Below, in pieces: positions 1-64,000 of a DNA stretch of 64,000 nt. The notes under the pieces are model-generated. The model made no database searches. It was not told where the DNA came from and worked only from the letters and a program-made list of their open reading frames with translations. Each line of letters opens with the position of its first letter. Position 1 is the first letter of the stretch. A program made the position numbers and the translations under genes. The stretch is from Pyrinomonadaceae bacterium (GTDB lineage: Bacteria > Acidobacteriota > Blastocatellia > Pyrinomonadales > Pyrinomonadaceae), in NCBI GenBank assembly GCA_026129865.1, contig JAHCHG010000001.1:1-64000 (forward strand). Direction: 5' to 3'.

Positions 1-3000
1 CAGGAAGCGCGGTTACAGTGAACGTTGCCATTGTTGTTCCCGAATTGCCTTCAGTTACCGTTACATCATTGATCGTAATCGACGATGCATCGTCATTTTC
101 GATCGTTCCGACACCCTGACCGTCTCCGATCGCGGCGCCCACCGCATTCGAAAGATTAACGTTGAATGTCTCATCAAGCTCCGGAACGGTGTCGCCGATG
201 ATCGTTACACCGAACTGTGCCGATGTGTTTCCAGGCGGTATCGTAACAGTCGAGCTGAGTTTCCCGATATAATCGGAACCGGCAGTTGCCGTAACGTCCT
301 CGGTCGTTACATCGACAGAAACCGGTGACGCGCTCGGTGCCGAAAGCGAAACCGTGAAGAACATAGTCGACGGTCCGGAATTTCCCTCACCTTGCGCAAC
401 GTCGTTTATAGAGACGGTGGTCATCGGTACCGGATTGACGGTATGCGGTACGCCCGGTGAATTGCTCGAAGTAAAGTTCGCGTCGCCGTTGTATGTAGCG
501 ACGATGGTTTTCATTCCGGTCGTTGTCGAAACTAAATTACATGTACCGGTTGCAACCGCAGCCATACATGAATCTGTCCCGTCCGTAACCGTAACGGTTC
601 CCGTCGGGGTTCCTGCCCCTGGCGAATCGACCGTAACGCTCCAGTTAACCGGATACGGCTGACCAACAATGGAAGGCGTTCCGAGCGGTCCGGCATTCGT
701 AATTGTTGTAGTTGTATTTGCGGGATTGACCGTGTGCGAACTCGAATCAGAACTCGGCGCGCTCGACATATTTCCCGCGTAATTAGCAGTTATGGTTTTT
801 GCTCCCGGCGAGGTACTCGGCAGGTCGCACGAACCCGATCCGCCCGACAACGTGATCATACAGTTGTTTGTACCATCGGAAACATTCACTGTTCCGGTCG
901 GCGATCCTCCGAGCGGCATTACACCGTGGCTGACCGTAACGTTTACCGAGTAGTCCTGACCAATAACCGAGGGCTCCGGCATTATACTGTTGATGGTGGT
1001 TGTCGTCGGTGTCGGTCCGGGCGGTGTATTTCGGATCGAAACATCGTCGATTGCAATACCCGCGAAAATTATACTGCTGTCGGAGTCCAGGTGAAATACA
1101 ATTTCGACATTCATTCCTGCAAAAGCAGAAATATCGGCGTTATGAATTCCCCAGCCTGCGGATTCGCCGATGTTGACCGTCGGACTTCCGACGCCCAGAG
1201 TCATTGTAGCTCCGCGCCATTCCCAAACGGTTTTAGCGTTTGTCGGGTTACCAACTTCCCTAACTAAAACCCTGGCGTGGTCGAAATTTGCACTTTCCAT
1301 CTGATAGCGCATTGCCCATGAAAGAGTGTTTGTACCTGCCGGAACAGCAATACTCGGCGAAACCAGATCCTGATTTGAACTTACATCGTAAGTATTGTCG
1401 AGATCGGTCTTCCAGCAATTGGTTCCGCTGTTGCAGCCGACGATCGACGCAATTGGATTTGTCGTTGTGGTTGCAGCGGTTGCGGGTGTACCGTATTCCC
1501 ATTCGTCAGCGGTTCCTGAATGCGTAAAGCCGCCATCGTTGGCTTCAAAATCTTCAGTATAAATAACCGATCCTGTAACCGGTGCTTGTTCGCAGACCTC
1601 AAGGCTCCAGGCAGTCAGGTTTCCGCCGCTCGTATTCGTCAGATCATCACGTACATCGAGCGTCCAAACGCCGGACGGATTTTCTCCGTCAAACCAATCG
1701 AGTCGGTAGTTCAATTCCGGTTTCAAAACCAATGGTCGAACAACAGTAAATAAAAACGGAACGCCCGAAGAATATTGGTCTAATGTAAGATCCATCATCG
1801 TCTGTCCGCCCGTAGCGGTCGCACCGATATCGTTAAAGAGACCGTTTTCGTTGTTATTGGGCGAACGAAGATTCACGTCCATATCCGCCATTAACGCGTG
1901 GTCGGCTGTGATTGAAACTTTGGTGCTCGCAATACGTGCCATCGTCGGCGGAACCGTGATGGTCGAAGAAACCAGACCGGCACCGGGACCGATCACTTTC
2001 GGAACATCCGTACTTGTATAAGTCGTGCAACTTACGCCGACGGTCGTCTTTGGAATTCTCGTGATGCTTAAATTATAGGTCGCGGTAGGTCCGCCGGTTG
2101 CAGCCGACGCCGAATCAACAAATCCGTAATACGTTCCCGAATTTTTGACGGTCATAAACATGGCTTCGGAAAGCGGATTTGCAGCGCTGCCCGTGGAACC
2201 GTCATCAACGACCAAAATCTGATTGTTTGCGTCCCCGAATAAGGCTATTCCCAAACGACCGTTCCACTGTACATTGTCGCGTTCGGGATCCAGATCGAGA
2301 CCGAGATAGATTGTGTCGCCTGCATTAGCAGTGAAACTGAACCAATCCTGTTCGGTTGCCGCAGCAGGATCTCGTGCACCGCTGACCCATCCGTTCGACG
2401 GAAGTGAATTTGCCGTTCCCGGCGAGTCGTTCGATTCCGTTTCCGTTGAGGGTGCGCCGCTTTGAACACGAAAATATAATTCGTACGGTCGAAGCGAGTT
2501 AGTAGCCGAGAAATGCTTGACCTGCATATAATAGGTACCGTTTGACGGAATCACAGTTCCGGCAACGGTCGAAGAAAGCCCACCTTGAACTCCGTCGTCA
2601 TCGTCAAATTCTAAAAGGGTCGAGCCGTCCGATGCAAAAACACGTAATTGACTGTCGCTGCTTCCATTATTCGAATAACTTGTCTGGACCGCAGCATAAA
2701 CCCTATCGCCGGTATTCGCCGTAAACGAGAACCAGTCTTCATCTCCATTTGGGAAAATGTCGCCGCGAATCTTGCCCGCGCTTCCCGAGAGTGGATTTGC
2801 AGACGTGAACAGGTCATTCGGTTCCGATTCCTCACCGAAATCAACTCCGCTACCAGGACTGACTCCCGTAACATTAGCGGGAATGTTCTCTAATTGCGAC
2901 GCCGTCATTGTTATGACGCCCGTCTCGTTGGCTTCGACCTTTTGGCTGCTGCCGCGCTGGAGTGCTTCTTTTGTATCCGAATCAACTTCGGTCTGCGCCT

Positions 3001-3139
3001 GCTGTTTAGCCAGCGGCACCGCGACCATGGCAGCAACGGCAACAATCATTGCCAGAAGCCATCGATTTCGCTTTAGAAAATTGTCAGGGCTTTTCGGTCC
3101 CGGAACAACGTGTTTCGATCTCATTTTTTTCGTCTTCAT
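1..3139 (-). CDS. Giant secreted multi-domain Calx-beta protein, C-terminus beyond the left edge
   Basis: The reading frame is open from an ATG at 3139 to the left edge of the window, so at least 1046 residues are seen and the C-terminus is missing. A strong Shine-Dalgarno (AAGGAG) precedes the ATG. Residues about 26-44 form one hydrophobic segment (signal anchor or signal peptide). Next come two PPC-like beta-sandwich repeats (about 103-350, with EPND and GDEDWFSF motifs), a proprotein-convertase P domain (about 365-480, with a WTLDVRDD motif), a MAM/jelly-roll-like stretch (about 485-650), two bacterial Ig-like domains, and then Calx-beta repeats with the VTEGNSGTT signature. All of these are extracellular adhesive or calcium-binding folds, so a surface or secreted matrix/adhesin role is inferred. 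No catalytic domain is visible. It is a paralogue in architecture of the next gene on the same strand. Confident on the gene, not on its function. Confidence 0.88.
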   Translation of the reverse strand, partial: MKTKKMRSKHVVPGPKSPDNFLKRNRWLLAMIVAVAAMVAVPLAKQQAQTEVDSDTKEALQRGSSQKVEANETGVITMTASQLENIPANVTGVSPGSGVDFGEESEPNDLFTSANPLSGSAGKIRGDIFPNGDEDWFSFTANTGDRVYAAVQTSYSNNGSSDSQLRVFASDGSTLLEFDDDDGVQGGLSSTVAGTVIPSNGTYYMQVKHFSATNSLRPYELYFRVQSGAPSTETESNDSPGTANSLPSNGWVSGARDPAAATEQDWFSFTANAGDTIYLGLDLDPERDNVQWNGRLGIALFGDANNQILVVDDGSTGSAANPLSEAMFMTVKNSGTYYGFVDSASAATGGPTATYNLSITRIPKTTVGVSCTTYTSTDVPKVIGPGAGLVSSTITVPPTMARIASTKVSITADHALMADMDVNLRSPNNNENGLFNDIGATATGGQTMMDLTLDQYSSGVPFLFTVVRPLVLKPELNYRLDWFDGENPSGVWTLDVRDDLTNTSGGNLTAWSLEVCEQAPVTGSVIYTEDFEANDGGFTHSGTADEWEYGTPATAATTTTNPIASIVGCNSGTNCWKTDLDNTYDVSSNQDLVSPSIAVPAGTNTLSWAMRYQMESANFDHARVLVREVGNPTNAKTVWEWRGATMTLGVGSPTVNIGESAGWGIHNADISAFAGMNVEIVFHLDSDSSIIFAGIAIDDVSIRNTPPGPTPTTTTINSIMPEPSVIGQDYSVNVTVSHGVMPLGGSPTGTVNVSDGTNNCMITLSGGSGSCDLPSTSPGAKTITANYAGNMSSAPSSDSSSHTVNPANTTTTITNAGPLGTPSIVGQPYPVNWSVTVDSPGAGTPTGTVTVTDGTDSCMAAVATGTCNLVSTTTGMKTIVATYNGDANFTSSNSPGVPHTVNPVPMTTVSINDVAQGEGNSGPSTMFFTVSLSAPSASPVSVDVTTEDVTATAGSDYIGKLSSTVTIPPGNTSAQFGVTIIGDTVPELDETFNVNLSNAVGAAIGDGQGVGTIENDDASSITINDVTVTEGNSGTTMATFTVTALP

Positions 3140-3989
3140 TTGAAACTCCTTCTTGTTCTTTATTAGTTAAATGGCGATACCGGGCTCAAAAAACAAGTCG
3201 CGGTAAGGTATTACGCTTAACGGGTTTACATGCCTTAACGGCTTCGTTGTCGGAAGTCGACCTAAAGCATTCCGTTTTACAAAATAAATAAACGGGAAAA
3301 CCACTGTGCAGAACTTTTAAGGTCCAGTAACATTGACCTCAATCGTTCAATGCAGAGTGCGTGTAAGATTAATTTTTCACAAATTCTCAATAAACGATAA
3401 ATCGTTGACAGCGTTGAGCAATGCTAAATTTTGCGTCTGTTAAAATCGAACGACCGCTCGTTCCTGACTAATTATCATGTCTATCGAATTGACGTTTTTT
3501 TTCTAATAATTCGATCAAATAATTACCGTCGCGTCAGAAATTAAAGCTCTTTGGTTAAAGAAATCTCAAAGAAATATCAAATCAGATCGGTCTGCGATTC
3601 GTTCAATCCTGCAGCTATGATTTTGTTTACAGGCGAATCAAACCGTTAGCAACGCTGTTGCGAATCCGAACAAAAGCATGGAAACAAAAAACCTGTCTGG
3701 TATGACAAATTACTTGCTGGCACTCGTTAAATGTAAGTTCTGAAAGGATATTACACGATTTTCTGAAAATTACAAGCATTTTGTGAACATATCTCCCGCA
3801 TATGCGCTTGCTTCGGTTCGTTAAGTTGATCTGATCACAGGAATTTCGAATTCCGGCAACGCGTAGGTCCAAACCTCAGTAGATCCATTTTTTAAATTTC
3901 TAACTGATCTCTATTTGATCTTTCTGAAATTAAAAAGCCCCGTGCGAAAACGACCGGGGGCTTTTTAATTTTACGAATAAACTGCCCGC
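3140..3989. other. 850-base gap between the two giant Calx-beta genes
   Basis: This A+T-rich gap holds the leader of the upstream-lying minus gene (ribosome site just beyond 3140) and the terminator of the gene that ends at 3990. A short 81-codon minus frame at 3627-3872 lacks any recognisable protein features and a good ribosome site. I see no RNA gene, repeat or clear promoter here apart from the terminator listed separately. Confidence 0.5.
3931..3968 (-). terminator. Rho-independent terminator, usable on both strands
   Basis: AAAAAGCCCC pairs with GGGGCTTTTT around a roughly 14-base loop. On the minus strand the stem is followed by TTTTTAATTT and lies about 20 bases past the stop codon at 3990, so it should end the transcript of the 3990-11111 gene. 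Confidence 0.85.
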
Positions 3990-6900
3990 TTATTGCGGCA
4001 GGTAGGCTTTGGGGACGGGGATGTCGCCGTTGGTTCCCCAGTTTACGCCGGTCAGGGTTAGGGTCGAGCTTCTGAGCACGTACCAGTCGCCTGATGACGG
4101 GCGGAAGACCGCAACGTCGGTCGTGCCGTCGTTGTCGAAGTCTGCCGCTGCCGGGATGTCGCCGTTGGTTCCGAACGGGAACGCGCGGACGGTGTTATCC
4201 AGGCTCTGGAAGATCCACCAATCGCCGGTCGATGGTCGGAAGATCGTCAGATCCGTCTTGCCGTCGCCGTCGAAATCGCCCGTTACCGGAACGTCCGTCG
4301 AGTTGCCCCACGCTGCGATCAATGTCGTCGCCGTGGCGCTTCTTAAGACATACCAGGTGCCGGTCGATGGTCGATAGACCGCGATGTCCGTTTCTCCGTC
4401 TCCGTCATAATCGCCCTGAACCGGTTTGTCGGTTCCGAGCCCGAAGGTGACCATCTTGACCAGTCCGTTCGAGCTCTGTCTGATCGCCCAGAGTCCCGTC
4501 GATGGTCTGAAGACCGCCAGATCCGTCTTGCCGTCGTTGTCGAAATCGCCCTGAACAGGCTTGTCTCCGTTCATTCCGAACTGCGTTATCGTCTCGCCCG
4601 AATCCGAACTTCTCAAGACATGCCAGTTTCCTGTCGATGGTCTAAAGAATGCCCGGTCGGTCTTCCCGTCGCCGTCGTAATCGCCCGGCGCGATCAGATC
4701 GCCCGCCAATCCGAACGTCTGAATCAGCGGAACACCGTTCGTGCTCTGCAATGAATACCAGACGCCTGTCGACGGTCGGTAAACGCTGTAATCGCTGACC
4801 CGGTCTCCGTCGAAATCACTGATCGAGAATGCCTCTTCATCAATGATCACGCCGGCGCCGTTGTTTGCGATCGTCGCATTTGCAGCATTCGACAAAATGA
4901 TCCGGAACACTTCGTTCTGCTCTCTGATCGTGTCGCCGAAGACCGTGACCGAGAAGTTCTTCGTCGTTTCACCGACTGCGAACGTTACCGCGGTCAGCGG
5001 AATCGGGACATAATCGCTCGATGTTGCCGAATCGTGCTCCGTCTTGTAGCTGACCGTTACCGGCACTACATGAGCCTGCGACAGCGTTATCGTGAAATTA
5101 AAGAGCGACGTGCCCGAATTTCCTTCAAGCTGCCTGACCGTGTTGACCGAAAGCGTCGGAATGTCATCGTTGACGATCGTTCCGTCGCCTTGATTATCCG
5201 AGATCGTTGCGCCCGTCGGGCTCGACAGATCGACGACGAACGTTTCGTCAAACTCCGCTGCCAGATCGCCGATAACAGGTACCGTGATCGTCTTCGACGT
5301 TTCCGCCGCTCCGAACGTCAGTGTTCCTGCCGTCGTCGTGTAATCCGCGCCCGGCGTCGCCGGATGCATTCCGCTGCCCGGATTCGTCGTGTACGCCACG
5401 CTCGCTCCCGCCGGATTCGCCTGTGAAAGCGTTACCGTGAACACGAAATTCGTCGTTCCCGAATTGCCTTCGTTCATCGACACATCCGTGATCGTAAACG
5501 CCGGAACGTCATCGTTCTGTATCGTTCCGACTCCCTGACCGTCTGCGATCGTCGCATTTATCGGACTTGAAAGATCGACAAAGAAGGTCTCATCAAATTC
5601 GGTCGTCGTATCCCCATTGACAGAGACGTTGACCGTCTTTGTAGTCTCGCCCGCGAGGAATGTTACCGGCGTTAAAGCGATCGCCGTGTAATCTTCACCC
5701 GGAGTCGCCGGATTCGTCGTTCCAACCGCCGTCGCGTAGCTCACTGTTACATCTAAAGGACTCGGCTGCGAAAGCGTGATGGTGAACGCGAAATTGCTCG
5801 TTCCCGTGTTGCCCTCAACCTGCGAGACATCGTCAATGCTCAAAGTCGGCGTGTCGTCGTTTCGGATCGTCGCGCTGCCTTGAGGATCGAGTACGATCGC
5901 ACCGGTCGGCATTGTCAGATTAACGAAGAACGTCTCATCCAACTCGACGGTCGTATCGCCGTTGACGGTAACGGACGCCGTCTTGGTCGTTTCTCCGGGA
6001 GCGAATGTCAGCATGACCGGCGTAGTGATCGCCGTGTAGTCGCCGCCTGCCGAGGTTGCCGTGCCGTCGGCGGTCGAGTATTTGACCGTAACAGGCGAAA
6101 CGCTCGCCGGCGAGAGCGTGACCGTAAAGTTGAACGTGTTCGGTCCCGAACTTCCCTCATCCTGGGTAATGTCGTTAATTGACAAAACCGGAGCGTCGTC
6201 GTTTTCGATCGTTCCAATTCCCTGATTATCGGCAATCGTCGCGTTCACCGGATTGCTCAGGTTGACGAAGAATGTTTCGTTGAGCTCGATCTCGGTGTCG
6301 CCGTTGACGGTTACCGCAATTTGTTTCGTCGTTTCGCCCGGAGCGAAATTCAACGTCGTCAGCGGCAGACCGACATAATCCGTAAACGCAGTTGCCGTGC
6401 CGTCCGCGGTTGCGTACTGTACCGATACCGGCAAATTCGTCGTTTGCGACAGACTCACAGTGAACGTCGCCAAAGTCGTTCCCGAATTGCCTTCCGCGAC
6501 CGTTACATCGTTGATCGAGATCGCCGGAGTATCGTCATTCAATATCGTTCCCTGTCCCTGGTTGTCTGAGATCGTCGCGTTTGTCGCGCCGGTCAGATTG
6601 ACAAAGAACGTCTCGTCTAGCTCAACATTCGTGTCGCCTGTAACAAGAACGGTTACTGTTTTCTGGGTGTCAGCCGGTCCGAAATTCAGAACCGTCGGCG
6701 CGATCGCCGTGTAATCATTCCCGGCAACGGTCGCCGTTCCGTCCGCCGTTGCATATGTTACCGTTGCACCCGCGGGATTTGCCTGCGACAAATTCACTGT
6801 GAAAGTAAATGAGGTCGTTCCCGAATTGCCTTCGTTCTGCGTTACATCGTTGATCGAAAACGTCGGAATATCGTCGTTAATGATCGTTCCCATGCCTTGT

Positions 6901-9900
6901 CCATCGGCTATAGAAACGCTAGCTCCGGACAGATTGGACAGATTGACAAAGAACGTCTCGTCAAGTTCGACCGTGTTGTCGCCGTTGACCGAAACGCCAA
7001 CCGACTTCGACGTCTCGCCGGGATTGAACGTAATCGTTCCCGAAGCCGCCGTATAATCGGTTCCTGCGGTCGCCGGATTGACCGTCCCGGCGGCTGTTGC
7101 GTAATCGACCGTGATCGCCGTCGAACTCGGATTCGTCAGCGAAACCGAAAATATAAACGACGTTGTTCCTGCGTTTCCTTCCACGAGCGAGACATCGCCG
7201 ATCGACATCGCCGTCGTATCGTCGTTCTGGATCGATCCCAATCCCTGATTATCCGAGACCGGCGCACCCGAGGCATTCGACAAATTGACGAAGAATGTCT
7301 CGTTCGGCTCGACCAAGGTGTCGCCGGAAACATTGACCGTCACTATTTTTGTCGTTTCTCCCGCGCTGAACGTCAGCGTTCCCGACACAGCCGTGTAATC
7401 GCTACCCGAGTTCGCCGTTCCATTCGCCGTCGCGTAATCGACCGTGATCGCCGAAGCACTCGGGTTTGTCAGCGAAACCGTAAAGTTAAACGCCGTCGTT
7501 CCCGAATTGCCTTCGTTCAATGAAACATCATTGATCGAAAGCGCCGTCGCGTCGTCGTTCTGGATGGTTCCCAATCCCTGGTTGTCCGAGATAGTCGCGC
7601 CGGAGGCATTTGTCAGATTGACGAAGAAAGTCTCGTTCGGTTCGACCTTGTTGTCACCGTTGACAAGGATGTTCACCGTCTTCGACGTCTCTCCCGGGTT
7701 AAAGGTTAAGATCGTCGAACCGACCGCTTGATAATCTCCATCCGAGATCAAAGCCGTCCCGTCCGCTGTCGCGTAGTTTACCGTAACAGCCGTTGCGCTT
7801 GGGTTTGTCAACGAAACGGTAAAGCCGAATGTTGTTGTGCCCGAATTGCCCTCATTTAAAGAAACATCGCTGATGGACAACGCTGTCGTGTCATCGTTCA
7901 ATATCGTTCCCAATCCCTGATTGTCGCCGATCACCGCTCCCGAAGCGTTAGATAAATTAACGAAGAAAGTCTCGTTCGGTTCGACTGTTACGTCTCCCGA
8001 TACATTCACCGTTACAGTTTTCGAAGTCTCGCCCGCTGCAAAAGTTAATGTTCCCGACGCTGCTGTGTAATCGCTGCCGGAAGTCGCCGAGCCGTTTGCC
8101 GTCGAATAATCGACCGTGATCGCAGACGCGCTGGCATTCGTCAAAGAAACCGAGAATACAAACGCCGTCGTTCCGCTGTTACCTTCGTTCAGCGTGACAT
8201 CGCCGATGGCGATAGTTGCGGTGTCGTCATTCTGAATAGTTCCCAATCCCTGATTATCGGAGATCGTCGCATTAACGGCTCCCGACAAATTCACAAAGAA
8301 GTTTTCGTTCGGTTCAACGACCGTGTCTCCCAAAACGCTGACGGTAATAGTTTTTGAAGTCTCGCCGGCGTTGAACGTAACCGTTCCGGAAGCAGATGTG
8401 TAATCGCTTCCGGCAATTGCTGAGCCGTTAGCGGTCGCATAATTCACAGTAACCGCAGAAAGACTCGGTTGAGAAAGATTTACGGTAAAAGTAAAATCGG
8501 TCGTTCCCGAATTTCCTTCCGATGCGCTCACGTCGTTAATCGAAATCGACGCGATATCATCATTCTGAATGGTGCCTTGTCCCTGACCGTCGAGAACCGT
8601 TGCGCCCACGACATTTGTCAGGTTTACAAAAAAGGTTTCGTCGGATTCGACCGTTGTATCGCCGTTGACGCTAACGCTGATCGTTTTGCTGGTCTCTCCC
8701 GGATTAAAACTAATCGAGCCGCTATTCGCAGTATAATCACCCGGCGCAACGGCGGTTCCGTTTGCAGTTGAAAAATCCATGGTGATCGTTTGACTGCTCG
8801 GCTGCGAAAGCATAACTGTGAACGTAAAGTTCGACGATCCGGAGTTTCCTTCCGGCGCCGCGACGCCGTTAATTGAAACAGTCGCAAAATCGTCGTTTTG
8901 AATGGTGCCGATACCTTGATTATCCGAGATCGTGGCGTTTGTCGCCCCGCTTAAATTAACGAAGAAATTTTCGTTCGGCTCGACCGTTGTATCGCCATTA
9001 ACCACTACAGTTATCGTCTTCGTGGTATCGCCGGGAGCAAATGTTAGAGTTCCGCTCGCTGAGCCGTAATCGCCCGGTGCCACAGCGGTTCCGTTTGCCG
9101 TCGCATAATTTACGGTAACTGTTTGAGAACTTACTTGCGAAAGCGTCACTATAAAGTTGAAATTGGTGGTACCCGAATTTCCTTCCGACGCGCTCACATC
9201 ATTGATCGAAAGCATTCCGGCGATCACGTTTTGGGATAACGGCGTTGACGTACTTGTGTTAAATCCTCCGCCGCCCGGTGTAGTTGTACCCGCGTAAACC
9301 GCAGTAATCGACCGAACTCCCGCAGGAAGCGCGTTGGTAGACAGGGTCGCAGCCGCCGACGTACCGGTTGTCGGCACAAGAGCGCCTGTTCCGAGACTCG
9401 TTGCACCGTCGAAGAATTCAACGTTCCCGGTCGGAATTCCGCTCGCCGCCGTAACTGTTGCGGTAAACGTTACATTTTGTCCCAAATTAGACGGATTTGG
9501 CGTCGATGTCAGGGTCGTAGACGTTCCGATCTTGTTAAGAGTAAAATCGACGCACCAGCTGGCGACTGTTGAAACGCCGCCGCCTATTCCGTCGTCTACA
9601 GAATAGAGAGTCCAGTTTCCGTTCGGATTTGAGCTTGCATAAATTGAATTAAACGTTGAAGTGCCCTGAGGAGCCGCCCGATTAAAAGCAGCCGGCGCGG
9701 GTGCCGGATACGGATCAGTTTCCCCGACAGCGCTGAAATCGGTCGGACGATACGTTCCGCCGGAGAGCGCTGTTCCGATCGGGAACAATCCCGATGCCGC
9801 GTCATCGACGGTTAAATTAATATTGCTGACCGCATTTACGGAATCGCCGACGTCGGACATAAATTGAAATGCCTGACCGTTTGCACCGACCAGCATAAAA

Positions 9901-11111
9901 TCAAGATTCGAAGGACGCGGCGCGGTTAGTCCATTGATCTTAACCCGCGCAGCAGCGATGGTCCCAATTAATCCGGAAACGCTAATGTTAGACGGATATA
10001 CGGAGCCTGTTCCCGGATCTGCGATAGTAAATCCGCCGTTATTGCAAAATTGTCCGCCGGTTTGAACAGTCGGACTGTTGATCACCTGCGAAAGCGATCC
10101 GCTGCTGATGCCAAACGTTGCCGTGCCGCTGTAGTTGGCGGAAATCGACCGCGTACCTTCGGGAAGCGTTGTCATACAGGTCGCATTTCCCGACCCATCG
10201 ACCGCCGAGTTTGAGCAGCCGGCGATCGGCGACCCGTTATTCGTAAAGGCGACCGTTCCCGACGTAACGGGCGCTCCGCCTGCTGAAAGCGTCGTCGTCG
10301 ATGTAAAAGTAATGGTCTGAGTGGTTAAAGCAGGATTAATATTCGACGCAATCGAAGTATTCGTCCCTTGAACTACGGCGTTAGTTGTAACATCAATCGA
10401 CCATCCGCCGGACACAGACGAAGTTCCGCCGCCAAGTGAATCATCTACGATAAATAAGTTCCAGTTTCCGTTCGGTGAAATTCCGTTAAACGCAGACGCA
10501 AGTGTCGCTATACCTTCGGGCGCGGGTGTGTTGAAAGTCGCCGGTCCCGGAGACGGAAAATCGTCGCTGTCGGTCGCCGAAAAAAGATAATCCGTGGGTT
10601 TGTATGTACCGCTTGAGATCGCTGTGCTCGGAACCAATGCTGCGGCGGAATCGTCGAAAGTCAGATTTACGTTCGACATTCCGAATAGATCGCCTCCGTC
10701 GCCGAGAAGCATCAGCGCCGCTCCGTTCGGAGCGACCAGCGCGAAGTTTAAATCTCTTTCACGGTTTGTCGTAATACCGGTAATCGTAACATTGACGTCC
10801 GAAACCGTTCCGGCAAGTCCTGAAACCGTAATAGCGGACGGATACGGGGTGGCTATACCGTTAGGCGTCGAAGTACCGGCTCTGTCGGCGACAGTAATTG
10901 CAGTCGAGTTTGAAAAAGCGGTAAGGTTTGAATGACCGGTTTGACCGGCTTTTTGAATCTCGGATCTGATCGAGTCGATCTTCTGGTTAAAGAAGCTGTT
11001 CTTTTCTCCTTTATAAGCCAATGAAACCGCCGGAAGCTGGATCAGGACTATCATTAAAAAAGAAATTAAACGCAACAAATAATTAAAGGAAGAGGGGTTA
11101 TCTGTTTTCAT
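3990..11111 (-). CDS. Secreted giant protein: two P domains, Ig-like, 13 Calx-beta repeats, FG-GAP repeats
   Basis: This is a 2373-residue protein with a signal peptide at about 1-32 (hydrophobic core, SLA cleavage-like site). The order is P domain (about 70-230), bacterial Ig-like (about 245-340), second P domain (about 350-520), second Ig-like (about 525-640), thirteen Calx-beta repeats of about 110 residues each (every one beginning near a SINDV...EGNSGTT motif), then six FG-GAP/VCBS repeats of about 49 residues with DxDxDGxxD calcium loops, ending in a short PVPKAYLPQ tail. Calx-beta and FG-GAP repeats bind calcium and mediate extracellular contacts, so an adhesin or biofilm-matrix role is inferred. 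Start: ATG with AAGG about 9 bases upstream. A terminator follows the stop. The same FG-GAP tail type occurs in three other proteins of this window. Confidence 0.93.
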   Translation of the reverse strand: MKTDNPSSFNYLLRLISFLMIVLIQLPAVSLAYKGEKNSFFNQKIDSIRSEIQKAGQTGHSNLTAFSNSTAITVADRAGTSTPNGIATPYPSAITVSGLAGTVSDVNVTITGITTNRERDLNFALVAPNGAALMLLGDGGDLFGMSNVNLTFDDSAAALVPSTAISSGTYKPTDYLFSATDSDDFPSPGPATFNTPAPEGIATLASAFNGISPNGNWNLFIVDDSLGGGTSSVSGGWSIDVTTNAVVQGTNTSIASNINPALTTQTITFTSTTTLSAGGAPVTSGTVAFTNNGSPIAGCSNSAVDGSGNATCMTTLPEGTRSISANYSGTATFGISSGSLSQVINSPTVQTGGQFCNNGGFTIADPGTGSVYPSNISVSGLIGTIAAARVKINGLTAPRPSNLDFMLVGANGQAFQFMSDVGDSVNAVSNINLTVDDAASGLFPIGTALSGGTYRPTDFSAVGETDPYPAPAPAAFNRAAPQGTSTFNSIYASSNPNGNWTLYSVDDGIGGGVSTVASWCVDFTLNKIGTSTTLTSTPNPSNLGQNVTFTATVTAASGIPTGNVEFFDGATSLGTGALVPTTGTSAAATLSTNALPAGVRSITAVYAGTTTPGGGGFNTSTSTPLSQNVIAGMLSINDVSASEGNSGTTNFNFIVTLSQVSSQTVTVNYATANGTAVAPGDYGSASGTLTFAPGDTTKTITVVVNGDTTVEPNENFFVNLSGATNATISDNQGIGTIQNDDFATVSINGVAAPEGNSGSSNFTFTVMLSQPSSQTITMDFSTANGTAVAPGDYTANSGSISFNPGETSKTISVSVNGDTTVESDETFFVNLTNVVGATVLDGQGQGTIQNDDIASISINDVSASEGNSGTTDFTFTVNLSQPSLSAVTVNYATANGSAIAGSDYTSASGTVTFNAGETSKTITVSVLGDTVVEPNENFFVNLSGAVNATISDNQGLGTIQNDDTATIAIGDVTLNEGNSGTTAFVFSVSLTNASASAITVDYSTANGSATSGSDYTAASGTLTFAAGETSKTVTVNVSGDVTVEPNETFFVNLSNASGAVIGDNQGLGTILNDDTTALSISDVSLNEGNSGTTTFGFTVSLTNPSATAVTVNYATADGTALISDGDYQAVGSTILTFNPGETSKTVNILVNGDNKVEPNETFFVNLTNASGATISDNQGLGTIQNDDATALSINDVSLNEGNSGTTAFNFTVSLTNPSASAITVDYATANGTANSGSDYTAVSGTLTFSAGETTKIVTVNVSGDTLVEPNETFFVNLSNASGAPVSDNQGLGSIQNDDTTAMSIGDVSLVEGNAGTTSFIFSVSLTNPSSTAITVDYATAAGTVNPATAGTDYTAASGTITFNPGETSKSVGVSVNGDNTVELDETFFVNLSNLSGASVSIADGQGMGTIINDDIPTFSINDVTQNEGNSGTTSFTFTVNLSQANPAGATVTYATADGTATVAGNDYTAIAPTVLNFGPADTQKTVTVLVTGDTNVELDETFFVNLTGATNATISDNQGQGTILNDDTPAISINDVTVAEGNSGTTLATFTVSLSQTTNLPVSVQYATADGTATAFTDYVGLPLTTLNFAPGETTKQIAVTVNGDTEIELNETFFVNLSNPVNATIADNQGIGTIENDDAPVLSINDITQDEGSSGPNTFNFTVTLSPASVSPVTVKYSTADGTATSAGGDYTAITTPVMLTFAPGETTKTASVTVNGDTTVELDETFFVNLTMPTGAIVLDPQGSATIRNDDTPTLSIDDVSQVEGNTGTSNFAFTITLSQPSPLDVTVSYATAVGTTNPATPGEDYTAIALTPVTFLAGETTKTVNVSVNGDTTTEFDETFFVDLSSPINATIADGQGVGTIQNDDVPAFTITDVSMNEGNSGTTNFVFTVTLSQANPAGASVAYTTNPGSGMHPATPGADYTTTAGTLTFGAAETSKTITVPVIGDLAAEFDETFVVDLSSPTGATISDNQGDGTIVNDDIPTLSVNTVRQLEGNSGTSLFNFTITLSQAHVVPVTVSYKTEHDSATSSDYVPIPLTAVTFAVGETTKNFSVTVFGDTIREQNEVFRIILSNAANATIANNGAGVIIDEEAFSISDFDGDRVSDYSVYRPSTGVWYSLQSTNGVPLIQTFGLAGDLIAPGDYDGDGKTDRAFFRPSTGNWHVLRSSDSGETITQFGMNGDKPVQGDFDNDGKTDLAVFRPSTGLWAIRQSSNGLVKMVTFGLGTDKPVQGDYDGDGETDIAVYRPSTGTWYVLRSATATTLIAAWGNSTDVPVTGDFDGDGKTDLTIFRPSTGDWWIFQSLDNTVRAFPFGTNGDIPAAADFDNDGTTDVAVFRPSSGDWYVLRSSTLTLTGVNWGTNGDIPVPKAYLPQ
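4835..9215 (-). repeat. Thirteen tandem Calx-beta coding repeats (about 330-base period)
   Basis: The repeats are visible in DNA as recurring blocks such as TTCCCGAATTGCCTTC and CCCTGATTATC at a period of about 330 bases. Sequence drift differs between repeats; the central ones (about 6800-8300) look most alike, which suggests recent internal duplication. Boundaries are approximate, read from the protein repeats. Confidence 0.8.
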
Positions 11112-11181
11112 ATTTTTACACCTTTTAAAGAACAGAGTCGGGACTCGAAAGAATTGAGCCGCAGTCGGTAATTTGGGATAA

Positions 11182-11224
11182 AAAAATGCTGTTATCAGCG
11201 TTCAAGGTTGATAACAGCATTTTT
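11182..11224 (-). terminator. Hairpin terminator of the tail-collar gene
   Basis: A perfect 16-base stem (AAAAATGCTGTTATCA pairing with TGATAACAGCATTTTT) closes an 11-base loop. On the minus strand it ends in a T tract. It lies 7 bases past the stop codon of the 11231-11761 gene and separates it from the giant gene downstream. Confidence 0.88.
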
Positions 11225-11230
11225 AATAAG

Positions 11231-11761
11231 TTAATTTCTCGATGGAAATATGCCCTGCAGCGCGATAATAAAATTGATGCAGGTAAATGGCTGAATATTT
11301 GAATGCGGCTGGCTGCCGCCGCTATTTCCAATTGTTACTTGAACAGCGCCGTTGTTCATTTGAGTGTTAAAAGCTGAATTGTAATTGTTGCCTTCAGCTA
11401 AAAAATTTCCTGTAGGAACAGTATCGGAAGCAGGACCGCTGTTCGCATTTGCTGTAGTGGTCGCTGTGTGATTATGCGACGGGATTTGCGAAGTGATCAG
11501 CGTAACATTTTCAACTCCGCCTTGTTCTCCCAAACTTCGCGGACTTAGTCCCGGACCACTTCCGGGATGCATCGGGACACGACCGCGAAGATCCGGCAGC
11601 GCAAATGTCGTTTGACCGTTTCCGCCGTAGGTTGTTCCAAGAATTGAAAACAACGCGGTATTTTGGGCAATCGGAAGAAGCTGCCCGCTGCAGAAAGCCC
11701 AACTTCTGGGCGCGAAATTTCCTCCGAACATCACTATTTCACCTAAAAAAGGGGTCGCCAT
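11231..11761 (-). CDS. Tail-collar domain protein (microcystin-dependent protein MdpB-like)
   Basis: This 176-residue protein opens with the phage tail-collar signature: GEIVMFGGNFAPRSWAFCSGQ then LLPIAQN, GTTYGGNGQTTFALPDLRGR and GSGPGLSPRSLGEQGG. The domain covers roughly residues 5-90; the rest is a Gly/Asn/Thr-rich distal part with HNH and PHSNIQPF motifs as in MdpB homologues. The family includes short tail-fibre-like proteins found in many bacterial chromosomes without phage neighbours. Their role is not established; a secreted or surface-assembled structure is a guess. ATG at 11761 has a strong ribosome site (CAGGAGA). Genes for DUF6916-like proteins lie nearby, a pairing I recall from other genomes. 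No other phage genes are present, so this is not a prophage. Confidence 0.88.
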   Translation of the reverse strand: MATPFLGEIVMFGGNFAPRSWAFCSGQLLPIAQNTALFSILGTTYGGNGQTTFALPDLRGRVPMHPGSGPGLSPRSLGEQGGVENVTLITSQIPSHNHTATTTANANSGPASDTVPTGNFLAEGNNYNSAFNTQMNNGAVQVTIGNSGGSQPHSNIQPFTCINFIIALQGIFPSRN

Positions 11762-11911
11762 TTTTATCTCCTGTTGTCTTAATTAATCTAAGGTTTCGAT
11801 AGACTAAACCGTTCGATTCAAGTAGTTTAATTACGTGCCGGTTTAAGTTATAGATCACGGAGACTATAGAACCTTTTTGTTTTTTATACAAGAGAAAAAA
11901 TAAAAAAATTA

Positions 11912-12469
11912 ATGCCTTTGTTTCTTACGGGCGCTGCCTGTCCGCATGCGAAACGATTAGAAAATGAAAAAATGTATACCGGTCTATTTGAACGAATTCG
12001 AATATTTCTTTGCAGCATCGGAATCGATGTAGTTGCCGTTGAAATTTGTGCAAACACCTTTTTGCCGGGGATCGCAGTAAAAGATGGAAAGCTATTGGTC
12101 GATGTGGAAAAACTTCTCTTTCCAGGCGACTTACTTCACGAAGCGGGGCATCTTGCCGTTGTACCGAAGAATTTGCGAGAACGGTTGAACGACGAAATAG
12201 AAGTTCCGGAATTTAATGCTGAACTGCTTGAAATAGAAGCCATCGCGTGGTCATATGCGGCTTGCCTGCATCTGGCTATAGACCCTGAAATAGTGTTTCA
12301 CGAAGGCGGCTATAGAGGAAAATCGAAAGCTTTGCTGCAAAATTTTGAATTGGGAATCTATTTGGGAATCGACGGCTTGGAAAATTCGGGATTGACGCTG
12401 ACTCCGCGAACCGCGGAACGACTTGGGGAAAAACCGTACCCGGACATGATCAAATGGTGCAGGGATTGA
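11912..12469 (+). CDS. Hypothetical protein with HEAGH zincin-like motif
   Basis: This 185-residue soluble protein has HEAGH at residues 76-80 (the HExxH zinc-peptidase signature), followed about 30 residues later by a Glu-rich helix (ELLEIEAIAWSYA) that could carry a third ligand. No signal peptide is seen. The motif suggests a metalloprotease fold, but no family could be named and activity is unproven. The start is uncertain: ATG 11912 lacks a good ribosome site, and an in-frame ATG at 11972 (MYTGLFERIR) is an alternative. It stands divergently from the tail-collar gene and upstream of the Tat-exported DUF6916-like gene on the same strand. Confidence 0.65.
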   Translation: MPLFLTGAACPHAKRLENEKMYTGLFERIRIFLCSIGIDVVAVEICANTFLPGIAVKDGKLLVDVEKLLFPGDLLHEAGHLAVVPKNLRERLNDEIEVPEFNAELLEIEAIAWSYAACLHLAIDPEIVFHEGGYRGKSKALLQNFELGIYLGIDGLENSGLTLTPRTAERLGEKPYPDMIKWCRD

Positions 12470-12579
12470 AATAATAAGTTTGTTCAATTAAACCAATTCC
12501 CTAGAAAATTGTTGAAATTAAAAAAATATAGTGTTAGTTTCGAGAGCGCTTCCAACAAATTTAAATCAGGAAAACAAAT

Positions 12580-13026
12580 ATGCAAAATCGTCGCGACTTT
12601 CTAAAATACGGCTCTATTGCAGCAGCCGGCGGATTGCTTTTAACGGGCAGGGTCAATATTTTCGGGCAATCTATCGACAAAAGCGGGTATTTTCCGTTAC
12701 CGCCCAAAATTCTTTCAGACAAATCGACTTTTCTCAATAAACAATCATTTGAACCGCTGATCGATCAGCTTTTTACCGTCTCCGTCGATGATTCTTCAAA
12801 AATTTCGATGCGTTTGGTTGAAATTGTGTCTGCGGGCGACGACCTGGCAAGCAGAGTTTCGATCGATGCATTTTCTTTGATCTTTGAAGTTCGTGAAGGT
12901 CAGCTGCTGGACGATCGAATTTACGACATTTCGCACAACGACATAGGAACCGTTCCTATCTTCGTTTCGACAGTCGGCAGAAGCCAAAGGCGTTTTCAGG
13001 CAGTTTTTAGCCGTGTTTATAACTAG
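12580..13026 (+). CDS. Tat-exported DUF6916-like protein
   Basis: This 148-residue protein starts with a twin-arginine signal (NRRDFLK at residues 3-9, then a hydrophobic SIAAAGGLLLTG stretch), so it should cross the membrane folded. The C-terminal half (about 55-148) resembles DUF6916: a small beta-rich domain with FSLIFE, QLLDDRIYDI, IGTVPIFVSTV and FQAVFSRV. The function is unknown. A second, shorter member of the same family lies tail-to-tail on the other strand, with the two stop codons overlapping (13023-13026). The ATG at 12580 has AGGA about 9 bases upstream. Family assignment is from memory of the motif pattern. Confidence 0.75.
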   Translation: MQNRRDFLKYGSIAAAGGLLLTGRVNIFGQSIDKSGYFPLPPKILSDKSTFLNKQSFEPLIDQLFTVSVDDSSKISMRLVEIVSAGDDLASRVSIDAFSLIFEVREGQLLDDRIYDISHNDIGTVPIFVSTVGRSQRRFQAVFSRVYN

Positions 13027-13346
13027 TTTTTTGGCAAGAGCCGATTAAAAACTGCTTCAAAGACAATTCCGTCAGACGCATCTTCAACCGGTACAACGAA
13101 TAATTCGCGCGACCCAAGTTCGGGATGATCAAAAATATAGTTGTTTTGAACGGGCGGAAAATCGTGCGGAAATAGGAAAAACATCGAGAATCTTTCCTGG
13201 TTCGAAGTTTTTTTAGCTTCCGAAACTTCAACCAGTTTTGCATCCACGTTTTGGTTAACCCGAAACATCGAGTTTACCTGAGCTGCAAAGTCATCGCGAT
13301 CTGTTATTTTTATAAATTCTTTAAGTTTATCGTCGCTTACCTTCAT
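13023..13346 (-). CDS. Small cytoplasmic DUF6916-like protein
   Basis: This 107-residue protein has no signal peptide. Its pattern (F-R-V near 28, KLVEVSEA, FSMFFLFPHDFPP, NNYIFDHPELG, LFVVPVE and FEAVFNRL) lines up with the C-terminal domain of the neighbouring Tat-exported protein and with DUF6916. Its start codon overlaps that of the APS-kinase fusion: CATG at 13344-13347 is read as ATG on both strands, so the two genes diverge from a shared start with no intergenic space. Promoters must then lie inside the opposite gene. Function unknown. Confidence 0.72.
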   Translation of the reverse strand: MKVSDDKLKEFIKITDRDDFAAQVNSMFRVNQNVDAKLVEVSEAKKTSNQERFSMFFLFPHDFPPVQNNYIFDHPELGSRELFVVPVEDASDGIVFEAVFNRLLPKN

Positions 13347-14277
13347 GGTTTTGATTCAACTTACCGGCTTGTCCGGCGCGGGAAAAACTACACTATCATA
13401 CATTGCTAAACACGAACTTGAAAAACGCGGCTTCAAGGTCGAAGTTATTGATGGCGATGAATATCGAACAAACCTCTGCAGAGATCTGGATTTTTCCAAA
13501 CAAGACCGCAAGGAAAACATTCGCCGACTCGGTTTCGTTGGAAAAGTTCTCGCTCGGAATGGGGTAATCGTACTGCTTGCAGCAATTAATCCGTACGAAG
13601 ACGTTCGCGGCGAAATAAAGGCTAGTTTTCCGCGGGTCAAAACTGTTTGGATCGATTGCGATATTAAAACGTTAAGAACACGCGATACAAAAGGACTTTA
13701 CGAACGAGCATTTCTGCCGGACGATCATCCCGAAAAATTGAATAATTTAACAGGCGTTAACGACCCTTACGAAATTCCGGAGCATCCCGATCTGATCATC
13801 AAAACCGATTCCGAAAGCGTCGACCGTTCCAGCAACGTACTTTTAAAATTTATCCTCGAAAATGTCGAAGAGGAAAAAGACAGAACGCGTAAAGCTCTCT
13901 TCATCGGTCGATGGCAGCCGTTTCACAATGGGCATAAGTGGCTGATAGACCAGAAATTAAAGGAAAACAGACCGGTTTTGATCGCAGTTCGGGATGTTGC
14001 GCCCGACGAAAGTAATCCGTTGACGACCGAACAAACCGTCGAAATACTTCAAAAATTTTATGCGGACGAGAATGTCGAAATTATTAAAATTTCAAACATT
14101 GAAAGCGTAAATTTTGGGCGCAATGTAGGTTATGAAATAAACGAATTCGCGCCGCCATCCGAAATTGGGAGCATTTCGGCAACTGAGATCAGAAAGAATT
14201 TGAAAGAAAAAGACGATTCGTGGAGAGAAAAAGTGGATCCAAAGATCCACGAACTAATTGCTAAATATCTCGGTTAA
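13345..14277 (+). CDS. APS kinase fused to a small HxGH nucleotidyltransferase
   Basis: 310 residues. The N-terminal domain (about 1-175) is an adenylylsulfate kinase, which phosphorylates APS to PAPS: P-loop GLSGAGKTT at 8-16, DGDEYR, DRKENIRRLG, and KGLYERA then GVNDPYEIPEHP all match the family. The C-terminal domain (about 183-310) is a cytidylyltransferase-like Rossmann domain with GRWQPFHNGH (HNGH is the HxGH motif) and ISATEIR, most like NadM-type adenylyltransferases. Animal PAPS synthases fuse APS kinase to full ATP sulfurylase, which is also an HxGH enzyme; here the partner is far smaller. It may supply PAPS to the sulfotransferase next door, but the substrate of the C-terminal domain is unknown. 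The 3' end overlaps the convergent GNAT gene by 17 bases. Confidence 0.88.
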   Translation: MVLIQLTGLSGAGKTTLSYIAKHELEKRGFKVEVIDGDEYRTNLCRDLDFSKQDRKENIRRLGFVGKVLARNGVIVLLAAINPYEDVRGEIKASFPRVKTVWIDCDIKTLRTRDTKGLYERAFLPDDHPEKLNNLTGVNDPYEIPEHPDLIIKTDSESVDRSSNVLLKFILENVEEEKDRTRKALFIGRWQPFHNGHKWLIDQKLKENRPVLIAVRDVAPDESNPLTTEQTVEILQKFYADENVEIIKISNIESVNFGRNVGYEINEFAPPSEIGSISATEIRKNLKEKDDSWREKVDPKIHELIAKYLG

Positions 14278-14764
14278 CCTTTTCATCATCACGCCATTCC
14301 ATTTGAAAATGGGTAGTTACGTCGGCTGCCTTCTTAAACCCCAACCTCTCATAAAGGCGAAAAGCCGGATTCATTTTTTCGACATAAAATCTGATCGGCA
14401 GTTTGGTCCTGCGGCTTTGTTCGAAAAGCCATTCCAAAATTTTTGTGCCGATACCTTGATTTCGAAAATCGCTCAGAATTGATAGATCTATCAGATGAAG
14501 ATCGCCTTGTTCGGTTGAATGGATCATTCGACCGGCAGATTTATTTTGATAAAGAATTACGAAGTTCGAAGCCTGCGGGTAATTTTTTTCATAGTCGATG
14601 CTCTGAGCCTGAAATTGAAAATCCAAAATGTTCTCTAATTCATTTTCCGCCAGGTTAAGAGCTTCAAAATGTCTGCGAACCGAATCATAAAAAACTTCGC
14701 GCCAAAAGCTCTCGTCATCTTTGCGGCGCGGACGCAGTTTGATCTCAGGGGAAATTTTTTTCAT
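14261..14764 (-). CDS. GNAT family N-acetyltransferase
   Basis: This 167-residue protein has the acetyl-CoA-binding motif A, DFRNQGIGTKILEWL (residues about 99-113), and the family's C-terminal NPAFRLYERLGFKK motif. It would transfer an acetyl group from acetyl-CoA to an amine; the substrate is unknown. The start codon overlaps the stop of the sulfotransferase by 4 bases (ATGA-type coupling), so it is the last gene of a Nif11-like / sulfotransferase / GNAT operon. The 3' end runs 17 bases into the convergent APS-kinase gene. Confidence 0.88.
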   Translation of the reverse strand: MKKISPEIKLRPRRKDDESFWREVFYDSVRRHFEALNLAENELENILDFQFQAQSIDYEKNYPQASNFVILYQNKSAGRMIHSTEQGDLHLIDLSILSDFRNQGIGTKILEWLFEQSRRTKLPIRFYVEKMNPAFRLYERLGFKKAADVTTHFQMEWRDDEKVNRDI

Positions 14765-15732
14765 TGAACTAGCAGCCTATAATTTTCCAGTTTTTCGTAC
14801 AACGGCAGGACAAGATCTTCCGCCAAACTCAAAACCTTTTCACTGGCTTCCTTCCTTTTTTCTTTGCCGTCCGGGACAAATGTTTCGCCCGGCGATTTTG
14901 CGTTTGATCTTGCCGTTCGTCCGATCGCCGCCGCCTCGTCTTCGTCAAAATGAACATTAAAATGAGCGCATATTTCGCTTGAGAAAATTTCCGGAAGCTG
15001 GTCGTAATTGATAAATTTCCCGAGATTGCTTTCTTTGTTTGCCAGACCAGATTCGGCAAACGCTGCAATAGTGCGGGCAAATCTCTCTTCGGTAGAAAAC
15101 TGCAGGATCTCGAACAAATTCAGTTCGGGAAAGATCTTCTCGATGGTTCCGGGAATCATTTGAGCGCCGGGTTGACGCAAATTGGAAACGATCACCTCGA
15201 CCGGATCCCGGTACAAAAAGATCCATGGAATTTTAGGATATGCGCTTTCGATCAGGTGTAGATCGAGAACGCTCCAACTGTCAAATTTTACAAAGAAATT
15301 CTCTTCCCGTTCAAATCTTTTCTGCGCTAAAGCATTGACGACCCATCTCAGCCAGACCTTCTTTCGTTCGTCGGAAACGGCGGCGCGAATGACTTTATCG
15401 ATCACAGTTGCTTCGGAAATTACAATATTTTTCTCAAGCGATGCGAACATCTGCGAAACTAATGTCGAACCGCACCGCGAAATGTGAAAAATGAAACCTT
15501 TCGGCTGAAGTCCGGGAGATTCGTTGAATATTTCGCCAAGAAATTCGATCGGTGTTTGATGTCGAAATGCGAGGTTGAACGGTTTTCGCATCAGGATATG
15601 CAAAGTATCTTCGAAAAATGGTTCTGTGAATCTTTTTTTCCCGAGAAAAACCCAATCTACGAAGAAACTTCCGCTTTGTTCGTAGATCCTAAGCGGTGCC
15701 CAGTCGCGAAAATCCTCAATTCTTAAATCCAT
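14761..15732 (-). CDS. PAPS-dependent sulfotransferase family protein
   Basis: 323 residues. The 5'-phosphosulfate loop is ISRCGSTLVSQMF (about 84-96) and the 3'-phosphate motif is YRDPVEVIVSNLRQPG (about 174-189), both in standard order for PAPS-dependent sulfotransferases. The enzyme should move sulfate from PAPS to a hydroxyl or amine. An N-terminal extension of about 75 residues (FVDWVFLGKKRFTEPFFEDT) precedes the core and may recognise a protein partner. It overlaps the Nif11-like gene by 10 bases upstream and GNAT by 4 bases downstream. An APS kinase 0.5 kb away could make its cofactor. Substrate unknown; the context suggests a peptide or protein. Confidence 0.88.
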   Translation of the reverse strand: MDLRIEDFRDWAPLRIYEQSGSFFVDWVFLGKKRFTEPFFEDTLHILMRKPFNLAFRHQTPIEFLGEIFNESPGLQPKGFIFHISRCGSTLVSQMFASLEKNIVISEATVIDKVIRAAVSDERKKVWLRWVVNALAQKRFEREENFFVKFDSWSVLDLHLIESAYPKIPWIFLYRDPVEVIVSNLRQPGAQMIPGTIEKIFPELNLFEILQFSTEERFARTIAAFAESGLANKESNLGKFINYDQLPEIFSSEICAHFNVHFDEDEAAAIGRTARSNAKSPGETFVPDGKEKRKEASEKVLSLAEDLVLPLYEKLENYRLLVQ

Positions 15733-15926
15733 CTTTCTATGAAAACACGCCGACCATCATTCATTGCCTGCAATACTTCAGATTCACCAAATTTCAACCC
15801 AAATTCGTTCCCGAGCTCGATCACGCGCGATACAAAAACGTCATGTTCCGAGATCGACTGTAGCGTATTTTGGAGCTCAAGATCACGAAAAACAATTTGA
15901 CGAAATTTTTCAAATTCTTCATCCAT
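15723..15926 (-). CDS. Nif11-like small protein (possible RiPP leader or partner protein)
   Basis: This 67-residue protein is mostly helical and matches the Nif11 domain pattern: FEKFRQIVFRDLELQNTL, then VSRVIELGNEFGLKFGESEV, ending in RRVFIERWI. Nif11 domains are known as leader regions of ribosomally made peptides and also as stand-alone proteins. Here nothing follows the domain: no Gly-Gly cleavage site, and no Cys- or Ser-rich core. It is therefore more likely a small partner or docking protein, or the target itself. Its last 10 bases overlap the start of the sulfotransferase gene, so the two are translationally coupled. The ribosome site is weak. Confidence 0.75.
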   Translation of the reverse strand: MDEEFEKFRQIVFRDLELQNTLQSISEHDVFVSRVIELGNEFGLKFGESEVLQAMNDGRRVFIERWI

Positions 15927-16126
15927 TTCTTTGCGAGAATAGAGGATTTTGCGGTACGTTTCAATCTAGCAGGATCTTTCTATTTTCTTACTCAAGTTTA
16001 AATAAATGAACAGCTTCCGATTTCGCATTGCTTTATTCGATCAGTCACAGTATTTCGGGACAAATGCCGGGATTGACCTAATTGAAATTTTAAGAAAATT
16101 TTCGCTCTGAGCTCTTTCGGGCATTA

Positions 16127-16142
16127 TCTTTTTCGAAAAAGA
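16127..16142. promoter_or_regulatory. 16-base perfect palindrome in a divergent promoter region
   Basis: TCTTTTTCGAAAAAGA lies between the divergent Nif11-like (minus) and beta-hydroxylase (plus) genes, directly before a CATAATAT box at 16143-16150 that could serve as a -10 element. It is a candidate operator; A-tract palindromes also arise by chance. Confidence 0.35.
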
Positions 16143-16197
16143 CATAATATGCTGTCTGCTCAAACTGCTTTCAGCCGACTTTTTTAGTGCCGAAAAT

Positions 16198-16758
16198 ATG
16201 ATCCCTGTTTTAAAATTACCTTTGAGTTTCGACAATGAACTCCTTAGAAAAGATCTTCTTCAGTTTACCGCTGAAGAATGGACGCCGCATTTCAACACCG
16301 CGTATTATGAGGGCGATTGGAGCGGGATCGCGCTGCGAGCAGCCAAGGATGCGGTCATCTCGATCTATCCGGATCCCGTAGCGGAAAACGGTTATGAAGA
16401 GACTGCATCTTTACGGAGATGTGCTTACATACCTTCCGTTTTGCGCGCTTTTCAATGCGAACTCGAATCCGTAAGGTTCTTAAAGCTTGCTGCAGGTTCG
16501 CAGATCCTCGAACATCAAGATTACTGTCTCGGGTTCGAAAACGGCGTCGTCCGCGTTCATATTCCGGTCGAAACTAACGACGAAGTTGATTTTTTTCACA
16601 ACGGAAAGAGACTTGAAATGCAGCCGGGCGAAGCGTGGTATTTGAATTTCAACTTAATGCACAGCGTCAATAATAGAAGCGAAAAAGACCGCGTTCATCT
16701 TGTTATCGACTGTATTCTAAACGATTGGATGAGGTCGTTTTTTCCCGCCGAGGATTAG
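16198..16758 (+). CDS. Aspartyl/asparaginyl beta-hydroxylase family dioxygenase
   Basis: This 186-residue protein covers one Asp/Asn beta-hydroxylase domain. Candidate Fe(II) ligands are in HQD (106-108) and the later His155 (NLMHSVNNR); Arg165 in DRVHLVIDC fits the 2-oxoglutarate-binding Arg. RVHIPVETND and GEAWYLNF are further family motifs. The enzyme would hydroxylate an Asp, Asn or similar side chain in a peptide, or a small molecule, using O2 and 2-oxoglutarate. The ATG at 16198 is 271 bases from the divergent Nif11-like gene. This neighbourhood with a sulfotransferase and Nif11-like protein suggests a modification set; that is inference. Confidence 0.85.
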   Translation: MIPVLKLPLSFDNELLRKDLLQFTAEEWTPHFNTAYYEGDWSGIALRAAKDAVISIYPDPVAENGYEETASLRRCAYIPSVLRAFQCELESVRFLKLAAGSQILEHQDYCLGFENGVVRVHIPVETNDEVDFFHNGKRLEMQPGEAWYLNFNLMHSVNNRSEKDRVHLVIDCILNDWMRSFFPAED

Positions 16759-16816
16759 ATTCTTTAGCCTCAACCGTCGAAAAACTATCCATTTTGCATT
16801 TCCAAACGATCGTTTA

Positions 16817-18502
16817 TTAAACCTCGACGATCGTCGGAATGATCACCGGTTTCGAACCGAATTCCTTTTTAATAAATCGCATTAACTCGACACGCAGATT
16901 TTCGCGTGCGGAGTCCAGATCGCGAAACTCTTCGCGTTTCATATTGTCGACTTTATTTGAAATTGAATCCCGCGCTTCAGCGATCAATCCGTTCGTCGGA
17001 TCAAAACCCGAAACGCCGTGGATCTCGATCTGCGGCTTGGTTTTCAACTTTTTCGTCTCTTTGTCGATCGTTACGACAAGCGAGACCATTCCGCTGAAAC
17101 CGAGCTTTTTGCGTTCGCGCACTATTTCATAATCGATCTCGTCATAACCGCCGTCTTCGATAAACGTTCGACCAATTTCGCGATTTTCGACCACGCGGGC
17201 GCGGTCTTTTTCCAGCTCAAGAACATCGCCGTTCTCGATTAAAATAATATTGTCATTCCCGTATCCCGGAACATGATGCTTTACATATTCCTTATGACGA
17301 AACAACATTCGATATTCGCCGTGTATCGGAACGAGGTATTTCGGTCGCGCGGTCTCGGTCATAATCTTTATGTCTTCCTGCGAAGCGTGTCCCGAAACAT
17401 GTATCAGCCGGCGCTTTTCTTCAATGATATTCGCGCCGCGCTTGTAAATGCCGCCGATAAGCCGCGAGATCGCTTTTTCGTTTCCGGGAATGATTCGTGC
17501 GGACAAAACGACGGTGTCTTTTTCTTCTATCTGCAAGCCTTTATAGCTCGCCGTCGCCAAATTCCATAGAGCGGCGCGAAATTCTCCCTGCGAACCCGTA
17601 ACAAGGTAAACGATCTCGTCGTCGCGAAGCTTTCTGGACTCTCCGATCGGGATCATCAGACCTTCCGGAATGTCCAAAATTCCCAGATCGTCGGCGATCT
17701 CTACATTTTTCTGCATCGAACGACCGAGAACACAAACCTGACGACCGAATTCATGGGCGAGATCGAATACGATCTGGAGCCGGTGAATGGATGATGAAAA
17801 TGTGGAAACGAAGATGCGACCTTCGGCGTCGTCAAAAATTTCGCGAAAAGCCGGAATCACATCCTGTTCCGAAGGAGTTCTTCCCGGGACGGTCGCGTTC
17901 GTCGAATCTGCAAGCAGCGCCAACACTCCTTCATCGCCGTATTTTCTTAGTGTTTTCAGGTCGTACGGCTTTCCTATTACCGGTGTATCGTCGATCTTGT
18001 AATCGCCCGTATGAATCAGCGTTCCGACCGGTGTTTTAATGGCTAACGAAAAACAATCTACAAGTGAATGAGAGGCATGAATAAATTCGATCTTGAAACT
18101 GCCGATCTCCGCAATGTCGTTCGGTTCGACGCGGTGAAGCAATGTTTCGGAAAGCAGGTCGTGTTCTTCCAGTTTCCGATCTGCTAAAGCCGACGTAAAT
18201 CGCGACGCATAAACGGGCAAGTTAAATTTCTTCAGGAAAAACGGCAATGCACCAATGTGATCTTCGTGTCCATGCGTAAGGATCAGCGCCGTCAGGTCGT
18301 CGCGATATTCCTCCAAAAAATCAAAATCCGGGATCGAAATATCGACGCCGTAAGGTTTTTCTTCCGGAAATCCCATGCCCGCATCGACAATGATCATTTC
18401 GTCGCGATAGCGGATTCCCATACAGTTCATACCAAATTCGCCGATTCCGCCGAGCGGTATGATTTCCAGTTTTTCTGACAAAATTCTAAGTTCCTTATTC
18501 AA
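16817..18502 (-). CDS. rnj: Ribonuclease J
   Basis: About 561 residues, full length for RNase J. The metallo-beta-lactamase motif HGHEDH (77-82) gives the zinc ligands; beta-CASP features follow (STNATVPGRTPSE, VSTFSSSIHR, TGSQGE, HVSGHASQED and VPIHGEYRML), plus the C-terminal domain. It is a 5'-3' exo- and endoribonuclease of mRNA turnover and RNA maturation in the cytoplasm. The start is doubtful: no ATG lies near the N-terminus. TTG 18502 gives the longest form, while a TTG at 18481 is preceded by AAGGA about 10 bases upstream and may be the true start. Confidence 0.95.
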   Translation of the reverse strand: MNKELRILSEKLEIIPLGGIGEFGMNCMGIRYRDEMIIVDAGMGFPEEKPYGVDISIPDFDFLEEYRDDLTALILTHGHEDHIGALPFFLKKFNLPVYASRFTSALADRKLEEHDLLSETLLHRVEPNDIAEIGSFKIEFIHASHSLVDCFSLAIKTPVGTLIHTGDYKIDDTPVIGKPYDLKTLRKYGDEGVLALLADSTNATVPGRTPSEQDVIPAFREIFDDAEGRIFVSTFSSSIHRLQIVFDLAHEFGRQVCVLGRSMQKNVEIADDLGILDIPEGLMIPIGESRKLRDDEIVYLVTGSQGEFRAALWNLATASYKGLQIEEKDTVVLSARIIPGNEKAISRLIGGIYKRGANIIEEKRRLIHVSGHASQEDIKIMTETARPKYLVPIHGEYRMLFRHKEYVKHHVPGYGNDNIILIENGDVLELEKDRARVVENREIGRTFIEDGGYDEIDYEIVRERKKLGFSGMVSLVVTIDKETKKLKTKPQIEIHGVSGFDPTNGLIAEARDSISNKVDNMKREEFRDLDSARENLRVELMRFIKKEFGSKPVIIPTIVEV

Positions 18503-18689
18503 TTAAATTAACTGTGAAGTTTATCACATCCGCGCCGATGCTGCCGTGTGTTAAGGCAATTATAAAGGTTTTCGAGTGCGATTATTCATTGTTAGAACAT
18601 TTTATCCGTAATGACTTGCAACCGCCGAAGCAACTTGTAATTCTAATGTTCGAAAGATCAAACTGACACCTTTACGGCATTTAAGAGAA

Positions 18690-19691
18690 ATGAAATTCAA
18701 ACTTCTTACACCGATCGCAATTATTCTCGTTTTTTTCTCAGTATGCACCGCTCAGGAAGAAACCGACGACGAGATCTTAAAGATCGAAACGCGTTTGGTC
18801 AGCGTTCCGGTCGTTGTTTCCAACCGTGAAGGTAAATTTGTCTCCGGACTTCGTTCGACCGATTTTGAGATCTTTCAAGACGGCGAAAAGCAGGAAATTT
18901 CATTCTTTGGCGACGAAGGAGAACCGATAAACGTCGCGCTGCTGCTCGATACAAGCTACAGCACCTCCGAAGTTTTCGAAAAGATCAAAGCCGCCGCATT
19001 TGATTTCGTCCGGCTGCTGAAACCGGCTGACAGAGCGATGATCGTCAGTTTTGACACAGACGTAAAGGTCTTGGGACCGTTGTCTTCAAATCGAAATGAC
19101 CTTTTTTCCTCGATCAACAGAGCCAGAGCCGAAAATGTCAGCGGAACCGTTCTCAGAAAATCGGTTTACGATGTTTTGAATCCGCTGTTTGCAGAAGTTA
19201 CAGGACGAAAAGCTGTAATTTTACTGACCGACGGCAAAGATTTCGGAAGCAGGGTTAGCGAAAAGGAACTTCTCTTTGAATTGGAAGAATCCGACGTTAT
19301 TGTCTATTCGATCTTCTATTCGACAGAGCTCTATAAATTTGCTCAATACGATCCCTTGACGATCAATAGCCGTATGGAAAAGGGCATTCCCGGTGCCGGC
19401 GTCGTTCGCAGTCCGGAAAATCAGCGAAGGATCGAACAAATAAAGAAATATAATCAAGAAGCAATGGTTTTTCTCGACCAAATGTCCGAAATCACTGCCG
19501 GAAAAGCATATCAGCGCGATCTGACCAATCTTAGAACGGCGTTTGAAATAATCGTCGACGAACTTAGAAACCAATACCGGCTCGGGTTTTATCCGCCGGA
19601 TGAAGAGGTTGGAAAAGTTCATCAGTTAAAAGTAAAGGTCAATTTAAAGAGTGTATCTGTGAGATCGCGAAAGACCTATCGTTCGAAATGA
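18690..19691 (+). CDS. Secreted VWFA domain protein (acidobacterial type)
   Basis: 333 residues with a signal peptide (1-21). A short beta domain (about 30-75, VSVPVVVSNREGKFVSGL and DFEIFQDGEKQ) comes first, then a von Willebrand factor A domain from about 81 with a complete MIDAS motif DTSYS (87-91) and LLTDGKDFG for the metal site. These VWFA-related proteins are multiplied in Acidobacteriota genomes. Their role is not settled; protein-protein contact outside the cytoplasm is likely. It is a single gene between RNase J (divergent) and the peroxidase gene. Confidence 0.9.
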   Translation: MKFKLLTPIAIILVFFSVCTAQEETDDEILKIETRLVSVPVVVSNREGKFVSGLRSTDFEIFQDGEKQEISFFGDEGEPINVALLLDTSYSTSEVFEKIKAAAFDFVRLLKPADRAMIVSFDTDVKVLGPLSSNRNDLFSSINRARAENVSGTVLRKSVYDVLNPLFAEVTGRKAVILLTDGKDFGSRVSEKELLFELEESDVIVYSIFYSTELYKFAQYDPLTINSRMEKGIPGAGVVRSPENQRRIEQIKKYNQEAMVFLDQMSEITAGKAYQRDLTNLRTAFEIIVDELRNQYRLGFYPPDEEVGKVHQLKVKVNLKSVSVRSRKTYRSK

Positions 19692-19833
19692 TTTGTAATC
19701 ATTTTGTAAACTTTTCGTCTTCATCCCTCCGCGCTTTGTAAATCCTTTACATAAACGATTCGATATATTATTTTTTAGTGTCATTCCGCGAAAATCTTCT
19801 TTCAAACTGAGCATTGACCAAGAGAATTGTAAT

Positions 19834-22659
19834 ATGAACGTCAAAAGAGTAAAGCTTTGTGTACTTGTGCTGTTTTTGTTTGCCGCCGCCTTTATGTCCG
19901 GCACGTTTCTTTCGATAGAATCGGTGGAAAGCAGCGCCGGCGGTGCGGTTCCTGAAATTCCGACCAATCTTACGAGTACGGATAACCAATATTATGACCG
20001 GGTCGGTCTTCATTGGGATGTCGTCCGTTCGGCAACGCTTTACCGCGTTTTTCGAAACGCGGCAAACGATTCGACCAGCGCTGAGGACATCGGAACAACA
20101 GCAAAAAATTACTTTTTCGATGCAACTGCGACGGCTGGTCAGCAGTATTTTTACTGGGTAAGGGCAGAAAATTCGAATGGTCCCGGCGGGGTCAGCTTGC
20201 CGGATCAAGGAACTCGCGCTGTCGGCAATTTTATACCGGGAACTTTCGATGTTCTTTATCCGCCTGTGGATCCCGTCGGAAACGAAACGACGGCGGCGAA
20301 AACGGCTTTAGGAAAGGCGCTGTTTTGGGACGAACAGCTTTCATCGACGCGAACCGTTGCTTGCGGAACGTGTCATCAATCGAACGCCGGCGGATCTGAC
20401 CCCCGAACGCGCGCTACGTCTGTTGGTTCGGTAAACCCCGGTCCTGATAACATCTTTAATACACCCGACGACATTTTCGGGTCACAGGGCGTTCCCGAGA
20501 ACAATGCCGACGGAACATATAATCTGTCGTCCGTTTATGCAATGGCAAATCAGGTTACCGGTCGGAAGGCGCCGTCTTATTTGAATGCCGGATATTCGCC
20601 GAGCGGATTATTCTGGGACGGTCGCGCGCTTGACTCTTTTCGCGATCCGATAACAAATGCCGTGGTAATTTCCGAAGGCGCTTCGCTTGAAAGTCAGGCA
20701 CTCGGACCGCCGATGAGTTCGGCAGAAATGGCGCACGGCGGTCGAAATTGGAATGATGCAGCCGCCAGAATGGCGTCGTCAAAACCGCTGGCGCTCGCCG
20801 CAGACGTTCCTGCCGCCCTGCGAAATTGGATCGGCGACCGAAATTATCCGGAGTTGTTTCAGGAAGCATTTGGAACTCCGGACGTTACCCCGACTCGAAT
20901 TGCGATGGCGATTGCGGCTCATGAGCGGACATTGTTTTCCGATCAAACTCCGTTAGATAAAGCGATCTCAAATATTACTCCATTAACAGCGACCGAACAA
21001 TTGGGTTTGCAGGTTTATAATCAGAGTTCCTGCCGCGTCTGCCACGACGGTCCGCTGCTTTCCAATCATTTGTTCTTCAATATCGGAGTTCGACCGCAGT
21101 CGGACGACGTCGGACGATTTGCCGTTTCAAACCTTGAAGTGGATCGCGCCGCATTTAAGACACCGCCGCTAAGAAATGTCGAACTTCACGCTCCGTATAT
21201 GCATAACGGACGTTTCCAAACATTGGAAGAGGTCGTCGAATTTTACAACCGCGGCGGTGATTTTGACGCACCCAACATCGACCGGTCGATCATTAGACCG
21301 CTAAATCTTGCACCTGAAGAAAAGGCGGCACTTGTCGCATTTTTGAAGCGCCCGCTGACGGACGAACGGGTTAAGAACGATCTTCCGCCGTTCGATAAGC
21401 CGACGCTTTATACAGAATCTCCACGGGTTCCGACGTTTTCGGGAACGGGTCGCGCCGGTACAGGAGGCAGCGTTCCGCTGACGACCGCGATCGCACCGCC
21501 GGTTTCCGGAAATCCCGGTTTTACGGTAGCTGTTGCGAACGGACTTGGCGGCGCACCGGCGGTTTTGGCGATCGGTACGTCGGATCCCGGAACCGGCGCG
21601 ATTCCCGCTGCTGCCGATTTTGCGCGGCTTTCTACGCAGCTTTCCGGGTCGGGAGCGGGCAATGGCTACGGATCGTTCAGCATCGCGATCCCTTCAAATC
21701 CGGCGATCGTCGGTAAAACCTTTTACGGGCGCTGGTACGTAACCGACGCCGGTGCGTCCGGCGGATTCGCTTATTCCAAACTATTTAAATTTACAGTCTT
21801 CGGACAGGCTGTCAGCATCAGGAAACCGCACGCGGATTTTGACGGCGACGGAAAAACGGACATTTCGATCTTTCGACCGCCGGTCGGTGAATGGTGGTAT
21901 TTGCGAAGCGGCGACGGCGGAAACCGTGCGTTTCAATTCGGAACTTCGACGGACAAGATCGTTCCTTCCGATTACACGGGCGACGGCAAGACCGACATCG
22001 GATTTTTCCGACCTTCCAGCGGCGAATGGTTTATTTTAAGAAGCGAAGATTCGACGTTTTACTCATTCCCGTTCGGCACGAGCACCGATATTCCCGTCGC
22101 GGGCGATTTCGATGCCGACGGAAAATCCGACCCGACGGTTTATCGACCGTCAAATTCGACCTGGTATACGAGCGCTTCGTCGCAAGGATTTTTGATCAGG
22201 AGCTTTGGAACGAACGGCGATATCCCGCAGGTCGGCGATTATGACGGAGACGGAATCGCGGATCTAGCGATCTTTAGAGCGAATGGAACCTTCGGCGCAG
22301 AATGGTGGATCCAGCGTTCGAGTCAGGGAATTTTCGCAACTCAATTTGGGGTTGCAAGCGATACGCCCGCGATCGGCGACTACACTGGAGACGGCAAGAC
22401 GGATGTGGCATTTTTCCGACCTTCAGCCGGAGAATGGTTTATCTTACGCAGCGAAGATTCGTCGTTTTATTCCGTCCCGTTTGGAATATCAACCGATCTT
22501 CCCGCGCCCGGCGATTACGACGGCGACGGCAAGACGGATCCGGGTGTTTATCGCCAATCGAATTCGACCTGGTATTTGAGTACGTCGCGCAGCGGCTTCA
22601 GATTCGTGGGATTCGGATCGCCGGTCGATAAACCGGTTCCCGGAGCATTTGTTCCCTAA
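19834..22659 (+). CDS. Di-haem cytochrome c peroxidase (MauG/CcpA family) with FnIII and FG-GAP domains
   Basis: 941 residues with a signal peptide (about 1-35). A fibronectin type III-like domain (about 40-125) is followed by a bacterial cytochrome c peroxidase module (about 140-460) with two haem sites: CGTCH (177-181) and CRVCH (400-404). Typical motifs TALGKALFWDEQLSS, MAIAAHERT and the late PPLRNVELHAPYMHNG are present. The module reduces H2O2 or oxidises a partner in the periplasm or outside the cell. A linker (about 520-660) leads to six FG-GAP repeats (668-941) ending PVPGAFVP, like the tails of three other secreted proteins here. Enzyme plus propeller in one chain is unusual. ATG with AAGAGAA upstream. 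Confidence 0.92.
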   Translation: MNVKRVKLCVLVLFLFAAAFMSGTFLSIESVESSAGGAVPEIPTNLTSTDNQYYDRVGLHWDVVRSATLYRVFRNAANDSTSAEDIGTTAKNYFFDATATAGQQYFYWVRAENSNGPGGVSLPDQGTRAVGNFIPGTFDVLYPPVDPVGNETTAAKTALGKALFWDEQLSSTRTVACGTCHQSNAGGSDPRTRATSVGSVNPGPDNIFNTPDDIFGSQGVPENNADGTYNLSSVYAMANQVTGRKAPSYLNAGYSPSGLFWDGRALDSFRDPITNAVVISEGASLESQALGPPMSSAEMAHGGRNWNDAAARMASSKPLALAADVPAALRNWIGDRNYPELFQEAFGTPDVTPTRIAMAIAAHERTLFSDQTPLDKAISNITPLTATEQLGLQVYNQSSCRVCHDGPLLSNHLFFNIGVRPQSDDVGRFAVSNLEVDRAAFKTPPLRNVELHAPYMHNGRFQTLEEVVEFYNRGGDFDAPNIDRSIIRPLNLAPEEKAALVAFLKRPLTDERVKNDLPPFDKPTLYTESPRVPTFSGTGRAGTGGSVPLTTAIAPPVSGNPGFTVAVANGLGGAPAVLAIGTSDPGTGAIPAAADFARLSTQLSGSGAGNGYGSFSIAIPSNPAIVGKTFYGRWYVTDAGASGGFAYSKLFKFTVFGQAVSIRKPHADFDGDGKTDISIFRPPVGEWWYLRSGDGGNRAFQFGTSTDKIVPSDYTGDGKTDIGFFRPSSGEWFILRSEDSTFYSFPFGTSTDIPVAGDFDADGKSDPTVYRPSNSTWYTSASSQGFLIRSFGTNGDIPQVGDYDGDGIADLAIFRANGTFGAEWWIQRSSQGIFATQFGVASDTPAIGDYTGDGKTDVAFFRPSAGEWFILRSEDSSFYSVPFGISTDLPAPGDYDGDGKTDPGVYRQSNSTWYLSTSRSGFRFVGFGSPVDKPVPGAFVP

Positions 22660-22684
22660 ATTGTTTTACAAAAACAAATTATAT

Positions 22685-22721
22685 CGGCTGGTCTTTTTTC
22701 AAGATTCAGCCGCTATTTTTT
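22685..22721 (+). terminator. Rho-independent terminator between convergent genes
   Basis: CGGCTG (22685-22690) pairs with CAGCCG (22707-22712), with inner CTT/AAG pairing, followed by TATTTTTT on the plus strand. It ends the peroxidase gene transcript. The stop codon of the convergent rsmA gene lies inside the stem. Confidence 0.65.
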
Positions 22722-23542
22722 GTCATCAAAGGTTCGGCGAGTCGTATCCATTCATCCAAAGAAAGCGATTCGGCTCGGCGATCCGGCTGAAAATTCGTAA
22801 TGTTAAAAATGCTTTCAATTCCGCCGGCTTCACCGATTCTCGACTCCAAATCGCCTTCGATGTTCTTCAAGTTATTATGAAGCGTTTTGCGTCTCTGCAT
22901 GAACGCAGTGCTGACAAGATTTCGAAAAATTTCTTCATCCCAATCTTTGCGCGGGTTTAGTTTAGGTTTGAGGCGGACGACGGAACTCCAAACCTTTGGA
23001 ACAGGTTGAAAAGACGTTGGCGAAACATCGAACAATCGTTCGCATTCAAAGTAGGCTTCAACCAAAACCGTCAAAAATCCGCGGTCCTTTGTCGATGGCT
23101 GAGCGGTAATACGGTCTGCAACTTCTCGTTGGAACATGAGGATCATTTCCGAGAAAAAATGTCGCTCGGCGATCAATTTTTGCAGAATTGCGGTAGAAAT
23201 GTAGTAAGGCAGATTAGCGGCAAGCTTGGCTTTCGACGTCGAGATGTTGTTGATGATCTTTTCAAACTCGATCTTCAGAACATCGCCTTCGATCAAAGTA
23301 AAGTTCTGCGCGGTCGAAAACTCTTCCTTCAAAAAATGAATTACGTCGCGCTCGATCTCGATTGCGATCAATTTTGCTTCCGATTCGATGATCCGGCTGG
23401 TTAAAGCGCCGCGTCCCGGACCGATCTCGATTATCAGCTCGTCGTTTTGCGGATCGATCGCAGAGATCAATTTTCGGATAACATTTTCGTCCGTCAGAAA
23501 ATTTTGTCCGAACGACTTTTTCGCGAAACGCTTTTTCATCAC
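22706..23542 (-). CDS. rsmA: 16S rRNA (adenine1518/1519-N6)-dimethyltransferase RsmA (KsgA)
   Basis: About 278 residues, normal for KsgA. SAM-binding motif I is EIGPGRGALT (39-48), preceded by the KSFGQNFL signature; the adenine-binding motif IV is NLPYYIS (110-116). It dimethylates two adenosines in helix 45 of 16S rRNA during 30S assembly. The first codon may be GTG at 23542 or ATG at 23539. The GTG overlaps the TAG stop of ribD by one base, so translation is probably coupled to ribD. Confidence 0.95.
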   Translation of the reverse strand: MMKKRFAKKSFGQNFLTDENVIRKLISAIDPQNDELIIEIGPGRGALTSRIIESEAKLIAIEIERDVIHFLKEEFSTAQNFTLIEGDVLKIEFEKIINNISTSKAKLAANLPYYISTAILQKLIAERHFFSEMILMFQREVADRITAQPSTKDRGFLTVLVEAYFECERLFDVSPTSFQPVPKVWSSVVRLKPKLNPRKDWDEEIFRNLVSTAFMQRRKTLHNNLKNIEGDLESRIGEAGGIESIFNITNFQPDRRAESLSLDEWIRLAEPLMTKNSG

Positions 23543-24660
23543 TAAGAATCGCGGTCGGTTTCGGGATATCCTGTGATCTCGAGGTCTCCGTCGTGATAAC
23601 TGGTTTCTACATCTTTCAAACGCATCGCGCTCGACAAAACCTGGGCGCCTTGTCCGGCGATCGCGGTCGGTGCGTCGCGTCCGCCGATAACGACCGGGGC
23701 AATAAAAAATGTGATCTTATCGATCAGTTTCGCGTCGAAAAATGCACCTGCTACTTCCGCGCCGCCTTCAACGAGGACGCTTTGAATATCTCGTTTTCCG
23801 AGTTCCTGAAGCACACCGACCAAATTTCTTCCGCCTTCAGCAATGTTTATTACATCGACGCCTTCGTCGCGCAGCATTGAAGCCTTTTCCTCGTCGTCAT
23901 TGTCGGTAAAGACAAGCGTCGGCGTTTCCTTCGAAGTAAGAACGACGTGGGAATTGAGCGAAACGCGCAATGAATTATCGAGAATGACGCGAACAAGCGG
24001 TCGCCCGCGCTCTTTGCCCGAACGATCGGAAAGCATCGGGTTATCGACGATAACCGTATTTGCGCCGACAAGTATCGCATCGTACTCATGCCGAATTTCC
24101 TGCACGCGTTCACGCGCCGTTTCGCCGGTAATCCAACGGGAATCGCCCGTTCGCGTGGCAATTCTTCCGTCAAGCGATATCGCAAGCTTTAGATGGACGA
24201 ACGGTCGACCGGTTCTGTGCCAGTGAATGTATTTTTCGTTTTGTTTTTCGGCTTCGTTTTTCAAAATATTTGTTATGACCTCAACGCCGCTTTGCCGCAA
24301 AAATTCAAATCCCTTTCCGGCGACAAGCGGATTCGGATCTTCGATCGGAGAAAAAACGCGCGTGATTCCCGCATTTAGCAATGCCTCCGTGCACGGCGGT
24401 GTCCGGCTGTGATGGTGGTGCGGTTCAAGCGAAACATACGCCGTCGCGCCCTTCGACCGACCTCCGGCTTTTTCAAGCGCCACCGCTTCGGCGTGAACGA
24501 CATCTTTGCAAACATAAAATCCTTCGCCAAGAACTTCGCCTTCGGGCGAGGCGATGACGCAGCCGACAAGCGGACTCGGTGAAACGCGTCCGACGCCTTT
24601 TTCAGCGAGCAAAAGGGCGCGTTTCATCAATTCGAGATCTTTGTTCGTTATTGAAGACAA
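23542..24660 (-). CDS. ribD: Bifunctional riboflavin biosynthesis deaminase/reductase RibD
   Basis: 372 residues. The N-terminal cytidine-deaminase-like domain (about 10-145) holds HAE at 56-58 and PPC at 88-90; the C-terminal reductase domain (about 155-372) holds HLKLAISLDGRIA, SRWITG and GANTVIVDNP. It converts the pyrimidine from GTP cyclohydrolase II by deamination and NADPH reduction. Oddity: the usual YVTLEPCSHHGRTPPC reads LEPHHHHSRTPPC, so the first zinc-binding Cys is His81. The DNA (CCG CAC CAC CAT CAC) is unambiguous. The Asn of the usual PNP motif is also Ser (SPSPLVG). The start is likely TTG 24660; ATG 24627 would cut into the first helix. Confidence 0.93.
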   Translation of the reverse strand: MSSITNKDLELMKRALLLAEKGVGRVSPSPLVGCVIASPEGEVLGEGFYVCKDVVHAEAVALEKAGGRSKGATAYVSLEPHHHHSRTPPCTEALLNAGITRVFSPIEDPNPLVAGKGFEFLRQSGVEVITNILKNEAEKQNEKYIHWHRTGRPFVHLKLAISLDGRIATRTGDSRWITGETARERVQEIRHEYDAILVGANTVIVDNPMLSDRSGKERGRPLVRVILDNSLRVSLNSHVVLTSKETPTLVFTDNDDEEKASMLRDEGVDVINIAEGGRNLVGVLQELGKRDIQSVLVEGGAEVAGAFFDAKLIDKITFFIAPVVIGGRDAPTAIAGQGAQVLSSAMRLKDVETSYHDGDLEITGYPETDRDS

Positions 24661-24687
24661 AACAAGTTACGGGAAAAAATCGAAATG

Positions 24688-24906
24688 TTAGGTCTGCCGG
24701 GAAAGCGCGTGGGCGATAACCTTATCAATGTCTTCCTCGGACAATCCTTTAAAATACTTTTCTGTAAGCGACATCGGAGAATCTTCCAAATGTTCTGCCG
24801 CCTTGATGATCAGCGTAACATGTTCGCCTTCTTCGAGCTCTAAAGCGATCTCTTCGAGCAATTCAAAACCGCCGTCTTTATAGACCGCTTCGATGGTTTG
24901 ATTCAT
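24688..24906 (-). CDS. Orphan antitoxin-like protein (DUF104 / AF2212-like)
   Basis: 72 residues from ATG 24906, chosen because GGAG lies 8 bases upstream. The N-terminal half (TIEAVYKDGGFELLEEIALELEEGE, then HVTLIII-like strand) matches the AF2212/DUF104 antitoxin domain, which in toxin-antitoxin pairs precedes a PIN (VapC) toxin gene. Downstream here is ribD, and no PIN-domain frame is present on either side. It may be a solitary remnant, act on a distant toxin, or have another regulatory role. Confidence 0.72.
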   Translation of the reverse strand: MNQTIEAVYKDGGFELLEEIALELEEGEHVTLIIKAAEHLEDSPMSLTEKYFKGLSEEDIDKVIAHALSRQT

Positions 24907-24981
24907 ATTCAAACTCCAGTTTTTTAATTAGATCTACCGGTAAAGCTAAACCGTCATTCGCTGCAAAATTCCCGATTCGGT

Positions 24982-26013
24982 TTAATTGAACAAACCGTTA
25001 ACATATTTTTCCGGATCGAAAACCATAAGATCGTCAACTTGTTCGCCGATGCCGACATAACGGATCGGCAGATTCAATTCCTTTGCGATCGCAACTGCAA
25101 TGCCGCCCTTTGCCGTACCGTCGAGTTTGGTCAAAACAATGCCGGTCACACCTGCGACTTTAGTAAATTGGCGCGCTTGTTCGAGACCGTTTTGTCCCGT
25201 AACGGCATCAATTACGAGCAAAGTTTCATGAGGCGCACGTTCGACTTCGCGTCCGGCAATCCGCTTCATTTTTTCGAGTTCCGCCATCAAGTTTGATTTG
25301 TTATGCAGTCTTCCTGCGGTATCGACGATCAAAACGTCTGCGTTTCGCGCCTGTGCAGATTTAAGGGCGTCAAACAAAACCGCCGCCGGATCGGTTCCCT
25401 GCTTTTGCTGAATGATAGGAACGCCCGCGCGTTCGGACCAGATCTCCAATTGTTCGGAAGCCGCCGCGCGAAATGTGTCCGCAGCGCAGATCATTACCTG
25501 ATTTCCTTCCATTTTAATTCGCTGCGCCAGCTTTCCGATGGTCGTCGTTTTACCGACGCCGTTCACACCGACGACCATCAAAACATACGGTTTAATCGTT
25601 TCCGGAACTTCCGTTTCCGAAGCAACGCCTTTTGCTTTCGATCCGTGCAAAATTCCGAGAAGCTCATTTTTCATCGCGCGTTTCAGCGCGTCGAGATCTT
25701 TAATTTCCTGCCGCGAAACCCCTTTTCTAACTGCATCCAGAACCTGAAATGTCGTCGAAACGCCAATATCGGTCGAGATCAGCATTTCTTCCAATTCATC
25801 CAGAAACCCTTCGTCGATCTGTTTGCGACTCTCGAAGATCGTATCGAGCTTATTATTGATCGAGTCGCGCGTTTTCGCGATCGCTTTGTTGAAACGAACG
25901 CCGAATTCCCTTTCGACCGCGGCTTCCTGCGCCTGCAGTTCTTCGATCGACTTATCAAGACCGAGCGTCGAAGTGGAAAACTTGTCTTTATTCCGTTTCC
26001 AGAAAAATGCCAT
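24982..26013 (-). CDS. ftsY: Signal recognition particle receptor FtsY
   Basis: 343 residues: a short N-terminal A region, a four-helix N domain (about 20-120) and the SRP GTPase G domain (about 140-343) with GVNGVGKTT (149-157), [23 protein letters not shown] and the closing GEQVDDL. It docks the ribosome-SRP complex at the membrane and is essential in most bacteria. ATG at 26013 is preceded directly by a T7 tract and a long perfect hairpin, so its ribosome site (GTAGG) is inside that structure. Confidence 0.96.
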
Positions 26014-26064
26014 AAAAAAACCTACTCGTTTATAAATTCAAAAGAGAAATTATAAACGAGTAGG
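26014..26064 (-). promoter_or_regulatory. Terminator-like hairpin abutting the ftsY start codon
   Basis: Perfect 15-base arms (CCTACTCGTTTATAA at 26021-26035 and its complement at 26050-26064) enclose a 14-base loop. On the minus strand the stem is followed by TTTTTTT (26014-26020) and then at once by the ftsY ATG. It has the form of an intrinsic terminator for the upstream operon, yet it also buries the only ribosome-site-like bases of ftsY, so it may gate ftsY expression. Confidence 0.75.
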
Positions 26065-26142
26065 CTGCGCTTGTCAGTTTTGACTTCGAGAATTACGGAT
26101 TATTGAGGGCGAACTGTAAATTAAGTGCGCGCGGCGACTTCG

Positions 26143-27798
26143 TTAAAAGTTTGGTCGTGAAAATATATTAAATTTTTCCGAATTTTTATACATCGCAAAT
26201 CCGAGGACGATAGAAAAGACCACGGAAACGTAAAACGACACAAAGCTTGAGATAAAGACGGCGGGCAAATTCCCCATCATCGGCATATCGAACGGGGACA
26301 ATATAATTGAGATAAAACCCGCAAAACCCGCTGAAATAATCACAAGGACCAGTCCGAAGGCAAGAATCTTTACGTAATCGAACCCGAGCCGCTTGATCGT
26401 ATCCAAACCGATCAGCGGATTTATGGTGGCGGAAAACGATCTGGTGTAACCCGCAACCAGACACGCCGCCGGGAAGTAAAAAACACCCCATAAAAAGGCG
26501 ATAAAAGCCAAAATTAACACCGGAAGCGCAAACATTACGAGTTTTCCGAAAAACTGCTGCATCTGCGCATCTTTCGTTTGATCGGTAGTACCGATCATCG
26601 ATTCCATCTGTCCCTTTCGATGGTCGTCGATCATTCCCTGGAGCTTTGCAAACTCGGCTTCTTCCTGATTGATCAGCCGCTGTTTTTCTGCAACGACGGC
26701 ATCGTCTGAAAGTTCCTCATCACTGTAAACATTATTTTTGCCGGCGTTTTCAGCCGCTGCTATCATATCCGGCGCAGATTTGGCGGCTGCAAGATTTGCA
26801 CGATCGCCCGGCGTCATTATTACCGAAGTTTGATCGCCAACAGCTTCGCTTATTGTGCTTGCTGCGTACCACACGCTGCCGGCAATGATCACAGCCAGCA
26901 GTCCGAACGAGACGATATACGCGGCTATACTAAGAAAAAACGGCTGAATTACATCGTTCCAAAGTTCAAAATCGTCAAAGCTCGGCATAAAATTTCCGCC
27001 GACCTTACCCTGTGAAAAATTCTCCACGGTATTTGCCAGAACACCGAACGTCAGCATGTTGGCAAGCATAATGCAGAAGATCGCGGCACAGAACATAATT
27101 ATCCCGCCGATCGCCGAAGCTTTTTGCCCGATCGAAAAGATCGCAAACATCAGCGCGCCGAAAAATAAACTCGTTTTAAAATTAAATGGATAACCGAGTG
27201 CTTCTGTAAAATCTGAAAACCCAAAGCCGTTCGATCTTTGAATATAGTTTTTCGATCTTGAATGCGAAGAGGTCGTTACTTCGTTTAACGGTCGGCACAT
27301 TGCGCCGCAGTTTGGACAAGTTCTGACCGTTCCGCCATATTTCTTTGGACATGTGCCGCAAAATTTTCCGGCACAGCCATCGCAAACAAACGACGGCTCG
27401 GATTCGGGGTGATTCAAACAAGCGTTTTCGTTGAATGTATCGGACCGATGAACATGTTCCGCATTCGCAGATTCGCTAATATTTCGATTGAATTCGTGCC
27501 CGAGACTAAGTTCGTCGGCAGTCTCAAACGAGACGGCGTCCGGTGCGGCTTCGTTTTTACCGACGGCGTTGGTCGTTGAAACGACCGGCGGCTGGATATT
27601 GAGATCTTTCGCGTTGAAAAATTCGATCAAGTTCGGAATTCTGCCCGCCTCAAGCCATCGCAGATTTCCGCGTTTAACTTTATCGTGGCGCAAAACAGCG
27701 CCTTCGCCGATCCATTGGATCAATTCATCGAAATTTGTGGCGTAAATTTGTCCTTTAACTTCGACCTGCCAAACTTCTTTTTCGTTATTGCTCTGCAT
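26143..27798 (-). CDS. Zinc-finger polytopic membrane protein, GYF-like N-terminus
   Basis: 551 residues. Residues about 10-62 resemble a GYF_2-type domain (VKGQIYATNFDELIQWIGEG, RGNLRWLEAG). A Cys/His cluster follows (C127, H130, C139, C142, C147, C150, C161, C164, C168), like a B-box plus a zinc ribbon. The C-terminal part has about six hydrophobic helices, with a cytoplasmic or periplasmic acidic loop at about 330-425. It looks like a membrane sensor or adaptor. Function unknown. It is the last gene of the signalling run that starts at 35125 and lies 36 bases after the HD-GYP gene. Confidence 0.8.
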   Translation of the reverse strand: MQSNNEKEVWQVEVKGQIYATNFDELIQWIGEGAVLRHDKVKRGNLRWLEAGRIPNLIEFFNAKDLNIQPPVVSTTNAVGKNEAAPDAVSFETADELSLGHEFNRNISESANAEHVHRSDTFNENACLNHPESEPSFVCDGCAGKFCGTCPKKYGGTVRTCPNCGAMCRPLNEVTTSSHSRSKNYIQRSNGFGFSDFTEALGYPFNFKTSLFFGALMFAIFSIGQKASAIGGIIMFCAAIFCIMLANMLTFGVLANTVENFSQGKVGGNFMPSFDDFELWNDVIQPFFLSIAAYIVSFGLLAVIIAGSVWYAASTISEAVGDQTSVIMTPGDRANLAAAKSAPDMIAAAENAGKNNVYSDEELSDDAVVAEKQRLINQEEAEFAKLQGMIDDHRKGQMESMIGTTDQTKDAQMQQFFGKLVMFALPVLILAFIAFLWGVFYFPAACLVAGYTRSFSATINPLIGLDTIKRLGFDYVKILAFGLVLVIISAGFAGFISIILSPFDMPMMGNLPAVFISSFVSFYVSVVFSIVLGFAMYKNSEKFNIFSRPNF

Positions 27799-27834
27799 TC
27801 GTTAAACCTGTTTATGGTTTCGGGAGATTTTTAT

Positions 27835-29637
27835 TTATGCAACTCGTTTAGTTTCCCCTTCAGCGCTTTTTTCCGGCGGCGGCGTGTTTCGAAGTTTTAC
27901 CGTACCGATACCGATCTGACCGTCATTGCAAGCCTGAACTAACGCTTCAACGACCTTTCCGTCGTATCGCGTTCCGACGAACGATCCGATGCGTTCAAGC
28001 GCGGCTCGCAGCTCCATTCCCTTTGAATACGGACGATCGATCGTCATCGCATCGAACGTGTCCGCAACCGAAACGATCTTTGCCTGAAGCGGAATTTGGT
28101 CGCCCTTTAACCCCTGCGGATAGCCCTGACCGTTGACCATTTCGTGATGCATATACATTCCCGGCAAAAATTCCTGCATTGCGGGAATATTTTTCATGAT
28201 CTTATAGCCTTGCTGCGGATGGGTTTTCATTATCTCGTATTCTTCATCCGTCAATGCCGAAGGCTTTTTAAGAATGGAATCGTCGATTCCGATCTTTCCG
28301 ACGTCGTGCAGCAGCGCGCTTATCCGAAGCGTTTCAAGTTCTTCTTCGCTCAACCCCATTCGCTGTCCGATCGCAACCGAAACACGGCAGACTCTCTCCG
28401 AATGACCGCGCGTATACCGGTCTTTCCCGTCGATCGCAGCCGCAAGAGCTTTGACCGTGCCGACGAACATTTCACGATTTTCTTCCGCGGCTCTGGCGAG
28501 TTTTGCGATATGTTCCTCGAGCTTGTCGCTCATCAGATCGAATGTGTCGCCGAGTATTCCGATCTCCGTCAGATTTCTTGATTTAACGCGCCCTGAAAAA
28601 TCTCCGGCGGCAATGCGCTGCGCGGCTTCGACCAGAACCATCAGAGGATGCGTCAATTGACGCGCGAAGAGACTTCCCGTTAACAGCGCCAAAAGAGCAA
28701 AGGCAAGGCTGATCATCCAGGTCTGACGACGCATTTCTCCAACAGATGCAAGCGCGCGGCTTTCGTCCTGCATTGCGATCACACCGAAATTTACGTCCTT
28801 GCTGAAACTTGCGGTCGAATAGGCTCCGATCATCTCGTGTTCCGAGTCTTCGTAAATCGCTTCGAACGGAAACAGCGCCGATTGGATCTGCGAACCGGTT
28901 TGTCTCCACTCTTCAACGATCTTCAGATCATTAAACGTTTTCTGCGATGCAACGACATTTTTATCGGGATGAAAAACCGCCCGACCGTTCTGATCGATGA
29001 CAAAAACGATGGGAAGCCCGGAATTCCACAATTCGGTTTCCGTCATCGGCTGCGAACCGATGATCCGTGCTATCTCATTAACGGAAACTACTGCCATTAC
29101 GGCGGCTTTGATCTCGCCGTTTATGATGACAGGCGACGCGACGGTAAACGCGAATTGACCGCTTGAAGGGATCTTTTGAACATCCCCGAAGACAAATTTT
29201 TCATTATTAAGGTTTGTAAGTGTACTTTCTGCAAAACCGCCGATCTCCGATTTTTCGATCGCTTCTGCGCGAAACACCGAAAGCGATTCACCTTCGGACG
29301 GCTTGACGTAAAGCGCTACGACGTTTGGATTGTCTTTAAGCGTCTGGCTGAACTTTTCTTCGGTTTGCGGTGCGGAAATAATAGAAACGTCGTCGTTTAG
29401 TTCAACCGCTCGTGCATAACTTCCGACCAGGTCGCGGTATCGCAGCGCGACGATCTCAAGCTGGTTTGCCTTTTCCTGAACAAGCTGCGTCTGATACCGG
29501 TTTTCAACCGCGCGGAGTTCCATCGCACTTTTGTCCGAAAGCATCCAACCGGTCAGTACCAGCGGAACAAGACCGACAAGCAAAAGCGTGACGATCACAA
29601 AATAGATCAGTTTTATCTTCTTAGTTTTCGGAGGCAT
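27835..29637 (-). CDS. HD-GYP cyclic-di-GMP phosphodiesterase with sensor domain and HAMP
   Basis: 600 residues: first membrane helix at about 10-31, an extracytoplasmic dCache-like sensor (about 35-300), second helix at about 305-326, HAMP (about 327-380), and an HD-GYP domain (about 405-575) with the metal motif LLHDVGKIG near residue 440 and the GYP motif GQGYPQGL near 500. The family hydrolyses c-di-GMP to pGpG/GMP and usually favours motility over biofilm. All catalytic motifs look intact. The 5' neighbour is the FHA-GAF-phosphatase gene, 141 bases away on the same strand. Confidence 0.93.
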   Translation of the reverse strand: MPPKTKKIKLIYFVIVTLLLVGLVPLVLTGWMLSDKSAMELRAVENRYQTQLVQEKANQLEIVALRYRDLVGSYARAVELNDDVSIISAPQTEEKFSQTLKDNPNVVALYVKPSEGESLSVFRAEAIEKSEIGGFAESTLTNLNNEKFVFGDVQKIPSSGQFAFTVASPVIINGEIKAAVMAVVSVNEIARIIGSQPMTETELWNSGLPIVFVIDQNGRAVFHPDKNVVASQKTFNDLKIVEEWRQTGSQIQSALFPFEAIYEDSEHEMIGAYSTASFSKDVNFGVIAMQDESRALASVGEMRRQTWMISLAFALLALLTGSLFARQLTHPLMVLVEAAQRIAAGDFSGRVKSRNLTEIGILGDTFDLMSDKLEEHIAKLARAAEENREMFVGTVKALAAAIDGKDRYTRGHSERVCRVSVAIGQRMGLSEEELETLRISALLHDVGKIGIDDSILKKPSALTDEEYEIMKTHPQQGYKIMKNIPAMQEFLPGMYMHHEMVNGQGYPQGLKGDQIPLQAKIVSVADTFDAMTIDRPYSKGMELRAALERIGSFVGTRYDGKVVEALVQACNDGQIGIGTVKLRNTPPPEKSAEGETKRVA

Positions 29638-29778
29638 TGCGTTTTGAACAAAGAGAATGCGAAGAACTTCGCCAAATAGATTCTAATTCAAAACGAAAGA
29701 AAAGGTCAACAAGTTTTAACGTTGATTTACATTGACGGCGCGGAAACCGAGTTGCCGGAGCAATGCGGGAGATGCGAA

Positions 29779-31434
29779 CTAAAGTTTTTTTACAATTACA
29801 AGCGTAATGTCGTCGTTTGCCGGCGCGGTTTGGGTAAATGAAGATAGCGACGATTCCACTTTATCGCGTAATCCTGAAGCGGAAGCATTAATGTTCTTGC
29901 CGACTACATCGATCAAGCGATCAAGTCCGAATTCTTCTTCCGCCAGATTATTTGCCTCGGTGACACCGTCGGAATAAATGACCAGCGATTCTCCCGATGA
30001 AAGCGATGTCTCACCGACCTCGTATTCAGCCTGCGGAATGATCCCGAGCGGGAATCCGCCGGATTCGAGCTGAACGACCGAACCGTCCGCGCGCCCGAGC
30101 AGCGGCGGATTATGTCCGGCGTTGATATATTTAACGCTTCCGGTCAAAGGATCGAGCTCGGCAATAAATAAAGTGATAAATCGGTTGGTTGGCGTGTTTT
30201 CAGCAAGGTACAGATTGATCGCTTCGACCGTATTCTTTAATGACGTATTGGCGACAACCTGAGCATGTATCGAAGCGTGAAGGCTCGACATCAAAAGCGC
30301 GGCAGCGGTTCCTTTTCCTGAAACGTCGCCGAGCGCAATAAGCATTTTGCCATTCTTTTGAGGAATGAAATCGTAATAATCGCCGCCGATCTCGTAACAG
30401 GAAAACGAGATTCCCTGAAATTCGTAACCGTCCATCAGCGGCGGTGCCGAAGGCTGAAAACGCTGCTGGATCTCGGTAGCAAGTTCGAGCTCCCGTTCCA
30501 TTCGTTCGCGCTGCAGCCGCTCGTCGAGAAGTTTTGCATTTTCAACACGGATCGATGCGACAGAAGCCAGCGTCGTCAAAATATTTAGATGTTCTTCGGA
30601 AAATGTTGAACTTGTCGTCGGTGAATCCGCATAAACTATACCGAAAACGTCGTGTTCGTTGACACTTAACGGAACGGCAAGAACCGATCGAATTCCAAGC
30701 AAAGCCATCGTCTGACTGGCATAACGCGGGTCATGCTGGGCGTCCGAAGTTAAAACGGATTTGCCGTTTTTCATAACTTCGTCCATTACGGTCCGGCTGA
30801 TGCGAACTTCCTCGATCCGGTGATCGTTGTTTCGCTCGCGCGCGACGGCGATCTTCATTCCGCCTTCTTCGCTTTCGTCGCGAAGCATGATGACACATCT
30901 TTCCGCCGGAACCGATTCAAAAACCAACCCGGCGACTTGATTCAGAGTGTCGTCCAATCCGCTCGAGGAAAGCAGCGCAACGCCGACCTTGCTTATCAAA
31001 CCGAGCAGTTCGTTTCGCGTGGAAACCTGCGATTCAAGAATTTCCGCCGTCGGATTTTTCCGGTGCGAAAACGCGATCGTCATGGACGGATCGAGCGCTT
31101 CCGTATTGTCGGCGATCAGCGTCGCATTTCTGCCCGCGTTGAGCCGTTCATCTTCAAAAATGATAGTCGTTTCACCGATCTGGATCTCTCCGCCGGAACT
31201 TAGCGGGATCGGCATGGTGACAACGTTTCCGTTGTAGCGAGTACCGTTTGCCGAACCGAGATCCTGAAGCCAATAGGCATCGCCTTCCTGACGAACTTCG
31301 GCATGGAGTCTAGACGCAAACGCATCCGGGATACAAACGTCGCTTCGGGCAGAACGACCGATCGTCGTTCGAAGTCTTGAAAGGTCGATCTTTTCCGTCG
31401 GGTGGTCGGAATTTTTGATGATTAGCTGCGGCAT
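29779..31434 (-). CDS. FHA-GAF-PP2C (SpoIIE/RsbU-type) protein phosphatase
   Basis: 551 residues. N-terminal FHA domain (about 1-95: TIGRSARSDVCI, SRLHAEV, GSANGTRYNG) binds phosphothreonine; GAF domain (about 150-300) senses a small ligand; a helix (ERMERELELATEIQQRFQP) leads to a SpoIIE-type phosphatase (about 345-551) with metal motifs GGDYYDFI, ALGDVSGKG and the terminal NDDITLVIV. It dephosphorylates Ser/Thr on partner proteins, classically anti-sigma-factor antagonists; here it may reverse the kinase two genes upstream. It lies 15 bases after the RDD gene. Confidence 0.94.
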   Translation of the reverse strand: MPQLIIKNSDHPTEKIDLSRLRTTIGRSARSDVCIPDAFASRLHAEVRQEGDAYWLQDLGSANGTRYNGNVVTMPIPLSSGGEIQIGETTIIFEDERLNAGRNATLIADNTEALDPSMTIAFSHRKNPTAEILESQVSTRNELLGLISKVGVALLSSSGLDDTLNQVAGLVFESVPAERCVIMLRDESEEGGMKIAVARERNNDHRIEEVRISRTVMDEVMKNGKSVLTSDAQHDPRYASQTMALLGIRSVLAVPLSVNEHDVFGIVYADSPTTSSTFSEEHLNILTTLASVASIRVENAKLLDERLQRERMERELELATEIQQRFQPSAPPLMDGYEFQGISFSCYEIGGDYYDFIPQKNGKMLIALGDVSGKGTAAALLMSSLHASIHAQVVANTSLKNTVEAINLYLAENTPTNRFITLFIAELDPLTGSVKYINAGHNPPLLGRADGSVVQLESGGFPLGIIPQAEYEVGETSLSSGESLVIYSDGVTEANNLAEEEFGLDRLIDVVGKNINASASGLRDKVESSLSSFTQTAPANDDITLVIVKKL

Positions 31435-31449
31435 AAGGGATACTTTAAT

Positions 31450-32007
31450 TTACTTTAACTTCTTTCCGCTCAAAAGTTTTTCCTCAACTCTGCGGCGACC
31501 GTAAACGACGACCGTCCCGCCGATCAGATCGTTTAACGAGCGTCCGTTTTCATTGAACGCCGAAATCAGAAAACCAAGCCCGCCGGTTAAAACGGTCAGC
31601 GGATATCCGACAAAATGTCTTAAAAACAGCTTCCAAAAGGTCGGGATAGTTCCGTCTGTACTGACAACGCGAAGTCCCGTCAGCATTTTCCCGACACTTT
31701 GACCGGTAAACATTGGAAGAATAACAAAATTCGTAACTCCAAGGAGTATCGCTATTAACCAGCTGGTGTTGTTTATTTCGCTGTTTAAAAGTTTCGCGCC
31801 GTCTTCGCCGGTCAAACGCGCGAGGAGGATTCCGACGACCGGAACTGAAATTATCAGAACATAATCGATCAAAAGCGCGCCGCATCTTAACAAAAACGGC
31901 GCCTTGAGACGTTCCGGATCAAATTCCATCACGACCTTTTCGGGTTTGATCCGCCGCGCCGGCAGAGATTTATTGGTTTTTTCAATTCGTTCGAGACGTG
32001 CACTCAT
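31450..32007 (-). CDS. RDD family membrane protein
   Basis: 185 residues with an RDD domain from about 35: LRCGALLIDYVLII opens the first helix, followed by MFTGQSVGKMLTGLRVVSTDG, a strong family motif, and a C-terminal helix. About three transmembrane helices are seen. Its exact function is not known; RDD proteins are often transport- or signalling-associated. It is packed between the Ser/Thr kinase (21 bases) and the phosphatase (15 bases), so it is probably a membrane partner of that phospho-signalling pair. Confidence 0.88.
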   Translation of the reverse strand: MSARLERIEKTNKSLPARRIKPEKVVMEFDPERLKAPFLLRCGALLIDYVLIISVPVVGILLARLTGEDGAKLLNSEINNTSWLIAILLGVTNFVILPMFTGQSVGKMLTGLRVVSTDGTIPTFWKLFLRHFVGYPLTVLTGGLGFLISAFNENGRSLNDLIGGTVVVYGRRRVEEKLLSGKKLK

Positions 32008-32028
32008 AAAAATAGCCGATTTTCCTGT

Positions 32029-34515
32029 TTACCCGATAACGAAATGAAGCATGGTATCGCCCAGTTTCAACCGATCGCCGTTCGCAAGCAGATGCGGCTG
32101 ATTTGGTACGAGCCGAAGTGCGTCGCTGACAACCGGAAGCAGGATCGTGCCGTTGGAGGAACCCAGATCTTCGACCATAAACTTGTTCCCGTCTCGCCAG
32201 ATCCTTGCGTGACGGCGCGAAATCTTCGTTTGAGGGTCAAATTTCGAAAGATCGATCTCGGGGAAAATATTCGACATCGGATCGCGCCGACCGACCAGAT
32301 TTTCATCTTTATCGATCGTGTACGATGGCGATTCGAGTTCATTTGTACCAATGATCGTCAGCCGTGCGGTAACCGGAACGGACGAATAGCTTTCGCTGTG
32401 AACGCCTTTTTGGGCGATGGGTTGTTTAGCTCCGCAAAAAGCGCAGAAGAGATCAGAAGCGACAATGCTCTGACCGCAGAAACCGCAAAAGACCTTTTCG
32501 TCGGATAAAGTTACGGATTTTGGAGATTCTTTTACGCCGAAGGTAACTCGATTTGCCTTGAGATTTTCTAGATGTTCTTCAAGGGCTCGGCGCATGTCGG
32601 CGGTCGATTTAAACCGTTTATCCGCGTTGTACTCAACAGCGGTCATCAAGATCTCTTCGATCTGGTCGGAAAGCTGCGGGTTGATCTGACGCGGGCGCGG
32701 GTTTTTCTGAAAATCAAAAATAAGCAGCGGATTGCTCTGCGGATCGGCTCCGGTCAAAAGATGAAACATCGTCGATCCGAGACTGTAGATATCCGATCGC
32801 GGTTCGACATTGCCGCTGAACAATTCCGGCGGAGCATAACCCATCGTACCGACCGCAGTTACGCCTTTTTCTTCCTTATTGATCCAGCGGGCGATTCCGA
32901 AATCTATAAGCATTACACGATCGGAATTTCCGTCGATCATAATATTCGCGGGTTTTAGATCACGGTAAACGATCGGCGGTTGTCGTTTATGTAGATAATC
33001 CAGAACATCTGCGACCTGTATAGCCCATTCGACGACAGTTCTTTCATCGATCCGACCTTCCGGCGCGCTTCGCAATCTGGAAGACAGATCGCCGCCGTTG
33101 ATGTATTTCATAACGAGATAAAATCTCGCTTCCTTTTCATCGTAAAAATAATCGTAGATCGTCGGGATCGCAGAATGTTCAAGCGAGGTAAGCAGCATCG
33201 ATTCGCGCTTGAAATCGTTCACTGCTTTTTCCTGTTGAGTTTCTTCTATGTAGGACTGAACCATCTCTTTTACCGCACGCAAAACGCCGCCGAGGTTCTT
33301 ATCGCTTGCAAGATAAACAGCTCCCATTCCGCCGCCGCCTATCTTGCGAACGATCTCATATCGATTGTTCAAGATCGTTCCTTCGTCAAGCGGTTTCAGT
33401 TTTGATTTTTTACCGTCCGTATCCGGTCCGTTCATGTTCGGCGACGTGAAAGAGCGCGCTTCCCGATCGGTCGCGTCGGCAGCCGGTACAGCTGCCGGTT
33501 CGGGACGAGCTTCAACTAGTTCATGATCTTCTTCTTTCAGCTCCTCAAACGATTCATCCGACCGGTCGTCGCCGGATTCCATGATAGAAACCGAATCAAA
33601 CTGCGAAACTGCAGATTCTTCTTCCGGAGCCGGTTCGAAGCTGGGTTTTAAGATCGCAGGTTCGGAAGGAAACTGATCTAATAAGTCCGCATCCGGTTCA
33701 CCTTCAATGGTTTCCTGATCTGAAATTTCCGAGCTTGACTCCTGGACCAGTCCGGATTCGTCAATAGACAATTCCTCCTCGACCGGCATTTCACTTAAAG
33801 GTTCTTCGACCGTGTCTGCCTGCATTTGAGCGCCTGTTCCCGAGGGATCGGCTGTTTCAGTTCTCTCTTCGACGGTTGACTGGGGTTCGACCCGCGGAAT
33901 TTCGCCGGTATCGACCGCTGCCGGAACAAAATCATCGAGTGCTGCGTCCGCTAAAGAAATTTCGGGATCTTCCAGATCGCCGGTTTCGCTATCGGCAAAA
34001 TAATCGCTTTGATCATTTTCAGGCAAGATCTGAGAATTCGGCTCGGTTTCAAATTCGGGTAAAGTTTCTTCGGAAAGATCTGCCGAAGGTTCCGGCTCTG
34101 ATTCGTCATCTTGGACTGTTATTAATTCTTCTTCGACGTTCCGAATTTCGGGTTCCGTTGATAATAAGGCGGGTTCAGGAATCTCTTCATCTTCCTGAAC
34201 TGATGCAGCCGGTTCGCCCAGCGGCAGCTCTTCGGGAATGCTCCCGACCGGCTGTGCAGGTTGTTCTGCTTCTTCAGCGGCACGCTCGTCTTGACCGAGG
34301 CGCGGCATAAGATTTTCAGACGGCGCCGCAGGTTTTGGTTGTTCGGCAGGTTTTGGCTCGGAAAGAGTCTGGGCGATCTCCTCACGGCTGATCGCGATGG
34401 TGCTTTCAAGATCAGGTTCATTTTCCATCGCAATAGGCTGCAGCGAGATGCCGCAATGTGGACAGAAACTATCGATATCCGCGACTTCGTCGCCGCATTC
34501 GTGACAATATGCCAT
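32029..34515 (-). CDS. Ser/Thr protein kinase with zinc ribbons and C-terminal FHA domain
   Basis: 828 residues: N-terminal zinc ribbon (CHECGDEV...FCPHCG, about 4-22), a very acidic Glu/Pro/Ser-rich linker (about 30-365, probably disordered), a Hanks-type kinase domain (about 385-650: GGGGMGAVYLA, catalytic YRDLKPANIM, DFGIARW, GYAPPE), a second zinc ribbon (CGFCGQSI...FCAFCG), and an FHA domain (about 730-828: RRDPMSN, SRRHARI, GSSNGT). No transmembrane helix, unlike many PASTA-type kinases. The kinase has both an output and a phosphothreonine reader, suggesting self-recruitment. ATG with GGAAAGAA upstream. Second gene of the operon. Confidence 0.95.
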   Translation of the reverse strand: MAYCHECGDEVADIDSFCPHCGISLQPIAMENEPDLESTIAISREEIAQTLSEPKPAEQPKPAAPSENLMPRLGQDERAAEEAEQPAQPVGSIPEELPLGEPAASVQEDEEIPEPALLSTEPEIRNVEEELITVQDDESEPEPSADLSEETLPEFETEPNSQILPENDQSDYFADSETGDLEDPEISLADAALDDFVPAAVDTGEIPRVEPQSTVEERTETADPSGTGAQMQADTVEEPLSEMPVEEELSIDESGLVQESSSEISDQETIEGEPDADLLDQFPSEPAILKPSFEPAPEEESAVSQFDSVSIMESGDDRSDESFEELKEEDHELVEARPEPAAVPAADATDREARSFTSPNMNGPDTDGKKSKLKPLDEGTILNNRYEIVRKIGGGGMGAVYLASDKNLGGVLRAVKEMVQSYIEETQQEKAVNDFKRESMLLTSLEHSAIPTIYDYFYDEKEARFYLVMKYINGGDLSSRLRSAPEGRIDERTVVEWAIQVADVLDYLHKRQPPIVYRDLKPANIMIDGNSDRVMLIDFGIARWINKEEKGVTAVGTMGYAPPELFSGNVEPRSDIYSLGSTMFHLLTGADPQSNPLLIFDFQKNPRPRQINPQLSDQIEEILMTAVEYNADKRFKSTADMRRALEEHLENLKANRVTFGVKESPKSVTLSDEKVFCGFCGQSIVASDLFCAFCGAKQPIAQKGVHSESYSSVPVTARLTIIGTNELESPSYTIDKDENLVGRRDPMSNIFPEIDLSKFDPQTKISRRHARIWRDGNKFMVEDLGSSNGTILLPVVSDALRLVPNQPHLLANGDRLKLGDTMLHFVIG

Positions 34516-34540
34516 TTTATTCTTTCCGTGAATTTGCCAG

Positions 34541-35125
34541 TTATTCGTTAATGTTAAATCTCAAAAAGATCTTTCCGACGATTATTTCGTCGCCGTTGCG
34601 AAGCGGCTGCGGATTTCCGGGAATCAAACGGCGACCGCGGTTTATGTAGGTGCCGTTCGTCGAACCCAGATCCTCAACCAAATAATTTCCGGCTTTGTAG
34701 ATTATCCGGGAATGCCGCCGCGAAACTTTCGCTTCCGCATCGTACGCGTCAAGGTCGACATCGGGAAAAACGCCGTTGTCCGCGTCCCACCTGCCGATAT
34801 AAGATTCTTCTGCTGAAAGCGGAAATTCCGTACCGGTCGAATCGCCGCGTTCGATCGTCAAAGTCGCATGAACGCCGCTTGTTTTATATCCCGTTCTTTC
34901 ACTTTTTACATCGGTTAATTCATCGGATTCATCGATTATCGCGGGAACCCCGATCGAAGTCACATTCGCAGAATGAAACGCAGGCTTTTCCGCAATTCGC
35001 GTTTTGAATTCCTGAGAATCCGTTTCCGTTCCGTTGCTTTGCGAAGTGCGCAAGGCAGATCCGCATTCATCGCAAAACTGCGATCTTTCAAGATTTTCGG
35101 TCCCGCAAACCTGACATTTGATCAT
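34541..35125 (-). CDS. Zinc-ribbon and FHA domain protein
   Basis: 194 residues: N-terminal zinc ribbon (CQVCGTENL...FCDECGSAL, about 4-24), a linker of about 65 residues, and an FHA domain (about 90-194: YIGRWDADNGVFPDVD, SRRHSRI, GSTNGTYI). It repeats, in small form, the end modules of the kinase gene that follows 25 bases downstream. It may bind phosphothreonine on the kinase or its targets. First gene of the minus-strand signalling operon. Confidence 0.92.
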   Translation of the reverse strand: MIKCQVCGTENLERSQFCDECGSALRTSQSNGTETDSQEFKTRIAEKPAFHSANVTSIGVPAIIDESDELTDVKSERTGYKTSGVHATLTIERGDSTGTEFPLSAEESYIGRWDADNGVFPDVDLDAYDAEAKVSRRHSRIIYKAGNYLVEDLGSTNGTYINRGRRLIPGNPQPLRNGDEIIVGKIFLRFNINE

Positions 35126-35416
35126 TATTAAAAGTACCTGACGCCGATTCGTGATAGGAAATGCTCAAGAAAGGCATTTTACCTTTTTATCTGTTTCCCG
35201 TAAATCGTAAAACGTAGGTCGGCGTTCGTCAATACCAAAGGATTTTTGCAAAATAAAAGCAGTTTAACTAGCGGAAAGTTAATTTGCTTATTCAATTTTC
35301 TTGAAACTAATTGAAATATATTCGCGTAGAAAAGTCTTGACGCGGACAAGCAATCATCATTTGCGTTAAATTTTAAATTTAAATACATCAAAAACTCTTA
35401 ACGAGGACGAACAAAA

Positions 35417-37006
35417 ATGGCTATCAGCCGAAAAGGCAAAATAATAATTGGCGCAACCGCTGCGGTGCTCTTACTTATCATCATCATCGTCAGCGTTCTC
35501 GCAACGCGAAAAGACACACCGGAAGTTACGACGGTAAAAGTGGAAACAAGACCGGAGCTTAAATCTACCGTTACCGCTTCCGGCGAGATCAGACCGATTC
35601 AATTTATTAATCTTACGAGCGAAGTTCAGGGTCGAATTGAAGAGATCTACGTAAAAGAAGGCGACAAGGTCGATGCCGGAACACCGCTTGTGAAGCTTGA
35701 TCCCACGCAGCTTCAATCGAGCACTGACGCTCAATTAGCATCGTTGCAGGCGGCGCAGACCGAATCGCAAGCGTCGCAGACGCAGGTTTCCGCAGCTCAA
35801 AACGCGCTGGCGCAGGCTCAGCAGGGCTTGAATGCGAGCCAGGCTGCGGTCGATACCGCGCTTCAACAGGTTGCGTCGGCGCGCCAGCAGGTCGTGTCGG
35901 CACAGACCGATGTCGATCGTGCCCAGGTAGATCTGAACGTCGCCGAGCGCGAGCTCAAGCGAAATGCCGAATTGCTTGAAAGCGGCGTGATCTCGAGACT
36001 CGAATACGATCAAAAGAACGACACTGTTTTGACCGCACGCGTCGCACTGCGAAATGCGCAGGCAAGATTAAAAGCTCAGCAGCTTTCGATCAACGAAGCC
36101 GAAGCTCGTGTAAAAGAAGCGCGTGCTCGCTTGAATCAGCAGGCGGTTGCTGTAAAGGACGCCCGACGCGGCGTCGGTACTGCCAATCTAACGTCGCAGG
36201 CAAGTGTTGACAGGGCGAACCAGCAGGCGGCGCTTCTGCGCGGACAGCGGACACAGCGCGATAAAACGCTTCAGGTTGCCCCGATCAATGGCGTGATCGC
36301 AGATATTCCTTCGAAAGTCGGAACATTTGCCGTTGCCAATCTTTCCTCGACACCGCTTTTAACCATCGCAGATATGTCGACCGTTAATGTTGAAGTAAAA
36401 GTCGACGAAACGGAGATCGACAAAGTTGCTGTCGGTCAGCCGGTAAAAATAAAGGTCGATGCATTGGGCGAAAAGGAAATTAACGGAAAAGTTTCTCAAA
36501 AGACACCTTTAGCCGTTGGTAAATCACAAACGACCGGCGGTCTTTCGACGAATATTAATGTTCAGGAAGCTAAAGAATTTCGCGTTGTCATTGAATTGAC
36601 CGATATGGATGAAGATACGCGCAACAGCCTTCGTCCGGGAATGAGCGCGACCGCTGTCATAACGACAAAGACGGTTCAAAACGTGATCGCTGTTCCGCTT
36701 CAGGCAGTCGTCGAAAAGAAACCCGATGCGACACCGACGCCCGAAGGCGAAGCTGCCGCAGCCCAGCCCGGCGAAAAACCGAAAACGATAAAAGGTGTTT
36801 ATTTACTGGACGGCAATAAAGCGAAGTTCGTCGAAGTGGAAACCGGCATTACCGGCGAATCTGACATTCAGATCATTTCCGGGCTTTCACCGGATCAAGG
36901 TCAGGAGGTCATCACCGGTCCAAGCAGAGTTTTAAATACTCTGAAAGAAGACACCGCGGTTAAAAAACAAACGAAGAAAGACGGCGCGAACGGTTCTCCA
37001 TCTTAA
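35417..37006 (+). CDS. MacA/HlyD-type periplasmic adaptor (membrane-fusion protein)
   Basis: 529 residues with one N-terminal membrane helix (about 9-28). A half-barrel/lipoyl region (about 45-85, GRIEEIYVKEGDKVDAG) flanks a long Ala/Gln-rich coiled coil (about 90-265), then NGVIADIPSKVG closes the lipoyl domain, and a beta-barrel and membrane-proximal domain follow (to about 510, with a Pro/Ala/Glu-rich insert at 435-455). It links an inner-membrane ABC transporter to an outer-membrane channel. ATPase and membrane genes follow on the same strand. Ribosome site GAGGA upstream of ATG. Confidence 0.93.
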   Translation: MAISRKGKIIIGATAAVLLLIIIIVSVLATRKDTPEVTTVKVETRPELKSTVTASGEIRPIQFINLTSEVQGRIEEIYVKEGDKVDAGTPLVKLDPTQLQSSTDAQLASLQAAQTESQASQTQVSAAQNALAQAQQGLNASQAAVDTALQQVASARQQVVSAQTDVDRAQVDLNVAERELKRNAELLESGVISRLEYDQKNDTVLTARVALRNAQARLKAQQLSINEAEARVKEARARLNQQAVAVKDARRGVGTANLTSQASVDRANQQAALLRGQRTQRDKTLQVAPINGVIADIPSKVGTFAVANLSSTPLLTIADMSTVNVEVKVDETEIDKVAVGQPVKIKVDALGEKEINGKVSQKTPLAVGKSQTTGGLSTNINVQEAKEFRVVIELTDMDEDTRNSLRPGMSATAVITTKTVQNVIAVPLQAVVEKKPDATPTPEGEAAAAQPGEKPKTIKGVYLLDGNKAKFVEVETGITGESDIQIISGLSPDQGQEVITGPSRVLNTLKEDTAVKKQTKKDGANGSPS

Positions 37007-37102
37007 TTTTATCTATTTTCGCAGCATCATCAGATCGCCGGCGTCGATACCGTTTGACGCCCGGCGTAGAACGTTGATCGCACAGATTTTTACATTAATT
37101 TT

Positions 37103-37837
37103 ATGTCGGAAGAAGATATCCATCAAAATAACGGCAGCGTTGTAAACCCCGCGCCCGGCGCATTGATCTCAATGCGAAACATCTGGAAAACATACCAGAT
37201 GGGAAATCAGCAGCTTCATGCGCTGCAGGGTGTAACGTTCGAAGTTCACAAGAACGAATACCTCGCGATAATCGGTCCGTCAGGTTCTGGAAAATCGACC
37301 TTGATGAACCTGATCGGCTGTCTGGATTCTCCGTCGAAAGGACAATATTGGATCAACGGGCAGCTCGTTTCGGCAATGTCCGACGACGAACTTGCGACGA
37401 TCCGTAATAAAGAGATCGGATTCGTTTTTCAAACTTTTAACTTATTGTCACGAGCAACTGCGCTTCATAATGTCGAACTGCCTCTGATCTACGCCGGATT
37501 GCGCGCTGCCGAGCGGCACGAGAAGGCGACTGCGGCTTTGACGTCGGTCGAACTCGGCGATCGCGTAACTCATCGACCGAACGAACTTTCCGGCGGACAG
37601 CGGCAGCGCGTAGCAATTGCACGTGCACTTGTAAATCATCCTTCGATCTTACTTGCCGATGAACCGACCGGGGCGCTCGATTCGAAAACTAGTGTAGAAA
37701 TTATGGCGCTTTTCGAAAAACTGCATGAAGAAGGAAATACGATAATAATGGTTACCCACGAACCTGATATTGCGGCGCGAGCGCACCGAGTGATTACGAT
37801 CCGCGACGGCGAGATCGAAAGCGATGTGAATAATTAA
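37103..37837 (+). CDS. ABC transporter ATP-binding protein (MacB/LolD type)
   Basis: 244 residues: Walker [10 protein letters not shown] (58-66), Q-loop [18 protein letters not shown], signature [15 protein letters not shown], Walker [14 protein letters not shown] and H-loop VTHE. It powers the MacB-like permeases typical of lipoprotein or peptide export. No permease domain is fused to it and none follows directly; the four MacB-like permeases at 54.1-59.8 kb have no ATPase of their own and are likely partners. It overlaps the next gene by one base (TAATG). Confidence 0.94.
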
Positions 37838-38547
37838 TGACCGAGAATTTACCCGGATATATATCGATATTATTTATCCTGACGACATTCGCGACCGTTG
37901 GATTTCTCTTTTACGCGGTCAGACAGATCGGAACAAAAACAACGGCGGCGGCTATTTTGGTCGGCGCCGTTTCTTTCTGGTTTTTTTTTACGGGTGCTGC
38001 TGCGCTTAGCGGCTTTTACGCTGTAACTGATACGCTTCCTCCGCGGCTTTTTCTCTTCGGAGCGTTGCCTTCCCTGCTGTTGATAGCAATTTACTTCGTA
38101 TTTTTCCGAACGGATTTTGTCGAAAAGCTTCCGTTGAGCACATTGACTCTGCTGTCGATCGTTCGGATACCGGTCGAAATTGTCATTTACCTGCTGTTTC
38201 AAAATGGGCTAATGCCCGAAGCGATGACATTTCAAGGCTGGAATTACGATATTCTTTCCGGAATTTCTGCGCCGGTCATATTTTTGATCGCGTTTCGCGG
38301 CGGCAAAATGAACCGCCCGGTTTTGATCGTCTGGAATCTAGCAGCGCTGGCGCTGCTAATTATTATCGTTACGACTGCAATTCTTGCGCTAGCAAGTCCG
38401 TTGCAGCAGATCGCTTTCGACCAACCGAACCGTGCTGTTTTGGCTTTTCCGTTCGTCTGGCTTCCGGCGATCGTCGTTCCGATCGTCGTTTTTTCGCATC
38501 TTGTGAGCCTTTGGCAGATTTATAAAAACAAAAAGCCCGCAAATTGA
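37837..38547 (+). CDS. Polytopic membrane protein of unknown function
   Basis: 236 residues almost wholly made of hydrophobic helices (about seven). No family recognised. Translation is coupled to the ABC ATPase (one-base overlap TAATG), so it may be a membrane partner or an accessory of that exporter. A terminator overlaps its stop codon. Confidence 0.8.
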   Translation: MTENLPGYISILFILTTFATVGFLFYAVRQIGTKTTAAAILVGAVSFWFFFTGAAALSGFYAVTDTLPPRLFLFGALPSLLLIAIYFVFFRTDFVEKLPLSTLTLLSIVRIPVEIVIYLLFQNGLMPEAMTFQGWNYDILSGISAPVIFLIAFRGGKMNRPVLIVWNLAALALLIIIVTTAILALASPLQQIAFDQPNRAVLAFPFVWLPAIVVPIVVFSHLVSLWQIYKNKKPAN

Positions 38548-38567
38548 TGGCGGGCTTTCTGTTTTTT
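38530..38567 (+). terminator. Rho-independent terminator over a stop codon
   Basis: AAAGCCCGC pairs with GCGGGCTTT, followed by CTGTTTTTT. The TGA stop (38545-38547) of the membrane-protein gene lies in the loop. It ends the adaptor-ATPase-membrane-protein transcript before the opposite-strand block. Confidence 0.85.
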
Positions 38568-38587
38568 CTCGTTCGTTGATTATTTCG

Positions 38588-40741
38588 TTACCTGACAAAG
38601 GCATTTGGAACGGGGACATCGTTTGTTGCCCCAAATCCGATCCCGACAGAACCTGCCGTTGACCGCAGCAAAAACCAGGTGTTGTTTGACGGTCGAAACA
38701 CAGCCGAGTCGTATTTGCCGTCGCCGTCATAGTCGCCGGGCGCCGGAATGTCGCCTGTCGCCCCGTACGGAAATGAATAAAAGGAAGAATCCTCGCTCCG
38801 CAAAACAAACCATTCCTGCGTCGAAGGTCTAAAGAACGCTACGTCCGCCTTGCCGTCGCCGGTGTAATCGCCTTGTACTGTTTTGTCCGTGCTGACTCCA
38901 AAAGTTGCGACGACTACCCCTAACTGCGAACGGTTCATCCACCAGGTTCCGTTAGAAGGTCGAAAGATCGCCAGATCGGCATTTCCATCGCCGTCGTAAT
39001 CAGCCGGAACCGGACGGTCGCCTGCGGCTCCAAACGTACTAAGCGTTGCACCACCGGTTGACCTATTCACGAACCATTCCGCAGTTGAAGGGCGAAAGAC
39101 CGCTGCGTCAACTTTCAGGTCGCCGTCATAGTCTGCCGGAACCGGAATATCATTTGAGGTGCCAAACGGAAAACTATAGAACGAAAAGTCTTCGCTGCGC
39201 AAAATGTACCATTCACCGGATGACGGTCTAAAAAAAGCAATATCGGCTTTACCGTCGCCAGTATAATCTCCCGGAACTATTTTGTCGCTCGAACTTCCAA
39301 ACTGAAACGCTCCGTTCCCGGCATCTGAACTTTTTAAATACCACCACTCGCCGACCGACGGACGAAAGATCGATAGATCGGTTTTTTGATCGCCGTCAAA
39401 ATCGAAATAACCGAGGTCTCTTGGGTTAAACTCGAAAGCTCCAATATCGCTTCCACCATTTGGCGTCGGGCGGGGGTTGGATATCCCAAGATAATTAAAC
39501 ACACGGGGCAACCCGCGCTGATCTGTTGAAGTTTCGGGTTTGGCATTTCCTTTATCGATCGCCGGACTGTTCCGCGCTAAAGCATGCGTCGCAGTTGGTC
39601 CGCCGTTGTTTTTCAAAGGAAGAAGTTTCGGATCGACGTTCAATAAATTAAATCCGGTAGGTCCGCCGATTGTTGTACCGCTGGGATTAGCGATCAAATT
39701 ATAACCGTGTGAAGTAAAATCTCCCATAAAATTGGGGGAACCGCCGACAGCCGAATTGTTGGAAAAGATCGAGCCGGTAGAAATGAACGTTTCGTTGCCG
39801 TTTAATTTACCGACGCCGCCTCCCTGAGATCCTCCTCCGGCAAAATTGAATGCTACTGTCACGCTGTCAAGATTTACAGTTCCCGCAGCTGTATAAATTC
39901 CGCCGCCATTGCCGCCGCCGTTGAATGCCGAGTCATTTCCCGAAATGGTGGAATTTTTGATCGTCAGCATTCCCGTATTGGCGATCGCTCCGCCATTTTT
40001 CGCAGTATTTGACCGAAACAATGAATTTGTGATGGTCATATCTCCTTCGTTAAAAATCGCGCCTCCGCGACTCGGGGCGGCATTGCCCTGAAATTCGGTA
40101 TCATTGATGGTAATCGTACCGCCAGCGGTATTTTTAACGGCACCGGCATCGTCGGTGGAAACGTTGTTAAAGATTAAACATTTATCGATCGTCACTGTTC
40201 CGTCAAAATTATCGATCGCCGCGCCGTCATTGGGCGAAGAAAATCTGCCGCCTGAAATCCAAAGCCTATCGAGAGTAACATTTGCTCCCGGGGTTACGAA
40301 AAACACGCGGGAACTCAAGCCGCCGCTTATATTTACAAGTTGCCCGCCAGATACGTTTACAATTACAGGCTCTGTCGTAATACGCAAACTTCCATCGTTT
40401 GCTATTGTTAATGGTCCCATCGTCAAGCTGATGGTTTGAATAGAAGCTGAGTTAAGATCTATTTGGATAAAGCTATCCCCCCCATCTGTGTTGGCACGTT
40501 GTATCGCACCCGGCAGGTTGCAGTCATTGGGTTCAAAATTGCTGCAAGCACTGACAATAGTTCCAGTGTCGCCACGATCAACTTGATATTGATTTAGATC
40601 GGCAGCAGATGAAGCGGCAGCCCCAAAAAGCAGAGATACTAGCAATACCGAAAAGATCTTCGGCAAGTTACCTTTACAAAACTGTCTGCTTTTATTTACA
40701 AACGTTTCCCCAGATTTATTTATTTTTATCATTTGCAGCAT
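38588..40741 (-). CDS. Secreted beta-helix protein with FG-GAP repeats (module copy 1)
   Basis: 717 residues; N-terminal signal region at about 20-47. A right-handed parallel beta-helix (about 90-400) with repeated NNVSTDDAGAVKN, GGAIFNEG and GGGIYTAAG motifs and a choice-of-anchor-like end (DIGAFEFNPRD) is followed by six FG-GAP repeats (about 445-717, DxDGDxxxD) ending PVPNAFVR. A surface or secreted effector, perhaps carbohydrate-binding; no active site seen. ATG with AAGGAG upstream. The last gene of copy 1, paralogue of the 46842-49601 protein but without its P domain. Confidence 0.93.
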   Translation of the reverse strand: MLQMIKINKSGETFVNKSRQFCKGNLPKIFSVLLVSLLFGAAASSAADLNQYQVDRGDTGTIVSACSNFEPNDCNLPGAIQRANTDGGDSFIQIDLNSASIQTISLTMGPLTIANDGSLRITTEPVIVNVSGGQLVNISGGLSSRVFFVTPGANVTLDRLWISGGRFSSPNDGAAIDNFDGTVTIDKCLIFNNVSTDDAGAVKNTAGGTITINDTEFQGNAAPSRGGAIFNEGDMTITNSLFRSNTAKNGGAIANTGMLTIKNSTISGNDSAFNGGGNGGGIYTAAGTVNLDSVTVAFNFAGGGSQGGGVGKLNGNETFISTGSIFSNNSAVGGSPNFMGDFTSHGYNLIANPSGTTIGGPTGFNLLNVDPKLLPLKNNGGPTATHALARNSPAIDKGNAKPETSTDQRGLPRVFNYLGISNPRPTPNGGSDIGAFEFNPRDLGYFDFDGDQKTDLSIFRPSVGEWWYLKSSDAGNGAFQFGSSSDKIVPGDYTGDGKADIAFFRPSSGEWYILRSEDFSFYSFPFGTSNDIPVPADYDGDLKVDAAVFRPSTAEWFVNRSTGGATLSTFGAAGDRPVPADYDGDGNADLAIFRPSNGTWWMNRSQLGVVVATFGVSTDKTVQGDYTGDGKADVAFFRPSTQEWFVLRSEDSSFYSFPYGATGDIPAPGDYDGDGKYDSAVFRPSNNTWFLLRSTAGSVGIGFGATNDVPVPNAFVR

Positions 40742-40792
40742 AATTTTCTCTCCTTAGAAATTGGTTCGTTGACCGCTTCTTTTTTTAAAAAA

Positions 40793-41155
40793 TCAATGTT
40801 CGAGTTCACTTATCAAAATTGCCTCAAGCTCAAATAGATTGTCCTTGATGACAAATCCCAAAACACCCGCGTCGAATGCTTCCTTTTTTAACTCTTCTGT
40901 TCCATAAGCCGTTACCATACAAATGTTTGCGTGTGGATATTCGGCAATAATTTCCTTAGCCGCGGCAATGCCGTCCATCACCGGCATTTCCCAATCCATC
41001 AAAACCCAATCGGGAAGATATCTTGCGTACGATTCAAGCGCCTTGTCGCCGTCTTCGCATTCAAAAACCTCATCAACCGATGCAGGAAGATAATCCCGCA
41101 AAAGTTCGCGGACTTTTCGGTTGTCGTCGACAATTAAAACTTTCATTTGTTTCAT
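40793..41155 (-). CDS. Stand-alone receiver-domain protein (module copy 1)
   Basis: About 120 residues, one receiver domain: acidic pocket VDD, phospho-acceptor Asp in LMDWEMP (51 from the MKVL start), Thr in VTAYG, Lys in VIKDNLFE. It has no output domain, like CheY or a phosphorelay intermediate. ATG 41155 and ATG 41146 are both possible. It is 51 bases upstream of the beta-helix gene on the same strand. Close paralogue of 49647-50000. Confidence 0.9.
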   Translation of the reverse strand: MKQMKVLIVDDNRKVRELLRDYLPASVDEVFECEDGDKALESYARYLPDWVLMDWEMPVMDGIAAAKEIIAEYPHANICMVTAYGTEELKKEAFDAGVLGFVIKDNLFELEAILISELEH

Positions 41156-41209
41156 CAATAATTTTGAACTTCTACCGGTCCGCGTTTCGATGTTTAGGGT
41201 CGATCAGCC

Positions 41210-42466
41210 CTACGGACTGAATAAATTCATCACACTAAATTTTCCGCTTTTATAGAGGTAGGTTGATGAAGCGTCCGTTTCGCAGGTGTATTCGGTGATC
41301 GCATCCGTCTGAAGTGTCACAACATCATTTCTGCGTTCTCCGGTTTGAAGTTTTGTGCCTTTTTTGACTATGGAAAACGACGTGAATCCGAAACTCTCTC
41401 TATCTCTATTTTCCGAGATCCTGAAAGGCTGAAAGTTTTTTCCTCGATCTAGAAATGCATAAAGCAGCAAACGGGCGTTTGACGTATCTTTATCCATCAC
41501 AAAATAGACGGCGTAATCTTTTTTCCCGTCGCCGTCAAAATCTCCCGAATCGTACAAAAGTTTCTCACCGCATAATTCGGATTCAGGAGAAATATCCCAG
41601 CCTTTGAAGCGCGTGTCCAGATATTTGAAAACAGAAGCCGGCAACTGTTTGCTTTTATCGGACGAAGCCATAATTACAGGCTGCCGAACCCAAACCACGC
41701 CGTCCGTCCAGGAGATTTCTTTTCCATCTGCCGAAAGCGTCCCCTGTGTGCCGAAATCGGTCGCAAATATTCGATCGCCGTTGATTCGACCTGCCGATTT
41801 GCGTCTCTGATTCGTGCCGATCTCTTCGATCGTAAAGGTCGAACCGCTTTGACGAATTGCCCAGATAAATGGAGATTTTCTACCGTCTTTGAAATATCCA
41901 GCCCAGTTTCCTTCTATGTTTTTGGGAGTCGAACTATTCAATTTGCTGATCTTAGTAAGTTTCCATAATTGACCTGAAAAGTTACCGAACTCACCCATCA
42001 TCGGATCATTTTCACCATTGCCGTAAGTGTCTAATGCTCTGCCGTAAGCGTCGGTGATTCTGTAATAGCCATTGGATTGGCGTATGATCGTCCAAACTTG
42101 TCCCGCGTAGTTTCCCCAGACATTCATAAAAGGTTTATCAAGCCCGGTGTTAACATCTAAGACGCGACCGTAAGCATCGTTAATGCTGTATTTATTGTTA
42201 CCTAACGATCTAAATATCCATTCCTGACCATAACCTTTACTCGTTTCGCCCATAAAAAGGGCATTCGTATTTGAAAAGACATCCAACGAACGTTCATCGT
42301 TTAAAAAGGAATTGGTCAGACGGTATTTGTATCCCGTGTCAATGGTGTCAAAACTCAATTCTGCGCTTTGCGCCTGAGTTATTCCCTGTATAAAAAATAT
42401 CGCGAAACTGATCAGAACAATTTTGGACAAGATATTTTCGATTTTTAATCTACCTTTTATTTGCAT
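41210..42466 (-). CDS. Secreted ricin-type beta-trefoil protein
   Basis: 418 residues, signal peptide (about 1-33). A ricin-B-like beta-trefoil (about 45-165) shows three repeats ending in QEWIFR, QVWTII and QLWKLT. The C-terminal half (about 175-418) is beta-rich with an FDGDGKKDYAVYFV calcium-loop-like motif and has no family I recognise. A carbohydrate-binding role is inferred. It is present only in copy 1 of the module, between the LuxR regulator and the receiver gene. The nearest good ribosome site (AAGGAGG) is about 15 bases before ATG 42466, which is long. Confidence 0.82.
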   Translation of the reverse strand: MQIKGRLKIENILSKIVLISFAIFFIQGITQAQSAELSFDTIDTGYKYRLTNSFLNDERSLDVFSNTNALFMGETSKGYGQEWIFRSLGNNKYSINDAYGRVLDVNTGLDKPFMNVWGNYAGQVWTIIRQSNGYYRITDAYGRALDTYGNGENDPMMGEFGNFSGQLWKLTKISKLNSSTPKNIEGNWAGYFKDGRKSPFIWAIRQSGSTFTIEEIGTNQRRKSAGRINGDRIFATDFGTQGTLSADGKEISWTDGVVWVRQPVIMASSDKSKQLPASVFKYLDTRFKGWDISPESELCGEKLLYDSGDFDGDGKKDYAVYFVMDKDTSNARLLLYAFLDRGKNFQPFRISENRDRESFGFTSFSIVKKGTKLQTGERRNDVVTLQTDAITEYTCETDASSTYLYKSGKFSVMNLFSP

Positions 42467-42556
42467 CGGCTTTTCTACTTTCCTCCTTTTGTTTTTTCCT
42501 CAGCATTACTTCTTAGGCGCAAGAATATGGCGAAAAAGCGGAGGTGTATATAAGCC

Positions 42557-42583
42557 TTTCTACTTACTTTACGTACGTAGAAA
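42557..42583. promoter_or_regulatory. Inverted repeat with CTACGTA core, candidate regulator site
   Basis: TTTCTAC (42557-42563) and GTAGAAA (42577-42583) are arms around 13 bases that include TACGTAC. It lies between the LuxR regulator gene and the ricin-type gene, about 90 bases upstream of the latter. The 7-base core CTACGTA on the minus strand recurs in the equivalent gap of copy 2. Confidence 0.4.
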
Positions 42584-42665
42584 CACGTATTTTTAAGTTT
42601 AGATTCAACGTTCGATTATTGAGGGGCGTGGACTGAGAAGAGGTTTTCGCTAATTTAAGGAGCAG

Positions 42666-43322
42666 TTAAAGCAATTCCGATTTGTTGTTATAAGCAAATT
42701 TTACAAGCGAATGAGTGCCGTGCAGATCGAGCTTCTGGGAAATATTCGAGCGGTGCTTTTCGACGGTTCGCGGGCTGATGAAGAGTTTTTCGGCGATCTC
42801 GTTTGTCGTCAGATCGTCGGCGATCAAACTCAGAATCCGGCGTTCGGCTTTGGTCAGGTCATTTATCGTAGGTTCTTTTTCTATTAAACCGATGGCACGT
42901 TTTGAGCGGTTCATTAAAAATGTCGTCAGAGCGTTGCTGACATAATTTTCACTAGCGGCAACCGTTTTGATGCATTCGACGATATCTTTTAGAGCACTAT
43001 CTTTTAGCACAAAACCTTTTGCTCCGAGGTCGATCGCCTCATTGAAAAGGTTTTCATCCTTGTGCATCGTCAGGAAAACGACCTCGGTGGCGATGCCTTC
43101 TTTACGGATCCAACGAGCAACATCAAAACCATTCATCACAGGCATATCGACATCGAGAACCGTAACATTCGGCGTGTTCGCTTTGATCGCTTCGATTGCT
43201 TCCTGTCCGTTATTTGCTTCGGCAATAACCTCCAACCGTCTGTCTTCTTCGATCTCTTTCCGCAGTCCATTCCGCACGATCGGATGATCGTCGGCGAGGA
43301 TTATTGTGATTTTGTTATTCAT
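42666..43322 (-). CDS. NarL/LuxR-type response regulator (module copy 1)
   Basis: 218 residues: receiver domain (about 1-125) with acidic pair D11/D12 and phospho-acceptor Asp57 (VLDVDMP); C-terminal LuxR helix-turn-helix (about 150-213: LTKAERRILSLIADDLTTNEIA, then SPRTVEKHR). It is the natural partner of the histidine kinase 216 bases upstream and probably drives this module's effectors. Very similar to the 50103-50759 protein. Confidence 0.94.
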   Translation of the reverse strand: MNNKITIILADDHPIVRNGLRKEIEEDRRLEVIAEANNGQEAIEAIKANTPNVTVLDVDMPVMNGFDVARWIRKEGIATEVVFLTMHKDENLFNEAIDLGAKGFVLKDSALKDIVECIKTVAASENYVSNALTTFLMNRSKRAIGLIEKEPTINDLTKAERRILSLIADDLTTNEIAEKLFISPRTVEKHRSNISQKLDLHGTHSLVKFAYNNKSELL

Positions 43323-43327
43323 AGTTT

Positions 43328-43525
43328 ATGAATTGCCGTCTGCTTTAGCTGACGGATTGTTTTTTGTATGATTTTCTTGGCTTTAGCCGAAATCCCAAAA
43401 ATGGCTTTATTCGTTTATTAGCTTGAGCTAAAGATATTCGGATGATTGATTTTTTATTAAATTTGGCTAAAGCCGATGTCTTTTATTTCAACTATTCCGT
43501 CGGCTAAAGCACGACGGCAATTCAT
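43328..43525. repeat. Palindromic repeat element between kinase and regulator (copy 1)
   Basis: Arms of about 28 bases at 43328-43355 and 43497-43525 are nearly perfect complements (one mismatch, one indel) and start with ATGAATTGCCGTC. Inside are further GGCTTTAGCC / GGCTAAAGCC copies. REP/BIME-like; no coding. A diverged relative lies in the same place in copy 2 of the module. Confidence 0.75.
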
Positions 43526-43538
43526 AAAATGACACCTA

Positions 43539-46526
43539 TTACTTAGACAAATCTATTGAAATTTTTACCGTCGTCCCCTTACCTTTTACCGAATTTATCG
43601 AAAATGTTCCGTCGAGCGATCTCGCTCTTTCCTTCAAACCGATCAAACCCAGACTGCTGCCGTTTGAAGACTTAACCTTTTCCGTATTGAAGCCGACTCC
43701 GTTATCTTTGATCGTGATCAAAACATGTGTTCGTGTTCGCTCGACTTCGACAAAAGCATTTGCAGCGTTGGAATGTTTGATAATGTTGTTTACCGATTCC
43801 TGTACTATTCGATAAATATTTATCTCATCGGTTTCGGAAAACAAATCATCGATCGGGTCAATGTTGCTTTCGATCTCGACCACGCCCGAAACCTTTTCGA
43901 GCATTATTTTAAGTGCTTTGGTCAAGCCCACTTTATCGAGCAGCATTGGACGCAGACCATCTGTGATCTCGCGGACTTGCTGCAATGTGTGCGATGTCGT
44001 TTCGGAAATATTTTCGAGTTCCTTTTTCAGACGTACCTGGTCTTTGCTGTTCTTTTGTGCAAGATAAACGCGGTTTTTTATGACGATCAGATCCTGTCCG
44101 AGTCCGTCGTGGAGTTCCGCGGCGAGATGTTTTCTTTCCGCTTCCTGCGAGGCGATCAGTTTTCTCGAATATTCCGATTTGGCAACAGCGATATTTTTCA
44201 AATACGAGAAGCGTTTGTAAACGATCAATGAAACTAAACCGACAGCCGCCAAAATTGAAAAAATCAAAAACCACCACGTTTCATAATAATGCGGAAGTTT
44301 AATAATTTTCAGTTTCTTTCCTTCCATATTCCAAACGCCGTCGCGGTTTGCGGCGATGACTTGGAATGTATATTCTCCCGGCGGAATATTGTTGTAAAAA
44401 GCCGTCCGACGCGTTTCGGCTTCGTTCCAATCTTCTTCCAATCCTTCAAGTCTGTAACGGAATTTCACAAGCGAAGCGCTTGCAAAGCTCAAACCGGTGT
44501 AGTTTATCTCCAAATTCTCCTGACCTGCTTCGAACTTTATCTCGCCGTTGTATTTGCCGATATTTTCGCTGTCAATCAAGATCTCTTCGATGTGAACGGT
44601 CGGCGGCTGAGAATTTATCGTTAACTCATTGGGCTTGACGACCGCCGCGCCGTGTTGTGTCGGAAACCAAAGTTCGCCGTTGCTGCGCTTGATACCTGCT
44701 GGCTGTTTTCCGCCGTTTCCTTCAATATTGAGCAAACCGTCTTTTTTGTTATAGCCGACGCTTTCAACCCGTTTAATTTTCCCGTCGGCAAAATCATTGA
44801 GTTCAGATTTTTTGATGCGGTAGATCCCGTTGTTCGAATTTATCCAAAACCAGCCGTTATCGTCTTCTAAAGTGCAAAAAACATTTCCGTTGAACATTCC
44901 GTCCGCTTCGCCGATGCGTTTAAATTTTCCGTCCTTGTAGCGGATCAACCCCGTATCATAAGTACCGATCCACAAAACATTTTCACTATCTAAATACAAA
45001 CTTCTAACATGATCTTTGTCCAAATCGTCCTGAACGGTAAAAGCGGTAAATTTGCCTTTGTCATAAATTGCCAAACCGCCTCGCGTGCCGATCCATATTT
45101 TTCCGTGGGGAGTTTTTTGGAAAGCAGTTATAAAATTATCGGGTAATCCGTCTTGAGTAGTGAGTTTAATAAACTCTTTATTTTTGTAACGCAGTAATCC
45201 TGTTTCCGTGCCGAACAACATATTACCTTCGTCATCTTCCGTAATTGCCAGGACTGTAAAGCCGGTTTTTCCAAGAACATCATCTAACTCCCGCAACCGT
45301 TCGCCTTCAAAATACCGGACGCCGGCAACTTCTCCGAACCATATTCGCCCGTCGGTGTCTTCATAAATCGAAGTAGGTGACAGCAGAAGTAAAGGGAAAT
45401 TAAAAACTTTGAAATCGTTATTTTTATCAAATTTGACAATATTTTCGTGCCAGATCCCAACCCAAACATTTTGTTTGCTGTCTTCAAAGATCGGATATAC
45501 ATTCTCATCTTTCGTTCCCCAATCTTTTTTGGAGAAAACCCGAAATACCTGCGGAGTTAGATAAGCCAATCCGCCTTGAGCTCCACCGGTCCAAATTCCG
45601 CCGTTACGATCGACAAAAATATCGCCAATTTGATCATCTAACAAACCATTTTCCTTCGTAAACTTTTGGGCTTTTGAAATGTCAATCGTTTCCGCATCAA
45701 CATCCGCTGCGTTAACCTTTATCAACCCGTCTTCTTCGCCCAGCCAGAGATTTCCTTCGCGGTCTTCGGCAAATGTTACGAAAGAACCATCGCTCTTGTA
45801 TCTCTGCATTTTACCCCGACGTTTGCGATAAAAAATTTGCGGTAGGATCCTAATCCAAAAGTTTCCAAACCGGTCATCGTAAATTATGGGAGAAAAGCCC
45901 GGGTATAGTTTTCCGACATCAAAATATTCGACCTGTTCGCCCACGACCCGGCGAAGCGACTCATCGTCTTTCAGCCAGATACCGCCAAATTTATCACTGT
46001 AAACAATGTAACTTCCGGGTGTATCGGACAGAATATCGAATTTTACAAATTGTCCGTTTTCATAGCGGAAATGTCCGGGGTCGATCGTAAAGATCAATCT
46101 GCCATTTGCATCGAGGAAGAGAAAACTCCCTTTGATCCTATTTGCTGCACCGTAAATGTCTTCGTAGGTCGTAAATTCACCCTTCTCATATTTGACCAAA
46201 CGGAAAGTGTCCGACAAAAACCACAAACGCCCTTCGCCGTCTTTTTTAACCTGTATAAAACGACTCTGTTTTAATTCCTTTGTGTTTGATTTATTGAAAA
46301 CTTTGAACCGAACACCATCAAAACGAAAGATTCCGCCAGTCGTCACGCCCCAAATATAACCGTCGTCAGATTGCTCGATGCCGTTTACAGAATTCTGCGG
46401 CAAGCCGTCGTCTGTCGTCCAGGTATCAAAACGGTATTGACCCGCTGCAAGTCCATAAAAAAAGAGCAAGGAAAACCCACATACGAAAATTCGCAGTATT
46501 TTTCTCGCTCTATATGTCTTTGCCAT
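43539..46526 (-). CDS. Propeller-sensor histidine kinase (module copy 1)
   Basis: 995 residues: signal peptide/anchor at about 10-28, two-component regulator propeller repeats (about 30-650, recurring W.T..GL..N and G.IW.GT motifs), a Y_Y_Y domain (about 670-740), one transmembrane helix (about 755-775), a HisKA_3 dimerisation helix with ELHDGLGQ (His near 806), and an HATPase domain (EINIYRIVQES, DNGVGFN, LGLIGLKER). It senses something in the periplasm, in gut and soil bacteria often a polysaccharide fragment, and phosphorylates the LuxR-type regulator. No receiver or AraC domain is fused to it. Paralogue of 50981-53974. Confidence 0.95.
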   Translation of the reverse strand: MAKTYRARKILRIFVCGFSLLFFYGLAAGQYRFDTWTTDDGLPQNSVNGIEQSDDGYIWGVTTGGIFRFDGVRFKVFNKSNTKELKQSRFIQVKKDGEGRLWFLSDTFRLVKYEKGEFTTYEDIYGAANRIKGSFLFLDANGRLIFTIDPGHFRYENGQFVKFDILSDTPGSYIVYSDKFGGIWLKDDESLRRVVGEQVEYFDVGKLYPGFSPIIYDDRFGNFWIRILPQIFYRKRRGKMQRYKSDGSFVTFAEDREGNLWLGEEDGLIKVNAADVDAETIDISKAQKFTKENGLLDDQIGDIFVDRNGGIWTGGAQGGLAYLTPQVFRVFSKKDWGTKDENVYPIFEDSKQNVWVGIWHENIVKFDKNNDFKVFNFPLLLLSPTSIYEDTDGRIWFGEVAGVRYFEGERLRELDDVLGKTGFTVLAITEDDEGNMLFGTETGLLRYKNKEFIKLTTQDGLPDNFITAFQKTPHGKIWIGTRGGLAIYDKGKFTAFTVQDDLDKDHVRSLYLDSENVLWIGTYDTGLIRYKDGKFKRIGEADGMFNGNVFCTLEDDNGWFWINSNNGIYRIKKSELNDFADGKIKRVESVGYNKKDGLLNIEGNGGKQPAGIKRSNGELWFPTQHGAAVVKPNELTINSQPPTVHIEEILIDSENIGKYNGEIKFEAGQENLEINYTGLSFASASLVKFRYRLEGLEEDWNEAETRRTAFYNNIPPGEYTFQVIAANRDGVWNMEGKKLKIIKLPHYYETWWFLIFSILAAVGLVSLIVYKRFSYLKNIAVAKSEYSRKLIASQEAERKHLAAELHDGLGQDLIVIKNRVYLAQKNSKDQVRLKKELENISETTSHTLQQVREITDGLRPMLLDKVGLTKALKIMLEKVSGVVEIESNIDPIDDLFSETDEINIYRIVQESVNNIIKHSNAANAFVEVERTRTHVLITIKDNGVGFNTEKVKSSNGSSLGLIGLKERARSLDGTFSINSVKGKGTTVKISIDLSK

Positions 46527-46841
46527 TGGGACTATATAATGAACGTTTTACGGAATTTTGCAAAAAATCATCATTTTTTCTTCAACCTCAACTAATTGAA
46601 TATGTTTGCTGTTTGCCGGAATATTCGCTATTTCACGAATTCCATCTCTTGAACACAAAGAGATCCTGCAAGTCGAAGCCAACGTGATTGAGCCGGTATG
46701 GTGATTCAGTCCGGAGCTTCCGCTATTCGAAAAATTTTAACGGTGCGCGATGACTATTTTCCTTAATGAACGATAAGATTTCCGTCAGACCCGGAAGAAG
46801 ATGTTCTTGTCAATAAAACACCGGCTTCCGGGTTTTGAGAT
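46527..46841. other. 315-base gap between the two signalling modules
   Basis: This holds the promoter side of kinase 1 and the 3' side of the copy-2 beta-helix gene. The only structure seen is a 9-base inverted repeat, ACCCGGAAG (46789-46797) with CTTCCGGGT (46825-46833), around a long loop and without a T tract on the minus strand; its role is unclear. No gene is supported. Confidence 0.5.
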
Positions 46842-49601
46842 TTACCTGACAAAAGCATTCGGGACCGGGAGATCGTTTGTTGCGCCAAATCCGATCCCGA
46901 CAGAACCTGCCGTTGACCGCAGCAAAAACCAGGTGTTGTTTGACGGGCGGAAGACAGCCGAATCGAATTTGCCGTCGCCGTCATAATCCCCCGGAACTGG
47001 AATGTCGCCAGCTGCTCCGTACGGATACGAATAAAAGGAAGCATCCTCACTCCGCAAAATAAACCATTCGCTCGTAGAAGGTCGGAAAAACGCCACGTCC
47101 GCCTTGCCGTCGCCGGTGTAATCGCCCGGGACCGTTCTATCCGTGCTGACGCCAAAAGTTGCGACGATCACGCCTGCCTGCGAACGGTTCAGCCACCAGG
47201 TTCCGTCCGGACGGAAGATTGCCAGGTCAGCCTTGCCGTCTCCGTCATAATCCGCCGGAACAGGCTTATCGCTTTTTGAACCAAATTGCTGGATCGTAGT
47301 TCCGTTGTCGGAAGATCGAACAATATACCAGTTACCTTCCGACGGACGGAAAATTGCCGGATCGACCTTGCCGTCGCCGTCATAATCAGCCGGAGCGGGA
47401 ATATCTGTCGAATTTCCGAACGGGAAAGAATAGAATGAAGAATCCTCGCTTCGCAGAACGAACCACTCTCCAGATGAAGGTCTGAAAAAAGCGATGTCTG
47501 CCTTGCAGTCGCCGGTATAATCGCCGGGAACGAGTTTGTCCGTCGACGACCCGAACTGCGCCGCGAAATTGCCGTTATCCGACGAACGCAGATACCACCA
47601 TTCACCCGGAGCAGGGCGGAAGATTCCGATGTCGGTCCTTCCGTCGCCATCAAAATCGAACGGAGACTTCAGCGGCGAATTTGAGATCGTAATATTGAGC
47701 GACCAGCCGCCTGCGATCGTGCCTGAATCTTGAGCTGCATCATCCATCACATAGAGTTTCCAATCTCCGTTTGGATTTGTACCTTTGAAAACATCCAAAT
47801 TTGCCGCTTGATTGGTCAAAACTCCGGGACCTGGCGCAGGAAAGTTATCAGTAGTTCCATTATTGGATGGCTGATAAGTTCCGGTCGCCGGATTTGTGTC
47901 GGGTATCGGTGATGCTGCGGCTTGATCGAACGTAAGATTCACACCGCTGACACCGGGACTTTGTCCGGCTGTATCCGACATCAACATCGTTCGTTGACCG
48001 CCGGGACCAACCAGGAGCAGATCAAGGTCGCTGGGGAAAGTATGCGACAACCCATGAACAGTTACGGTAACTTTCGAAATACAACGAAATGTGTCTATTC
48101 CGCCGATCGTAATTGTTGAGGGATATTGCGATGCCGGACCGTTGTCATTTATCGTAATGCCGGAGGAATTTACACCGTTGTAGAATTCCTCTGCCTGCAG
48201 TTCAAATGCACCGATGTCAGCGCCGACCTGGCTGTTCGGAATACCGGTAAAACTATTCGGAATCTCTAGAAAATCATAGATGCGCGGCAAACCTCTTTGA
48301 TCTGTAGCGGTGCCGATATCGGCTCGCCCCGCGTCAATTGCCGGACTTCCGGGAAGCAGAGCATAACTTCTCAATCCTTGAGTATGTAATCTTAGCTGTG
48401 AAATTCTGGGATCGACATTCAGGATATTTCCGCTCGGATCACCAACTATGTTTGTCCCGGCGGAATTTCCGATCAAATTGTAACCTTGCGATGTCAAAGT
48501 TCCGTTGAAATCAGGCGCAGTATTTGTATTGTCCGTATTTTTTGCAATGAGACTATTGAAAACGTTGATCGTCGCGACCCCGAAATAGACCCTAAAACCG
48601 CCGCCGCTGCCGCTTCCACTTTGATCAGAGTCAGAAACATTCTCTGCGATGGTTACGCTGTCGAGGTTGACCGTTCCCCTGGCTCCGATCGCACCACCTC
48701 CGCCTTGGGTTCGATTGAACGAAAAAGTTGAATTCTTAATTGAAAGCGATTCTCCGCTTGCGATCGCTCCTCCTCCATCAACTGAACTGTTTAGAAAAAA
48801 TAGCGATCGGGTAATTGTCGCGTTACCCAAATTCGAAACCGCTCCACCGCTTCCAGTCGCTCCATTAGCGGTATTACTGTTAAAATCCGTATTTGATGCT
48901 GATATTGTTCCACCTAGCGCGTTTGATACGGCTCCGCCATTATTACCGCTATTGCCCTGAAAATTACTATTTAATATTGTTAAGTTCGAACCTGAATTAT
49001 TTTTGACAGCACCGCCGTCGCCAGCTGATTGATTGCTGTTTATTAAACAATTTTCTATTTTGACCGTTCCCCCATTGTTTAATATTGCCGCTCCGCCCGT
49101 ATCTGAATTATCCCGCCCGTTCTGGATAGTTACATTTCTAAACTCAACATTTGCTCCAGGAGCTATTGAAAAAACCCGAACGCTAAATCCGCCGCTGATC
49201 CGTACTCTCACACCGCTTCCCGAAGTCACCACATCATCGGAAGTGATCAGCAAATTTCCGTCGTTTGATATCGATAAGCTTGACGCCAACAGAGTAACGG
49301 CTTGAGGAAAAACGGTCGGTATCAAAAATTGAATAACGCTTGCTTCCCCGTCAGTATTTGCCCTCGTAATTGCGCCTCGCAAATTACAATCATTCGGAGT
49401 GAAAGAATCACAGGTAGAAACGATTGCCTCATCACCAACTCGATCAACGAGGTAGTCTCTGGCGTTTATTGAAACGCCCGTACCGAAAATTAGACAAAAA
49501 GCAATTACCGAAAAGATCTTCGGCAGACCATCAATTCTAAAATGTTTTCCGGTAAAAAATGTACTCAGCCGAGTCTTGTGAATCTTCTTAATTTCTAACA
49601 T
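46842..49601 (-). CDS. Secreted beta-helix protein with P domain and FG-GAP repeats (module copy 2)
   Basis: 919 residues from ATG 49601, preferred over a longer frame because GGAGGAG lies 8 bases upstream. Signal region at about 20-45, a right-handed beta-helix (about 85-450, GGAAILNNG, GGAVKNNSG and GGAISNxx-type turns), a proprotein-convertase P domain (about 465-640, DLDLLLVGPGGQR, NPNGDWKLYVMDD), and six FG-GAP repeats (about 650-919) ending PVPNAFVR. It differs from copy 1 chiefly by the inserted P domain. The last 90 codons are almost identical in DNA to copy 1. Likely a surface or secreted effector. Confidence 0.93.
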   Translation of the reverse strand: MLEIKKIHKTRLSTFFTGKHFRIDGLPKIFSVIAFCLIFGTGVSINARDYLVDRVGDEAIVSTCDSFTPNDCNLRGAITRANTDGEASVIQFLIPTVFPQAVTLLASSLSISNDGNLLITSDDVVTSGSGVRVRISGGFSVRVFSIAPGANVEFRNVTIQNGRDNSDTGGAAILNNGGTVKIENCLINSNQSAGDGGAVKNNSGSNLTILNSNFQGNSGNNGGAVSNALGGTISASNTDFNSNTANGATGSGGAVSNLGNATITRSLFFLNSSVDGGGAIASGESLSIKNSTFSFNRTQGGGGAIGARGTVNLDSVTIAENVSDSDQSGSGSGGGFRVYFGVATINVFNSLIAKNTDNTNTAPDFNGTLTSQGYNLIGNSAGTNIVGDPSGNILNVDPRISQLRLHTQGLRSYALLPGSPAIDAGRADIGTATDQRGLPRIYDFLEIPNSFTGIPNSQVGADIGAFELQAEEFYNGVNSSGITINDNGPASQYPSTITIGGIDTFRCISKVTVTVHGLSHTFPSDLDLLLVGPGGQRTMLMSDTAGQSPGVSGVNLTFDQAAASPIPDTNPATGTYQPSNNGTTDNFPAPGPGVLTNQAANLDVFKGTNPNGDWKLYVMDDAAQDSGTIAGGWSLNITISNSPLKSPFDFDGDGRTDIGIFRPAPGEWWYLRSSDNGNFAAQFGSSTDKLVPGDYTGDCKADIAFFRPSSGEWFVLRSEDSSFYSFPFGNSTDIPAPADYDGDGKVDPAIFRPSEGNWYIVRSSDNGTTIQQFGSKSDKPVPADYDGDGKADLAIFRPDGTWWLNRSQAGVIVATFGVSTDRTVPGDYTGDGKADVAFFRPSTSEWFILRSEDASFYSYPYGAAGDIPVPGDYDGDGKFDSAVFRPSNNTWFLLRSTAGSVGIGFGATNDLPVPNAFVR

Positions 49602-49646
49602 AATCTTTGCTCCTCCGTTTCGATCGCCCAATTCTGCATATTCCCC

Positions 49647-50000
49647 TTAATTTTCAAGATCACCGATCAAAATTGCTTTGAGTTCAAATAAGTTATCCTT
49701 CAAAACAAAATCGCAGGCTCCTGCCTGAAGCGCCTGCTTTTTCAGATCCGCGTCATCATAAGCCGTTACCATGCAAATCTTCGCGTCGGGAAACTGACCG
49801 ATGATCCGGCGTATTGCTGAAATTCCGTTCATTTTCGGCATATTCCAGTCCATCAAAACCCATTCGGGAAGATGTGATCCATAAAGTTCAAAAGCGTCCT
49901 CGCCGTCTCCGCATTCAATCACCCCATCAACCGATTTTGGGAGATGATCCCGCAAAAGTTTGCGGACATTTTGGTTGTCGTCAACAATTAAAACCTTCAT
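49647..50000 (-). CDS. Stand-alone receiver-domain protein (module copy 2)
   Basis: 117 residues, one receiver domain: VDD acidic pair, phospho-acceptor Asp51 (LMDWNMP), VTAYD and VLKDNLFE. No output domain. Paralogue of the receiver at 40793-41155, and in the same position just upstream of the beta-helix gene. It may compete for phosphate from the kinase or act on a protein partner. Confidence 0.92.
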   Translation of the reverse strand: MKVLIVDDNQNVRKLLRDHLPKSVDGVIECGDGEDAFELYGSHLPEWVLMDWNMPKMNGISAIRRIIGQFPDAKICMVTAYDDADLKKQALQAGACDFVLKDNLFELKAILIGDLEN

Positions 50001-50043
50001 TACCCGCCGAATATATGACGGATACTGAAACCCGTAAATACAA

Positions 50044-50072
50044 AGGACTACGCATTTTTTCTACGTAGTCCT
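50044..50072. promoter_or_regulatory. Inverted repeat with CTACGTA core, candidate regulator site (copy 2)
   Basis: AGGACTACG (50044-50052) and CGTAGTCCT (50064-50072) are perfect 9-base arms around 11 bases. It lies between the LuxR regulator and receiver genes, starting 44 bases upstream of the receiver start. It shares the core CTACGTA with the site at 42557-42583 of copy 1. Confidence 0.45.
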
Positions 50073-50102
50073 ACTCATTTTGATTTTGGATTTTAGGGAG
50101 AA

Positions 50103-50759
50103 TTAGAGGAGTTTGGATTTATTCAGAAGCGCAAATTTCAATAAGGAATTGCTTCCTTGAAGGTCTAATTTTCGGGAAATATTGTAACGGTGTCTTTCGA
50201 TAGTTCGCGGGCTGACAAAGAGTTTTTTAGCGATCTCGTTCGTTGTCAGGTTTTCGGCAATTAACTTTAGAACGCGGCGTTCGGCTGTGGTCAGATCGTT
50301 TAAGAGCGGTTTGTCTTCCGACATTTGAATTGCTCTTTTGCTCCGATTTAATAAGAACGAGGTCAGGGCATGGCTCGTATAATGCTGATCTTGAGCGACT
50401 GCATTAATGCATTCGACGATGTCCGTCAAAGCACTATCTTTTAGGACGAACCCTTTAGCTCCGAGATCAATTGCTTCGTTAAAAATATCCTCATCGCTGT
50501 GCATAGTCAGAAAGATCATCTCTGTCGGTAGATCTTTTTTCCGAATCCAACGCGCGACATCAAAGCCGTTCATCCCGGGCATATCAACGTCGAGAATCGC
50601 AATGTTCGGCTGAATTTCCTCGATAAATTTTATCGCTTCCTCTCCGTTCCCCGCTTCGGCAGCAACGGTCAATCTTTTATTCTTTTCGATTGTCTGACGC
50701 AAGCCTTGCCGAACGATCGGATGATCATCGGCAATGATTAAAGAAATGTTATCTGCCAT
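50103..50759 (-). CDS. NarL/LuxR-type response regulator (module copy 2)
   Basis: 218 residues, colinear with the copy-1 regulator: receiver with D11/D12 and Asp57 (ILDVDMP), LuxR helix-turn-helix at about 150-213 (LTTAERRVLKLIAENLTTNEIA, SPRTIERHR). It is 221 bases from the kinase gene. Recognition-helix residues are nearly the same as in copy 1, so the two may bind the same sites. Confidence 0.94.
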   Translation of the reverse strand: MADNISLIIADDHPIVRQGLRQTIEKNKRLTVAAEAGNGEEAIKFIEEIQPNIAILDVDMPGMNGFDVARWIRKKDLPTEMIFLTMHSDEDIFNEAIDLGAKGFVLKDSALTDIVECINAVAQDQHYTSHALTSFLLNRSKRAIQMSEDKPLLNDLTTAERRVLKLIAENLTTNEIAKKLFVSPRTIERHRYNISRKLDLQGSNSLLKFALLNKSKLL

Positions 50760-50785
50760 AATTTACTAGAGGATCTTGACCTGTC

Positions 50786-50960
50786 GTCGATTGCCCGCCG
50801 GCTTCACCTAGCGGTTTATGTTGAAAAAATGTATTCGGCTTTAGGCAAACTTTAGCTAATCCTAAAAAGCAGAAGAATTATTTTATTCAATTTCGGCTAA
50901 AGCCTTTTTATAATTCTAATTCCAGACAACCAGCGGAAGCTAGCGGCAATTCATGAATGC
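50786..50960. repeat. Diverged palindromic repeat between kinase and regulator (copy 2)
   Basis: ATTGCC...GGCTTC...TAGCGG on the left and CAGCGGAAGCTAGCGGCAAT on the right form imperfect complementary ends. Inside are TTCGGCTTTAGG and TTCGGCTAAAGCC, as in the 43328-43525 element. It is a decayed relative in the equivalent position. Boundaries approximate. Confidence 0.55.
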
Positions 50961-50980
50961 AAAATGCCAACGTAATAAAC

Positions 50981-53974
50981 CTATAATGGTATAAAAACCT
51001 CGATCGTCGTTCCTTTACCGAACTTCGAATCGATCAAAATTTCACCGCCGAGAAGCTGAGTTCGCTCTCTTAATCCGACCAACCCGAGCCCGCCTTTATC
51101 CGGTTTGATTTTCGCGGTGTCAAAACCTTTGCCGTTGTCTTTAATAATGATCGAAATTCTTTTTTTCTGCCGTTTTATCTCGACCAGAGCATTTTCGGCG
51201 TTTGAATGCTTGATTATGTTATTTAACGCTTCCTGAACAATGCGGTAGATATTTATCTCCTCATCTTTGGCAATCAGATCGTCAATCGAATCAATCTCGC
51301 TTTCGATCTCGATTACTTCCGAAACCTTTCTAACCATCGATTTCAGAGCTTTTGTCAGACCCAAACGGTCGAGTGTTTGCGGTCTCAGATTATTTGTTAT
51401 CTCTCTAATTCCGATCAACGCATTAGCGGCGGTTTCAGAAATTGTATTGATCTCTTTTTCCATCGCCTCTCTGTCTTCATCTTCACCTATCGCAAGCATC
51501 GCACGGTTTTTGATGATGATTAGTTCCTGTCCGAGTCCGTCGTGAAGTTCCGAAGCGAGCCGCTTTCTTTCGGCTTCCTGCGATTCGATCAGCCGCCGAG
51601 AATACTCTGTTTTCGTTTCGGCGATCTGCATGAAATGCGAAATGCGTTCGTAAAAAAAATAAATGATTATTCCGAAAGCGCTTAAAACCGTTAAAATCTT
51701 AAACCACCAGGTTTGATAATAAAACGGCAGTTTCTCAACTTTGATCGTTGCACCCTCCGTATTCCAAACTCCGTCGCGGTTGGCGGCAATTACGTGAAAC
51801 GTATATTCGCCGGGCGGAATATTATTATAAAAAGCGGTTCGCCGCGTTCCGGCTTCGTTCCATTTTGCCTCGAGACCTTCGAGCCGGTAGCGAAACTTAA
51901 CGAGTTCAGGATTGGTGAAACTGATTCCCGTATAATTTATTTCCAGATTTTCCTGACCTGGCTGAATTTCAATTATTTCGTCGTATTTTCCGATGTCTTT
52001 TTTATCGATCGAGATCTCTTCGATATGAACCGGCGGCGGCAATTTATTGACCGGAATTTCATTGGGGTTAACAATGGCAACGCCTTTCTGAGTCGGAAAC
52101 CAGAGTTCTCCGTTGCTTCGCTTGATTCCCGCCGGCTGCTTTCCGCCGTTTCCTTCAAGATTCAATAAGCCGTCTTTTTTGTTGTATGAAATGATCTCAA
52201 CCCTTTCGATCTTGCCGTCGGCAAAATCGTTGAGTTGTTCTTTTCTGACGCGGTAAATTCCGTTATTCGTGTTTATCCAAAACCATCCTTTGTCATCCTC
52301 AAGCGTGCAGAAAACATTCTGGTTCAGCAGCCCGTCGTTTTTGGTAATGCGTTTAAACTTTCCATCTTTATAGCGAATCAAACCGTAATCGTATGTCCCG
52401 ACCCAGATCGTGCTTTCCGCATCTTGATAGATGCTCCTGATCTCGTCATTCGTCAAAAATTCCTGCTCGCTTAACGGATTAAACTTGCCGTCCGTGTAAA
52501 CCGATAAACCGCGTCGTGTTCCGATAAGGAATTGACCGCTTTTCGTTTTGTAGATTTTAGTTATTTCATCGTTCGCCAAACCGTCTTTGGTAGTAAATAT
52601 CTTCAGATCCACTCCGTTATATCTCGCCAAACCGCTCCCGCTTCCCATCAAGATATCGCCGTTATCGTCCTGATTAATATCGTAAACATTGATGCGGTCG
52701 GGAAGACGAACAAATTTTTCGTCTTTCAGATATCCGACCGCACCGAGCGCCGCGATCCATAACCGCTGCTGATCATCCTCAAAAAGCGCGGTCGGCAAAT
52801 TTCCGATCGGGTCTGGATTTAAAACGCGAAAGTTGTCATTTTCGTCATATTTAATTAGCGCGTCGGTCCAAACTCCTACCCACACGTTTTTTTTGCTGTC
52901 CTCAAATATCGGATAACAAACATCTTTTTCGGTGTTCCAATCGGCTTTTGAATAGACCTCAAATGTTTTCGGGCTGGCGTAGATCAAACCCGCGTTAAAA
53001 GTACCCATCCAAATTCCGCCTTCGCGATCTACGGTCAGCGAATCAACCCGGTTTTTGTCGAAATCCGCCATTGGAGAAAGTTTTTGATACCGGTCAAAAT
53101 TAATTTCCTCTTTATCGAGTTCTGTCGCGTCGAGCACTGAAAAACCGCCGTCGTTGCCGGTCCATAAATTGCCTTTTGCGTCTTCGGCAAAATCGAACGT
53201 ATATTTCATCTCTTCAAAATCCCGGACAATCCCCCGGCGAATTCGATAAACTGCTCTCGGCGTAAAATAAAGCCATATATTTCCGAACCGGTCTTCAAAC
53301 ATTTTCGGCATTGCGGAATGATGCTGCTCCTTTGGAAACGTATAGTATTGCGCTTGCCCGCGAAAGACCCGGCGAATACCCGTATTTTTTTCACCGGGAC
53401 TTCCCGTATTTTCTGTCAGCCAGACACCGCCTTTTCTATCTCTAAAAATTATTCTGCTTGAGTTTGAGCTTGTAGGAATTTCGAACCGCACAAATTTTCC
53501 GTTTTCATAAACATAGTTTCCGCGGTCGGTGTTAAATATCAGATTGCCGTTGATGTCTGTGAAAAGAAAACTGCTTTTGATCGTTCCTTCGTAATCTTTG
53601 TCTTTTAAGTAACTTGTAAACTGTCCGTCCTCATATTTAACGAGGGTGAACCTGTCCGATAAAAACCAGATCCGTCCGCCGCCGTCCGACTCTATGATTA
53701 AAAAACGGCTTTCTTCCAAACCTTCCGAATTCGATTTATTGAAAAACTTAAAACGAACGCCGTCAAAACGAAAGATCCCGCCATTCGTCACGCCCCAAAT
53801 GTAACCGTCACTCGATTGAATTAAGTCATTTACACTGTTTTGCGGCAAGCCCTGTTCTGTTGTCCAATTATCGATACGGTACTGTGCATATATGCCGGAA
53901 TTTAGACAAAGAATTAAAAAACCATAAAATAATAGTTTCGCGCGAACGATGGTTTTCCGGATGCTGTAACCCAT
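50981..53974 (-). CDS. Propeller-sensor histidine kinase (module copy 2)
   Basis: 997 residues with the same plan as copy 1: signal/anchor, propeller repeats (about 30-655), Y_Y_Y (about 675-745), one membrane helix (about 760-780), HisKA_3 with ELHDGLGQE (His near 811) and HATPase (EINIYRIVQEALNN, DNGKGFD, LGLVGLRER). The propeller is much more diverged between copies than the Y_Y_Y domain, which suggests different ligands. The first gene of copy 2 on the minus strand. Confidence 0.95.
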   Translation of the reverse strand: MGYSIRKTIVRAKLLFYGFLILCLNSGIYAQYRIDNWTTEQGLPQNSVNDLIQSSDGYIWGVTNGGIFRFDGVRFKFFNKSNSEGLEESRFLIIESDGGGRIWFLSDRFTLVKYEDGQFTSYLKDKDYEGTIKSSFLFTDINGNLIFNTDRGNYVYENGKFVRFEIPTSSNSSRIIFRDRKGGVWLTENTGSPGEKNTGIRRVFRGQAQYYTFPKEQHHSAMPKMFEDRFGNIWLYFTPRAVYRIRRGIVRDFEEMKYTFDFAEDAKGNLWTGNDGGFSVLDATELDKEEINFDRYQKLSPMADFDKNRVDSLTVDREGGIWMGTFNAGLIYASPKTFEVYSKADWNTEKDVCYPIFEDSKKNVWVGVWTDALIKYDENDNFRVLNPDPIGNLPTALFEDDQQRLWIAALGAVGYLKDEKFVRLPDRINVYDINQDDNGDILMGSGSGLARYNGVDLKIFTTKDGLANDEITKIYKTKSGQFLIGTRRGLSVYTDGKFNPLSEQEFLTNDEIRSIYQDAESTIWVGTYDYGLIRYKDGKFKRITKNDGLLNQNVFCTLEDDKGWFWINTNNGIYRVRKEQLNDFADGKIERVEIISYNKKDGLLNLEGNGGKQPAGIKRSNGELWFPTQKGVAIVNPNEIPVNKLPPPVHIEEISIDKKDIGKYDEIIEIQPGQENLEINYTGISFTNPELVKFRYRLEGLEAKWNEAGTRRTAFYNNIPPGEYTFHVIAANRDGVWNTEGATIKVEKLPFYYQTWWFKILTVLSAFGIIIYFFYERISHFMQIAETKTEYSRRLIESQEAERKRLASELHDGLGQELIIIKNRAMLAIGEDEDREAMEKEINTISETAANALIGIREITNNLRPQTLDRLGLTKALKSMVRKVSEVIEIESEIDSIDDLIAKDEEINIYRIVQEALNNIIKHSNAENALVEIKRQKKRISIIIKDNGKGFDTAKIKPDKGGLGLVGLRERTQLLGGEILIDSKFGKGTTIEVFIPL

Positions 53975-54131
53975 GCTTTTTTTGGAATGTAGTCAAATCA
54001 TACACAATGACCGGTTATTTTCAATTTTTTACCGATTACCCAAACGCCAGTCTAGACCTTCTGAAAACTGATCAGAACAAACGGACCGAATTTACATAAC
54101 GTGAACGTGATCATTGACGTATAGTTTAAGA

Positions 54132-55385
54132 ATGTTCTTCGCCGCGAAATACCTATTATTTGCGGAATCGTTTTCACAGGCTTTAAGGAGTTTGCGGAGC
54201 AACAAACTGCGCACGTTTTTAACTCTCCTGGGCATAATTGTCGGTGTCACTGCAGTAATTGCAGTGATGACGATAATTAACGGACTCGATCAAACCGTCG
54301 CCAGCACGTTTTCCGCGCAAGGGTCGACTGTGTTCAGCGTGTCGAAAAGACCGCTGGTGATCACTTCGCGTGAAGATTTTATCGAGTTTAATAAACGAAA
54401 GGACGTTACAAAACAGGATGCCGAAGCGATCGAACGGCTATGCCGCTTATGCTGGCGCATCGGCACGGCGGTAAACGGCGGCGGGCTCATCAAATATCGC
54501 GAAAACCGCTCCGAAAACGTGCCTGTTCGCGGGCTTTCGCTTTCTATGTTTGAGATCGAAAACATCGCTCTGCAAACCGGCAGAGCATGGACGAAAGAAG
54601 AAGGCGAAGCCGGCAAAAACGTGGCGGTGATCGGCGTTGATATTATTGAAAATTTGTTTGACAGCCGGGCGCCCGAAGAAGTTCTCGGCGAGGAAATTCG
54701 GGTCGACGGAATTCCATATCGTGTCTTAGGCATAGCCGCACCGCTTGGAAAGGTTCTGGGATTTTCCAGGGATAACTTTGTCTACTTGCCGTTCGATACA
54801 GGACAACGTCTCTTCGGCGCGCGCGATTCGATCACGATACATATTCAGGTTGAAAATTCGGATCAATTTGAAAACGCAAAGGACGAGGTTCGCGTTATCA
54901 TGCGCAACCGACGCGGCAAAAAATTCGGAGACAAGGACGACGGATTTGCTGTCGAATCGCAGGACGCATTCATCGGAATTTATCAAAATGCGACCTCCGG
55001 GATCTATTTTGCGACGTTCGGTGTCGCTGTCGTATCTCTTGTCGTCGGCGGGATCGTCGTTATGAACATAATGCTCGTCTCGGTTACCGAACGGACGAAA
55101 GAGATCGGACTTCGCAAAGCGGTCGGTGCACGAAGATCGGATATTCTCCAACAGTTTTTGATCGAATCCGTTACCGTAACGATAATCGGCGGCGCGATCG
55201 GCGTTTTTACCGGTTACGGGCTCGCGTTTCTGCTCGCGACCGTGATGGGGTTTCCGTTGATAATAAACCCGTCCTCTGCTGTCCTCGGCGTTGTTGTTTC
55301 ATTCGTCGTCGGGCTGATCAGCGGAATTTATCCTGCGTACAATGCAGCCAAACTTGACCCGATCGAAGCGATGAGAAACGAATAG
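54132..55385 (+). CDS. MacB-like ABC permease 1
   Basis: 417 residues from ATG 54132 (a TTG 18 bases upstream is a weaker start). First helix at about 25-50 after an SLRSNKLRTFLTLLG motif, a large periplasmic MacB_PCD domain (about 55-285), then three helices of the FtsX domain with SVTERTKEIGLRKAVGAR between the second and third and a terminal LDPIEAMRNE. Such permeases move substrates from the periplasm by mechanical force rather than across the inner membrane. No ATPase is fused. First of four paralogues on the strand. Confidence 0.93.
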   Translation: MFFAAKYLLFAESFSQALRSLRSNKLRTFLTLLGIIVGVTAVIAVMTIINGLDQTVASTFSAQGSTVFSVSKRPLVITSREDFIEFNKRKDVTKQDAEAIERLCRLCWRIGTAVNGGGLIKYRENRSENVPVRGLSLSMFEIENIALQTGRAWTKEEGEAGKNVAVIGVDIIENLFDSRAPEEVLGEEIRVDGIPYRVLGIAAPLGKVLGFSRDNFVYLPFDTGQRLFGARDSITIHIQVENSDQFENAKDEVRVIMRNRRGKKFGDKDDGFAVESQDAFIGIYQNATSGIYFATFGVAVVSLVVGGIVVMNIMLVSVTERTKEIGLRKAVGARRSDILQQFLIESVTVTIIGGAIGVFTGYGLAFLLATVMGFPLIINPSSAVLGVVVSFVVGLISGIYPAYNAAKLDPIEAMRNE

Positions 55386-55390
55386 TATAG

Positions 55391-55960
55391 TTTGGGAAGT
55401 GTTGAAAGTCGCGAAAGTCTGGGAAGTTTGCGCGGCGAAATTTAAAATCACATTCTATCTTCCAAACGCGTTAGTAAAATTGATTTATAAGGAAATGGCA
55501 ACGTTTAAGAGATTCGAAGATATTAAGGCTTGGCAAAAAGCTCGCGTGTTGAACAAAATGATCTATAAGATCACAGGAGAAGGTATGTTTTCGAGAGATT
55601 TTGATCTTCGCAGTCAGCTTCGAAGATCCAGTGTTTCGATCATGGCAAATATAGCTGAAGGGCAAGGAAGACGGACAGACAGGGATTTCGCAAATTTTCT
55701 TAATATAACTCTAGGGTCGATCGCCGAAACAAAGTCGCACCTTTATGTGGCGCTAGATCTGGATTATGTTCAAAAAGAAAAATTCGATGAACTTTAAGAA
55801 AGACTCGATGAGATAGGAAAAATGACGTTCGCCCTAAGCCAACATTTAAGACGGTAACAGCAGAAACGCAAATGACCCTTAAGATTCACCAACTTCTAAA
55901 CATCTTGGCACCTAAGGACTTCCTGGACTTTCAGGACTTCCCAGACTTCCCCCACTTCGG
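55391..55960. repeat. Inverted-repeat-bounded element carrying a four-helix-bundle gene
   Basis: Perfect 13-base inverted repeats (AAGTCTGGGAAGT at 55415-55427 and its complement at 55936-55948), within longer GGGAAGT / GGACTTCC-rich ends, flank the S23-like gene. The element starts 6 bases after the permease 1 stop and ends at the ribosome site of permease 2. It looks like an insertion resembling 23S rRNA intervening-sequence elements, which also carry an S23-type gene between complementary ends. Confidence 0.6.
55495..55797 (+). CDS. Four-helix-bundle protein (S23 / IVP family), prematurely stopped
   Basis: 100 residues from ATG 55495, chosen for TAAGGA just before it and because MATFKRFEDIKAWQKAR is the normal family N-terminus. 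RRSSVSIMANIAEGQGR and FLNITLGSIAETKSHL are hallmark motifs. The family is usually near 115-120 residues: here TAA at 55795 stops the frame, but the same frame reads on for 19 more codons (ERLDEIGK..LSQHLRR) to TAA at 55855 with clear family character. One base change (such as CAA to TAA) would explain this. Function of the family is unknown; a related protein, Avd, serves in diversity-generating retroelements. Confidence 0.82.
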   Translation: MATFKRFEDIKAWQKARVLNKMIYKITGEGMFSRDFDLRSQLRRSSVSIMANIAEGQGRRTDRDFANFLNITLGSIAETKSHLYVALDLDYVQKEKFDEL

Positions 55961-55966
55961 AGCCGA

Positions 55967-57211
55967 ATGAAACTCGAGGATTTAAAAGAATCGTCAAAAA
56001 TGGCGCTCGCGACTTTGCGGGCGAATAAACTTCGTTCCGGATTAACGATCATGGGAGTGTCGGTCGGAGTTTTGACGGTTCTTTCAATGGTTTCTATTAT
56101 TCAGGGATTGAACAAAACGTTCGCCGAACAGATCGAATCGCTCGGGTCGAATACTATTTTTATCGCGAAATTCGAACCTAGTTTTGGTCGACCGCCAAAT
56201 CAGGAAGAACGCCAACGCAAGGAACTCACGATCGAAGACGCTGAAGCAATTCAAAATGAATCCGACGCGATCGCCGGCGTGTCGCCGTTTCAGCGGAAGA
56301 TCGCCGAAACGATTCGATATAAGGAAAAGCAGAGCGATACCCCGATCCTTTTTGGAACAACGCCTGACTATACTTTTACAAATTCGCAGTTTGTCGGCAG
56401 CGGAAGGTTTATTTCCGAGATCGACATCGACGAACGCCGCAACGTTGCTGTTCTTGGTCGCGACGTTGTTAAAGCATTATTCAAAGAGTATGAAGATCCG
56501 ATCGGGAAAGACATAAAGATTCAGGGTCGGGAATTTACCGTCATCGGAGTGATGGAAGACCTCGGTTCGTTCTTCGGTCAATCCCGAGATAACATAGTAT
56601 TTATTCCGCTGACGACGATGCAGAAATATTATCCGGAAATTGTTGCGCCCGAAATGGTTTTTGCGATCATCGTCCGTCCGAAAACCCGCGCGGAGGTAAA
56701 GAACGCGATGGATGACATTCGCGATACGCTCCGGCGCCGGCGGCAGGTTCCTTTCGGCGAACCGGACACGTTCGGAATATCCTCGCAGGACGCGCTGCTT
56801 GATATTTACAATCAGCTGACGGGGGCTACATACCTGGTTCTGACCGCGATCTCAGCGGTCGCGCTGATGATCGGCGGTATCGGCGTAATGAACATTATGC
56901 TTGTCTCTGTTACCGAGCGGACGAAAGAGATCGGTATTCGAAAGGCTGTCGGTGCAACGCGTACAAATATTCTTTCACAGTTTTTGATCGAAGCCGTCGT
57001 GCTGACCGCGATCGGCGGGGTTATCGGATTAGCTGCCGGCGAAGGCTTGAGCTTTTTGATCAACCGTTTTTCGCCGCTTCCGGCTTTTATTCCGGTCTGG
57101 GCGATCCTTTTGGGACTGGCAGTTTCGGCAGGAATCGGCATCGTTTTCGGACTTTATCCGGCGTGGAAAGCCTCGCGGCTTGATCCGATCGACGCGCTTC
57201 GATACGAATAG
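55967..57211 (+). CDS. MacB-like ABC permease 2
   Basis: 414 residues with the same plan as permease 1: helix 1 at about 25-45, MacB_PCD (about 50-280), FtsX helices with SVTERTKEIGIRKAVGATR, and terminal LDPIDALRYE. Ribosome site CGGAG is just upstream of the ATG and at the edge of the S23 element. No ATPase. Likely partner of the ABC ATPase at 37103 or one outside the window. Confidence 0.94.
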   Translation: MKLEDLKESSKMALATLRANKLRSGLTIMGVSVGVLTVLSMVSIIQGLNKTFAEQIESLGSNTIFIAKFEPSFGRPPNQEERQRKELTIEDAEAIQNESDAIAGVSPFQRKIAETIRYKEKQSDTPILFGTTPDYTFTNSQFVGSGRFISEIDIDERRNVAVLGRDVVKALFKEYEDPIGKDIKIQGREFTVIGVMEDLGSFFGQSRDNIVFIPLTTMQKYYPEIVAPEMVFAIIVRPKTRAEVKNAMDDIRDTLRRRRQVPFGEPDTFGISSQDALLDIYNQLTGATYLVLTAISAVALMIGGIGVMNIMLVSVTERTKEIGIRKAVGATRTNILSQFLIEAVVLTAIGGVIGLAAGEGLSFLINRFSPLPAFIPVWAILLGLAVSAGIGIVFGLYPAWKASRLDPIDALRYE

Positions 57212-57299
57212 ACGTTTACAAAACTTTACAGAATCCGATAACTTATTGTGCCCGAATAACGTAATATAGTCTTTGAACTGACCGATCTGACCTGCTCAT

Positions 57300-58526
57300 A
57301 TGAATTTTGCCGAGACATTAAAACTTGCGTTCGCCGCGATCTGGGGACATAAACTTCGCTCGTTTCTAACCCTTCTCGGAATGATCATCGGCGTTACTGC
57401 GTTCATGGTCGTCCTTTCCGTTCTTCAGGGATTCAATACCTACGTTGACGAAAAGATCGCAGGAATCGGCTCTAATTCATTTACAATAAACAGATTTAGC
57501 TTTGACGATTTTAAGGATTCGGATACTTTGGCTGAAGCGCAGCGGCGCAATAGAGAGCTCGAGCTCGAAGAATTGGAATTTGTAAGATCGAACGGCGACC
57601 TGATCAAGGCGATCGGCGCAAAAACGCGCGGAAACCGGATGCAGGTCAAACGCGGTTCCGAATTGCTTGAGGACATAAGCGTCGAAGGCGCGGAGCCCGT
57701 AATCGCTGAGATCGAAAAGGTCGAGATCGAATCCGGCAGATATTTTGTAAAGGAAGAGAACGAAAGCGGAGCGCGCGTTGCTTTTATCGGTGCAGATATC
57801 GAAAAAAATCTTTTCCCGAGAAGTTCCGCAGTTGGCGAGGAGATAAAGATCGGCGGGCTTCCCTATCGCGTCGTCGGAGTCGCCGTTGCGAAGGGAACGG
57901 TGTTCGGACAGCCGCAGGACGCCTTTATTCACATTCCGATAAAGACCTATCTGAAAAGCAAAAATCAGTGGAGCAGCCTCTATTTTGTCGGAACGTCGTA
58001 CTCCGACGAAACATTTGACGACGCGGTCGAACAGGCTCGGGCGTTGATGAGGATCAAACGAAAAGTTTCGCCCGGTGAAAAGGATAATTTCGGGATCTTT
58101 ACTCCTGACGCGATCACGAATCTTCGCGATCAGGTTCTCGGACCGATCTTTATCGTAATTATCGCCGTGCCCACGATCGCGCTTCTGGTCGGTGCGATCG
58201 TTATTATGAATATCATGCTCGTCGCAGTTACCGAACGAACGCGCGAGATCGGTATTCGAAAAAGTCTCGGAGCGCGGCAGGCTGATATTTTGAAGCAGTT
58301 TTTGTCGGAATCCGCGACCCTTGCAGCGATCGGTGGTTTTATCGGGCTGATCCTTGCCGAATTGATCGGGGTTATCGTCACGGCGTACGTAATTCAAACA
58401 AAGATTCCCTGGTGGGCGGCGATCCTCGCGATCGGTGTATCGGCGGCGGTCGGAATTTTAGCCGGATTATTCCCCGCGTGGAAAGCAGCGCGGCTCGACC
58501 CGATCGAAGCGTTAAGGGCTGATTAA
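57300..58526 (+). CDS. MacB-like ABC permease 3
   Basis: 408 residues; helix 1 follows LAFAAIWGHKLRSFLTLLGMIIGV; MacB_PCD to about 280; the FtsX part has AVTERTREIGIRKSLGARQ and ends LDPIEALRAD. The periplasmic domain is the most different of the four. It lies 88 bases after permease 2 and 6 bases before permease 4. Confidence 0.94.
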   Translation: MNFAETLKLAFAAIWGHKLRSFLTLLGMIIGVTAFMVVLSVLQGFNTYVDEKIAGIGSNSFTINRFSFDDFKDSDTLAEAQRRNRELELEELEFVRSNGDLIKAIGAKTRGNRMQVKRGSELLEDISVEGAEPVIAEIEKVEIESGRYFVKEENESGARVAFIGADIEKNLFPRSSAVGEEIKIGGLPYRVVGVAVAKGTVFGQPQDAFIHIPIKTYLKSKNQWSSLYFVGTSYSDETFDDAVEQARALMRIKRKVSPGEKDNFGIFTPDAITNLRDQVLGPIFIVIIAVPTIALLVGAIVIMNIMLVAVTERTREIGIRKSLGARQADILKQFLSESATLAAIGGFIGLILAELIGVIVTAYVIQTKIPWWAAILAIGVSAAVGILAGLFPAWKAARLDPIEALRAD

Positions 58527-58532
58527 ACGAAC

Positions 58533-59789
58533 ATGGCTTTAAGCAATACTTTCTTCGAAAACTTCAAAATGGCTTTCGCAACTTTGCGAAGCAACAAGCT
58601 GCGTTCGCTTTTGACGATCGTCGGAGTAATTATCGGCGTTATAACGGTCATGCTGATCTCGTCGATCATCAGCGGGATCAATGTTGCGGTTGAAAAACAG
58701 ATCGAATCTTTCGGGACCAATTCAATTTTTCTTTATAAATATAACGTCGGTATCCAGATCGGAAGACGCTCGAGAGAAGAGCGTATGCGCAAACCTTTGA
58801 CGATCGAAGACGCCGAAGCTATCAAAAATCTTCCGGCAATCGAAACCGCCGTTCCGCAGCTTGATGTTTCCAGCGACAAGTGGGGCGCGAAGATTCTTGT
58901 TACCGGAAAGAATGGAAAAACATCTTCGTCTGTCAGGCTTACCGGTACAACGCCCGATATCGAGAAAACGACGACAGAAATCTTGATGGAAGGGAGATGG
59001 TTTACGCCGAGCGAAAATGAGACAAAAACCGATGTTGCTCTGATCGGTCAAGCGGTCGTCGACAGCTATTTTCCGTGGGGATCTCCGGTCGGTGAAACGA
59101 TCGAGATCGGCGGTCGCGAATTTCGTGTGATCGGTGTTTTGGAGAAAAAAGAACAGCTATTCGGCGGCGACGGCGGCAACGACTCTTCCAACGTTATTTA
59201 TATGCCGATGGGAGCCGCGCTGCGTTTAAAGCCGTATTCGGACGATCTTTTTATTCTTGCAGTAGCCAGAAACGGAATGCTGGAAACCGCAAAAGATCAA
59301 GTTCAGGATCTATTGCGCGTACGGCGTCAGGTGCCGTACGGCGAACCGAATAATTTTTCGATGGAAACGGCTGCGAGCATAATCGACCAGTTTAAAGCCA
59401 TTACGCAAGGTGTTTTTCTCGCGATGGTCGTTATTTCGTCCGTCGGATTAATGATCGGCGGTATCGGGGTGATGAATATTATGCTCGTTTCCGTGACCGA
59501 GCGTACGCGCGAGATCGGAATAAGAAAAGCGCTCGGTGCAAAGCAAAGCGATATATTACTTCAGTTTTTAGTTGAAGCGGCGACGCTGACAGGGCTCGGC
59601 GGTCTTATCGGACTTGCTATCGGATGGTCGCTGACGTTCTTGATAAGCTTAGTGTTTCCCTCGTACGTGCCGCTTTGGGCTCCGCTTGTCGGATTTTTTG
59701 CGAGTGTCGGGATCGGTCTCATTTTCGGACTTTTTCCAGCTTGGAAAGCTGCCCGGCTCGATCCGATCGAAGCGTTGCGATACGAGTAA
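58533..59789 (+). CDS. MacB-like ABC permease 4
   Basis: 418 residues; LRSNKLRSLLTIVGVIIGV opens helix 1; MacB_PCD (about 50-290, with a GGDGGNDSS loop); FtsX helices with SVTERTREIGIRKALGAKQ; terminal LDPIEALRYE. Last of the four; its stop codon is two bases from the convergent kinase gene's stop. Confidence 0.94.
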   Translation: MALSNTFFENFKMAFATLRSNKLRSLLTIVGVIIGVITVMLISSIISGINVAVEKQIESFGTNSIFLYKYNVGIQIGRRSREERMRKPLTIEDAEAIKNLPAIETAVPQLDVSSDKWGAKILVTGKNGKTSSSVRLTGTTPDIEKTTTEILMEGRWFTPSENETKTDVALIGQAVVDSYFPWGSPVGETIEIGGREFRVIGVLEKKEQLFGGDGGNDSSNVIYMPMGAALRLKPYSDDLFILAVARNGMLETAKDQVQDLLRVRRQVPYGEPNNFSMETAASIIDQFKAITQGVFLAMVVISSVGLMIGGIGVMNIMLVSVTERTREIGIRKALGAKQSDILLQFLVEAATLTGLGGLIGLAIGWSLTFLISLVFPSYVPLWAPLVGFFASVGIGLIFGLFPAWKAARLDPIEALRYE

Positions 59790-59791
59790 AT

Positions 59792-60766
59792 TTACCGGAT
59801 CATGGCAGATCGCAGTGCCATTCTCGCAGCCGCGACCGCCGGCGGAAATTCCGGTTCAATGAGATAAGCAAAAGGCGCCGCTTCGTTGATCTTCTTCATC
59901 ATCGGGTCGCTGACAAGTGATCCGGCATTAAATACGCTTCCAACTTTAGCGATCGGAAACTCGGTATTTTCGAGGTTTAGATCGCGAATTACCGCAGCGG
60001 CGGCGATCCCGAGTTCAGAACCCGCACGCGCCATTATTTCGCATGCTATCCGATCGCCTTCTTCCGCAGCTTCGGCGACGTATTTTGCAAAACCGGCGAT
60101 CTTTAAATTATCAACCTGCGGCGCATAGATTGCGAGTATCAGATCGTCCGGTTTGCCGGCACGAAAATACGTTAGCGCCTTTTCGGTCAGCGTCGTCTTG
60201 GCTCCGCGGGAATCATAGGCTCGCGCGATCGCCCGCAGCGCGTCGCGGGCGATACCTGCACCGCCGCCCTCATCGCCGGCGAGCGGTCCCCATCCTCCCG
60301 CAGAAGATCTTTTTCCGTCCCTATCTTTTCCCAAACAGATCGACCCGGTTCCGGCGATAACAACCAGACCGGCATCTTCCGCAACTGCGCCGTAGAGCGC
60401 AATTTCGGCATCGGTTACGACTTCGACGTTCTCGATCTTTAACGATTTTGAAACTCGTTCGCGAACGCGGTCCCTCAGGTCTTCGCGGCGAACTCCTGCA
60501 AGTCCGAGAGTCGCTCCAGCCAGGCGAACATTGGACGCGCCCGCGTTATCGCACGCGGATGAAACGGCGGCGACAATGTTCGCAACCGCATTCTCTATTC
60601 CAACCCGAACCGGATTTGAAGCGCCGGATTTCCCTTTCGCTGCAATTTCGGCGAATTCATTGATCAAAACCGCCGACGTTTTCGTCCCGCCGCCGTCGAC
60701 ACCGAGAAAAAGCCTGCCCGTAATTGAACGGCGCGTTTTAGAGATATTTTTGACCGCTGAAACCAT
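59792..60766 (-). CDS. BadF/BcrA-type sugar kinase (N-acetylglucosamine/MurNAc kinase-like)
   Basis: 324 residues, ASKHA fold: phosphate-1 FLGVDGGGTKTSA (about 21-33), a middle VVIAGTGSICLG loop and GGWGPLAGDEGGGAGIARDALRA, as in eukaryotic-type GlcNAc kinases and bacterial MurK. It would phosphorylate an amino sugar with ATP. The divergent LysR gene and the NamZ-fusion gene suggest MurNAc or GlcNAc as substrate. A start at about residue 19 is also possible, since the first 18 residues are outside the domain. Confidence 0.85.
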   Translation of the reverse strand: MVSAVKNISKTRRSITGRLFLGVDGGGTKTSAVLINEFAEIAAKGKSGASNPVRVGIENAVANIVAAVSSACDNAGASNVRLAGATLGLAGVRREDLRDRVRERVSKSLKIENVEVVTDAEIALYGAVAEDAGLVVIAGTGSICLGKDRDGKRSSAGGWGPLAGDEGGGAGIARDALRAIARAYDSRGAKTTLTEKALTYFRAGKPDDLILAIYAPQVDNLKIAGFAKYVAEAAEEGDRIACEIMARAGSELGIAAAAVIRDLNLENTEFPIAKVGSVFNAGSLVSDPMMKKINEAAPFAYLIEPEFPPAVAAARMALRSAMIR

Positions 60767-60795
60767 CGGGTTTTATGGACGAATCTTAGAATTTT

Positions 60796-60814
60796 GAGTA
60801 TTATATCAATACTC
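60796..60814. promoter_or_regulatory. Palindrome with LysR-type T-N11-A form
   Basis: GAGTATTATATCAATACTC has perfect 7-base arms around 5 bases and contains T-N11-A, the LysR box shape. It sits between the divergent sugar kinase (start 60766) and LysR regulator (start 60943) genes, 30 bases upstream of the kinase ATG. Confidence 0.5.
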
Positions 60815-60942
60815 GTTTTATAATTAAAACTAAAAGCTTATTAATTTGACATAACATTTTCTTATAGTGTTTCATTTCATCCGAACCGGATATTATTAAT
60901 GGGACAATTCGCAGTTTTTTTCGGTCGGCAGGACGAAAATTA

Positions 60943-61866
60943 ATGGAAATAATTCAACTCAAAGCGTTAAGCGCAATTGCGGAAACCGGCAGTCTGGAAG
61001 CCGCTGCAGATTCGATCGGCGTTTCGATCGCCGAAGCGGGGATGCTTTTGAGCAGTTTGGAAGAAGAAATGCATTTGCAGCTTATTCTGAATTCACCCGA
61101 TCGAACCGGACTAACAGAGAACGGAGCTATCATTATTGACGGCGCGCGGAAAATTCTCCGTGCGCACAATGACCTTTTACAGGAAGCCGCGGAACTTGCG
61201 GGATCAAAATCTTCGCGACTGAAGATCGGCTCGGCTTCTGCAATGTTCACAACCGAACAGTTGCCGGAGATTCTCAATTCGATTCGCGATCAATTCCCCG
61301 ACGCCGAGATCGATGTCCAATCCGGCACAAGTGAAGTACTTGTAAATCGGATTCTCCGAGGTGAAGTTGACGTCGCGTTCGTGTCGCTTCCGGTTGAAAA
61401 TATCGAGATCAAGACCGATCTGCTATTCAGCGACGAGATCGTTGCGATCGCTCATCCGGCGCATAAATTGGCGAATGAGTCCATTATCAGCGCTGCGACA
61501 CTTGCTGGAGAACGGCTGATCCTCGGCGAAAAAGGCGGAAACACGCGGCGAATGATCGACGAACTCTTTGAAAGTGCAAGCGTGAAACCAAATGTGGTGA
61601 TGGAGCTTTCACGGCAGGAATCGATCGTAAAGATGGTCGAGAACGATCTTGGAGTGGGGCTCGCCGGATCTAAGAATATTTCCCGGAAAGTGCGCGAAGG
61701 GTCGCTTGTGTCCTGGTTTATCGAAGGCGCCGAGATCAAATGGAACCTCGGGCTTGCGACAATGCGCGGAGGATTTCTTCCGGCGATCGCCAAGGAGTTT
61801 ATTCGACTCTGTCATGAAAATTTTGCCGAAAAGGAAAAGGCGTTTGAAGCGGAGAATAATTCCTAA
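60943..61866 (+). CDS. LysR family transcriptional regulator
   Basis: 307 residues: winged helix-turn-helix (about 1-60, LKALSAIAETGSLEAAADSIG), a linker helix, and a periplasmic-binding-like effector domain (about 88-290, LKIGSASAMFTTEQLPEIL). It probably controls the divergent sugar kinase and may also act on the NamZ-fusion gene downstream; the effector ligand is unknown. A LysR-type palindrome lies in the divergent gap. Confidence 0.92.
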   Translation: MEIIQLKALSAIAETGSLEAAADSIGVSIAEAGMLLSSLEEEMHLQLILNSPDRTGLTENGAIIIDGARKILRAHNDLLQEAAELAGSKSSRLKIGSASAMFTTEQLPEILNSIRDQFPDAEIDVQSGTSEVLVNRILRGEVDVAFVSLPVENIEIKTDLLFSDEIVAIAHPAHKLANESIISAATLAGERLILGEKGGNTRRMIDELFESASVKPNVVMELSRQESIVKMVENDLGVGLAGSKNISRKVREGSLVSWFIEGAEIKWNLGLATMRGGFLPAIAKEFIRLCHENFAEKEKAFEAENNS

Positions 61867-61886
61867 AATACAGACAGGAGCATAAC

Positions 61887-62021
61887 GACTGGAGCGCAAG
61901 CGTCCCGCTTGCAGCGCCGCGATAGCGGCGAAATCACTCTGCTTTTCAGACCAAATTGATTAAATGCGAACTTTTGTTCGCGCTGTCGCGCTCATGCAAG
62001 CGGGACGCTTGCGCTCCAGTC
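61887..62021. repeat. Perfect 27-base inverted repeat element (REP-like)
   Basis: Arms at 61887-61913 and 61995-62021 are exact complements, with core GGAGCGCAAGCGTCCCGCTTGC, 81 bases apart. Two smaller hairpins lie inside (CGCCGC/GCGGCG and GCGAAC/GTTCGC). It starts about 20 bases past the lysR stop and could form a large transcript hairpin. Confidence 0.8.
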
Positions 62022-62044
62022 ATTTTATCGGATCATCTAAATCA

Positions 62045-64000
62045 ATGAACATTTTTCGTACGATAGTAATTTTTGCCTTTCTATTTTTGCCTCTTGCTTT
62101 TGCAAACGCGCAGAGTTTGCCGATTGCCGCGCCGAACACGGTTGGAATGTCGGCGGAAAAGCTGAATCATATTGACGGTTTGGTTGAAAAGGCGATTGCC
62201 GATAAAAAAATGCCGGGAGCGGTCGTTCTTGTCGGACATAAAGGAAAGATCGTTTATCGCAAAGCGTTCGGCAATCGTGCGCTTGTGCCGACGGTTGAAA
62301 AAATGACGGTTGACACGATCTTTGATGTCGCGTCGCTCACCAAACCGATTGCCACGGCGACTTCCGTGATGATTCTGGTCGAACAAGGCAACATTCGTCT
62401 GAGCGACACGATCGGCGATTTTTTTCCTGAGATCGAAGACAAAGACGTTAAAAAAGTTACAGTTCAGCAGCTTTTGACGCACACGAGCGGTTTTCGCCCC
62501 GATTTCGATCTGCGCGAAAAATGGACGGGACGCGAAGGAATGCTCGACGCTCTGAAAAAGGAAAAACTCCGCAATCCGGCGGGAACGAAATTTGTTTATT
62601 CGGACATCGGTTTCATTGTGCTTGGCGAGATTGTTAAAAGAGTCAGTGATGAATCGGTTGCTGAATATGCATTCAAAAATGATTTTGAATTAATCAAAAT
62701 GCAAAATACTAAGTTCCTACAACCAGGATTATTATTTCGTAGAACAATGGGCGGGAGCAGTTTTATCGGACCAAATCCTGCTTTTGATATATTTAGTCTA
62801 AGTTCAGAAAACATCTTAAAAAGAATTGCACCGACTGAAAATATCAGAGGACAAAACAGCTATCTCGGCTCAAAATTTGAAGGCGACGACAAAACTGGCG
62901 ATGAAATTTTACGCGGACAGGTTCATGATCCGACTGCTTTTCGAATGGGCGGAGTTGCCGGACACGCCGGACTTTTTTCGACGGCGGATGATCTGGCGCG
63001 GTATTGTCAGATGATCTTGAACGGCGGGATTTTGGACGGCAAACGCATTTTGTCGGCGAACACGATTGCGCGAATGACCGCGCCGATTGTCGTTTCGGAA
63101 ACGGGCGAAACGCGCGGACTCGGTTGGGATATGAACACCGGATTTTCGTCAAATCGCGGCGAACTTTTTCCGCTCGGCTCGTTCGGACACACAGGTTTTA
63201 CGGGAACTTCGATCTGGATTGACCGCGTTTCGCAGACGTTTGTAATTTTCCTTTCAAACCGTGTTCACCCCGACGGCAAAGGAAACGTCACCGACATTCG
63301 CGCTAAAGTCGCCACCGTCGCCGCTTCCGCCATCGAAGACACACCGATTGAAGCATTTCGGCTTGCCGAAGACATTTATTCCGCTCAAGTCGCCGCGCAA
63401 ACCGCTCGTTGGAACGCGGACACTCTTGTCCGCGAGGCTTTACAAAATCAAAATGCGGACAGAAATGTTTCAAATCAAAGCGCGGACAAAAGTGTCCGCG
63501 TTCCAATAGTTTTAAACGGAATAGATGTTTTGGAAAAAACAAATTTCAAAGATTTGGAAGGTTTAAGAATCGGACTTGTTACAAATCAAACCGGCAGAAA
63601 TCTGAACGGAAAACCGACGATTGACGTTTTGAAGGAAGCAAAAAACGTCAATCTCGTCGCGCTTTTTTCGCCCGAACACGGAATTCGGGGAGAACTTGAC
63701 CAAGAGAAAATTAATGATTCAAAAGACGAAAAAACCGGACTTCCCGTTTATTCGCTTTACGGCGAAACGCGCCGACCGAAACCCGAACAACTTCAACATC
63801 TTGACGCGATTGTTTTCGACATCCAAGACATCGGAGCGCGGTTTTATACATATATTTCAACGCTCAAAAATGTTTTAGAAGAAGCGGCAAAAGCCGAAAA
63901 GCCTGTTTTTGTTCTTGACAGAGTGAATCCGATAAACGGCGTTGATGTCGAAGGCTCGCTTGCCGATGCAGATAAATTATCGTTTATCGCCGCGCATACG
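62045..64000 (+). CDS. Serine hydrolase (beta-lactamase family) fused to NamZ/DUF1343, C-terminus beyond the right edge
   Basis: At least 652 residues; the frame is open to the edge. Signal peptide (1-22). Serine hydrolase domain (about 35-440) with SxxK motif SLTK (97-100), a YSD motif near 185 and a late HTGFTG. A linker at about 455-487 is coded by a palindromic repeat element. DUF1343/NamZ begins at about 495 with GLVTNQTGR, FSPEHGIRG, DIQDIGARFYTY and LDRVNPING. NamZ is an exo-beta-N-acetylmuramidase; in Bacillus subtilis its gene neighbours one for a beta-lactamase-like amidase (AmiE), so this fusion would strip both peptide and MurNAc from peptidoglycan fragments outside the inner membrane. 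Confidence 0.9.
   Translation, partial: MNIFRTIVIFAFLFLPLAFANAQSLPIAAPNTVGMSAEKLNHIDGLVEKAIADKKMPGAVVLVGHKGKIVYRKAFGNRALVPTVEKMTVDTIFDVASLTKPIATATSVMILVEQGNIRLSDTIGDFFPEIEDKDVKKVTVQQLLTHTSGFRPDFDLREKWTGREGMLDALKKEKLRNPAGTKFVYSDIGFIVLGEIVKRVSDESVAEYAFKNDFELIKMQNTKFLQPGLLFRRTMGGSSFIGPNPAFDIFSLSSENILKRIAPTENIRGQNSYLGSKFEGDDKTGDEILRGQVHDPTAFRMGGVAGHAGLFSTADDLARYCQMILNGGILDGKRILSANTIARMTAPIVVSETGETRGLGWDMNTGFSSNRGELFPLGSFGHTGFTGTSIWIDRVSQTFVIFLSNRVHPDGKGNVTDIRAKVATVAASAIEDTPIEAFRLAEDIYSAQVAAQTARWNADTLVREALQNQNADRNVSNQSADKSVRVPIVLNGIDVLEKTNFKDLEGLRIGLVTNQTGRNLNGKPTIDVLKEAKNVNLVALFSPEHGIRGELDQEKINDSKDEKTGLPVYSLYGETRRPKPEQLQHLDAIVFDIQDIGARFYTYISTLKNVLEEAAKAEKPVFVLDRVNPINGVDVEGSLADADKLSFIAAHT
63409..63506. 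repeat. Palindromic element embedded in frame in a coding region
   Basis: Arms at 63409-63434 and 63481-63506 are complements in 25 of 26 bases, with core GCGGACACTCTTGTCCGC, itself a near palindrome. Two partial GCGGAC copies lie inside. The 98 bases encode a linker of about 33 residues (WNADTLVRE ... SADKSVRVP) without a stop. Confidence 0.8.

Follow-up and report, generated by a model that had tools for sequence, protein, structure and literature searches.

The window is the whole stretch of DNA that was analysed (64,000 nucleotides). The genes and features of the locus studied here are listed below, where HYD denotes a hydroxylase-family enzyme and ST a sulfotransferase.

3990-11111, minus strand: secreted-type repeat protein of 2373 aa (13 Calx-beta, Ig-like, FG-GAP), adjoining the collar gene
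11231-11761, minus strand: tail-collar fibre protein of 176 aa, candidate substrate (PF07484, 6e-30) and conserved partner of HYD-Nif11-ST
11234-11236, minus strand: codon of the collar's C-terminal Asn (GIFPSRN-COOH), candidate hydroxylation site and best HYD-tracking residue
11912-12469, plus strand: HEXXH-motif protein without a Pfam match, recurring near the module
12580-13026, plus strand: DUF6916 protein with a TAT-like N-terminus, collar-locus companion (profile match 2e-16)
13023-13346, minus strand: DUF6916 protein, collar-locus companion (profile match 2e-18)
13345-14277, plus strand: APS kinase fused to a NadM-like nucleotidyltransferase (PF01583, E 9e-42)
14261-14764, minus strand: GNAT acetyltransferase of the collar locus, seen there irrespective of HYD/ST
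14761-15732, minus strand: ST, 323 aa, with a 5'-PSB loop (FIFHxSRCGSTLVS) and an RDPVEVLVS motif
15723-15926, minus strand: Nif11-like domain protein of 67 aa, stand-alone in the window (family-level PF07862/TIGR03798/9zn4 match; fusions in relatives)
16198-16758, plus strand: HYD, an Asp/Asn beta-hydroxylase-family Fe/2OG enzyme of 186 aa (PF05118, E 1.5e-17)

The gene layout described in an earlier note on this DNA is confirmed. The Nif11-like and ST genes overlap by 10 nt and the ST and GNAT genes by 4 nt, HYD diverges from this operon, and the APS kinase fusion, whose C-terminal half is NadM/HIGH-nucleotidyltransferase-like, converges on it and shares 17 nt with the end of the GNAT gene. 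The HEXXH-motif protein is also encoded near the module in L026, L029, L041, L043, L046, L142 and L172. Many collar loci are flanked by giant repeat proteins comparable to the 2373-residue protein of the window.

The neighbourhood on which the earlier note had staked its proposal is strongly conserved: 43 pairs, spread over six phyla, have a Nif11-like gene directly upstream of ST, usually with a gap of 13-64 nt. Among the 27 pairs with at least 5 kb of flanking sequence on each side, a collar gene is present within 10 kb in 23 and HYD within 2 kb in 22; where a pair has no collar nearby, many genomes carry collars elsewhere. Co-occurrence at the genome level gave p values of 1.5e-6 in Verrucomicrobiota and 0.001 in Acidobacteriota. 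It is scarcely credible, and refuted by this conservation, that the genes are accidental neighbours or the remnant of a prophage or tailocin. The collar is indeed a phage domain, with phage homologues of up to about 38% identity, but ST occurs in none of 50,697 phage records, and the annotated neighbours of plasmid-borne collar loci are non-phage genes. The type of locus that bears the module is the microcystin-dependent-protein/'tail fiber protein' collar triplet accompanied by GNAT and DUF6916. HYD, Nif11 and ST are absent from most collar loci.

The GNAT, previously suggested as a possible acetylation enzyme of the module, belongs instead to the wider collar locus, with or without HYD and ST. 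The APS kinase fusion had likewise been counted as a member of the set; we rejected it as a core component because it adjoins the module in only two clusters (the window and L046) and a separate ATP-sulfurylase/APS-kinase protein is encoded elsewhere in the genome. In the window it is possibly a local source of PAPS. Both tail-collar and DUF6916-like proteins had been suggested as targets, and only the collar was upheld as a likely one, its C-terminal Asn being singled out by the analysis described below. Nothing singles out DUF6916: the tabulated C-terminal residues of DUF6916 and GNAT proteins showed no clear link to HYD, and DUF6916 is mentioned nowhere in the literature searched.

HYD belongs to PF05118 by its profile match and by the HxD...H metal triad (H106, D108 and H155), which is invariant among 22 sequences. 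PF05118 also holds enzymes acting on free amino acids and on lipids. ST matches PF13469 weakly (5e-5, below the cut-off) and retains the motifs of a PAPS-dependent sulfotransferase, with a conserved 5'-phosphosulfate loop (FIFHxSRCGSTLxS) and 3'-phosphate motif (RxPxEVxxS); for a pattern scan, an alignment of closer ST sequences was used, a diverse one being too variable. The structure of a triple fusion, HYD-Nif11-ST, was predicted with confidence (pLDDT 93.9, pTM 0.85) from an alignment that left out misaligned Nif11 single-domain sequences and one plasmid-record row. In this model the HYD domain matches the folds of protein and amino-acid hydroxylases, AspH and proline hydroxylases among them; the best-scoring solved relatives of HYD are free-proline and nucleoside-antibiotic hydroxylases, and there is a weak match to LpxO. 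The ST domain matches the TPST and STF9 folds, with tyrosylprotein sulfotransferases among its closest solved relatives (Z about 15).

Whether the small protein is a Nif11 domain depends on the level at which the question is asked. Alone, the window protein scores 15.4 bits against PF07862, below the cut-off of 23.8, so that the single sequence fails the profile test set in the earlier note, and a PF07862 search of its own genome returned nothing above threshold, this gene included, because the single sequence is too divergent. The family as a whole does match, with 36 of its 43 members hitting PF07862 (best 8e-10) and 34 of 43 hitting TIGR03798 leader_Nif11 (best 2e-8); the family profile also hits 9zn4, a Nif11 protein of solved structure, at 4.7e-7 and picks up a left-out Nif11 precursor at 1.6e-5. 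Homology to Nif11 leaders, together with a true Nif11/YcaO RiPP cluster in Cylindrospermum (L053) in which a Nif11 precursor stands beside a sister ST of the same family, could suggest that the Nif11-like protein is itself a RiPP precursor, or the target of sulfation and hydroxylation. This is very improbable. The protein has neither a GG cleavage site nor a core peptide and ends in ...RRVFIERWI; its relatives have the same kind of end or continue into HYD or ST. HYD-Nif11, Nif11-ST and HYD-Nif11-ST fusions all occur, and the domain lies inside enzymes in 18 ORFs, three of them triple fusions. Being fused to HYD, ST or both, the Nif11-like protein is an enzyme domain rather than a core-bearing peptide, so that of the two roles once proposed for it, docking partner or target, the fusions favour the first and speak against the second. 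The view that this is not a classic RiPP system also held, since neither the window cluster nor its relatives, L053 excepted, contain a precursor, and the idea of a conserved module for sulfation and hydroxylation, in which a Nif11-like domain serves for docking, is supported.

We then asked which collar residues vary with HYD. In an unbiased scan of 470 column-residue pairs, the C-terminal Asn (...FPSRN-COOH) was the top correlate, with a stratified difference of 0.69 compared with 0.43 for the next best (stratified permutation p 5e-5). This Asn ends 53 of 56 collars in HYD+ clusters and 33 of 126 in HYD- clusters. On a collar tree that excluded the residues under test, HYD was gained or lost at least 29 times, and the nearest HYD+/HYD- pairs split 26:0 (24:0 without plasmid records). 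The association is also present where the genes are unlinked: it holds with HYD and collar on different contigs, and about 20 of 22 complete unlinked collars from 10 further HYD+ genomes end in Asn. As predicted, the genomes of L057 and L060, whose N-ending collars have no local HYD, encode HYD elsewhere, and those of L025, L027 and L030 are without it. In new genomes, all collars end in Asn in 6 of 6 with HYD and in 4 of 23 without (p 4e-4). Where HYD is cut down to its last 25 codons (G640), the collar ends in Ser. The residue tracks HYD and not ST, since the collars of HYD+ST- loci (L014, L105) all end in Asn, whereas those of ST+HYD- loci (L025, L027, L030, L006, G640, G723) mostly do not.

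There are exceptions to this rule. All collars end in Asn in 4 of 14 HYD- alphaproteobacterial genomes, many HYD- collar triplets include one N-ending paralogue, and two HYD+ loci (L040, L058) have some Ser-ending collars. JmjC_2-type hydroxylases were considered as an explanation for N-ending collars without HYD and discarded, as no JmjC_2 homologue was found in those four loci. The idea that Ser/Thr provides a ready-made hydroxyl in ST+HYD- collars was unconvincing (6/12, vs about 40% elsewhere), and the collar sequence gives no HYD-independent sign of where sulfate would go. The structure model of the collar was poor (pLDDT 50).

Two other readings of the Asn association have to be weighed. 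The C-terminal Asn could be a docking tag for HYD, with hydroxylation and sulfation taking place at other residues, whether of the collar itself (such as Asn48 in the YGGNG loop) or of a partner bound to it. There is precedent in PosC, which recognises a C-terminal ARMD motif and modifies upstream residues (PMC12636437), and Asn over Asp at position 48 rises with HYD (0.64 vs 0.26). We nevertheless consider a docking tag unlikely: position 48 varies within HYD+ clusters, and the enzyme family acts on Asp/Asn, and the residue tracked, at a position far ahead of all others in the scan, is an Asn. Alternatively, HYD and ST might act on another substrate, such as the giant repeat protein (Calx-beta/FG-GAP) or a glycan or lipid at the surface, with N-ending collars a sub-type that travels along. 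The lipid and free amino acid hydroxylases of PF05118 (compare the LpxO and proline hydroxylase matches) and the frequent flanking of collar genes by giant repeat proteins fit this idea, which is rather improbable given that the nearest pairs split as they do despite so many changes of HYD status, and that the rule persists across separate contigs.

On balance we favour a model in which a single complex of HYD, the Nif11-like domain and ST serves to modify the short 'tail collar' proteins of trimeric-fibre type at their C-terminal Asn, most likely by hydroxylation followed by sulfation. HYD, as an Fe(II)/2-oxoglutarate oxygenase, would hydroxylate this Asn, with the beta carbon as the probable position. 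The Nif11-like domain would be a former RiPP leader that has lost its core; fused to the enzymes or bound to them as a small subunit, it would keep ST both active and attached to HYD. With PAPS as the donor, ST would most likely sulfate the new hydroxyl, placing a charged cap at the C-terminus of the fibre. Judged from sequence, hydroxylation of the C-terminal Asn is the well-supported step; sulfation of the new hydroxyl is probable but less certain. We infer that the Asn itself is modified, at the beta position, in this order and with the sulfate on the same residue. A +16 or +96 Da shift at a single residue is predicted.

The enzyme set, seen here in a soil bacterium, is widespread but undescribed, and appears to cap the last residue, an Asn, of short phage-tail-like fibre proteins. 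In the literature searched, we found nothing relevant on tail-collar or tail-fiber proteins with a sulfotransferase or beta-hydroxylase. If the model is correct, a hydroxylated and perhaps sulfated C-terminal Asn would be a protein modification undescribed in that literature, and would give the first biochemical handle on the widespread 'tail fiber' collar family. More tentatively, and with somewhat less than even confidence, the module may represent a new class of system for protein modification, in which a RiPP leader domain is built into a hydroxylase-sulfotransferase machine that beta-hydroxylates and then O-sulfates the C-terminal Asn of full-length fibre proteins across six or more bacterial phyla.

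Each component has known relatives. HYD shares its fold and Fe/2OG site with AspH of PF05118 (Z about 16), which acts on Asp/Asn in proteins. The substrate residues of AspH lie inside EGF-like domains. HYD, in contrast, is prokaryotic, only about 12-16% identical to AspH and coupled or fused to a sulfotransferase, and its proposed site is a C-terminal Asn. ST shares the PAPS-dependent sulfotransferase fold with the tyrosylprotein sulfotransferases, and a sulfotransferase is also known from the methanobactin pathway, where MbnS is thought to sulfate a threonine of a RiPP (PMC3621798); ST differs from both in family and in partners, and its substrate is putative. The Nif11-like domain is homologous to the helical Nif11/NHLP leaders (PF07862, TIGR03798) that guide modification enzymes in proteusin- and prochlorosin-type precursors, and the same ST family occurs in one Nif11/YcaO RiPP cluster. 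Unlike those leaders, it has no GG site or core; it occurs within HYD or ST or as a subunit on its own, and the substrate is presumed to be another protein, of full length. RiPP enzymes have also been made leader-independent by engineering, through fusions in which the enzyme carries the leader and can act on leaderless substrates (PMC13003496). The module, if our reading is right, would be the natural counterpart of such fusions, pairing a Nif11 domain of putative activating function with a hydroxylase and a sulfotransferase, and would suggest an exchange of RiPP-type enzymes between peptide antibiotic pathways and the ordinary maturation of proteins.

The sulfotransferase (ST) is rare in the phylum: of 247 genomes sampled, 4 gave a match, one of them weak. 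Scanning bacterial genomes with an alignment of four STs yielded 52 loci, and the window-gene profiles were applied to every open frame of these loci. In 43 cases the ST gene directly follows a Nif11-like domain encoded on its own strand, nearly always at a spacing of 13-64 nt; the hosts come from Acidobacteriota, Verrucomicrobiota, Chloroflexota, Myxococcota, Pseudomonadota and Vulcanimicrobiota. The earlier note had proposed a sulfation/hydroxylation cluster around a Nif11-like small protein; the genes that it named are all present, with coordinates and overlaps as claimed, and the neighbourhood is indeed conserved in relatives. For 27 Nif11-ST pairs the flanking sequence extends at least 5 kb in both directions; in 22 of these the Asp/Asn beta-hydroxylase-family Fe/2OG enzyme (HYD, PF05118) lies within 2 kb, completing the HYD-Nif11-ST module, and in 23 a tail-collar gene is no more than 10 kb away. 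Further features of the window are:

11231-11761, minus strand: tail-collar fibre protein (collar, PF07484), ending in GIFPSRN-COOH; its HxH motif (residues 96-98), strictly conserved across nearly all collars, is reminiscent of the iron-binding HxH motifs carried by phage fibre tips
11912-12469: HEXXH-motif protein that matches no Pfam family; at least seven further loci also have it close to the module
13345-14277: fusion protein of an APS kinase and a NadM-like nucleotidyltransferase, the latter carrying a HIGH-type motif (FIGRWQPFHNGH)

The label 'Nif11-like', the least secure of the gene assignments, fails for the window protein by itself (15.4 bits against a cut-off of 23.8) and stands for its family, in which 36 of 43 members match PF07862 and 34 of 43 match TIGR03798; the family profile also matches the solved Nif11 protein 9zn4. 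The domain is joined to the HYD C-terminus in six loci and to the ST N-terminus in nine, and in three it lies between HYD and ST in one protein of 546-590 residues. Judged by these matches and fusions, the small protein belongs to the Nif11 domains and to the enzymes themselves; because it is fused to HYD, ST or both, its role would be to dock or activate them. In Azospirillum, a PqqD domain directly precedes an ST homologue, in the slot held elsewhere by Nif11.

The module's setting comprises collar genes (often three in a row), a GNAT and DUF6916 proteins; a giant repeat protein of secreted type is frequently there as well. One collar locus (L174, G823:C52) has nine tandem collar genes, arranged as three triplets, with GNAT and DUF6916 genes next to them. 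Most collar loci of this type lack the module, and collar residues were therefore compared between loci with and without HYD. Across 470 column-residue pairs from 123 collars in 53 clusters, the Asn that ends GIFPSRN-COOH stood out clearly as the top correlate of HYD, with a stratified difference of 0.69 (runner-up 0.43; p 5e-5 by permutation within phyla). This Asn tracks HYD, not ST.

For the new genomes and the unlinked cases the prediction was made once the site was already known, and these tests are therefore out of sample. All-Asn collars occur in 4/4 new Verrucomicrobiota genomes with HYD versus 0/9 without, and in 2/2 versus 4/14 Alphaproteobacteria (pooled p 4e-4). Two loci with Asn-ending collars and no nearby HYD (L057, L060) belong to genomes encoding HYD elsewhere, and in HYD-bearing genomes collars on other contigs obey the rule. 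No HYD was found anywhere in the genomes of L025, L027 and L030, whose collars mostly do not end in Asn, nor elsewhere in the genomes of 19 sampled collar-bearing Acidobacteriota lacking a local HYD. A collar tree that leaves out the four C-terminal residues requires at least 29 changes of HYD status, and nearest pairs with and without HYD split 26:0 on it with three ties, these full-set figures mixing discovery and test data; the split is 24:0 without plasmid records, for which HYD status refers to the plasmid record only. A natural loss is seen in G640 (L177:8943-9017), where HYD is down to its last 25 codons beside an intact Nif11-ST and the collar ends in Ser. Exceptions are the four HYD-lacking alphaproteobacterial genomes with all-Asn collars and the Ser-ending paralogues kept in two HYD-bearing loci (L040, L058).

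HYD keeps its HxD...H triad. A frameshift at a C run in the HYD gene of G075, whose sequence was used uncorrected, is probably a sequencing artefact. The triple fusion was modelled with confidence, and its two enzyme domains resemble solved folds: proline hydroxylases and AspH for HYD (Z 16-18), and for ST tyrosylprotein sulfotransferases, STF9 and polyketide sulfotransferases (Z 14-16). On the most economical reading, HYD hydroxylates the collar's C-terminal Asn, which we consider likely. Because HYD, Nif11 and ST so often form one polypeptide or operon, ST would probably sulfate the hydroxyl that HYD produces; that this sulfation falls on the same C-terminal residue is a tentative suggestion, at somewhat less than even prospects. 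An independent Asp/Asn hydroxylase-sulfotransferase fusion without Nif11, on a Diaphorobacter plasmid (L015:8980-10872), hints a second time that the two reactions may be coupled; its neighbours are a TIGR03032 gene and a giant protein of the IPTL-CTERM type. Taken together, the explanation of a HYD-Nif11-ST module modifying the collar C-terminus is slightly favoured on these sequence comparisons. The secreted repeat proteins encoded nearby prompt the guess that the capped fibre would be an extracellular adhesin or fibre.

It is common for collar loci to have PqqD-type recognition domains together with HprK-like or lasso B2-like genes (L006, L019, L036, L048, L150, L151). In Cylindrospermum sp. 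FACHB-282 (L053:6773-13614), a Nif11 precursor, YcaO, a ThcOx oxidase, a JmjC_2 protein and a sulfotransferase related to that of the window are clustered, a candidate sulfated azole RiPP cluster; this sulfotransferase falls in the same family as the window ST. The precursor is a genuine Nif11 one, with a GG-type leader end and the core RPPNCTSKGCYDRG. The ST of this RiPP cluster is nested within the Nif11-ST clade, and the leader-enzyme partnership is therefore common to RiPP and module. In the window's module the leader is on the enzyme side. A leader attached to its enzyme allows that enzyme to work on leaderless substrates (PMC13003496); by analogy, the attached Nif11 leader may let the module enzymes act on a leaderless substrate.
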